Shown piece by piece: positions 1 to 36,373 of a stretch of 36,373 nucleotides of DNA. The position numbers and the translations under genes were made by a program. Source of the stretch: Flavobacteriales bacterium (GTDB lineage Bacteria > Bacteroidota > Bacteroidia > Flavobacteriales > Schleiferiaceae); NCBI GenBank assembly GCA_012269745.1, contig JAAXJR010000036.1, forward strand, positions 36,753 through 73,125, read 5' to 3'. The first letter of the stretch is position 1, and each line of letters begins with the position of its first letter. The notes below the pieces were generated by a model. The model was not told the DNA's origin, searched no databases, and saw only the letters and a list, made by a program, of their open reading frames with translations.

Positions 1-582
1 CACATGCTCAAAGGGCGTACAACCAAGGATGTAATCACCGCGGTGCCTAGTCTTTTCAAGGGCGCAGCGCAGCAATCACACGATTATAAGGTGCCACTGT
101 TGACACAATCAAAGCTAGAGGAGGCCTTTGATCAAATAGAACTCCTTGGATTTCCGCTGTGTAACCCGTTTGAATTGGCCGATGAGCCTCTAGAAAACGG
201 AACTACAGCACAGGAACTATCATCTAAGCTTGGACACTTTGTTATTGCCTACGGTTACCTGGTAACAGTAAAGGACACAAAGACGGCAAAGGGCGATCGT
301 ATGAATTTCGCGACATTTTTAGACGAAAACGGCGATTATCTCGACAGTGTGCATTTTCCCAATATTGCCAAGCAATTTCCGTTTCGAGGAAAAGGCCTGT
401 ATAAAGTGCAAGGTCGCGTGACGGAAGAATTTGGTTTCTTCAGTATTGAAGCGTCCGCATTATACAAGGTGGCCATGATACATGATCCGCGTTATGAAGA
501 TGAGATGGCACGTCCGAAGGATAATTACAGTAAAACGCGTCGTACGATGAAAAAGGGGAAGAACTCTACAGCGATTAGTTAA
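1..582 (+). CDS. dnaE: DNA polymerase III alpha subunit, C-terminal part (DnaE family), 5' end outside window
   Basis: Only the last 193 or so codons are present; the reading frame is open from base 1, so the gene begins upstream of the window. The visible residues contain an OB-fold type stretch (LGHFVIAYGYLVTVKDTKT, then GDRMNFATFLDENGDYLDSVHFP) of the kind found near the C-terminus of DnaE replicative polymerases, where it contacts single-stranded DNA. It is followed by a basic tail rich in Lys and Arg. The catalytic PHP and palm domains lie outside, so I cannot tell whether this is the main DnaE or the shorter second DnaE found in many Bacteroidota; the short tail after the OB fold favours the shorter form. 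The gene ends 149 bp before the convergently oriented TPR gene. Confidence 0.75.
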   Translation, partial: HMLKGRTTKDVITAVPSLFKGAAQQSHDYKVPLLTQSKLEEAFDQIELLGFPLCNPFELADEPLENGTTAQELSSKLGHFVIAYGYLVTVKDTKTAKGDRMNFATFLDENGDYLDSVHFPNIAKQFPFRGKGLYKVQGRVTEEFGFFSIEASALYKVAMIHDPRYEDEMARPKDNYSKTRRTMKKGKNSTAIS

Positions 583-605
583 TTGGGTAGTTCTCTTATG
601 TAAAA

Positions 606-624
606 ACATTATTTAACATAATGT
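606..624. terminator. AT-only stem-loop after dnaE
   Basis: ACATTAT and ATAATGT form a 7-bp stem around a 5-base loop, 24 bases after the dnaE stop codon. The stem is A/T except for one C-G pair, so it is weak. On the minus strand it is followed by TTTTT. It may help end transcription arriving from either side, but the strong hairpin at 685-711 is the better terminator. Confidence 0.25.
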
Positions 625-681
625 ATATTATAATTCAAACATACATAGAGGTAAACATTGCGGTAGAAAACAACCACCAAT

Positions 682-711
682 AAAAAACCCCAGAGCTTTG
701 CTCCAGGGTTT
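682..711 (-). terminator. Rho-independent terminator of the TPR gene
   Basis: On the minus strand the RNA folds as AAACCC-TG-GAGC / AAA loop / GCTC-TG-GGGTTT, a 12-bp stem whose two middle pairs are G-U wobbles, followed by a run of U. On the plus strand the same two positions become C-A mismatches and there is no U tract. The hairpin is therefore directional and belongs to the minus-strand unit, 21 bases after the stop codon of the TPR gene. Confidence 0.85.
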
Positions 712-731
712 CTCTAAATCGTAACGGAATG

Positions 732-2042
732 TTATTTCAACAATTCGCTCATTTCCATTGACTTCTCGTAGTTACCAACTTTACGGTAAACTTCAGCCAA
801 AGCACGAACGATATCCAAATCTTCCTTGTTCATCTCACGAGCACCTTCAAAGTAAGTCAAGCTTTCTTCGAATACAGTCTTTTGCTTTTTCTTTAAAGCA
901 TCATACTTACGGCTTTCGCTCAAACTCAAAGAGTTCATCTCTTCAGTAATCTTGTTTGCACGGTCAATGTATACAAGACCACACATGTACATAGCGTCTG
1001 AGTTTGTCGAATCAACTTCTAAAGCTGCTTTGTACTCAGCTAATGCTGCGTCTAAATCTTTCAACTCAGTTTGAAGGATGTTTCCTTTTACGAAGTGGTA
1101 AATACCTTTTCCCGGATTCTTTGAGATTGCCTCGTCAAGATTGGCCAATGCACCTTCGTAGTCTTTCTTATCCAAGAAAGCTTGCAACTGGATGTCCAAA
1201 AGATCTTTGTTTTCTGGGTATAGACCACGTGCTTCAGTCAATGTAGCATCGTACATCTCAGCATTTTCCATCTTCTTGTATGCGTTGATCAAGCTGATGT
1301 AAACACTTGGACGAACATCATCACCAACCACTGGATCAGAAGCTAAACCTAGCTCGATTTCTTGCTCCATAGCAGCTTTGTTCGGGTACTGCTTAGGCTG
1401 GCCAGTTGCTGCATATGTTGCAGTGTAAGTAATACCTGTGTAACCCAAATCCAAACATGTGCGGAAAGCGTTTACACTACCCTCTTGGTCACCCGCCATA
1501 CCAGCAATGATACCTGCGTTGAACAAAAGACCTGTGTCTAATTGAGCAAACTCGCCTAACAATTCATTTTTCTTGAAATCGAAGGCAGCCATATAACCGT
1601 TGTAAGAACCAGCGTAATCTCCCGCTTCATAAGCTGCACCAGCTTCAACCAAATAGTTGTAAGCGATAGTAGGTACCTCACGGATAGCGTCTTCAGAATA
1701 ACGAGGCTTCTTCAAAGTGCTCTCGTACTTCAATAGATCTAGGATGCTCTCAGCAGCAACTTGGTTGGCGTTATCTGCCAATGCTTTTACTTCTGCATCT
1801 GGCGAACCTGCGATTTTAGAGTAGATCAAAGCACGGTTGTAGTAGTACTTTGTCATGATCTTCTCCTTGATCTCACTTTGATTCTTGCCTTCAATGATCG
1901 TAGTTGCCTCGTCAATAAAGCCTTTAGCTTCTACAATCTCGTTTCCTCTCAATGCAATGATTGCGCTAGTTACCTTCGGAGCCTCTTGAGCTTGAACAGC
2001 CAACGTAGCAAAAGTCAATACTGCAAATAGTAGTTTTTTCAT
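732..2042 (-). CDS. Secreted tetratricopeptide repeat protein
   Basis: This 436-residue protein begins with a signal peptide (MKKLLFAVLTFATLAVQA, cleavage probably just before QE), so it is exported to the periplasm or outer membrane. The rest is helical, and the C-terminal two thirds contains recognisable TPR units, for example around residues 290-345 (ANLDEAISKNPGKGIYHFVKG, then DLDAALAEYKAALEVDSTN) and 395-430. TPRs are protein-interaction scaffolds, and no catalytic motif is visible. It lies 73 bp downstream of gyrA on the same strand, has its own promoter-like sequence at 2069-2097, and ends at a clear terminator. It is therefore probably transcribed mainly on its own. The specific partner or role cannot be read from the sequence. 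Confidence 0.85.
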   Translation of the reverse strand: MKKLLFAVLTFATLAVQAQEAPKVTSAIIALRGNEIVEAKGFIDEATTIIEGKNQSEIKEKIMTKYYYNRALIYSKIAGSPDAEVKALADNANQVAAESILDLLKYESTLKKPRYSEDAIREVPTIAYNYLVEAGAAYEAGDYAGSYNGYMAAFDFKKNELLGEFAQLDTGLLFNAGIIAGMAGDQEGSVNAFRTCLDLGYTGITYTATYAATGQPKQYPNKAAMEQEIELGLASDPVVGDDVRPSVYISLINAYKKMENAEMYDATLTEARGLYPENKDLLDIQLQAFLDKKDYEGALANLDEAISKNPGKGIYHFVKGNILQTELKDLDAALAEYKAALEVDSTNSDAMYMCGLVYIDRANKITEEMNSLSLSESRKYDALKKKQKTVFEESLTYFEGAREMNKEDLDIVRALAEVYRKVGNYEKSMEMSELLK

Positions 2043-2068
2043 TCTTGATACTTCTTAATTAAGTGTTG

Positions 2069-2097
2069 CAAATGTAATTCATGAGAACTTTTGCAAA
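2069..2097 (-). promoter_or_regulatory. Promoter of the TPR gene (TTTG-N17-TACATTTG)
   Basis: On the minus strand TTTG (2097-2094) is followed 17 bases later by TACATTTG (2076-2069), a full match to the Bacteroidota -33/-7 pattern TTG-N17-23-TAnnTTTG. The predicted transcript start leaves a leader of about 20 bases before the TPR start codon at 2042. The region also carries the direct repeat TTGCAAA twice, 25 bases apart. Confidence 0.6.
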
Positions 2098-2115
2098 CAC
2101 TCTGCCATAATTAAT

Positions 2116-4662
2116 TTACTCTTCAGAATTAGGTGTTTCATCTGTGGTTTCAGCTGCAGGCCCTTCAGAAGTTCCTTCAGTCGCCTCTACCCCTTCTACT
2201 CCTTCGATTTCTTCTTCCTCTTCAGAAGCAGGAACCTTAGCAATAGACGCAATCTCGTCACCTTTTCTCAGGCTGATCAAACGAACACCTTGGGTAGCAC
2301 GACCCATCACACGTAAGGAATCGATACTCATGCGAATCATCGTACCTTTCTTGGTGATAATCATGAGGTCGTTTTCGTCATTTACAGCTTTCAAGCTTAC
2401 CAATTCACCAGTTTTATCGGTTACAGTGATGGTTTTAACACCCTTACCACCTCTGTTGGTGATGCGGTAATCTTCTAGAGATGAACGTTTACCGTACCCT
2501 TGTTCGCTGACTACCATGACATCGAAACCGTCACCTTCTTTTACCACGACCATTCCTACAACTTCGTCGTTTTCAGAATCTACGGTAATCGCACGAACAC
2601 CAGACGCATTACGTCCCATTGAACGAACTTTGTCTTCAGGGAAACGGATAGCTTTACCACTACGGACCGCCATCATGATATCTTGCTCGCCGTTGGTAAG
2701 TTTCGCTTCTAATAGCGTGTCCCCTTCACGGATAGTGATCGCATTGATACCATTAACACGTGGACGGCTGTATGCTTCAAGCGGTGTTTTCTTAATGATT
2801 CCTTGCTTGGTACACATTACGATGTAATGGTTATTAATGTAGTCCTCGTCTTTGAGGTTGAGTACATTAATAAAGGCCAATACTTTGTCGTCTTGAGGGA
2901 TGTTAATCAAGTTTTGGATTGCCCTACCCTTACTTTGTCTAGTTCCTTCAGGAATTTCGTAAACACGCATCCAGAAACAACGCCCTTGTTCTGTGAAGAA
3001 GAGCATGTATTGGTGGTTTGTTGCAACAAAGACATTTTCAATAAAGTCTTTATCTCTTGTCGATGCAGCTTTAGCACCTACTCCACCTCTGTTTTGTGTT
3101 TTGTACTCCGTCAACGGTGTACGCTTGATATAACCTGCGTGAGAAATAGTAATAACAACCTCAGTATCTGGGATCATATCCTCGATACTTACATCACCAC
3201 CGGCAAATTCAATATCTGTGCGGCGATCATCTCCATATTTATCCTTAACCTCGATCAATTCATCCTTAATGATTTGCATACGAAGGCCTTTGTCGGCAAG
3301 GATGCTCTTTAAGTAATCGATAGTCTTCATCAATTCCTCGTATTCTGCCTTGATCTTGTCTCTTTCAAGACCAGTCAATTTTTGAAGACGCATATCGAGG
3401 ATAGCCTTCGCTTGAATTTCTGACAACTTGAATTCGGTCATCAATCCGTTACGAGCTTCTTCTGGAGTTGCAGAGCCACGGATAAGCTTGATGACTGCAT
3501 CAAGGTTATCAATAGCAATGAGCAAACCTTCTAAAACATGTGCTCTTTTTTCTGCTTGACGAAGTTCGTATTCAGTACGACGTACTACTACTTCATGACG
3601 ATGAGCCACGAAGTGTTTGATCATGTCTTTCAAGTTCAACAACTCAGGACGGCCATTGACAAGTGCAATGTTGTTTACTGAGAATGAGCTTTGTAGCTGG
3701 GTGTACTTGTATAGTTTATTTAATACAACGTTAGGTACAGCATCGCGCTTGAGTACGTAAACAATACGCATCCCTTTACGGTCACTTTCATCGCGGATAT
3801 CAGAAATGCCTTCGATTTTCTTGTCATTGACCAAATCGGCAGTTTTCTTAATCATATCTGCCTTGTTGACTTGGTAAGGGATCTCTGTAACGATGATACA
3901 TTCACGTCCTTTTACCTCCTCAATAGTGGCTTTACCGCGTAAAACGATACGTCCACGTCCGGTGTGGAATGCATCACGTACACCTTCGTAGCCGTAGATA
4001 GTTCCTCCAGTTGGGAAATCTGGAGCCGTAATGTGTTGCATCAATCCATCTACTTCGATAGAATCATCATCGATATAAGCATTGATGGCGTTGATACTCT
4101 CAGTGATGTTGTGAGGCGGCATGTTCGTTGCCATACCTACCGCGATACCAGAAGCACCGTTCACAAGCAACCCAGGAATACGTGTTGGCAACACTGTAGG
4201 CTCCTTAAGAGAGTCGTCAAAGTTAAGTTGCCAGTCTACTGTGTCTTTATCGATGTCCGAGAGCATTTCCTCAGCAATCTTGCGCATGCGAACCTCAGTG
4301 TAACGCATTGCCGCAGGAGAATCACCATCGATCGACCCGAAGTTACCTTGCCCATCGATGAGCATGTATCTCAAAGACCAATCTTGGGCCATACGAACCA
4401 TAGTGTCGTATACTGAGCTATCACCATGCGGGTGATACTTACCGAGTACATCCCCGACAATCCTTGCCGATTTCTTATATGCTTTGGTGCTGGTCACACC
4501 CATGTCGTGCATGCCGTAGAGTACACGTCTGTGTACAGGTTTCAATCCGTCACGAACATCTGGAAGTGCACGTGAAACGATGACCGACATCGAATAATCG
4601 ATGTAGGAGCTTTTCATTTGCTCCTCAATATTTACGGGAATAATTCTTTCTCCCTGCGCCAT
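2116..4662 (-). CDS. gyrA: DNA gyrase subunit A
   Basis: The 848-residue protein is the breakage-reunion subunit of DNA gyrase, which introduces negative supercoils with GyrB. The start [20 protein letters not shown] is typical. The quinolone-resistance region reads [12 protein letters not shown] around residues 76-87, with Ser82 and Asp86 at the positions usually mutated in resistant strains, so the sequence looks wild type. Tyr121 in [10 protein letters not shown] is the DNA-linking tyrosine. The C-terminal wrapping domain carries a GyrA-box like motif (QNRGGVG, around residue 520) and a second related NRGGKG. The protein ends in a long acidic tail rich in Glu. It is divergent from clpC, with a 233-bp gap between them. 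Confidence 0.97.
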
Positions 4663-4708
4663 ATTGTCAGTATTTAGATGGGGTTGCCCCCGGTTTTTAC
4701 GTAATTTT

Positions 4709-4716
4709 CAAATATA
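4709..4716 (-). promoter_or_regulatory. -7 promoter element of gyrA (TATATTTG)
   Basis: The minus strand reads TATATTTG, an exact TAnnTTTG match, 46 bases before the gyrA start codon. I do not find a good TTG at the usual -33 distance, so only the -7 half is supported. Confidence 0.5.
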
Positions 4717-4793
4717 GCTTTTCGCCCCTTGGTTACAGAGGTTAGACCCATGTAGAATTGGTTCATTTATCCACATACAGATGTTAACAAAAC

Positions 4794-4807
4794 CTTACCT
4801 TGGTAAG
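4794..4807. promoter_or_regulatory. Perfect palindrome upstream of clpC, possible operator
   Basis: CTTACC-TT-GGTAAG is a perfect 6-bp inverted repeat in the gyrA-clpC gap. Its middle supplies the TTG (4800-4802) of the best clpC promoter candidate, so a protein bound here would cover the -33 region. I know of no regulator with exactly this site in the group. Confidence 0.4.
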
Positions 4808-4829
4808 TAATGTTGTCATAGTAAATGTG
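4800..4829 (+). promoter_or_regulatory. Candidate clpC promoter (TTG-N19-TAAATGTG)
   Basis: TTG at 4800-4802 and TAAATGTG at 4822-4829 fit the Bacteroidota spacing, but the -7 element has one mismatch to TAnnTTTG. No exact match exists in the gap on this strand. The predicted leader would be about 60 bases. Confidence 0.35.
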
Positions 4830-4895
4830 ATTAGCTTAGTAATTATCTCGATGGCACGTTTTGTGTTCATCATATACCCATAAAGACCTCGAACT

Positions 4896-7502
4896 ATGGA
4901 AGAAAATTTTAGCCCACGCGTACGCGACGTAATCACTTACAGTAAGGAGGAAGCATTGCGTTTAGGGCACGATTATATAGGTACTGAACACCTGCTTTTG
5001 GGCATCCTAAGAGACGGTGAAGGAACGGCAGTGGCCATCTTGAGAGAACTGGGGCTTGATTTAAGCAACGTTCGCAACAAAGTTGAAGGAATTGCCGCAC
5101 CATATGCGACAAATGCGCCTGGCACAGGGAAAAACCTGCCGTTGACACGTCAGGCTGAAAAAGCGCTTAAGACCACTTTCTTGGAGGCGAAGCTTTTTCA
5201 GAGTCCAGTAATTCGCACGCCGCACCTACTGTTGTGTATTTTGAGAAATGACAATGATCCTATTAGCGCAGTAATGTCGCAAATGGGGGCTTCGTACGAT
5301 GCGGTTAAAGGAGAATACCAAAACAATCATTTAGAAAATGAATTACCATCTTCCTCTTCATCCTCTGCTCCTTCGATGAGTTATGATGATGGTGGAGAAT
5401 TAGAAGATAGTGGTGCTTCAAGAAGAGGTTCCTCTGGAAGTTCATCTTCGAGTCAGGGCAGAAAAGAAAAGTCAAAGACGCCAGTGCTAGACAACTTTGG
5501 TAAAGATTTGACCAAGGCTGCTGAGCAAAACAGGTTAGATCCGGTGGTTGGACGATCGAAAGAGATTGAGCGCGTGAGTCAAATCCTCAGCCGCCGTAAA
5601 AAGAACAATCCACTGCTTATTGGTGAGCCAGGTGTTGGTAAAAGCGCTATTGCTGAAGGATTAGCATTACGTATCGTCAATAAAGAAGTAAGCCGAGTAC
5701 TTTTTGACAAAAGAGTCGTGAGCCTTGATCTAGCTTCGTTAGTCGCTGGTACGAAGTATCGCGGTCAGTTTGAGGAGCGCATGAAGGCGCTTATGAATGA
5801 GCTGGAGAAGAACGACGATATCATCCTGTTCATTGATGAGCTTCACACTATCGTTGGCGCCGGTGGCGCTACGGGTTCGTTGGATGCCTCAAACATGTTC
5901 AAACCCGCCTTGGCACGTGGGGAGATTCAATGTATTGGTGCTACTACCCTGGACGAATACAGACAGTTTATTGAAAAAGACGGTGCTTTGGAGCGCAGGT
6001 TCCAAAAGGTGACTGTAGATCCTACCTCACCAGAGGAAACAGTTCAGATCCTCAATAACATCAAGGACAAATATGAAGAGCACCACAATGTGCTTTACAC
6101 GGACGAAGCCATAGAAGCATGTGTGAAGTTAACGCAACGCTACATTGCCGATAGATTCCTACCAGATAAAGCTATTGATGCACTAGACGAGGCCGGTTCT
6201 CGTGTGCACATTACTAATATTGAAGTTCCTGAGAACATTAAAGCACTGGAACAACAATTAGAGCATATTAAAGAGGAAAAGGTCCGCGTGGTAAAATCTC
6301 AGCGCTATGAGGAGGCTGCGAAGCTTCGTGACGATGAGAAGAAAATCCAGGCAGAGCTTGAAACTGCGAAGAATTCATGGGAGGACAGCATCAAGCTGAA
6401 CAAGAAGACCGTGGATGAAGAGCAGGTTGCTGAAGTCGTTGCTATGATGACTGGTGTTCCTGTTCAACGTGTGGCAGCACAGGAAATGGACCGTTTGGCG
6501 GAGATGGAAGATACCTTGAAAGGTAGCGTGATCGGTCAAGACGAGGCTGTTAAAAAGATTGTTCGTGCCATTCAGCGCAATAGAGCGGGCTTGAAAGATC
6601 CGAAGAAGCCAATAGGTTCGTTTATTTTTCTAGGTCCTACGGGTGTTGGTAAGACTCAATTAGCGAAGAAGTTGACGGAATTGTTGTTTGACAATGAAGA
6701 CAATATGATTCGTATCGACATGAGCGAATACATGGAGAAATTTGCAATCTCACGTCTTGTGGGTGCGCCTCCAGGGTACGTTGGATATGAGGAAGGTGGC
6801 CAATTAACAGAGCGAGTGCGTCGCAAGCCATATTCTGTCATTCTATTGGACGAGATCGAGAAAGCACATCCGGATGTATTTAACCTCTTGCTCCAAGCGT
6901 TGGACGACGGTCAAATCACAGACAGTTTGGGTCGTAAGGTAGATTTCAAGAATACTATCATTATTATGACCTCCAACCTAGGTTCGCGTCAGTTGAAGGA
7001 CTTTGGGACAGGTGTCGGTTTTGGTACCACTGCAAGAGATCAGAGCAAACAAGACTTGGAGAAAGGTGTGATTCAAAGCGCATTGAAGAAGGCCTTTGCG
7101 CCGGAATTCTTGAATAGAATTGACGACGTAGTCCTTTTTAATTCTTTGAAGCGCGAGGATATTCACCAGATTATAGATATTGAGCTAAAGGGATTGTTCA
7201 GTCGTGTGGCTGATCTTGGATACCAGATTTCTTTGAGTGAAGAAGCGAAGGATTTTGTTGCAAATGAAGGTTTTGATGAGGCCTTTGGTGCTCGACCACT
7301 AGCTCGTGCTTTGCAAAAACTAATAGAAGATCCATTGGCTGAGCGCATCATTGGCAAGCAACTTCAAGAAGGTGATGAAGTAATAATTGAGCTTAAGGAT
7401 AAGGAATTGACCTTTGATATCGTGAAGGGCCAACTAGAGGCGCCTCGCGAGCCTGAGGCGTTGCCAGAAGCACAAGAAGATTCGAAAGAAGACGAGGCTT
7501 AG
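4896..7502 (+). CDS. clpC: ATP-dependent Clp protease ATP-binding subunit ClpC
   Basis: This 868-residue Hsp100 unfoldase feeds proteins to the ClpP peptidase. Residues 1-145 are the double Clp N-domain. A low-complexity Ser/Gly/Glu linker follows at about 150-192. The first AAA+ module has Walker A GEPGVGKS (243-250) and Walker B ILFIDE (about 309-314). A UVR-type coiled segment ([15 protein letters not shown]) in the middle domain marks ClpC rather than ClpA or ClpB. The second module has Walker A GPTGVGKT (580-587) and [10 protein letters not shown]. The VGF tripeptide near residue 707 is the ClpP-docking loop. The C-terminus is acidic. The stop codon overlaps by 4 bases the stop codon of the convergent exonuclease gene. 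Confidence 0.97.
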
Positions 7503-8767
7503 ACTTCGACGATAGCATCGGGACGCTCTTCAGTGAGCTTGTGCCCGATGGCATTTAGCATGGGTGATGGATGTACTGTGATAAAGTGCTCCCTCACCCA
7601 TTCTTTTTGGTGCAAGTAATCATCATCAAGGTAGATTCCAACTAGGTTGCCCTTTTCCATGAATACGGCTCCCCCCTCTTTCAATTCGATAAGCCAAGAT
7701 TTTTGGTTGGAATTCGTCAATAAGTCAAGTGCTGCTCTATCGTCCATGTCGTTGCGCTTGGCTTCTTCAAGGAAATTTGCGAGCCATGTTTGACCGCTTA
7801 CATAGGATCCGAATTTGCGTAAAGCCCCACTCCCTATGGCCTTTTGTACCACCCATTTGATCTCTCCTTTACCATTTTCGTAAGCGTACAGACCAAATTT
7901 GAGAGATTGCTTTTTCTGTGCCTTATTCAAGGGTGGCCAATGCAATCGAATAAGATGATCCTCGTAGATAAGGGCCAAGGTTTCGTTTGGCAATAGTGTG
8001 TAATCCAGCGAGTGGCACTCTTTCATTAATCGCTGGTACTTGGTGGTCTCTTGCTGCGTAGAAAAATGCTGAGTAATACGCTGCTTGATGTTGTTCGCTT
8101 TGCCTATGTACAAGGGCATTCCAAAGGCATCTTTAAATTCATAAACACCGAAATTCTTAGGGAGGTTGTCGTATTGCTCTGAAGGCAGGTGGTCTGGCAT
8201 CTGAATGCGTTTCAGCAGCCCGATTTTAGGGTCGGTGAGCACCTTTTGGTCATAATCTGCATGTTGGCAATGGATCAGAACCTCTGCGGCACAAAGGGCA
8301 TCGCTAAGTGCTCGGTGCGGGTTGTCATTCTCGACTTCGAGCTGGCGTGCTAAATTGGCTAGTGAATAGCGGCCAAACTCTGGAAACATGGCACGGGAAT
8401 ACTTCACGGTGCAGAGCTTGTCCATGCGCCAGGAATGCCCTGCTTCACGAAAAGCACGGTCAATAAAACTGTAGTCAAAATTTACGCTGTGGGCCACGAA
8501 CACATCACCTTTTAGCTCGTCTAAAAGCGTGGGTATTAGTTCCTCGAATGTTGGGGCGTCGGCCACCATACTATCGTCGATACCTGTGAGCAATTGGATG
8601 TTGTAGGGAATGGACCTATCGGGTTTAACCAATGATGACCAAGTATGGGTAATCCTCTTATTCTCGACGTGAACTACACCAATCTCAGTGATGTCGTTTC
8701 CCGAAGGACGTCCCCCTGTGGTTTCAATATCTACAACTACATATTTCACGAGTAGCAAATTAGCCAT
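7499..8767 (-). CDS. DEDDh exonuclease / GIY-YIG nuclease fusion (DNA Pol III epsilon-like)
   Basis: The 422-residue protein joins two nucleases. Residues 8-165 form a DnaQ-type 3'-5' exonuclease with an intact DEDDh set: Asp13 and Glu15 in VVDIETTG, Asp98 in NFDYSF, and His151/Asp156 in HRALSD. Residues 205-285 form a GIY-YIG domain like that of UvrC/Cho, with Tyr209 (GVYEF), Tyr220 (LYIGKA), Arg230 and Glu269 in place. The last 140 residues show no known domain to me. Such fusions are annotated as epsilon-like or Cho-like proteins, and a role in DNA repair is likely. It converges on clpC with a 4-base overlap and diverges from the DUF456-like gene 42 bp away. Confidence 0.88.
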   Translation of the reverse strand: MANLLLVKYVVVDIETTGGRPSGNDITEIGVVHVENKRITHTWSSLVKPDRSIPYNIQLLTGIDDSMVADAPTFEELIPTLLDELKGDVFVAHSVNFDYSFIDRAFREAGHSWRMDKLCTVKYSRAMFPEFGRYSLANLARQLEVENDNPHRALSDALCAAEVLIHCQHADYDQKVLTDPKIGLLKRIQMPDHLPSEQYDNLPKNFGVYEFKDAFGMPLYIGKANNIKQRITQHFSTQQETTKYQRLMKECHSLDYTLLPNETLALIYEDHLIRLHWPPLNKAQKKQSLKFGLYAYENGKGEIKWVVQKAIGSGALRKFGSYVSGQTWLANFLEEAKRNDMDDRAALDLLTNSNQKSWLIELKEGGAVFMEKGNLVGIYLDDDYLHQKEWVREHFITVHPSPMLNAIGHKLTEERPDAIVEV

Positions 8768-8809
8768 TACAAGGCCTTAACCTATACGCTTTGCCCTATA
8801 TTTATCCTC

Positions 8810-9265
8810 ATGGAAGTACTTATTTGGATTTTATTGATTGCTGGCATCGTAGGTGCCGTTCTTCCTATGATTCCGGGGCCAATTCTTTCAGCCATCGGCC
8901 TCCTTGTAGCCCTTTTATCGGGCCAATTGGAAGGAACCACTGCCTGGTTGTTAATTATTGGAGGGTTCATCATTTTCCTAATCGACTTTCTAATGCCTGC
9001 GTATCTGACTAAAAAATCGGGTGCATCCAAGCGGGCATCTAATGGAGCTCTCATCGGCATGATCCTCTCCTTATTTACAGGACCGGGGCTCATCTTAGGT
9101 GCTTTCATCGGTGCATTTATTGGCGAATACACCCTAACCTCAGACGCGTCTAAAAGTGCTAAGGCTAGCTTGTATGCAGTATTGGGAGTCTTTAGTGGTA
9201 TCGTTATTAAATTGATTTACACCGTTGGAGTCATCCCTTACTATCTAAGCATAGTTTACGCATGA
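8810..9265 (+). CDS. DUF456-like small membrane protein
   Basis: The 151-residue protein is almost entirely hydrophobic. Four membrane segments are suggested: residues 3-37 (probably a hairpin broken by PMIPGP), 45-65, 80-105 (Gly-rich, with GPGLILGAFIGAFIGEY) and 120-145. The Gly/Pro-rich repeats, including GLILGAFIGAFIGE, match the DUF456 family, whose function is not established. It is the first gene of the plus-strand chain; its stop overlaps the ABC ATPase start by 4 bases (ATGA), which suggests translational coupling. Only 42 bp separate it from the divergent nuclease gene, so both promoters must share that space; I find no exact TAnnTTTG there. Confidence 0.8.
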   Translation: MEVLIWILLIAGIVGAVLPMIPGPILSAIGLLVALLSGQLEGTTAWLLIIGGFIIFLIDFLMPAYLTKKSGASKRASNGALIGMILSLFTGPGLILGAFIGAFIGEYTLTSDASKSAKASLYAVLGVFSGIVIKLIYTVGVIPYYLSIVYA

Positions 9266-9801
9266 TTGTAACCGTAGGTACACATAAAATAGAATACCCT
9301 GCCTTGACTTTAGACAAAGGCTTGACCTTATTTACTGGTCCTTCAGGTTCCGGTAAGACTACCCTGCTTCGGGCACTTCATGGAGATTTGGAGAGCAAAG
9401 GAGCTAAAGCTTTGGTGGGCAACACCCCTTCAGCGCTCATGCCTCAACAGAATACTTGGGTCCCCTATTTATCCATGGGCGAACACCTCGTTCATTTTGG
9501 TGGTGAAAGTGCACTGGAATTGGCGGCTCTATTACAACTTCAAGCTCATCTAAAGAAAAGTCCACATCAGCTCAGCGTTGGGCAACTTCAGCGATTTTCG
9601 CTAGCGCTCACGTTGAGCCAAAAGCAACCCCTCGTTTTGCTGGACGAACCAACTAGCGCATTAGACGACGATTTGGCGAAAATCGCATTTGAATTGGTCG
9701 ACCATTATTTAGAAAAGTTCCCGGAGGCTTCAATGATTGCGGTTACTCACGATACTAGGATGAAGGAATACTTTTCAAATGCGGCAAACTGGACGCTATG
9801 A
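9262..9801 (+). CDS. ABC transporter ATP-binding protein, short LolD-like
   Basis: At 179 residues this is shorter than the usual 220-230 of LolD/MacB-type ATPases but keeps all key motifs: Walker A GPSGSGKTT (26-34), Q-loop around Gln62-63, signature LSVGQ (104-108), Walker B LVLLDE (124-129) with the D-loop SALD, and the H-loop His163 in VTHD. The N-terminal strands are trimmed. It overlaps its upstream and downstream neighbours by 4 bases each. With the following permease it should form one transporter of the FtsX/MacB superfamily, which usually performs mechanical work on periplasmic substrates or exports them. Confidence 0.9.
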   Translation: MIVTVGTHKIEYPALTLDKGLTLFTGPSGSGKTTLLRALHGDLESKGAKALVGNTPSALMPQQNTWVPYLSMGEHLVHFGGESALELAALLQLQAHLKKSPHQLSVGQLQRFSLALTLSQKQPLVLLDEPTSALDDDLAKIAFELVDHYLEKFPEASMIAVTHDTRMKEYFSNAANWTL

Positions 9802-10880
9802 GTAAGATTTTAGTCTTTTGGCGGGGCCAATTACGTTCGAAAGGAATACAATATGTGCTTCTGGCTTTGCTCACTGTTTTGGTGAGCACTGGTTTCTATG
9901 CGGCAAAGATTACCGAATCGTATATCTTTAAAAAATGGACCGAGAGTGCCCAGTACACGGACGTTATAGTTGGTTATAAAGGTTCTCCCCTTCAGATCGT
10001 AGCCAGCACGCTATTTAGAATAGAAAATCCTACCGGTAACATTGATAGTTCGACAGTTGCCTTTTGGCAAAAGCACCCTTTAGTGGCCAGTTCGTGCCCA
10101 GTTTCCATGGGAGATAACATTAATGGATATCCGCTGATAGGAACCTCTAAGGCCTATTTTGATTGGATGAACATTGCATTAGTGAAAGGGAGATTGCCTC
10201 AAAGCGATGAAGATGTCGTGGTTAGCGAAGCTCTAGCAAAAGAACTGGGATTGAAAATAGGCAGCCATTTGCATTCTTCACACGGGAGTGAAAGCACAGG
10301 TGAAAGTCACAATCATCACCACTTGAACATTGTAGGTCTCATACGTCCTGAGCGTACTTCAGATGAAAAAGCATTTTTTACCACTACCGGGGCATACTAT
10401 GGGATGCATGAAGGAAAGGGTCAAGGCGAGATAACGGCGTTAATGCTACGATTAAAAAGTAAATCTGCTTTGGTGATGCTGCCTCGTTTGTTTGAAAAGA
10501 GGATGAATGAACAAGGTGCTTTTCCAGTGTTCATCTTTGCGCAATTGCAAAAGCAATGGACCCCTGCTTTGGAGAAGATGAAACAGTACAGCATAGCGAT
10601 CCCTTTGGTTTTACTGCTTATGTTTACATTCATACTTAGCTATTTAGGCGGCACTGAACGTCCAGCCAGATCCTTTTTAAGGCTACAGAGACACACTGGT
10701 ATGAATGTCTTTATGATGTCTCAAGGTCTCAGTTTAGTTGCTGTATGTATTGGAACTGTGTCCTCACTAATGCTATTGAGCCTTTTTGAAGGGTTCTACT
10801 TGCACAAGGAGGAAGGAATGGTCTTGATACCGTTGCTATTAACTGCCTTAGTAGGCGCCATTCAATCTCGTCGTTCGTGA
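9798..10880 (+). CDS. ABC transporter permease, FtsX/MacB type, with His-rich periplasmic loop
   Basis: The 360-residue protein has the MacB/LolE plan: one N-terminal membrane helix (about residues 14-35), a large periplasmic domain (about 40-255), then three helices (about 257-280, 303-328 and 332-355). It ends abruptly in QSRRS. Residues 157-175 of the periplasmic domain contain seven histidines, ending in HNHHH, within an otherwise Ser/Gly/Glu-rich loop; that composition is typical of zinc- or nickel-handling proteins. Start and stop both overlap neighbours by 4 bases. The next gene starts with GTG inside this stop. A metal-related role is my inference from the loop and the neighbouring CFFCG proteins. 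Confidence 0.87.
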   Translation: MSKILVFWRGQLRSKGIQYVLLALLTVLVSTGFYAAKITESYIFKKWTESAQYTDVIVGYKGSPLQIVASTLFRIENPTGNIDSSTVAFWQKHPLVASSCPVSMGDNINGYPLIGTSKAYFDWMNIALVKGRLPQSDEDVVVSEALAKELGLKIGSHLHSSHGSESTGESHNHHHLNIVGLIRPERTSDEKAFFTTTGAYYGMHEGKGQGEITALMLRLKSKSALVMLPRLFEKRMNEQGAFPVFIFAQLQKQWTPALEKMKQYSIAIPLVLLLMFTFILSYLGGTERPARSFLRLQRHTGMNVFMMSQGLSLVAVCIGTVSSLMLLSLFEGFYLHKEEGMVLIPLLLTALVGAIQSRRS

Positions 10881-11290
10881 AAAAATTAATACTCATATTT
10901 CTAGTGCTGGTAGGGCTTCAGGTCAAAGCGCAACAGGTGCTTCCTTGGGAAATGCTTGCTGTCCCCTATTCTACAACGCCTGATGGATTGTACGAGCCGC
11001 AGTTTCCTTCATGGTTAGACAAATACAAGAATCAGGAGGTAGTCATTCAGGGCTACCTGGTACCGGTGGATGTAGAAGGAAATCAATATGCCCTCTCTAG
11101 GTACGCCTTTTCTTCTTGCTTTTTCTGTGGTAATGCGGCACCAAATACGGTGGTTGAATTGGTTTTTAAAGACCGACCGGATAGTTTGATTACGGACCAA
11201 TTTGTAGTGGTCAAAGGCATCCTGGTTTTCAACGCTGACGACCCGTTCCGATTGTTCTTCATTCTTCAACAAGCTGAATTTGCCGGATGA
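10877..11290 (+). CDS. Secreted CFFCG protein A, DUF3299-like (paralogue 1)
   Basis: This 137-residue protein starts with GTG inside the permease stop codon (GTGA) and has a signal peptide (MKKLILIFLVLVGLQVKAQQ). The mature part has the pattern VVIQGYLVPVD, then YALSRYAFSSCFFCGNAAPN with Cys81 and Cys84, then a beta-rich C-terminus. The order 'G-(Y/F)-x-x-P ... cysteine block ... PN' recalls DUF3299 proteins that sit beside ABC transporters in zinc-regulated operons of gamma-proteobacteria, but the match is by eye and weak. The CxxC could bind a metal or be redox-active. The next gene is a paralogue. Confidence 0.75.
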   Translation: MKKLILIFLVLVGLQVKAQQVLPWEMLAVPYSTTPDGLYEPQFPSWLDKYKNQEVVIQGYLVPVDVEGNQYALSRYAFSSCFFCGNAAPNTVVELVFKDRPDSLITDQFVVVKGILVFNADDPFRLFFILQQAEFAG

Positions 11291-11712
11291 AAAAACTAAC
11301 TCTACTTTTTTGCCTTTTAGCAGCCAACTCGCTGTACAGCCAAGTTCGCATTAAATGGAGCACTTTCGAACGTCTTCAGTTCGAAGAGGTTTATGACGAA
11401 CAGTCCGCCACCTGGCTTGTAGCACCTATTTGGACCGATGAGTTAAAAGAATTAGACGGTAAGTTGGTGCAAATCACAGGGTATACCATTGCTTTGGATG
11501 TCATAGGCGACGAATATGCGCTGAGCGCTTTTCCCTTTGCGAGTTGCTTCTTCTGTGGGGCGAGCGGACCGGAAAGCGTGATGGAATTGAACCTTGGAGA
11601 AAAACAAAAATTCTTAACCGACGAGGTGCACGCCTTTGTCGGCACTTTACGACTTAATGACGGCACGGGAATCTTTCCACTTTCATTAGATAACGCAAAA
11701 GCAAAAGACTGA
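11287..11712 (+). CDS. Secreted CFFCG protein B, DUF3299-like (paralogue 2)
   Basis: The 141-residue protein has a signal peptide (MKKLTLLFCLLAANSLYSQ) and the same core as its upstream neighbour: ITGYTIALDV, then YALSAFPFASCFFCG with Cys87 and Cys90, then xxPxxVMEL, LTDE and a short beta-rich end. Identity outside the cysteine block is low, so the duplication is old and the two have probably specialised. The start overlaps the previous stop by 4 bases (ATGA), and the stop shares one base with the hydrolase start (TGATG). Function is unknown; a metal or thiol role is suggested by the CxxC and the ABC transporter next door. Confidence 0.75.
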   Translation: MKKLTLLFCLLAANSLYSQVRIKWSTFERLQFEEVYDEQSATWLVAPIWTDELKELDGKLVQITGYTIALDVIGDEYALSAFPFASCFFCGASGPESVMELNLGEKQKFLTDEVHAFVGTLRLNDGTGIFPLSLDNAKAKD

Positions 11713-12692
11713 TGAAAAGAGCCTTTTACATAGTTGTCTCGGTAATGGTCACAATGGTTGCAGCTTTCTTTTTAGGCCCTAAGCCTCATCCTCCAACATA
11801 CAGTGAAGAGTTACCGACCAGCACATTGGCACTTGACGAGCTAGAAGATTCTATCCATGCCTTCGAGCTAAATGCTGGTGCTTTGGAATGTGCTTACACT
11901 GAAATTCTCTGGGCGGATTCCGTTCGTCAGACTGAATATGTCTTCATGTACTTACACGGCTTTAGCGCCACGAAACACGAAGGTGATACTTTGCGCTACA
12001 TGCTGCCTAAGCGATACGGCATGAATGCTCTCTACAATAGAATGGCTGGACACGGATTGGATGAAGAAGATGCACTGCGCATGTCTGGGTTCACAGCTGA
12101 GGGAGCATGGAACAAAGCACTTTACGATTTTGCATTAGCGAAAAGATTGGGTAAGAAAGTCATTATTGGCTCATGTTCTACCGGTTCTCTGCTAGCTCTA
12201 AGATTGGCAGCTAAATACCCAGAGGATATTGCTGTGTTGATCAATTACAGTCCTAATATGGGACTGCCGGATCCTAATTCAGCTTTGCTTAACGGACCAT
12301 GGGGTCTGCAAATCATAAAGGCAATTACCGATTCAGATTATAGAATTGTCCCCGAAAGAGAAGACGGCATTCATCCACCGTGTAAACCCATGTCCTATTC
12401 ATGGGAAAGCGTCGTGGAAATGCAGCATTTGGTAGAAACTGTAGCAAAGCCCGAACTTCTAGCTTCTATTACCACACCAACACTCAATATGGTTTGGTTT
12501 GAAGATGAAAATAATCAGGATTATGTCATTGATGTAGCAAAGGCTCGCATGATGCATGAACAATTGGCCGGTGAAAAACATTGGGTAGAAACTGCTGCAA
12601 GAGAGCATGTTGTGTTAAATCATCTTCTCTCTTCCGACCTTTCCAATGTGTATCGCCACACCTTTGAATTCTTAGATGATTTAGTACATTAA
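11712..12692 (+). CDS. Alpha/beta hydrolase, membrane-anchored or secreted
   Basis: The 326-residue protein has an N-terminal hydrophobic segment (residues 4-21) without a lipobox, so it is probably anchored facing the periplasm. The hydrolase core shows the oxyanion-hole strand YLHGFSATK, a nucleophile elbow GSCSTG at 153-158 with Ser156 as the likely nucleophile, an acidic stretch WFEDENNQD, and a late His in EHVVLNH. The elbow reads S-C-S-T-G, with Ser where the usual G-x-S-x-G has its first Gly. The overall layout resembles monoacylglycerol-lipase or carboxylesterase-like enzymes; the substrate is unknown. It shares single bases with both neighbours' start or stop codons. Confidence 0.82.
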   Translation: MKRAFYIVVSVMVTMVAAFFLGPKPHPPTYSEELPTSTLALDELEDSIHAFELNAGALECAYTEILWADSVRQTEYVFMYLHGFSATKHEGDTLRYMLPKRYGMNALYNRMAGHGLDEEDALRMSGFTAEGAWNKALYDFALAKRLGKKVIIGSCSTGSLLALRLAAKYPEDIAVLINYSPNMGLPDPNSALLNGPWGLQIIKAITDSDYRIVPEREDGIHPPCKPMSYSWESVVEMQHLVETVAKPELLASITTPTLNMVWFEDENNQDYVIDVAKARMMHEQLAGEKHWVETAAREHVVLNHLLSSDLSNVYRHTFEFLDDLVH

Positions 12693-14098
12693 TGGACTTT
12701 TCAAGACCAATTCTTCTTTGGGGTCTAGCACTAACTTTAGTGCCTATTTGGATACACTTTTTCGGTATCCGACCTAGAAAGACCAAGGTTATTCCAAGTC
12801 TTGTATTCTTAAACTCATTAAATCCCTCTCAGCGAAGTAAAAGCAAGCTAAAGGACCTTGTTGTTTTGCTCTTAAGAGTGCTCACTATTGTTTTTGTTGT
12901 ACTCGCGATCTCTGGCCCTCGTGACAGTATGACTTCTTCGGTAATTCAGATTGATAATTATCCGGCAGGTTGGACGACAAAAGAAAGTTGGATTAAACCC
13001 TTAATTGAAAGTCTCGAAGAACGCAATTACAAAGTGTACGATAGAGAGGGAAACTTCTACGGCCAATTTGAAAAAGAGAGTCTTTGGAGTATATGTGCTT
13101 CAATGTCATCCTCTACCCTTCCCTTTCAGCAAGTGAGTGAAGCCATCACGCTGTCATTTGGATATGCCTCAGATTTAGTGGGCACTGCATTACTGCCTTC
13201 GCGAAAAGAACTGTCAAATAAAGAAATCTCGATCGACGTCGATGCGCTGGGTGATTATACCATGAAGTGGACGGGGTTGCATGAGATTATATTAAGCGAT
13301 TCTAACGATATATTGGACAGGGGGTTAGACTCTTTGTACAAGGTGAGCTCGGTTGAATTAAATCGGGCAACCTTTATGACTGTTGAAATCGATTTGGATG
13401 AAGTTCCAGAAGATAATCGCATCGCCTGGTCAAACAGCCCCTCGCTGTCCAGATTGCTGCTTTATGCAGATACTATTACAAACCTAGGGTGTTTTTCAAG
13501 CCCATCAGATAGCTCTCTTTCCTACTCGAGTGACTTGAATATTAACTATGCATTGTTTGACGCAGTCATCGTCGTAGGGTTTGAATTTTTACCAGAGAAA
13601 CTAAAAGACTACCGTGGGAAGATTCTTGAGTTTCAGAAGTCTTCATCTCTATCAAATGCCGATTTGACTCGGCCTTCTTTAGATCATCCCTTCTTCAGCA
13701 ACTACTTTATTGGGCCATCTATTCAAAACAAATGGCCCATAACTCTTGGCTTCAATAGAATCGATTTTGGCGCACCGCTTCTATCCGTGAACAACGTCCC
13801 TGTCGCAACCGTAGAAGGTGATCAATATCGCCAAGGATTTATACCTGTTTCTTGGGACCACCCCTATTATTCGGCGCTAAAATTATGGTCACTAAAGAAC
13901 AAAACAAGCACTGACTATTTACCGTTTTTAGGTCAGGATAGTTATTATACCCTGAAGGGAAAAGAGAGTGTTTCTATTCTCAATGTCAATAATAACAGGC
14001 AATTGCCAGTGGAAAGCCTTCATTTTCATTCAGAGAAAATGTACTTGCTTTTAGCATTGCTTTGCGCCTTAATTGCACTTATTTTTGTCAAAATCTAA
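12692..14098 (+). CDS. BatA-domain membrane protein
   Basis: The 468-residue protein begins with the N-terminal domain of aerotolerance (Bat) proteins: a first helix (about 7-27), a basic link (GIRPRKTKVIPSLVFLNSL), and a second helix (about 49-69) ending in ISGPRD. The following 360 residues are presumably periplasmic and show no VWA metal site (DxSxS) that I can see. The last 20 residues form a C-terminal helix. In flavobacteria a BatA-type gene of this kind commonly sits just before a dihydroorotase gene, as here. The start shares one base with the hydrolase stop (TAATG), and the next gene begins 5 bases after its stop. Confidence 0.82.
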   Translation: MDFSRPILLWGLALTLVPIWIHFFGIRPRKTKVIPSLVFLNSLNPSQRSKSKLKDLVVLLLRVLTIVFVVLAISGPRDSMTSSVIQIDNYPAGWTTKESWIKPLIESLEERNYKVYDREGNFYGQFEKESLWSICASMSSSTLPFQQVSEAITLSFGYASDLVGTALLPSRKELSNKEISIDVDALGDYTMKWTGLHEIILSDSNDILDRGLDSLYKVSSVELNRATFMTVEIDLDEVPEDNRIAWSNSPSLSRLLLYADTITNLGCFSSPSDSSLSYSSDLNINYALFDAVIVVGFEFLPEKLKDYRGKILEFQKSSSLSNADLTRPSLDHPFFSNYFIGPSIQNKWPITLGFNRIDFGAPLLSVNNVPVATVEGDQYRQGFIPVSWDHPYYSALKLWSLKNKTSTDYLPFLGQDSYYTLKGKESVSILNVNNNRQLPVESLHFHSEKMYLLLALLCALIALIFVKI

Positions 14099-14103
14099 TC
14101 TCG

Positions 14104-15357
14104 ATGAAGCTTCTCTTTCAAAACGCATTAATCATTGACGTTAATAGTCCTTACCATGGGCAGAAACTCGATATCCTTGTCAATGACGAAACAATAGAAG
14201 CTATTGGAAACCTTGATCCCACTTTAGCCGAAGGTTGTGTAGACCTGGAAGGTGGATGGATCACTACTGGATTGGCTGAGCTGCACTCCGACCTAGGGGA
14301 GCCCGGCAATGAGGAAAGCGAAGATTTACAAAGTGGTTCAGCTGCAGCAGCGGCTGGAGGATTTACTGCAGTTGGTGTAGTTAGCAACGGTCACCCTCAC
14401 TACGAGAACAAAACTGGTGTAGAGTTTATCCTCAATAAATCAGAATCGGTACCAGTACACCTAGTCCCAGTTAGCACACTTTCGAAAGGACGCAACGGTG
14501 AAGAGCTTAGTGAGATGTTTGAAATGAACCAATTAGGCGTACAACTTTTTGGTGATTATAAACAAGGCGTATCAAACGCTAACTTGCTGAAATTAGGACT
14601 CTTGTACACCAAGCCGTTTGGTCGTATCATGGTGCATCCTGAAAACCACGAGCTCAGTGCAAATGGAAAAATGCACGAGGGTGCTACCAGTACCTACATC
14701 GGTTTGAAGGGTATTCCAATCATTTCAGAAAGCACCCAAATTCAACGAGATCTTGCTATTTTAGAGTATACTGAGGGTGCCATGCACATAGCTTCTGTAA
14801 GCACTGTGGAAGGCGTACAGGCTATTCGTGAAGCAAAAGCTAAGGGCCTAAATCTCACAGCGAGTGTCAACATTCACCATTTGGTGTTCACTGACGAAGA
14901 TTTAGAAGGATACGATACCTCTTTTAAAGTAAGCCCTCCTATTAGAACAGATGTCGAGCGAAGTATTCTCTGGGAAGCTGTACAAGACGGTACTATCGAT
15001 TGTATTACAGTAGATCATCTTCCTAAAGATATCGAGCAAAAGCAATGTGAGTTTGATAATGCAGAATTCGGTATGGCAGGTTTAGAGGGAGCTATAAGCG
15101 CACTCCTTGATCGATATGAAATTGCACCAGAGCTTCTTCAAGAGAGAATGAGTACGAAACCTAGGTCTATCTTAAACTTACCGGAGCTCAAAATTACGGA
15201 AGGTGCTACCGCTGAGTTTACCATCTTTTCAAAAGGCGCTCAACAAATCACAGCAATGGGTTCAAAAGCCTTCAATAATCCATTCAAAGGATTAGATGTA
15301 AACAACTATGTAAAAGGTGTTTATGTTAAAGGCTCTTACTTGTCTCTTGACGATTAA
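14104..15357 (+). CDS. pyrC: Dihydroorotase-family amidohydrolase, divergent active site
   Basis: I place the start at 14104 (MKLLFQNALIIDVNSP), which matches the family N-terminus; a frame extension back to 14062 would run into the BatA gene. The 417-residue protein has the dihydroorotase layout. However, the motif normally reading HxHLREPG is HSDLGEPG (61-68): the second metal His is Asp63 and the substrate-binding Arg is Gly65. Later, the usual H-x-x-H-V-S-T is HIASVST, and the usual TDHAPH is VDHLPK. HHL is kept near 258-260. The closest relatives I remember are the flavobacterial proteins annotated dihydroorotase, which share these changes. Catalysis of carbamoyl-aspartate/dihydroorotate interconversion is therefore uncertain. 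Confidence 0.8.
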   Translation: MKLLFQNALIIDVNSPYHGQKLDILVNDETIEAIGNLDPTLAEGCVDLEGGWITTGLAELHSDLGEPGNEESEDLQSGSAAAAAGGFTAVGVVSNGHPHYENKTGVEFILNKSESVPVHLVPVSTLSKGRNGEELSEMFEMNQLGVQLFGDYKQGVSNANLLKLGLLYTKPFGRIMVHPENHELSANGKMHEGATSTYIGLKGIPIISESTQIQRDLAILEYTEGAMHIASVSTVEGVQAIREAKAKGLNLTASVNIHHLVFTDEDLEGYDTSFKVSPPIRTDVERSILWEAVQDGTIDCITVDHLPKDIEQKQCEFDNAEFGMAGLEGAISALLDRYEIAPELLQERMSTKPRSILNLPELKITEGATAEFTIFSKGAQQITAMGSKAFNNPFKGLDVNNYVKGVYVKGSYLSLDD

Positions 15358-16136
15358 TCGAATTGAACTTTTAGTCCGTCGTAAGCTAAATTCTGTCCTT
15401 CTCTCAAAGTCTTTTCGACATCTTCGTGAAGCCCCATGTAATGGCTCATGTGAATGAAGTAGGTTTGTTTTGCACCTATTTCCTTTGCCTTTTCTACTGC
15501 TTGCTCTAGAGTGTAATGACTAAAATGATTTCGATGATGAAGAGCATCCAATATTAAAATGTCTAAATCTTTAAGCAACGCCATGGTCGTTTCGGGAATT
15601 TGGTTCGTATCCGTTAAATATGCCATATTCCCAATTCTAAAACCGAGAATAGGTAATCTGCCGTGAATAATGGGCAGCGGTGTGATTTCTACGCCATTAA
15701 TATGAAATGATTCACCCTCTTCTATGATATGCGCATCAATTTTTGGCGCACCGGGGTAAGGCTGTTCTTCGAAAGCATAATCATAGACTTTCTTTATCCT
15801 ATCAATCACACGCGACTGACCGTAAACCTGCATGTTTCTGCCAGTGCGAAAGATTATTGGCCGTGTATCATCAAGCCCTGCAATGTGATCTTGATGCTCA
15901 TGTGTGAATAATACTGCATCTACCCTGCTAAGTTTCTCACGGAGCATTTGAGAACGAAAATCGGGCCCGGTATCAATCTGAAGATGAACACCGTTGTATT
16001 CAACATGAACAGAACTTCTTGAGCGAATGTCTTTAGGGTCAGAACTCTGACATACTTCACATTCACAGCCGATAATAGGCACTCCTTGTGAGGTGCCGGT
16101 ACCCAAGAAATGTAACGTTCCTTTTTTCTTGCTCAT
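15354..16136 (-). CDS. PhnP-like metallo-beta-lactamase fold hydrolase
   Basis: The 260-residue protein begins with LHFLGTGTSQGVPIIGCECEVC. The Cys24/Cys26/Cys29 cluster is the structural zinc site seen in PhnP-type phosphodiesterases, and H79-E-H-Q-D83-H84 is the catalytic metal motif. A later FIHMSHY provides further His. PhnP hydrolyses cyclic ribose phosphodiesters, and relatives annotated as MBL-fold hydrolases are common in Bacteroidota, so the precise substrate is open. The stop codon overlaps that of the dihydroorotase gene (TTAA, 4 bases). It diverges from the 475-residue gene across 94 bp, in which I see only a short CTTCC/GGAAG repeat (16176-16192) and no clear promoter motif. Confidence 0.88.
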   Translation of the reverse strand: MSKKKGTLHFLGTGTSQGVPIIGCECEVCQSSDPKDIRSRSSVHVEYNGVHLQIDTGPDFRSQMLREKLSRVDAVLFTHEHQDHIAGLDDTRPIIFRTGRNMQVYGQSRVIDRIKKVYDYAFEEQPYPGAPKIDAHIIEEGESFHINGVEITPLPIIHGRLPILGFRIGNMAYLTDTNQIPETTMALLKDLDILILDALHHRNHFSHYTLEQAVEKAKEIGAKQTYFIHMSHYMGLHEDVEKTLREGQNLAYDGLKVQFD

Positions 16137-16230
16137 TTGGTCTACTTTTTGCTCATTTTCCTAGTGAAAACGGACCTTCCGAAGTTAGGAAGTTTTAAAT
16201 TAGCGACAAGAACGAATCTTAACAGGATTA

Positions 16231-17658
16231 ATGACTCCAAGAACCATACTTACCACCGCACAGAAGGCGCTCAAGATTAACTTGAACTCTGATATCTACG
16301 GAACTTTTGCAGAAATCGGAGCAGGTCAAGAAACAGTACGTGAATTCTTTAGAGCAGGCGCTGCCTCTGGAACTATTGCAAAGGCAATGAGTGCTTATGA
16401 CAAGGCTTTTTCCGATGATATTTATGGTATTGAAGAGGACAACAGGTACGTTACCCAAAGTCGATTACAGAAAATGCTCCGCCATGAATATGGGCTCATT
16501 GAGAAACGACTGGATCGCGCAAAGCACCCTAGCAAGACCTATTTTGCCTATGCCAATACCGTAGCCACTATCAACTTTGCAAAGACGTTCAAGGGACATG
16601 GATGGATGGGTATTCGTTTTCAAACAGCTCCTGAACGTGGTACTAATGATATCATACTTCATTTCAGATTACATGAAAATGAAGCCAAACATCAGCAAGA
16701 GACCGTTGGTCGTTTAGGCACGAACCTCATTTTTGGTGCATATAAGTATTACGAGGATCCAAAGTTGTTTTTGCAAAGCCTCTACGACAACATTGATAAA
16801 GACGCCATTGAGATTGACTTGATCAACTTCAACGGGCCAGATTTCCAAGAAGTAGACAATCGTCTGATGTCGTTGCAATTGATTAAAAACGGCTACACTG
16901 ATGCCGTAATTTTTGGGCCAGAAGGAAATAACTTACTTCCGGCTGAGCTTTTGTACAAAAAGCATGTTCTAGCTATGCGTGGCTCCTTCAGACCAGTGAC
17001 CAAAGTAAACATGGACATGATCAAGTGTGGTTATGATATGTTTACAAGCGATAAAAAGGTAGATCCCGATCGTACTGTTGTGTTATGGGAAATCACACTA
17101 AATAACCTTTTAGCTGACGGTGAACTAGATGAGCAGGATTTCTTAGATAGAGCAGAAATTCTCTGTGCCCTGGGACAAACTGTGTTGATTTCTAACTATC
17201 AGGAGTATTACAAACTTGTCGACTACTTTGGACGATTCTCTAAGAAACGTCAAGGATTGGTGATGGGGGTAAATAACCTCACCGAATTGTTTAAAGACAA
17301 ATATTACCGCGGACTTCAAGGAGGTATCCTAGAAGCTTTCGGACGCATATTCTCAAAAGACTTGAAGATTCTCGTCTATCCTTTCATTGATCATGATAAC
17401 AATGAAAAGATCATGCGTAAAGAGGACGCAGAAGTACACCCACGCTTCAGGCCAATTATCGACTATCTTATCTTCCATAATAGAATCTTGGATATAGAAG
17501 ATTTCGACCATGAGATTACCAACATCTTCTCACGAGAAGTCCTCAACCAGATTCGCTGTGGCGATGAAGGTTGGGACGAGTGCCTACCTGAGTATGTACA
17601 TCATGTAATTAGAGACAAGAAATTGTTCGGGTATACCGGTGAGGCCCTGGAGGCCTAA
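16231..17658 (+). CDS. Conserved 475-residue protein of unknown function
   Basis: I recognise the sequence style (GAASGTIAKAMSAYDKAFSD, HGWMGIRFQTAPE, VDNRLMSLQLI, MRGSFRPVTKVN, YYRGLQGGILEAFGR) as a long, highly conserved family found in Bacteroidota and some other phyla. Database labels for it are inconsistent in my memory, including TonB-receptor and nicotinate-nucleotide adenylyltransferase. I see no signal peptide, no beta-barrel pattern, no HxGH nucleotidyltransferase motif and no membrane segment, so those labels look unsupported. It is soluble and probably cytoplasmic. It stands alone, convergent with the photolyase gene with a 4-base stop overlap (CTAA). Conservation suggests an enzyme, but I do not assign a reaction. 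Confidence 0.7.
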   Translation: MTPRTILTTAQKALKINLNSDIYGTFAEIGAGQETVREFFRAGAASGTIAKAMSAYDKAFSDDIYGIEEDNRYVTQSRLQKMLRHEYGLIEKRLDRAKHPSKTYFAYANTVATINFAKTFKGHGWMGIRFQTAPERGTNDIILHFRLHENEAKHQQETVGRLGTNLIFGAYKYYEDPKLFLQSLYDNIDKDAIEIDLINFNGPDFQEVDNRLMSLQLIKNGYTDAVIFGPEGNNLLPAELLYKKHVLAMRGSFRPVTKVNMDMIKCGYDMFTSDKKVDPDRTVVLWEITLNNLLADGELDEQDFLDRAEILCALGQTVLISNYQEYYKLVDYFGRFSKKRQGLVMGVNNLTELFKDKYYRGLQGGILEAFGRIFSKDLKILVYPFIDHDNNEKIMRKEDAEVHPRFRPIIDYLIFHNRILDIEDFDHEITNIFSREVLNQIRCGDEGWDECLPEYVHHVIRDKKLFGYTGEALEA

Positions 17659-18965
17659 ACATTTGCTAAGGCCGTCTTAAACCTATCTAAACATCGTTCT
17701 CTCGCCCATTTGTGGTCAACTATAGGATTCGGGTATTTCGACGTACCGTATTCTGGGACCCAGCGTTTAACGTATTTCAATTGCTTGTCAAACTTCTCGA
17801 GCTGAGAAGTCGGGTTGAACACTCTGAAATATGGCGCTGCATCTAATCCGGAGCCACTCGCCCATTGCCATCCACCAATGTTACTAGCTAAATCGAAATC
17901 AAGTAGCTTATCTGCGAAATAACGTTCACCTAATCGCCAATCTATCAAAAGGTGTTTCGTGAGGAAACTAGCGACTATCATACGCACTCTGTTATGCATA
18001 TATCCAGTAGCGTTCAATTCCCGCATGCCTGCATCAACAATCGGATAACCCGTTTTCCCCTCACACCAGGCCCGGAAATGATCCACATTGGTCTCCCAAG
18101 GGATAAAATCATATTTAGGCTTAATGGCCTTCTCACGACTATTTGGGAAATAGTATAGTGCCATTTGGAAGAAGTCTCTCCAAATAAGCTCATTTACGAA
18201 GGTGTCATTGCCTGCTAATCCCTTTCTGAGAAGGTGTCTCACAGAAATAGAACCAAATCTCAAGTGTATACCCAAACGCGTGGTACCCTTTTCATTAGCG
18301 GGAAAATTTCGGGTTGCATCGTACGTCTTAATGATGCTCTCGTCCACAGCTGATGAAGGCAATTCTATGGAAGTAGGCTCAAACCCCATTTCCTGTAAAG
18401 AAGGTATGTTACGTTGCTCTTGTTTGTAGAAGTTTTTAAAGTAAGCTTCTGTAGGATAAGCCTTAGAATGGTATTCAGTAAGCTTCTTGCGCCAAGCCTT
18501 TCCATATGGGCTAAACACAAGATAAGGAGTGCCGTCTGCCTTGACGACCTCATTCTTTTCAAAAACCACATGGTCTTTAGCGCCGATAACCTCTACCCCC
18601 TTATCCTTCCAGAAATTGAAGACCTGCTTGTCCCTTTCTCGAGCATAAGGTTCATAGTCTCTATTTAAAAAGACTTGCTTCACTTCGTATTGCTTAGCAA
18701 GCTCTTTCATTGTTTCTAAAGGAGTGCCATGTACAACTTGGAGTGAAGAGCCAAGCAATTTTAACCGACCTTGTATTTCCGTCAGTTTGTTGTGCAAGAA
18801 GGAAACACGTGCATCTTTCTTATCCTGTAGTTTGTTGAGAATGTTTTTATCAAAAATAAAAATGGGTACCACTGGATACCCACTTTTTAGTGCTTTCCAT
18901 AGGCCAGCATTGTCTTCCAGCCTAAGGTCGCGTCTGAACCAAAAAATACTTACTTCTTTCATCAT
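17655..18965 (-). CDS. phr: DNA photolyase (cryptochrome/photolyase family)
   Basis: The 436-residue flavoprotein uses blue light to repair UV pyrimidine dimers. The N-terminal alpha/beta antenna domain starts with [19 protein letters not shown]. The FAD domain carries the hallmark [22 protein letters not shown], preceded by DFDLASN with the Asn that contacts the flavin N5 region. Length fits class I CPD photolyases. The start overlaps the folE stop by 4 bases (ATGA); a second in-frame ATG follows directly. As the last gene of the carotenoid/pterin operon it is likely co-induced with it. A reduced pterin or folate antenna is common in this class and would fit the two pterin genes upstream, but that link is inferred. 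Confidence 0.93.
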
Positions 18966-19633
18966 CTAAAAGACTCCAGAAATGCTTTTTTGTTCATGTC
19001 TTTTTCAAATTCTCCATGGAAAGACATTGTAATGGTAGAGCTACCATCGTCTTCGATTCCTCGAGTCTTAACACACATGTGATCTGCTTCTAGGTATACT
19101 GCAACATCTTTGGTGCCCAAACCCTCCATAAGGGCCTCTGCTATTTGTCGTGTCAATCGTTCTTGAACTTGCGGACGTTTAGCGTAATGGCGAACTATGC
19201 GGTTCAGTTTACTTAGGCCAACCACATTGCCGTTTGGGATGTAGGCTACATGACATTTGCCTATAATTGGAACAAAGTGGTGCTCGCAATGAGAGTGGAC
19301 CTTAATGTCTTTCTCAATGAGCATTTCGCTATACTGGAATTTGTTTGAGAACAATTTCATTTCAGGCTTATTCTCAGGATTTAATCCAGCAAAAGCCTCT
19401 TTCACATACATTTTTGCAACCCTCAATGGTGTGCCATTCAAACTGTCGTCAGTAAGATCTAGCCCGAGAATCTCCATGATGTCTCGAAATTTATCGGCAA
19501 TTAGGGCTACCTTTTCATCTTCGGTTAAATCAAAAGCATCCTCACGCATTGGAGTATCTATGCTCGTTCCAAGGTGCGCTTCAACTAGATGTTCTAGCTG
19601 TTCAGCAGTATATCCATTTTCATGATGTGTCAT
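18962..19633 (-). CDS. folE: GTP cyclohydrolase I (FolE)
   Basis: The 223-residue enzyme converts GTP to 7,8-dihydroneopterin triphosphate, the entry to folate and biopterin synthesis. The zinc ligands are present: Cys116 and the HH pair 118-119 in SHCEHHF, and Cys187 in [11 protein letters not shown]. The substrate segment GLSKLNRIV and [10 protein letters not shown] are also conserved. It lies 8 bases after the pterin synthase gene and overlaps the photolyase start by 4 bases, so all three are one transcript. A folE copy placed in a carotenoid/photolyase operon suggests a light-responsive pterin supply; I cannot tell whether the genome has another folE for housekeeping. Confidence 0.96.
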
Positions 19634-19641
19634 TATTCTTT

Positions 19642-20052
19642 CTATTTACCGCTGTATTCAACGTAATTACGTGGCGTCTCGTAAAGCGTCACTTTTAATT
19701 CTAATTCACTATCCAAAACTTTACGCAGCCTATTCCATATTACGTAGGCAATATGCTCCGCAGTAGGATTGAGCGCTTGGAACTCCTCGACCTGAATATT
19801 CAGGTTCTTGTGATCTAGATACTCTTCAACCTCCGACTTGATATGGTCGCGCAATACTTTCATATCTATTAAATATCCCGTCTTAGGATCTACATCCCCC
19901 GTCACATGAACAATGAGTTCATAGTTGTGACCGTGATAGTATTCATTATTACACTTCCCGAAAGTTGCTGCATTTTCAGCAGGACTCAATTCCGGATTAT
20001 GTAACCTATGTGCAGCGTTAAAATGTGCTCGTCTACATACCGTGATTCTCAT
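19642..20052 (-). CDS. 6-pyruvoyl-tetrahydropterin synthase / QueD homologue
   Basis: The 136-residue protein uses the FolE product. Zinc ligands His15, His40 and His42 (the latter two in YHGHNYEL), catalytic Cys34 in [11 protein letters not shown], the Asp80-His81 pair in DHKNLN, and Glu125 in LYETPRNY are all in place. PTPS makes 6-pyruvoyl-tetrahydropterin for tetrahydrobiopterin; QueD makes carboxytetrahydropterin for queuosine. The CNNEYYHGH spacing and the lack of other que genes nearby leave both possible, but the context favours a pterin cofactor. The first 20 bases overlap the end of idi; it is immediately followed by folE, which acts one step earlier. Confidence 0.9.
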
Positions 20053-20563
20053 TATGCCAATACTTTAAGAATCGGTCATAGATGATTTTGAACCATTCAG
20101 TGTACTTCTCAGGATGAGCTTTCATGTCTTCAGCCACCCAATCCACTGATTTCCAGTCAAAACTATCGACTTCTTCAGGGTTAATATTTGGATCTTCGTT
20201 ATAACGAGCAATGAGGACATGGTCCAGCTCATGCTCTGTTAAATCATTGTCCAATTCTGCTTTGTAGATGAATGAGAAAATACGTTTGACCGTGCAGGTA
20301 AACCCCATTTCCTCCATCAATCTTCTTGTGGCGGCTTCTTCCACAGTTTCACCGTCCCTAGGATGAGAACAGCACGTATTCGTCCAAAGTCCACCACTGT
20401 GGTACTTATGCAGAGCACGTCTTTGAAGTAAAATTTCGTTGTCGTCGTTCATGGCGAAAACAGAGAATGCACGGTGCAGTTTCGCCTTTCGGTGCGCTTC
20501 CATTTTCTCCATCAGTCCAATCGGATTATCGTCCGAATCGACCAGGATAACTTGTTCAAGCAT
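20033..20563 (-). CDS. idi: Isopentenyl-diphosphate delta-isomerase, type I
   Basis: The 176-residue Nudix-fold enzyme interconverts IPP and DMAPP, supplying the starter for carotenoid precursors. Key features are the Cys in TNTCCSHP (Cys65 aligned with the catalytic one), the Nudix-type stretch DGETVEEAATRRLMEEMGF, metal-site His24 and His30, and the acidic EHELDHV. It starts 9 bases after crtB and overlaps the pterin synthase gene by 20 bases. Its placement in the operon suggests the cell raises isoprenoid supply together with phytoene synthesis. Confidence 0.95.
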   Translation of the reverse strand: MLEQVILVDSDDNPIGLMEKMEAHRKAKLHRAFSVFAMNDDNEILLQRRALHKYHSGGLWTNTCCSHPRDGETVEEAATRRLMEEMGFTCTVKRIFSFIYKAELDNDLTEHELDHVLIARYNEDPNINPEEVDSFDWKSVDWVAEDMKAHPEKYTEWFKIIYDRFLKYWHNENHGM

Positions 20564-20572
20564 TGTAATATG

Positions 20573-21409
20573 TTATATCCAGTTTATGGTGTGTCTAACG
20601 TACGAACTTAAAAACAAACCATACTTCCTTTTGTTCGAAATACGCACTCGTTCATTAAGAATAATATCTGCATGTGTACTACAGATTTTCTTAAAGAGGC
20701 TGTAGTAGTATACATAGGCTATGTAGACACCAAACCTTGCTCCTTTAGGAAGCTGTTTGATTCCTTCGTATCCTGCCTTGAAGTCTATGTCAATATCAGC
20801 TTCAATTTCAGCCTTTACGCGCTCGTTGAATTCATTAAGGTCTACTCCTGGGAAATAGGTCCTGCCTAATGCGTGGTAATCCGCGTGTAGGTCACGTAAA
20901 AAGTTGATTTTCTGGAAAGCTGAGCCTAATTGCATTGCAGGCTGCTTTAATTCTTGGTATCGCTTCTCGTCTCCATCAACGAAAACCTTCAAGCACATAA
21001 GACCAACAACTTCTGCACTACCTAGAATGTAGGCTTTATAGCCTTCTTCGTCGTAGTCGTTCTTGTATAGATCCATCTCCATGGACTTCAAGAAGGTCTC
21101 AATTAAATCACGATCTATCTCAAAAGCATTTACTACTTGTTGAAAGCTGTTGAGTATGGGGTTGAGACTAATTTTTTCGTCCAAGGCCAAATAGGTGTCT
21201 TTCCAAAAGCGCTCTAATAACTCTTTCTGAGGATAGCCTTCGAAACTATCCACGATTTCATCTGCGAATCGAACAAACCCATAAATGGCATAGATAGGGT
21301 CGTGATACTTTTTATCAAGCCCTAGAATACCAAGAGAGAATGACGTACTATAAGCTTTAGTGGTCATTCGTGAGGTGCGAATACTTACGCTGTCAAATAG
21401 TGCTTTCAT
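20573..21409 (-). CDS. crtB: Phytoene synthase (CrtB)
   Basis: The 278-residue prenyltransferase condenses two geranylgeranyl diphosphates to phytoene. The two Asp-rich Mg-binding motifs are FADEIVD and [30 protein letters not shown] near the N-terminus and the missing membrane segment favour CrtB over squalene synthase, and the partner crtI settles it. It overlaps crtI by 4 bases. The GGPP it needs must come from a synthase encoded elsewhere, since none is in the window. Confidence 0.93.
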
Positions 21410-22893
21410 ACCGCCTTCTTTATATTGTAGTCCTTCGCAATCTCTTTACTTACTACTTCCCCACTAATCAAACATGGTGGGACACCAGGTCCTGGTGTAG
21501 TAAGCTGGCCTGCGAAATATAAGTTACTTACTTTTTTACTCTTAAGTCTTGGTTTAAGTATAGCGGTTTGATCCAGTGTATTGGCAAGCCCATATGCGTT
21601 GCCTTTGAAACTGTTGTATTCAGATTTGAAATCTTGGTAGGCAAAGCTGCGCTTTACCACTACTCTATCACGAATAGACGATCCTGTAAATTCTTCCAGC
21701 CTATCCATCATAAGGTTATAGTACTTTTCACGTACTTCCTCTGTATCCCCGTCCATGCCTGGAGCTGTAGGCATTAATAAGAACATATTTTCACAGCCTT
21801 TCGGTGCAACTGTGCTGTCTGTCTTCGAAGGTGCGCTTGCATAAAACAAGGGCTTAGTTGGCCACTTTGGGTCTGTGTATATCTCATGTGCATGTTGATC
21901 GAGCTCGTGATCAAAGAAGAGGTTGTGGTGCAACACGTTTGGTACCTCACCTTCAATACCTAGATAAAATAAAAGTGACGATGGAGCCATTTTTCTTTTG
22001 TCCCAGTATTCTGGGGTGTACTCCCGGTATTCAGGAGAACTAATAACTTGGTCAATATGATGATAATCTGCACCTCCTACTACGATGTCAGCTGTGAAGG
22101 ACCCTCCTTTTGTCAATACACTCACTATACGGCCGTCTGAATATTTAAATCCAGTTACCTCAGTAGAGGTTCTAAATTTTACGCCTTGATTCTTAGCCAC
22201 CCTTATCATGGCCTGAATGATTTCATTCATTCCGTTCATAGGATACCAAGTTCCCAGAGACATATCTGCATAATTCATTAAGCTGTACAATGCAGGAGTA
22301 TTTTGAGGAAGTGCACCTAAGAACAGTACGGGGAATTCTAGAATTGCTTTCAGTTTTGGATGCGAGCTTACTTCGGAAACATGTTTACGAATATCCTTTA
22401 GCATATCGAGCTGAAATAGCCCTTTAACTATACGAAAATCCATGAACTCAGTTAAAGAACGTCCAGGTCTAAATACAAGATCCTTGATACCAACTTCGTA
22501 CTTATAAGCCCCTTGCTTCAAGAATTTTCGAAGTCTTAGGCCTGATCCCGGATCGAGACGATCGAACATCGCTTCGAGTTCTTCCATGCTAGCGCTTTGA
22601 TCTTCATGATCATTCGGGCCAAAAACAACTCTGTAGGAAGGGTCAAGTCTGACGAGATGGTAATGATCTTTTATTTCCTCACCGAATTCTGCGAAGTAGC
22701 GCTCGAACACATCTGGCATCCAATACCAAGATGGTCCCATATCAAAAGTGAAGCCGTCTTTTTTCCAAGACCTTGCTCTACCTCCCAATTGGTCGTTCTT
22801 TTCTAAAACGGTTACATCATAGCCCTCTTTCGCTAAAAAGGAAGCTGCGCTAAGTCCGGCGAATCCGGAGCCGATTACTATTACTGATTTCAT
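21406..22893 (-). CDS. crtI: Phytoene desaturase (CrtI)
   Basis: The 495-residue FAD enzyme desaturates phytoene, typically to lycopene in bacteria. The N-terminal dinucleotide fold is [20 protein letters not shown] followed by [13 protein letters not shown], and the C-terminal FAD segment is [22 protein letters not shown], both diagnostic of CrtI. It starts 23 bases after the sigma-factor gene and overlaps crtB by 4 bases. A different number of desaturations, or a related desaturase activity, cannot be excluded from sequence alone. Confidence 0.93.
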
Positions 22894-22916
22894 GTGATTA
22901 GGCGGTAGGTAAAGAG

Positions 22917-23423
22917 TTAATAACGCTGGTCTGCTAATTTTTCCATCATCTTCTTTCGAGCCAAGAAGATTCTTGATTTAACAGTTCCGAGAGGAATGTT
23001 GAAGTGCTCGGCAATCTCCTCATATTTATAACCTTCGTAGTGCATGAAGAAGGCTTCAGTGTAATGCGGCTCAATAGAGTTAATCTGCTCCATGATGTAG
23101 TCATTATCTACATTGGCATCTGTCAAAGTCGTCTTGCTCGCCTCTTTACTATTTAAGAAATACTGACTCTCCGTCTCATCAACAAAAGTATTCTGTTGCT
23201 TTTTCCGACGGTAGTTGTTGATGAACGTGTTTTTCATGATGGTGTACAACCACCCCTTCAGATTAGTTCCCGTAGCAAACTTATCCTTGTTTTTTAGTGC
23301 TTTGAAATAGGTATCTTGAATGAGATCCTGCGCATCATCGTGACGTTTGGTCAATTTCATAGCTAGCTGTTGCAAGAAATCGTATTCACGATCGATTAAT
23401 TCTCCAAATTCTGCGGTCGACAT
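22917..23423 (-). CDS. ECF-family RNA polymerase sigma factor (LitS-like by context)
   Basis: The 168-residue protein has region 2 (about 10-80: [17 protein letters not shown], then [19 protein letters not shown]) and region 4 (about 110-165: [20 protein letters not shown]), the two domains of group 4 sigma factors. No anti-sigma gene is adjacent. It sits between a CarH/LitR-type regulator and crtI, the same arrangement as litR-litS-crt in Streptomyces, where the sigma factor transmits the light signal. A -7 element and a large dyad lie directly upstream. The target promoters are unknown. Confidence 0.92.
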
Positions 23424-23429
23424 AACACA

Positions 23430-23507
23430 TTGTTTAAGGTTGCTTATCCAAAGTTAAACAATATGTTCAAACAATTTGTCTAACGATGAATAAATTTTAT
23501 TAAACAA
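23430..23507. promoter_or_regulatory. Extended 78-bp dyad with two tandem 13-bp units, candidate CarH-type operator
   Basis: Centred at 23468/23469, 26 of 39 base pairs are complementary across the centre. The outer arms TTGTTTAA (23430-23437) and TTAAACAA (23500-23507) match perfectly; inner blocks are TTAT/ATAA, GTTA/TAAC, ACAA/TTGT and TGTT/AACA. The core is two head-to-tail 13-mers, AAACAATATGTTC (23456-23468) and AAACAATTTGTCT (23469-23481). It fills most of the 97-bp gap between the regulator and the sigma gene and overlaps the -7 element at 23449-23456, so a bound regulator would block that promoter. An RNA hairpin is the alternative reading. Confidence 0.6.
23449..23456 (-). promoter_or_regulatory. 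-7 promoter element of the sigma/crt operon (TAACTTTG)
   Basis: The minus strand reads TAACTTTG, an exact TAnnTTTG match, 26 bases before the sigma-factor start codon. The nearest TTG upstream is only 15 bases away, shorter than the usual 17-23, so the promoter may be weak or need an activator. It lies inside the 78-bp dyad. Confidence 0.45.
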
Positions 23508-23520
23508 ACGATTTTAGTGG

Positions 23521-24399
23521 TTACACAGCCGCGGAAAGGTCCTTTAAACTGTTGTAAATGTGTATGTTACTCCCGTAAGAGTCCTTACCAAACTCGTTGA
23601 ATTGGTAGCCTGTAAGGTGTACTTGAACCGACCTGTCTTGGATTAAATCGTCTAAATCTTGAAGATATTCCGACAAGTATTCGAAATCTGGATTAGTCGT
23701 AAAGACAGAAATCAAGGCATCAACATTCTGATTATCCAGAAGATCTGTCAAATATTCTTTTGGTAGACTTTGACCTAAATAAAAGACCTTATCTCCTCTT
23801 TCTTTCAATACATAGGCTAGGTAAAGCAAGCCTATTTCATGAAGTTCATTTGCTGGTAAAAACAGCGCGAAGGTCTTCCCGTCTTCTTTAGCTTCCAAGG
23901 CATCTAAGGCAGAGTAAAGCTTCTGACGGATCATGGAAGACATAAAATGTTCCTGTGAGATACTTACCGAACCACTTAGCCATAGCTTACCTAGCTCTTG
24001 GATATAATCACCAATTACCTTTTGAAATGTGTCGTGAATACCATGTTTCTCAACACACTTATCCATGATCGCTTGGAAGCGCTCGATATCAAAGTTGAGA
24101 GTACTCAGCTTTAATTCATTGAGCTCATAAGTGAAATTCCCTTCATATGGATCGCAATCGTGAGCTTGTTTTGCAATCTCTTCTGAGCTTAGTTTAGCTA
24201 CTTGGCCAATCTTCCAATCGTGTTCCATCAGAATGCTAACGTTCAGGATCACTCTAAGGTCATCATCACTATAGTAGCGAATATTCGTACTAGTGCGCTT
24301 TGGAGTGATGAGCTTATGACGCTGTTCCCAAGCGCGTATTGTATGCGCTTTGATACCACTTAGCTGTTCAAGATCTTTTATGGAATACCGAGACTTCAC
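23521..24399 (-). CDS. MerR-type regulator with B12-binding domain, CarH/LitR photoreceptor family
   Basis: The 292-residue protein has a MerR winged helix at the N-terminus (YSIKDLEQLSGIKAHTIRAWEQRH, with RYYSDDDL at 41-48), a four-helix linker domain, and a Rossmann-type cobalamin domain (about 175-290). The photoreceptor signature W-x9-EH is present as Trp140 ... Glu150-His151, and the lower-ligand motif E-x-H-x-x-G is Glu185-His187-Gly190; spacing agrees with Thermus CarH (W131, E141-H142, H177). It should bind adenosylcobalamin, repress in the dark and release DNA in light. The residue after Trp140 is Leu, not the His that in Thermus CarH binds cobalt after light. It is upstream of the sigma/crt genes. 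Confidence 0.9.
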   Translation of the reverse strand: MKSRYSIKDLEQLSGIKAHTIRAWEQRHKLITPKRTSTNIRYYSDDDLRVILNVSILMEHDWKIGQVAKLSSEEIAKQAHDCDPYEGNFTYELNELKLSTLNFDIERFQAIMDKCVEKHGIHDTFQKVIGDYIQELGKLWLSGSVSISQEHFMSSMIRQKLYSALDALEAKEDGKTFALFLPANELHEIGLLYLAYVLKERGDKVFYLGQSLPKEYLTDLLDNQNVDALISVFTTNPDFEYLSEYLQDLDDLIQDRSVQVHLTGYQFNEFGKDSYGSNIHIYNSLKDLSAAV

Positions 24400-24407
24400 A
24401 AAAAACT

Positions 24408-24417
24408 AACTATTTGT
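24408..24417. promoter_or_regulatory. Third copy of the AACAATnTGT motif, upstream of the CarH-like gene
   Basis: AACTATTTGT differs at one base from AACAATTTGT in the operator core at 23470-23479. It lies 9 bases upstream of the regulator start codon, which would fit autoregulation. One 10-base near match in AT-rich DNA can occur by chance. Confidence 0.3.
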
Positions 24418-24482
24418 ACGGGAAAATGTTTTGTTCACCGCAAGTATAAGTAATTACCACTAACTGAAGAATGTTGCTTTAG

Positions 24483-24490
24483 TATATTTG
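24483..24490 (+). promoter_or_regulatory. -7 promoter element of prfC (TATATTTG)
   Basis: An exact TAnnTTTG match 18 bases before the prfC start codon at 24509, giving an expected leader of about a dozen bases. No TTG is found at -33 distance. Because the element overlaps an in-frame upstream TTG, it also argues against starting the protein at 24488. Confidence 0.5.
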
Positions 24491-24508
24491 CGCTTTAAAA
24501 ATTTATTC

Positions 24509-26089
24509 ATGACCATCGAGCAGGAAATCAGCATTAGAAGAACCTTCGGTATTATCTCTCACCCAGATGCAGGGAAGACTACGCTCACAGAAAAGCTACT
24601 TCTTTTTGGAGGTGCTATTCAAGAGGCTGGTGCAGTTAAAAGCAACAAGGTTAAAAAGGCTGCAACTTCCGACTTCATGGAAATAGAAAAGCAGCGTGGT
24701 ATATCCGTGGCTACTTCCGTTATGGGGTTTTATTACAAGGATAAAAAAATCAACATCCTCGATACCCCAGGTCACCAAGACTTTGCGGAAGATACCTATA
24801 GAACTCTTACGGCATGTGATAGTGTTATCGTAGTGATCGATGTAGCAAAAGGTGTTGAGCCACAGACAGAAAAGCTGGTCCAAGTATGTCGTATGCGAGC
24901 CACTCCAATTATCGTGTTCATCAACAAACTCGACCGTGAAGGAAAGGACGGTTTTGATCTCATCGACGAAGTTGAACAGAAATTAGGCTTGACACTTTGT
25001 CCACTCTCCTGGCCTATTGGGATGGGTCAGCGCTTTCAAGGAGTGTACAATATGTGGGAGAAAAACTTAAACCTCTACAGTGCAGATAACAAGCAGAAGA
25101 TTTCTGAAGGAACTGCTTTCGAGGATGTGAGTTCACCGGAATTGGACGAATTTGTGGGAGAGGAAGCTGCAAGTGAATTGAGAAACGATTTAGAGCTATT
25201 GGAAGCTGTTTATCCTTCTTTTGATAGAGAAGCATATTTGAAAGGCGATCTATGTCCTGTTTTCTTTGGATCCGCCTTGAATAATTTTGGTGTTCGTGAG
25301 CTCTTAGATTGTTTCCAGGAAATTGCACCTGAGCCACAGCCAAAAGAGTCTGAGCAACGTTTGGTTCAACCCAACGAAAAAGAATTTTCCGGCTTTGTTT
25401 TTAAAATACATGCCAATATTGATCCCAACCACAGAAATAGAATAGCCTTCTTAAAGGTCGTTAGCGGAAAGTTTGAACGTAACAAAAATTACATCCACAC
25501 CAGAAGCGGAAAATCGTTCCGTGTGAGTGCACCAACAGCCTTTATGGCCTCAAAGAAGAGTACCATTGACGAAGCGTTCCCTGGCGATATTATTGGTATT
25601 CCTGACAATGGCACGTTTAGAATTGGTGATACCTTGACCTCTAAAGAAGTACTTCACTACAAGGGAATTCCATCATTCTCTCCAGAACATTTCCGATTCA
25701 TAAATAACGCAGATCCACTGAAGGCTAAGCAGTTGAATAAGGGTATTGACCAGTTGATGGATGAAGGTGTAGCGCAGCTATTTACGCTTAAGCAGAACAA
25801 CCGTAAGATTATTGGGACCGTTGGAGCACTTCAATATGAGGTTATTCAGTACCGATTGGAGCATGAATACAATGCGAAATGTTCTTATGAAAATTTCCCT
25901 GCTTTCAAGGCTTGTTGGATAGAGAGTAACGATGAAGGTCAATTGAAAGAATTTTCAACGCTTAAGCAGCGCTATCTAGCTGAGGATAAATATGGACGAC
26001 TCGTGTTTCTAGCAGATTCACAGTTCTCCCTACAAATGGCTCAGGATAAGTTCGACAAGATTACGTTCCACATGAAGAGTGAATTCTAA
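24509..26089 (+). CDS. prfC: Peptide chain release factor 3 (RF3)
   Basis: The 526-residue GTPase recycles RF1/RF2 from the ribosome after termination. G1 is HPDAGKTT (18-25), the switch segment is EKQRGISVATSV, G3 is DTPGHQDF, and G4 is NKLDREG, the last being typical of RF3. The C-terminal domains run through to the usual end. I choose ATG at 24509 (MTIEQEISIRRTFGIISHPD), which matches the family start; seven further in-frame codons upstream begin with TTG and lie within the -7 element. The last base of the TAA stop is the first base of the next gene's ATG, so the glycosyltransferase is probably translated by coupling. Confidence 0.96.
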   Translation: MTIEQEISIRRTFGIISHPDAGKTTLTEKLLLFGGAIQEAGAVKSNKVKKAATSDFMEIEKQRGISVATSVMGFYYKDKKINILDTPGHQDFAEDTYRTLTACDSVIVVIDVAKGVEPQTEKLVQVCRMRATPIIVFINKLDREGKDGFDLIDEVEQKLGLTLCPLSWPIGMGQRFQGVYNMWEKNLNLYSADNKQKISEGTAFEDVSSPELDEFVGEEAASELRNDLELLEAVYPSFDREAYLKGDLCPVFFGSALNNFGVRELLDCFQEIAPEPQPKESEQRLVQPNEKEFSGFVFKIHANIDPNHRNRIAFLKVVSGKFERNKNYIHTRSGKSFRVSAPTAFMASKKSTIDEAFPGDIIGIPDNGTFRIGDTLTSKEVLHYKGIPSFSPEHFRFINNADPLKAKQLNKGIDQLMDEGVAQLFTLKQNNRKIIGTVGALQYEVIQYRLEHEYNAKCSYENFPAFKACWIESNDEGQLKEFSTLKQRYLAEDKYGRLVFLADSQFSLQMAQDKFDKITFHMKSEF

Positions 26090-27453
26090 TGAGTCACATC
26101 ATTAACTACCGCCTGAACCAATTTTCTTGGGCAATTGCAGCATTGTTGTTTTTGCCTTTATTATTCACCAAAGGGATGTTCTTTGATGGTTTGACCTATG
26201 CTTCAATAGCTCGAAACCTGAACGAAGGAATTGGTTCATTCTGGGTACCGTCGTATACACCGACAGTGCATCCTGTGTTTTACGAGCATCCTCCGTTCTC
26301 TTTCGGATTACACAGCGTTTTCTATCGATTATTTGGGGACCAACCGTGGGTTGATCGTATTTACCCATACACAATGTATGGCCTTAGTGTCCTGATGCTC
26401 CGTAGGATTTGGGTATTGTTTGTACCCGCTGGGCATCGTGCTTGGATACCGCAGCTTTTGTGGACCTTGACCCCTACTGTCATTTGGGTACATCAAAACA
26501 ACATGCTTGAAGCACCATTAGCTGCAGCTGTTCTCTGTGTAGTTTGGTTATTATTCGAAGGAACTATAAAGAAGAATTATTGGTGGAGCGTTTTGGCGGG
26601 TATAGTATTCTTCTTCAGCCTTGGTATTAAAGGGCCTGTGGCTCTATTTCCATTGATGACGTTACCCATTTTGGCTACGCTTTACAGCGAGCACAGAAAG
26701 GCTGCTTTACTATCCATGCTCATTATGATCGTGGTATTTAGTAGTCTTTTTAGCTACTTCTATTTATACCAACCCGCGTTTGAAAGCTTTTTCTCCTCGT
26801 ATCTCGATAGACAACTGATGCCAACGCTTTTAGGGAACCGAGAACAAGCTGGCGGAGCCATTCAAAGTACCCTTGAAGTTTTGAAGCAATTAGCATTGCC
26901 TATACTGGTAACGGTAATTTTCCGAATCCGTAAAAAGGATTCCTATTCATTGCAACGTGGAAGCGTATTCTTCTTTTTGCTCGCTTTGTGTGGAACACTA
27001 CCCTTCTTGTTCATGGATCGTCAGCACCATTATTACTTTATGCCAGCGATGGCTTTCTGGATGATGGGTTTTGCTATTCATCTCGCCCAACACGAGTATC
27101 CATGGACTATTCAACGCAAGAAGTGGGTGAAATTCATTTCTCTTTCAAACTTGTTTAGTTGGATCGTGGCCATAGGCTTGAGTATCTATTTTTCAAAGAG
27201 TCCCTCAAGGGATAAGCACCTTATAAAGGCCCTTGAGACTATCGAAAGTACTTATCATCCAGAATCGATTCAAGTTGATGCGCTGCCTGATAATTGGCGT
27301 TTAGTGGCTATAGCTGAAAGGTATACTAATTACCATTTGACAGAAGGTGATTCAGAGTATTTACTTCGCACTGAATCTGGTGACATAGCAGGTTTTGAAT
27401 TTGTCGAGACATACCCCAAAACAGAATTGTATCTATATAAAAAGAGCCGCTAA
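26089..27453 (+). CDS. GT39/ArnT-like membrane glycosyltransferase
   Basis: The 454-residue integral membrane protein has about ten hydrophobic helices. The N-terminal loop MFFDGLTYASIARNLNEG, followed by HPVFYEHPPFSFGLHS, matches the PMT/ArnT type, in which an acidic residue in the first periplasmic loop and a [KE]-H-P-P-like motif take part in transfer from a polyprenyl-phosphate sugar. The acceptor could be a protein, lipid A or another glycan. The C-terminal 90 residues appear soluble. It is coupled to prfC by a one-base overlap. Its last codons form the left arm of a terminator hairpin serving fabI. Confidence 0.85.
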   Translation: MSHIINYRLNQFSWAIAALLFLPLLFTKGMFFDGLTYASIARNLNEGIGSFWVPSYTPTVHPVFYEHPPFSFGLHSVFYRLFGDQPWVDRIYPYTMYGLSVLMLRRIWVLFVPAGHRAWIPQLLWTLTPTVIWVHQNNMLEAPLAAAVLCVVWLLFEGTIKKNYWWSVLAGIVFFFSLGIKGPVALFPLMTLPILATLYSEHRKAALLSMLIMIVVFSSLFSYFYLYQPAFESFFSSYLDRQLMPTLLGNREQAGGAIQSTLEVLKQLALPILVTVIFRIRKKDSYSLQRGSVFFFLLALCGTLPFLFMDRQHHYYFMPAMAFWMMGFAIHLAQHEYPWTIQRKKWVKFISLSNLFSWIVAIGLSIYFSKSPSRDKHLIKALETIESTYHPESIQVDALPDNWRLVAIAERYTNYHLTEGDSEYLLRTESGDIAGFEFVETYPKTELYLYKKSR

Positions 27454-27471
27454 TCTAAAGATAAGCGGCTC
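27439..27471 (-). terminator. Terminator of fabI, overlapping the end of the glycosyltransferase gene
   Basis: GAGCCGCT (27444-27451) pairs with AGCGGCTC (27464-27471); inside, ATC/GAT extends the stem past an A-A mismatch to a TAAA loop. Only on the minus strand does a T run follow (GCTC...GGCTCTTTTTATATAG type context), so it ends fabI transcripts. The TAA stop of the glycosyltransferase (27451-27453) lies inside the hairpin. It may also help stop plus-strand transcripts. Confidence 0.8.
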
Positions 27472-27496
27472 CCCAATAGTTTGTGGTGACAAAGGA

Positions 27497-28318
27497 TTAC
27501 TCCTCTCCTTCCATGAATTGTTGCATTACCATGTTACTTACGCCCATGTTGCTAAATCCACCATCGTTGTAAAGGTTCTGCATGGTGACACGACGTGTTA
27601 GATCAGAGAACATAGTAACAATGTAGTTGGCACAATCCTCAGCAGTAGCGTTACCTAATGGAGACATCTTCTCTGCATATGCGATGAAACCGTCAAAACC
27701 TTTTACACCCGAACCAGCTGTGGTTGGCGTAGGGCTTTGAGAAATGGTGTTTACGCGAACGTTGTTCTTAACACCCCAGTGGTAACCGAAGCTGCGAGCG
27801 ATACTCTCAAGGTAACTCTTGTTATCAGCCATGTCGTTGTAATCAGGGAACGTACGCTGAGCTGCCATGTAAGTTAGACCTAAAATCGAACCCCATTCAT
27901 TCATGGCATCCTTGTTCCAAGCACATTGCATGACCTTGTGGAAGCTTACTGCACTTACGTCCCAGCCTTTCTGCAACCAGTCGTAGTTTAATTCCGTGTA
28001 GTGCTTTCCTTTACGAACATTCACACTCATACCGATAGAGTGAAGAATGAAGTCTATTTTACCGCCGAAGTGCTCCATGGCACCGTCGATTAGAGCATTC
28101 AAATCATCCAAATTTGTAGCATCTGCTGGAATAATAGGAGCATCGATAGCCTCCGACAAATTATTCAACTCTCCCATACGCATTGCGATTGGAGCATTGG
28201 TCAATACTACTTTACCGCCTTGAGCATGGATGGCTTCTGCTGCTTTCCAAGCGATTGAATCTGAATTAAGCGCGCCAAATACGATACCGCATTTGCCTTC
28301 TAGTAATCCGTTTGACAT
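27497..28318 (-). CDS. fabI: Enoyl-[acyl-carrier-protein] reductase (FabI)
   Basis: The 273-residue SDR enzyme catalyses the last reduction of each fatty-acid elongation cycle, with NADH. The N-terminal cofactor segment is GIVFGALNSDSIAWKAAEAI. The catalytic pair Tyr160-x6-Lys167 lies in FPDYNDMADNKSYLES, and the earlier Tyr150 (GLTYMAAQR) matches the FabI pattern. The sequence is the distinct Bacteroidota form, with the IGMSVNVRKGKHYTELNYD segment. It has its own promoter inside the end of recN and a terminator 26 bases after its stop. Confidence 0.95.
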   Translation of the reverse strand: MSNGLLEGKCGIVFGALNSDSIAWKAAEAIHAQGGKVVLTNAPIAMRMGELNNLSEAIDAPIIPADATNLDDLNALIDGAMEHFGGKIDFILHSIGMSVNVRKGKHYTELNYDWLQKGWDVSAVSFHKVMQCAWNKDAMNEWGSILGLTYMAAQRTFPDYNDMADNKSYLESIARSFGYHWGVKNNVRVNTISQSPTPTTAGSGVKGFDGFIAYAEKMSPLGNATAEDCANYIVTMFSDLTRRVTMQNLYNDGGFSNMGVSNMVMQQFMEGEE

Positions 28319-28341
28319 ACGTTTTGTGTTTTTTCGTAATT

Positions 28342-28371
28342 CAAAAATAGCACTTACTGTGCTTTGAGCAA
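28342..28371 (-). promoter_or_regulatory. Promoter of fabI (TTG-N19-TATTTTTG)
   Basis: On the minus strand TTG (28371-28369) is followed 19 bases later by TATTTTTG (28349-28342), a full match to the Bacteroidota promoter pattern. The -33 element lies in the last codons of recN. The expected leader is about 18-20 bases. Confidence 0.6.
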
Positions 28372-29994
28372 TGTTTTCGCCTGATTCTTAGCAGCTTCAG
28401 TAATGTTCTCGCCACTGAGCATTCTCGCGATTTCTTGCTCTCTTTCCTTAAGAGTCAAAGGAACGACATTAGATGTTGTAGAATTTACCTCCTGTGATTT
28501 TGATACCAACAAGTGTACATCTCCTAAAGCAGCTACTTGTGGTAGATGGGTAATTGTAATAATCTGCTGATTAACAGACATTTGCTTCATCAAAACACCT
28601 ACTTTTTCTGCTGTAGAGCCGCTAATACCGGTGTCGATCTCATCAAAAATCTGCGTGCTTAGCCCGGAATCTTGTCCTAAAACTGCTTTTAGCGCAAGTT
28701 TCACACGACTTTGCTCACCACCAGAGGCTACCTTGCTTAGAGGCTGCATGGTTGAGCCAGGATTAGCCGCAAACAATAAGTTAGGTAGATATAAACCATG
28801 CGCACCAATACTCCCCTTATTCCAAGCTAATTCAAGTCTTGCTTTGGGTAGATCCACACGCTCCAGATATTCATTGAGGGTTCCCTCAATATCTTGAGAG
28901 GCTGCTAATCTCAGCGATTGTATTTGTTCTCCCAGCTCTAGCAACTCGCTTTCCAACTCTTTCTTTAAGTTGCTCAAACGGACTAATTCTTGGTCCTTGT
29001 TCTCTAAAACAGCGATGCGATCGCCTATAGATTCACGTTTGTGCTGCAGCTCTTCAACAGTAAGTACTCGATGTTTTTTAACCAGTGCATCAATGGCCGA
29101 CTTCTCTTGCAACAAGCTATTAAACTCGCTCTCAGTTATGCTATCATTAAGTCCTGAAGAAATGGCTCTCTCTACTCCCTTTATTTCAGCTATTGAATTC
29201 CTAACTAATTCTAATTGAGTCACTAAGGCTTTGTCATTTGAAGCGCTCATTAAAGCAGATTCCAACGAGTACAGTTGGTCTAAAAGGCCGTTCTCATTAT
29301 TTAAAATGGCACTCGCCTTTTCATAGGAAGATTGTTCGTTTCGTATAGATTTAGCTCTAAGAATTTCTTCTTCTAATTCGAGGTATTGCTCTTGGGAAAC
29401 CGGATTCTTGCTCAGTTCTTCGTAAACGAATTTTAAGTAATCGAGGTCTTCTGAAGGACCGATACTTTCTAGTTCATTAATTGTAAGAATAACCCTTCTG
29501 TATTCAATGAACTTCTCTTGATATCGCTCTTTTTCGTTAGTAAACGATACAAAACTATCAATGAGACCAAGCTGCTCTACAGGACGATGAATGAGACCTT
29601 CGTCTTTTTGAGAGTTAATATCTACTAAATGTGCTGTGATCTCCTGAAGTGCTGAAGCTTTTGTGGGAGTATCGTTCACAAAGCAACGCGTCTTTCCGCT
29701 AGGGAGAATTTCTCTTCTAAAGGACGATTTAGGCTCAAAATCTACTTCTAGTGCTTCGAAAGCCTCCTTCAACGAAGCGTCAATGTCGAGAACAATCTCC
29801 ACTACTGCTTTCTGATCGTCTTGCTTAAGGAGTCCCTTTGAGGATACTCGCTTACCAAGTCCTGCATTAAGCGCCCCTAAAAGGATACTCTTCCCTGCAC
29901 CCGTCTCTCCAGTTAACACTGTAAGTCCCTGACTTACATCTAAATGGAGTTCATCTATTAAGATAAAGTTCTTGATGTAAATGCTTCTCAACAT
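28354..29994 (-). CDS. recN: DNA repair protein RecN
   Basis: The 546-residue SMC-like ATPase acts in double-strand break repair and sister chromatid cohesion. Walker A is GETGAGKS near residue 30 of MLRSIYIKNFILIDELHLDV; a long coiled-coil-forming middle follows; the signature ASGGEQSRVKLALKAVL and Walker B QIFDEIDTGISG are at the C-terminal side. I set the start at 29994: this ATG matches RecN N-termini and lies one base after the stop of the upstream gene, whereas the frame extension to 30078 would run into that gene. The length is normal for the family. Confidence 0.95.
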   Translation of the reverse strand: MLRSIYIKNFILIDELHLDVSQGLTVLTGETGAGKSILLGALNAGLGKRVSSKGLLKQDDQKAVVEIVLDIDASLKEAFEALEVDFEPKSSFRREILPSGKTRCFVNDTPTKASALQEITAHLVDINSQKDEGLIHRPVEQLGLIDSFVSFTNEKERYQEKFIEYRRVILTINELESIGPSEDLDYLKFVYEELSKNPVSQEQYLELEEEILRAKSIRNEQSSYEKASAILNNENGLLDQLYSLESALMSASNDKALVTQLELVRNSIAEIKGVERAISSGLNDSITESEFNSLLQEKSAIDALVKKHRVLTVEELQHKRESIGDRIAVLENKDQELVRLSNLKKELESELLELGEQIQSLRLAASQDIEGTLNEYLERVDLPKARLELAWNKGSIGAHGLYLPNLLFAANPGSTMQPLSKVASGGEQSRVKLALKAVLGQDSGLSTQIFDEIDTGISGSTAEKVGVLMKQMSVNQQIITITHLPQVAALGDVHLLVSKSQEVNSTTSNVVPLTLKEREQEIARMLSGENITEAAKNQAKTLLKAQ

Positions 29995-29995
29995 T

Positions 29996-30901
29996 TTATC
30001 TGCCAAATTTAGAATACGAACTAGCGTGTGTTCTATCGATAGACTCCAACATTGCTTGTAAGCCCTTGATATCCACACCTAAGCTCTCTGCCTCAGAATA
30101 CAGACTTATGATCTCAGGATTTTTGGCATCAAAAAAGAGATTCATCAAATAGCTGTTCGGTCGCTTTTGGTTGGGTTCCTCCAGTTTGCGCAAGGCAGTA
30201 GTTATAGTCGTGAGCGCTTGCTTATGATTATTGCTCATGTGCATTAAATCCAATCCTTGACGATGATAGAGGTACAAGCACTCTTTCACTGGATCAAAAG
30301 CTGGGGAATTCAGTGCATCTGATATCCAAAACCTGTTTTTATTGCCGTCGAAACTCTTCCAACCACTAGCTCCTCCGCTACTCTGAGCAGTGGTAACAAT
30401 GCTCTGAGCAATGGCAAATTCAGCATCTCCACCGTTAGATTTATAGGTACTTCGGTCCATGCCGATGATGGTGTAGGCGTAAAAGGCCAAGATGCTACTC
30501 AGGTTGGTAGTAAACGTATTTTGTTGAAATTCAATAGGTTCGTTTTCGCGGTAACTGAAGACTACATCTTTATCCAAAACATTCAGAACGGGACTGTTGT
30601 ACTGCGAACCATAAATTGGCCTGGAATACTGAACCTGCAGATTGCCATCAAAGCGGGCACCATTCATAGCTTCAATAGTCAAAATGAAACTACACGCTAT
30701 GCGTTCTTCATCTGCATACTTATGCTCGGTGAATGTATATCCATTCAAAAAGCTTTGCAGGGTATTCTCCAAAGAAACAAACACATCTTTATTCGTCGCT
30801 TGGATCTCAGGGCTAAGAACTTTCACCGTGGCACGAAGTTCTTGAGCCGTAGCAGGTAATGTGCTAACTGAGAATAGTATGAAGAGAATTAGCTTACGCA
30901 T
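29996..30901 (-). CDS. DUF4835-like secreted protein
   Basis: The 301-residue protein starts best at 30901 (MRKLILFILFSVSTLPATAQ), giving a clean signal peptide; an upstream ATG at 30919 would add six residues ahead of it. The mature protein begins ELRATVKVLSPEIQATNKDVF and contains the segment LQVQYSRPIYGSQYNSPVLN and a long helical C-terminus, matching my memory of the DUF4835 family found between coaBC and recN in flavobacteria. Function is unknown; export and conserved position suggest a cell-envelope role. The start overlaps the coaBC stop by 8 bases. Confidence 0.82.
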   Translation of the reverse strand: MRKLILFILFSVSTLPATAQELRATVKVLSPEIQATNKDVFVSLENTLQSFLNGYTFTEHKYADEERIACSFILTIEAMNGARFDGNLQVQYSRPIYGSQYNSPVLNVLDKDVVFSYRENEPIEFQQNTFTTNLSSILAFYAYTIIGMDRSTYKSNGGDAEFAIAQSIVTTAQSSGGASGWKSFDGNKNRFWISDALNSPAFDPVKECLYLYHRQGLDLMHMSNNHKQALTTITTALRKLEEPNQKRPNSYLMNLFFDAKNPEIISLYSEAESLGVDIKGLQAMLESIDRTHASSYSKFGR

Positions 30902-32126
30902 TGGATAGATCGAATTCATTCATGAACAGTTCAAGTAACGATTTTCCAAGCGTAATCTTGCTCGTTAGTGGAAAAGAAAAAGTTTTACCCTCCGCAGTGA
31001 ATACCATGACTTCATTGGTATCTCCCTCAAAACCCACGCCTTTTTTACCTAGCGTATTTAAAACGATGGCATCGGCATTTTTACGGGCCAATTTAGCTTT
31101 GGCATAGACTTCCCCATCACGGGTTTCAAGTGCAAATCCTATTAAGTAGCCTTTTCGCTCTGGCTGTGTGCCCAGTGTTTGGAGTATATCAGGCGTCTTT
31201 TCTAGTGAAATTGTTAAAGTTTCCCCTTCATCAGACTTTTTGATCTTGTGTTCTGCGCGCGTAGCTGGCCTGTAATCACTTACTGCAGCCGTACAAATGG
31301 TAAGATCACTTTGTGTAAAATCAAAGAGCATTGCTTCAAGCATCTCATCAGCGCTGGTTACTCGTTTAACCTGTATACCTTGAAGGTCCAAAGCAGCCTG
31401 AGTAGGACCTAAAATGAGGTGCACATCTGCACCTAAATCACGAGCAGCTGCTGCTAATGCTGCTCCCATTTTGCCCGAACTGTTGTTTCCTAAGAAACGG
31501 ACGGGGTCAATATGTTCATGTGTAGGGCCGGCATTAATGAGGACCTTTTTACCTGATAGTGGCAGAGATGCCTTTAAATACCCTTCCAAATGATCAGCGA
31601 TCGCTTCAGGCTCTGCCATCCGCCCTTTTCCTACTAAACCAGATGCCAGTTCGCCGAAATCAGAATCGATTACACCTATGCCACGCTCCTCTAACAACTT
31701 TAGATTATCGGTGGTAGCGCCGTTAGCGTACATGTCTAAATCCATGGCTGGAGCAACAAAAACAGGACATTTCGCACTGAGATACACTGCAGTAAGTAAG
31801 TTGTCACATGCCCCTGTAGCCATTTTGGACAAGGTATTTGACGAAGCGGGAGCAATGACCATCAAATCGGCCCATAAACCCATCTCCACATGGTTATTCC
31901 AAACACCATAGGCTTTTTGGTCATTTTCAATGAAAGCACTGTATACCGGTCGAGTGCTTAGCGTAGAAAGCGTCAAAGGGGTGACAAAATCCTTAGCAGC
32001 ATCTGTGATAACCACCTGGACTTCGGCACCCCTTTTTATGAGTTCCCTAACTAAATGAGCGCTTTTGTAAGCAGCAATACTACCCGAAACTCCGAGCAGA
32101 ACTTTGCGATTGTGCAAAAGACTCAT
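30894..32126 (-). CDS. coaBC: Bifunctional phosphopantothenoylcysteine decarboxylase/synthetase (CoaBC)
   Basis: The 410-residue enzyme carries out two steps of coenzyme A synthesis. The N-terminal flavin decarboxylase (CoaC) shows GVSGSIAAYKSAHLVRELI, catalytic His79 (NNHVEMGLWADL) and PAMDLDMY. The C-terminal CTP-dependent synthetase (CoaB) begins KKVLINAGPTHEHIDPVRF with NNSSGKMG (214-221), CTAAVSDYRP and the EHKIKK lysines. It starts 10 bases after rpoZ and overlaps the next gene. Confidence 0.96.
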   Translation of the reverse strand: MSLLHNRKVLLGVSGSIAAYKSAHLVRELIKRGAEVQVVITDAAKDFVTPLTLSTLSTRPVYSAFIENDQKAYGVWNNHVEMGLWADLMVIAPASSNTLSKMATGACDNLLTAVYLSAKCPVFVAPAMDLDMYANGATTDNLKLLEERGIGVIDSDFGELASGLVGKGRMAEPEAIADHLEGYLKASLPLSGKKVLINAGPTHEHIDPVRFLGNNSSGKMGAALAAAARDLGADVHLILGPTQAALDLQGIQVKRVTSADEMLEAMLFDFTQSDLTICTAAVSDYRPATRAEHKIKKSDEGETLTISLEKTPDILQTLGTQPERKGYLIGFALETRDGEVYAKAKLARKNADAIVLNTLGKKGVGFEGDTNEVMVFTAEGKTFSFPLTSKITLGKSLLELFMNEFDLSNA

Positions 32127-32136
32127 CTTGCAGGAC

Positions 32137-32460
32137 CTATTTCTCCTCTCCTTCTCTTCTGAAGTAGATGTTATCGTCTAGCCACTCTTGCATAGCAAGT
32201 GCAGTTGGCTTTGGTAGGCTCTCGTAGAAACGGCTTACCTCGATCTGCTCCTTGTTTTCGAAGATTTCTTCAAGAGATTCAGTTGATGAAGCAAATTCTT
32301 GCAGCTTTGCGTGCAATTCTTCACGTGTGTCATCATTAATCTGCTCAGCACGTTTCGCAATGATAGTCAACGCTTCGTAGATGTTTTCTGTAGGCGCGTC
32401 AATCTTGTTGGTGTCGTGCGTTCTTGTGGTTTTATCCGCTGGCATTTTCTTGTAATCCAT
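32137..32460 (-). CDS. rpoZ: DNA-directed RNA polymerase omega subunit (Bacteroidota RpoZ/Rpb6 type)
   Basis: The 107-residue protein has the Bacteroidota omega pattern: NIYEALTIIAKRAEQINDDTREEL, followed by a helical C-terminus ending in ALAMQEWLDDNIYFRREGEEK. Omega helps assemble beta' into RNA polymerase. Position between bamD (16 bases upstream) and coaBC (10 bases downstream) is conserved in flavobacteria and supports the call. Confidence 0.9.
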   Translation of the reverse strand: MDYKKMPADKTTRTHDTNKIDAPTENIYEALTIIAKRAEQINDDTREELHAKLQEFASSTESLEEIFENKEQIEVSRFYESLPKPTALAMQEWLDDNIYFRREGEEK

Positions 32461-32476
32461 GTGCTTCGGGATGTAT

Positions 32477-33244
32477 TTATTTAGTCAATTTACGTAATTC
32501 TGGGAGGTATTCACTTTCCGGGAATATCTCTTCAAGGTCATTTAATGCTGTATTCGCTTCAATAAAGCGCTCTTTCTGTAATTCTTCCACGCTGTTCTCG
32601 GCCAATTTAAACGCAGCCTTCGCTTTCAAATACATTGCCTCTTCTCTGAAAGGAGTATCTGGATATTCACTTAACGTGGTGGTAAAAGCTGTCATGGCAG
32701 CCTTATACTTTCTAGTTTTATAATACTGCTTTGCAATTTCATAGCTCTTTAGCTCTAATCGGCCACGAAGATCTTCCATGTACTCATTGCACTGTTCTAT
32801 GCGTTCTGAGCCAGGATGAGTATTAATGAAAAGCTGTAGTTCGTTGATGGCTTTATAGGTGTAGGCCTGATCTAAACTGTGCGTTGGGGCCTCTAGATAG
32901 TAACAGTACGCTGTGAGATATGCCGCTTCATCTGCTTGCTCGTTCTGAGGAAACGTCTTATAAAAATTCTTGAAATGATATCCCGCAAGAATGTAGTCTT
33001 TCTGCAAGTAGAGCGTGTTTGCGTAGTAGAAATAGACCTCTTGCGCCTTTTCTGTTCCGCGATACAACGTAATCAATTCGTCAAAAATTGGATACGCTTT
33101 ATTGTATTCTCCTGCCTCATAGTACTCGACTGCCTTGCTGAATTTAAAATCTAAATCCTTGCTCTTTAGTACTTCTTGGTATTCCCCACATGAAGTCGCA
33201 AAAACTGCAAGCAGTAAATATGTAAAGATTTTCTTTCCCATCAT
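32477..33244 (-). CDS. bamD: Outer membrane protein assembly factor BamD
   Basis: The 255-residue lipoprotein is part of the BAM complex that inserts beta-barrels into the outer membrane. The signal peptide ends in the lipobox FATSC with Cys19 as the lipid-carrying residue. The mature part is made of TPR-like helical pairs (KAVEYYEAGEYNKAYPIFDEL, DYILAGYHFKNFYKTFP and ATAFTTTLSEYPDTPFREEA-type units). Two adjacent ATG codons (33244 and 33241) are both possible starts. A -7 element lies very close upstream. Confidence 0.92.
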   Translation of the reverse strand: MMGKKIFTYLLLAVFATSCGEYQEVLKSKDLDFKFSKAVEYYEAGEYNKAYPIFDELITLYRGTEKAQEVYFYYANTLYLQKDYILAGYHFKNFYKTFPQNEQADEAAYLTAYCYYLEAPTHSLDQAYTYKAINELQLFINTHPGSERIEQCNEYMEDLRGRLELKSYEIAKQYYKTRKYKAAMTAFTTTLSEYPDTPFREEAMYLKAKAAFKLAENSVEELQKERFIEANTALNDLEEIFPESEYLPELRKLTK

Positions 33245-33251
33245 TGACGGG

Positions 33252-33259
33252 CAAAGGTA
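33252..33259 (-). promoter_or_regulatory. -7 promoter element near bamD (TACCTTTG)
   Basis: The minus strand reads TACCTTTG, matching TAnnTTTG, only 8 bases before the first bamD ATG, so a transcript from here would have almost no leader. No -33 TTG at normal spacing is found. It may be a real near-leaderless start or a chance match. Confidence 0.3.
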
Positions 33260-33265
33260 AGCTAT

Positions 33266-34297
33266 TTACCAAACTTGTAAAGAGGAAATATCATCATAAT
33301 CCCTCCCGTTATTTACATTATTAACAAGCCTTTGAACCAATTCTTCTGCGTAGTCAGGAAATTCAATTTTAATTGGCTTAGATGAAGTCAAAAAGTGCAG
33401 CCAAATGAGCGCTCCCTCCTCATCCAAGGAATAGAATACAGAAACGCCGAGACGCTCTGCGCCTACTGCATTCGACGCTTGTTCATATTGCCCTTTAATA
33501 GGACTGATTAATAGCTTTTTACCACAATGCAGTGCCTCAGAAGGCGCCTCAAAACCAGCACCACAAATAAGGCCTTTGCAAGTTCTGAAACTCTCAAGAT
33601 AGGCCTTTACCCCTACGGGCTTAACCGTAGTGTTGCCGGAGACATACTCCTTTTCTGCACGGGAGAAGAGTTCAAAGCAGTGGTTTGGAAATTGGGCTGT
33701 AAAAGCAACAATCTCTTCTGCTGAATAGGAAGGCAAGTAAATGGTATAATGTCCCTTATCCTCTAAATCCAGATCGAGAATATCCTTCCTGATAATAGGT
33801 GGTAAAATGAATGAATCGTAGGGCTCGAAGTGGAAACCAATCGCATATCTTGAAGGAGACAATTTCGCAATGACCCACTCCCAATGCCAGATACGCCGCT
33901 TAGGTCGAGGAGTATCTTTCGACCAATAGGCTGCCTGATGACTGAGTTGCAGAGATGGAATCCCTCTCAACAAGCACGCATATGAGGCTACTGCTTCAAA
34001 ATCTATGAATACGGCATCATAATCCTTGACAGGCAAACTAAACACATCCTTTATAAATCTTAAAGGCTTGTTTTTAAAAAGACTGCGCCAATAACTGACT
34101 GCTCCTTTTGAATCATAGACCATGGTAAGTCCATGAAACCGGTATTTGATGTCAAATCCTAAATCAAGATCACTTTGAGTTCCTGCAACTAAGACATCCA
34201 CATTGGCGTACCTATTGAAGCGAGGCACAAGATCTCGAGCTCGAGCAACATGGCCATTGCCTGTTCCTTGGAATGCATAGAGAATTTTTTGGGGCAT
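33266..34297 (-). CDS. Glycosyltransferase, MurG/GT28-like fold
   Basis: The 343-residue protein starts MPQKILYAFQGTGNGHVARARDLVPRF: the Gly-rich loop GTGNGHVAR is typical of GT-B glycosyltransferases related to MurG. In the C-terminal half, LICGAGFEAPSEALHCGKKLL followed by PIKGQYEQASNA matches the nucleotide-sugar binding pattern of this fold, including the conserved acidic residue and QxxNA. No membrane segment is visible. The acceptor is unknown; a role in envelope glycolipid or polysaccharide synthesis is likely by family. It starts 7 bases after dapA and precedes bamD by 21 bases. Confidence 0.83.
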   Translation of the reverse strand: MPQKILYAFQGTGNGHVARARDLVPRFNRYANVDVLVAGTQSDLDLGFDIKYRFHGLTMVYDSKGAVSYWRSLFKNKPLRFIKDVFSLPVKDYDAVFIDFEAVASYACLLRGIPSLQLSHQAAYWSKDTPRPKRRIWHWEWVIAKLSPSRYAIGFHFEPYDSFILPPIIRKDILDLDLEDKGHYTIYLPSYSAEEIVAFTAQFPNHCFELFSRAEKEYVSGNTTVKPVGVKAYLESFRTCKGLICGAGFEAPSEALHCGKKLLISPIKGQYEQASNAVGAERLGVSVFYSLDEEGALIWLHFLTSSKPIKIEFPDYAEELVQRLVNNVNNGRDYDDISSLQVW

Positions 34298-34304
34298 CCT
34301 TACC

Positions 34305-35192
34305 CTAAAGTTTGAGTAGGTTTAGTTCCTCTTTTAAAGATGCTTTGAGTGAATCGCTCGCAGCGACCAACGGTAGCCTGACCGTATCGCCACAGATACC
34401 TCTAAGCTGCAAGGTAGCTTTAATCCCAGCAGGATTGCCCTCTGCGAACAAAAGGTTCGTTAGATTGAATAGAGAAAGATGTGCTTCTTTCGATGCCGTC
34501 CAATTGCCTAATGCAGCTTCATCGTAAACCTTACAGAAAACTTCTGGCACCCCTTGACCGCTGACTGAAATCACTCCGTCGCAACCTAAACCTAACATGG
34601 CAAAGGTCAGATTATCATCGCCCGAGATGATTTTAAAACCTTCTGGTCGCCCTAAAACAAGCTCGGTAATCTGATCTAAATTTCCACTAGCCTCTTTGAT
34701 AGCTACTATATTCTCAAAATCAGCTGCTAGACGCAAAGTAGTTTCAGCGGAGATATTTGAGCTTGTTCTGCCCGGCACATTGTACAAAATAATAGGCAGC
34801 TTCGATGCTTCACTCAATGCCTTGTAATGCTGGTAAATCCCCTCTTGAGTTGGCTTGTTGTAATACGGGCTAGCACTGAGTAATGCGCTCACACCGTCAA
34901 CATTAAAAGAGGCCATTTCCTCAGCAACTGCCGTGGTGTTGTTACCACCAATTCCAAAAACAACAGGCAAACGACCTGCATTTTTCTTTAGGACAAAATC
35001 TAGTATTCCGTAGCGCTCTTCTTTAGTTAGAGTCGGATTCTCTGCAGTAGTTCCATTCACTACAAAGTAATCCACGCCCCCCTTGATACATAGTTCCAAT
35101 AAGCGTTCTAATCCTGTAAAATCTACAGATAGATCTTTATTAAACGGGGTGATTAGAGCAACTCCTACACCACTAGGCACGGCATTATTCAT
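34305..35192 (-). CDS. dapA: 4-hydroxy-tetrahydrodipicolinate synthase (DapA)
   Basis: The 295-residue TIM-barrel enzyme condenses pyruvate and aspartate semialdehyde in the first step of the lysine/diaminopimelate branch. The Schiff-base lysine is Lys166 in NIVAIKEASGN. The catalytic triad partners are Thr49 in NGTTAENPT and Tyr137 in LYNVPGRTSSN, with Arg142 at the active-site entrance. The start overlaps the upstream gene by 8 bases. Confidence 0.97.
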   Translation of the reverse strand: MNNAVPSGVGVALITPFNKDLSVDFTGLERLLELCIKGGVDYFVVNGTTAENPTLTKEERYGILDFVLKKNAGRLPVVFGIGGNNTTAVAEEMASFNVDGVSALLSASPYYNKPTQEGIYQHYKALSEASKLPIILYNVPGRTSSNISAETTLRLAADFENIVAIKEASGNLDQITELVLGRPEGFKIISGDDNLTFAMLGLGCDGVISVSGQGVPEVFCKVYDEAALGNWTASKEAHLSLFNLTNLLFAEGNPAGIKATLQLRGICGDTVRLPLVAASDSLKASLKEELNLLKL

Positions 35193-35649
35193 GGTTAATC
35201 ATCTTTAGGTATTCCACTAAGGTCTCAAGCTTTTCTTCCAAGGAGTGGTCGCCATCGACTGTGAAATCTGCATTATTATAGGTTCCCTGCAAATCTACGC
35301 GAAGCGCATATTTCCTCGCATACCAATACCATCCTAAGGTTTCATCATTGCACAAATTCAAGACAAAATGTTTGTTTTCAGTCATCATGGGTAGTGCAAC
35401 AGCAGGTTCACCTTTGAGATTCAAGTCATTTTGATAGAGTACACTGCTAGTTACCTCTTGATCCTTATGTCGTTTTTCTTTGATCAAACGCACGCCTTGA
35501 GCACGTTTAAAATATTGCTTCACTACGGCCAATTCTGCTTCGGTGTTATGAATAACAGTCACAGAAGAATTCTCATCGAGCGCAACATTAGTGCTTGTCG
35601 GTGAAGCCTTGATCAGTTGTTTTCGATAAAAGTTTTTCAGGAATTTCAT
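35185..35649 (-). CDS. DUF6913-like small protein
   Basis: The 154-residue protein has no signal peptide or membrane segment. Its N-terminus is basic (MKFLKNFYRKQLIKASP), and a conserved-looking core, SSVTVIHNTEAELAVVK, precedes LYQNDLNLKGEPAVALP. Its place between ligA and dapA in flavobacteria, with 4- and 8-base overlaps, is what I recall for the DUF6913 family. No function is known to me. Confidence 0.7.
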   Translation of the reverse strand: MKFLKNFYRKQLIKASPTSTNVALDENSSVTVIHNTEAELAVVKQYFKRAQGVRLIKEKRHKDQEVTSSVLYQNDLNLKGEPAVALPMMTENKHFVLNLCNDETLGWYWYARKYALRVDLQGTYNNADFTVDGDHSLEEKLETLVEYLKMINHE

Positions 35650-36373
35650 AGGCCGAGTAACTCAATAAAATCTTGCTCACTTAAAATCGGCACCCCTAAT
35701 GATTCTGCTTTCTTCAATTTAGATGGTCCCATACCTTCACCAGCGACCACATAAGTTGTTTTACCACTAATGGAACCAACATTTTGACCACCATATTTCT
35801 CGATTGTGTCCTTCAATTCATTGCGAGAGAACCGTTCGAAAACACCAGAAACAACAATCTTCGCTCCAGTTATTGGACTTTCAGTAATGCTATCCTCAGA
35901 TTGAACTATTTCTAATTGTACACCAGCTTCTATGAGAGCATCAAGAACTAAAGCATTGTTCTCCGATCTGAAATAACTGTGGACTTCACGGGCAATAACC
36001 TCTCCCATAGAATCTACGGCAGTGACATCTTCTATAGAGGCCTCTGCCAGCGCGTACATCGAACCAAAATGTTTAGCAAGCTTTTTAGCCACAGTGGCCC
36101 CAACGTGTCTAATTCCTAATCCGAACAGCACGCGCTCAAACGGAACCTTTTTACTTTCAGCAATACCTTCGAGAATGTTTTGAACGCTCTTCTCCTTAAA
36201 TCCTTCCAATTCTATCAATTGATCGAAAGTCAGTGAATACAGATCTCCAGGATGTCTAATTAGGTCTTTCTCAACGAAGAGTTGAACAGTTTCACTACCC
36301 ATGCCAGCAATATCCATGGCCTTTCTACTTATGTAGTGTTCAATTCTTCCACTTACCTGCGGCGGACAACTCT
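35646..36373 (-). CDS. ligA: NAD-dependent DNA ligase, C-terminal part (LigA), 5' end outside window
   Basis: The frame is open to the window edge (bases 36372-36373 are a partial codon), so about 241 C-terminal residues are seen. The first visible residues, SCPPQVSGRIEHYISRKAMD, hold the last zinc-finger Cys. Next come helix-hairpin-helix repeats (ELEGFKEKSVQNILEGIAES, GLGIRHVGATVAKKLAKHFG) and a BRCT domain (GAKIVVSGVFERFSRNELKD, ending in ILSEQDFIELLGL). The adenylation Lys and OB fold lie outside. The stop overlaps the DUF6913-like start by 4 bases. Confidence 0.96.
   Translation of the reverse strand, partial: SCPPQVSGRIEHYISRKAMDIAGMGSETVQLFVEKDLIRHPGDLYSLTFDQLIELEGFKEKSVQNILEGIAESKKVPFERVLFGLGIRHVGATVAKKLAKHFGSMYALAEASIEDVTAVDSMGEVIAREVHSYFRSENNALVLDALIEAGVQLEIVQSEDSITESPITGAKIVVSGVFERFSRNELKDTIEKYGGQNVGSISGKTTYVVAGEGMGPSKLKKAESLGVPILSEQDFIELLGL

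Follow-up and report, generated by a model that had tools for sequence, protein, structure and literature searches.

In Streptomyces, the LitR-LitS system places the gene of a B12-binding MerR-type regulator beside that of an ECF sigma factor at the crt cluster. Bacteroidetes promoters canonically have the form TTG-N18-20-TAnnTTTG, made of a -33 box and a -7 box. The operators of CarH and CarA are already known (accessible parts of PMC9304148 and PMC8156234). According to the available text of PMC9304148, CarH operators consist of 11-bp tandem direct repeats, which CarH tetramers use, while the CarA operator at P_crt of Myxococcus xanthus consists of two inverted repeats bound by two dimers and is also read there as 11-bp repeats. 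For Thermus thermophilus CarH, the H132A variant is described as staying mostly tetrameric after light, and an earlier report as dissociating (both in the accessible portion of PMC10442372). In the flavobacterium Chryseobacterium lacus, carotenoids are induced by light; no car/lit operon was found and the mechanism was called unknown (PMC7064467, in the part available).

The stretch of DNA analysed here (the window) covers 36,373 nucleotides of a 2.27-Mb Flavobacteriales genome. It contains a 97-bp gap (23424-23520) between a regulator gene and a sigma factor gene, with the following genes around it.

23521 to 24399, minus strand: MerR-type regulator with a cobalamin-binding domain (CarH/LitR-like; 292 amino acids, GTG start).
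22917 to 23423, minus strand: ECF-type sigma factor (Pfam Sigma70_r2, Sigma70_r4_2 and Sigma70_ECF), the first gene past the predicted operator.
21406 to 22893, minus strand: crtI-like phytoene desaturase of the amine oxidoreductase family (Pfam PF01593) in the same run, the crtI name being taken from its adjacency to the phytoene synthase gene.
20573 to 21409, minus strand: crtB-like phytoene/squalene synthase (Pfam SQS_PSY).

Behind the sigma factor gene come, all on one strand, the crtI-like and phytoene synthase genes and then genes for NUDIX, PTPS-family, GTP cyclohydrolase I and photolyase-family proteins. This run (17655-22893) behind merR and the sigma gene is a carotenoid and photorepair operon, possibly one that also provides a pterin antenna. 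The CarH/LitR-type linkage to carotenoid genes is present, with crtI-like and crtB-like genes in the regulator's own strand run. In 13 of 20 loci from other families crtI comes directly after merR; it stands behind a sigma factor gene in two (L222, L223), lies on the opposite side in one (L226) and was not seen in four. An ECF sigma gene after the operator was found in family f1 and in the one f5 and the one f14 locus examined; family f3, which recurs below, is probably Flavobacteriaceae.

The locus resembles the CarH/LitR systems of T. thermophilus and Bacillus megaterium in that its regulator joins a MerR domain to a cobalamin domain, keeps the equivalents of W131, E141, H142 and H177 and has CarH chains as its best fold matches, in that its half-sites hold the core TnnACA, and in that the site overlaps the promoter of carotenoid genes. 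CarH operators hold three or four tandem 11-bp direct repeats, whereas here one or two copies of an inverted repeat are found, with convergent half-sites spaced about 24 bp. The regulator also lacks His132, the predicted operator is followed by an ECF sigma gene, and sites stand before fasciclin, TspO and proteorhodopsin genes too. With the CarA operator it shares one repeat upstream of a promoter element and one overlapping it, which is a likeness of layout and not of sequence; unlike the present site, the CarA operator overlaps the -35 and not the -7 element, and CarA is B12-independent. LitR-LitS, compared in gene layout alone, has the same arrangement of B12-MerR, ECF sigma and crt genes but is actinobacterial.

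A preliminary description of the gap had reported a 78-bp dyad (23430-23507), above chance and with 26 of 39 positions pairing around a centre at 23468/23469, and had read the two tandem 13-mers at its core, together with outer arms, as fitting an operator, with CarH as model. The dyad is as described: its 26 pairs are the best score of 36,293 window centres (the next best being 21), and 0/5000 dinucleotide shuffles of the 97-bp gap match it. What had gone unnoticed is that two separate inverted repeats, each of the form 8 + N16 + 8, add up to the dyad. The four half-sites listed below rest on family and genus alignments.

23430 to 23461, minus strand: IR-down, TTGTTTAA-N16-TTAAACAA, by the sigma factor start, its first arm fused to TAnnTTTG (68/70 loci).
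23476 to 23507, minus strand: IR-up, TTGTTTAA-N16-TTAGACAA, one mismatch (56/70 loci).
23430 to 23437, plus strand: half-site A, TTGTTTAA.
23454 to 23461, plus strand: half-site B, TTAAACAA, which fits nAnnTnnACAn.
23476 to 23483, plus strand: half-site C, TTGTCTAA.
23500 to 23507, plus strand: half-site D, TTAAACAA.
23449 to 23456, minus strand: TAACTTTG, a sequence match to TAnnTTTG, which we take to be the Bacteroidetes -7 box.
23456 to 23481, plus strand: the tandem 13-mers of the preliminary description, made up of half-site B and a further element of the genus, TGTTCAAACA (23464-23473), which continues into C.

The outer ends of the four half-sites coincide exactly with those of the dyad: when two inverted repeats stand in tandem, A can also pair with D and B with C, which produces the overall symmetry. 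The outer arms, put forward earlier as extra contacts or a sign of looping, are half-sites A and D themselves. The tandem 11-mers do exist, 13 bp apart (AAACAATATGT at 23456-23466 and AAACAATTTGT at 23469-23479), and at 10 or more of 11 positions they form the only such pair in the window, equalled by 15/5000 gap shuffles. A third exact copy of AAACAATNTGT, not noticed before, lies inverted on the minus strand at 23425-23435, abutting the sigma factor start and overlapping half-site A; at the equivalent place it is exact only in L008 and L009. Exact AAACAATNTGT sites number seven genome-wide, three of them in the gap, against six for the reversed control pattern, so that AAACAATnTGT was rejected as a genome-wide motif, being clustered in the gap and not enriched. 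In a loosened form (at most two mismatches per copy, 13 bp apart) the tandem was found in 18/20 genus loci and in 1/50 outside the genus; its two copies agree at 9-10 of 11 positions in 7/19 genus loci and at 4-8 in 12/19. As judged from these alignments, the tandem is a genus-level addition and not the conserved unit. It may provide an extra contact in the window genus, arriving with a shortened spacing.

For the family comparison, the stretch downstream of merR was taken from 70 same-family loci, the window's own included. IR-down, called on a core of at least 11/13 with a second arm of at least 6/8 and spacers of N10-23 allowed, was present in 68 of the 70 loci (53 with a spacer of N16, 15 with N17). 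The two misses are L076, where an exact repeat is nonetheless present at G025:C10:55675 (the script chose the wrong core), and L057, where merR has been relocated and whose sigma gene lies elsewhere (L128) with two repeats of one mismatch each. The 13-mer conserved across the family is TTGTTTAACTTTG, that is, the first arm plus TAnnTTTG. IR-up, with at least 13/16 matches at a consistent upstream place, was found in 56/70 loci, which gives the CarA-type arrangement of paired inverted repeats with one over a promoter element; its distance from IR-down is 22 bp in all 20 loci of the window genus and 29-31 bp in the 36 others. Phylogenetic footprinting of the gap, as had been proposed, bears out the inverted repeat and leaves the tandem almost limited to the genus. 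In the window's own genome, the two gap repeats are the only sites with 0-1 mismatch to TTGTTTAA-N16-TTAAACAA and IR-down is the unique exact copy; at three or fewer mismatches there are 27 sites against 23 for the reversed pattern, hardly any excess. An alignment of 19 genus loci (L026 left out) gave 1.83 bits per position in the half-sites, 1.52 in the B-C stretch that holds the tandem and 1.27 elsewhere; contacts within the fairly conserved B-C stretch of the genus are thus possible. The half-sites contain TnnACA, the CarH recognition core, and these cores form convergent pairs about 24 bp apart; the CarH arrangement of tandem 11-bp nnnnTnnACAn units was not found. A repeat also precedes merR itself (at most two mismatches, N15-18) in 20/50 family loci outside the genus, against 1/50 for the reversed control. 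It does so in 1/20 loci of the window genus, and we count its absence from the other 19 against the operator reading, as we do the many genus genomes whose hit numbers at two mismatches, among the matches listed, are near those of the control.

The proposal that the operator overlies the TAnnTTTG box is also supported, the first arm of IR-down being fused to that box. A TTG at N18-20 upstream of TAnnTTTG was found in 36/47 loci outside the genus and in 0/19 genus loci: in the window genus the two repeats lie about 8 bp closer together and the canonical -33 TTG is missing, which again counts against the operator reading. Outside that genus, the -7 box and the sequence downstream of it fall within IR-down and the -33 box is preceded by IR-up; a regulator bound to both should therefore block initiation. 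A sigma-70 promoter and terminator scan gave nothing useful and no terminator-like site.

The regulator has the N-terminal MerR winged helix and C-terminal B12-binding domains of the CarH/LitR family: Pfam MerR_1 and B12-binding_2 score above cut-off, and B12-binding (E 1.5e-4) lies below its curated cut-off. A phmmer search of the PDB gave T. thermophilus CarH/LitR as best match (3whp and 5c8d, E 2.9e-17, residues 5-228). With an AlphaFold model (pLDDT 81, pTM 0.69) as Foldseek query, the best 50 matches listed were all T. thermophilus CarH/LitR, 5c8e and 5c8d at the top (E 2.4e-13). The TM score is about 0.5 for the full chain, in which the domains are placed differently, and reaches at most 0.77 (target-normalised) when the cobalamin domain is taken by itself. 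Residues W140, E150, H151, E185 and H187 are invariant in 70/70 family proteins; in the alignment to 3whp, W140, E150, H151 and H187 correspond to Trp131, Glu141, His142 and His177, the dark-state AdoCbl residues of CarH. At the position of His132, the bis-His ligand of the CarH light state (residue 141 of the window's regulator, directly after the tryptophan), 49 of the 70 have Q, 20 have L and one has T; among 20 proteins of other families the residue is Q in 14, L in three and M in one, with two unreadable and never H. The His132 comparison was made with T. thermophilus CarH alone and is not taken as family-defining; given the absence of this residue, the release step cannot copy that of T. 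thermophilus CarH.

Presence of the repeat follows that of the regulator gene. In 88 genomes of the family there are 128 sites at one or no mismatch, against 16 for the reversed pattern, and a site occurs in 63/70 regulator-positive and 2/15 regulator-negative genomes (p 9e-9), or in 56/62 and 2/9 (p 4e-5) at a completeness of at least 84%; these p values, like the one below, overstate, the related genomes not being independent. The family count leaves out G070, G085 and G013 (truncated regulator hits), treats weak MerR hits above 1e-40 as no regulator and scores G028 as positive because of its 37%-identical regulator. Across 158 genomes of the order, with regulator presence defined as a hit at E 1e-25, the exact repeat was found in 37/71 positive and 0/87 negative genomes (p 1.3e-16), or in 22/49 and 0/87 once the window family is removed, with 74 exact sites against five reversed. 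Counted against the operator reading were the seven of 70 regulator-positive family genomes without an N16 site at one or no mismatch, the two regulator-negative genomes with sites (G029, G042) and the 34/71 regulator-positive genomes of the order without an exact repeat.

Two family genomes have lost merR from this place while keeping the sigma gene. In G005 the sigma gene and prfC adjoin, merR being gone from between them, and the best remaining match has six mismatches; in G028 merR is gone between prfC and sigma and the best match has five. Five to six mismatches are the random level, whereas the same-genus genomes G003, G004, G026 and G027 have none. G028 (L127, L185) also carries the distant regulator (37% identical) and, among the matches listed, at least four repeats elsewhere; its regulon may have been rewired to the paralog. 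Conversely, the repeat stands directly between merR and crtI, with no adjacent sigma gene, in L075 (two mismatches) and L076 (exact), and between merR and crtI in 9/13 f3/f4 loci, the other four having it only before merR; a sigma gene is therefore not needed for the site. Of the 20 other-family loci, 15 (f3, f4, f5 and f14) have a repeat with at most two mismatches by merR or the gene following it. The other five (f7, f8, f11, f13 and f15), all with distant regulators, lack it and were counted against the reading. At the locus of one distant regulator (L225, positions 1239 and 2782) a variant repeat, TTGTATAA-N16-TTATACAA, was seen and counted as absent; it suggests that half-site and regulator may have changed together. 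Genome G073 has two merR loci (contigs C32 and C97), 82% and 67% identical to that of the window, and is probably a mixed metagenome bin.

Copies of the repeat also precede crtI and merR genes, and fasciclin, proteorhodopsin and other stress-type genes recur as neighbours. In the window's own genome, one of two sites with two mismatches (1990-2021 of L139, contig C6) lies between a proteorhodopsin gene (1148-1927) and a divergent gene for a lycopene cyclase and beta-carotene dioxygenase fusion (2140-3999), with no reversed control site at two mismatches among the matches listed. The other (G000:C10:20634, L140) was regarded as weak or due to chance and not counted as a target. A survey of 30 family proteorhodopsin upstream regions, 27 of them with at least 200 bases, gave a repeat with at most two mismatches in 11 (five at one or no mismatch, one exact), where the reversed control has none and base shuffling predicts 0.025; seven fall among the 17 window-genus loci and four in other genera (L154, L161, L167, L168). 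No N16 repeat at this threshold was found upstream of proteorhodopsin in the other 19/30 loci, including 10/17 of the window genus. Outside these 30, L194 (G038) has a repeat with one mismatch before proteorhodopsin, and L247 of family f3 an exact one between proteorhodopsin and a dioxygenase gene; a copy between proteorhodopsin and retinal-synthesis genes was thus found in the window's own genome and in f3. In the genus, an AGTnTTnnACT-like stretch and a GTTAAGtGGTAGTTATAACCTTTAA-like block upstream of proteorhodopsin (L142-L169) appear by eye to be conserved regardless of the arms; as AGTnTTnnACT is kept where the arms are not, part of the conservation there has another cause.

The remaining target loci were chosen for holding a repeat (chosen listed matches in 29 loci plus 16 further loci, and, outside the window family, 20 of 58 exact sites sampled), and the Pfam scan covered part of the neighbours, several of which have no evident light link. 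Fasciclin genes confirmed by Pfam lie behind repeats in L131, L136, L137, L171, L175, L177, L178, L183, L185, L236, L238, L239, L249 and L252. Other genes so placed encode SDR (L179), CIA30 (L130, L182), TspO (L251), TetR_C_23 (L187, with an ABC1 kinase behind it, L233 and L248), flavin reductase (L186, L246), a second ECF sigma factor (L180) and a GAF histidine kinase (L172). Neighbours without an obvious link to light include DUF4856 (L134), DUF4397 (L181, L189), a GDSL lipase (L234) and RNase E/G beside L172. The photolyase and methyltransferase genes of L179 and L182 were rejected as targets, since they lie on the opposite side of the repeat, and hits inside coding frames (L174, L176, L191) were not counted. 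In three window-genus loci (L196, L197, L199) a repeat with 0-1 mismatch stands 3-6 bp before the gene of a large secreted MAM/fn3 protein, assigned by Pfam in L196 and by a look at the sequence only in L197 and L199; it too has no obvious link to light.

Based on family conservation, co-occurrence, loss together with the regulator and the CarH/LitR-like nature of the protein, the repeat pair is very likely an operator, and the earlier assignment of the gap to the adjacent regulator is very probably right. We consider it probable that the gap is the operator of the adjacent MerR-B12 regulator, formed by two TTGTTTAA-N16/17-TTAAACAA repeats, with repression in the dark and release in the light; binding by the regulator, repression through binding, light release and AdoCbl dependence are proposed here by analogy with CarH. 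In this model, IR-down lies over the -7 box of the sigma-crt operon and its start region, and IR-up is placed immediately before it. Regulator loaded with AdoCbl would bind the two repeats in the dark, either as a tetramer or as a dimer of dimers, and so keep RNA polymerase out. Cleavage of the Co-C bond by light would then release the regulator and induce the ECF sigma factor, and carotenoid, pterin and photolyase genes would be induced through the operon and the sigma factor.

Several other readings of the gap were weighed. A CarH-style tandem operator, in which the regulator of the window genus would read AAACAATnTGT units head to tail, draws on the two copies 13 bp apart that are unique in the window, on the loose form in 18/20 genus loci, on the 1.52 bits of that stretch and on the tandem repeats of CarH tetramers (PMC9304148, as far as accessible). 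We hold it improbable, since the tandem occurs in 1/50 loci outside the genus against the inverted layout in 68/70, its copies match at only 4-8 of 11 positions in 12/19 genus loci, its spacing is 13 and not 11 bp, and the strong half-sites face each other. That the palindrome acts instead as an RNA hairpin, an attenuator or terminator in a merR-sigma transcript, is barely credible, even though an 84-nt strand folds at -21.3 kcal/mol (z -4.7, 0/200 shuffles as good). Pairs outside the half-sites hold in only 149/216 cells over 18 genus sequences (L023, with its N17 spacer, and L026 left out); compensation is not consistent as judged by eye, half-site pairs barely vary, the fold energy is -9.4 in L017 and L018, no terminator-like site was found and the spacing differs in other genera. 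Recognition by the ECF sigma factor, as an autoregulated ECF promoter, rather than by the MerR protein would suit a site that in most family loci immediately precedes the sigma gene, also where merR has moved (L128, L129). It is nevertheless very improbable, because the site precedes crtI without an adjacent sigma gene in L075, L076 and 9/13 f3/f4 loci, G024 (the genome of L075) has no sigma ortholog at E 1e-20, the site has disappeared before the retained sigma gene of G005 and G028, where merR was lost, and inverted symmetry suits a dimeric regulator.

Two further alternatives leave the operator in place and change what the regulator does. It could be mainly an activator here, as many classical MerR proteins are; relatives of MerR include both repressors and activators (PMC8156234, in its accessible part), and the window genus has no canonical -33 box. 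Against this, IR-down covers the -7 box, and TTG-N18-20-TAnnTTTG in 36/47 other-genus loci means that no activator is obviously needed, and we rate such a role as hardly likely. The regulator could also sense the supply of coenzyme B12, and not light, at the same operator. All dark-state AdoCbl residues are kept while His132 is absent in 70/70, and the accessible text of PMC10442372 describes T. thermophilus H132A as mostly tetrameric after light, although the earlier report cited there had it dissociate in light. Because His132 is missing, B12 sensing without light is the main rival; it is unlikely, in view of the carotenoid and photolyase-family genes in the window's own gene run and of the proteorhodopsin, fasciclin and TspO genes behind copies elsewhere, which suit light and photo-oxidative stress.

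A literature search, with most subscription journals outside its scope, revealed no paper on such an inverted N16/17 operator, on its spread in Flavobacteriales or on a link of the repeat to proteorhodopsin. The outcome is a regulator, an exact predicted operator and candidate targets for several Flavobacteriales families, whose regulators form a natural set of CarH relatives lacking the histidine to which the light-driven dissociation of the tetramer has been ascribed. As far as sequence comparison can tell, carotenoid genes and others related to light are likely under the control of the switch in many flavobacteria, with proteorhodopsin among them in some lineages, and a specific prediction on proteorhodopsin and retinal genes follows that is open to simple testing. 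A wider reading is an order-wide B12 light switch with its own grammar of convergent pairs at N16/17 and a His132-free light release, which would control proteorhodopsin, retinal synthesis and carotenoids in several lineages. We put this at somewhat less than an even chance, a rating that reflects the 19/30 proteorhodopsin loci without a repeat and the independent conservation there. If true, vitamin B12 would act as a gate on the capture of light energy by marine bacteria.
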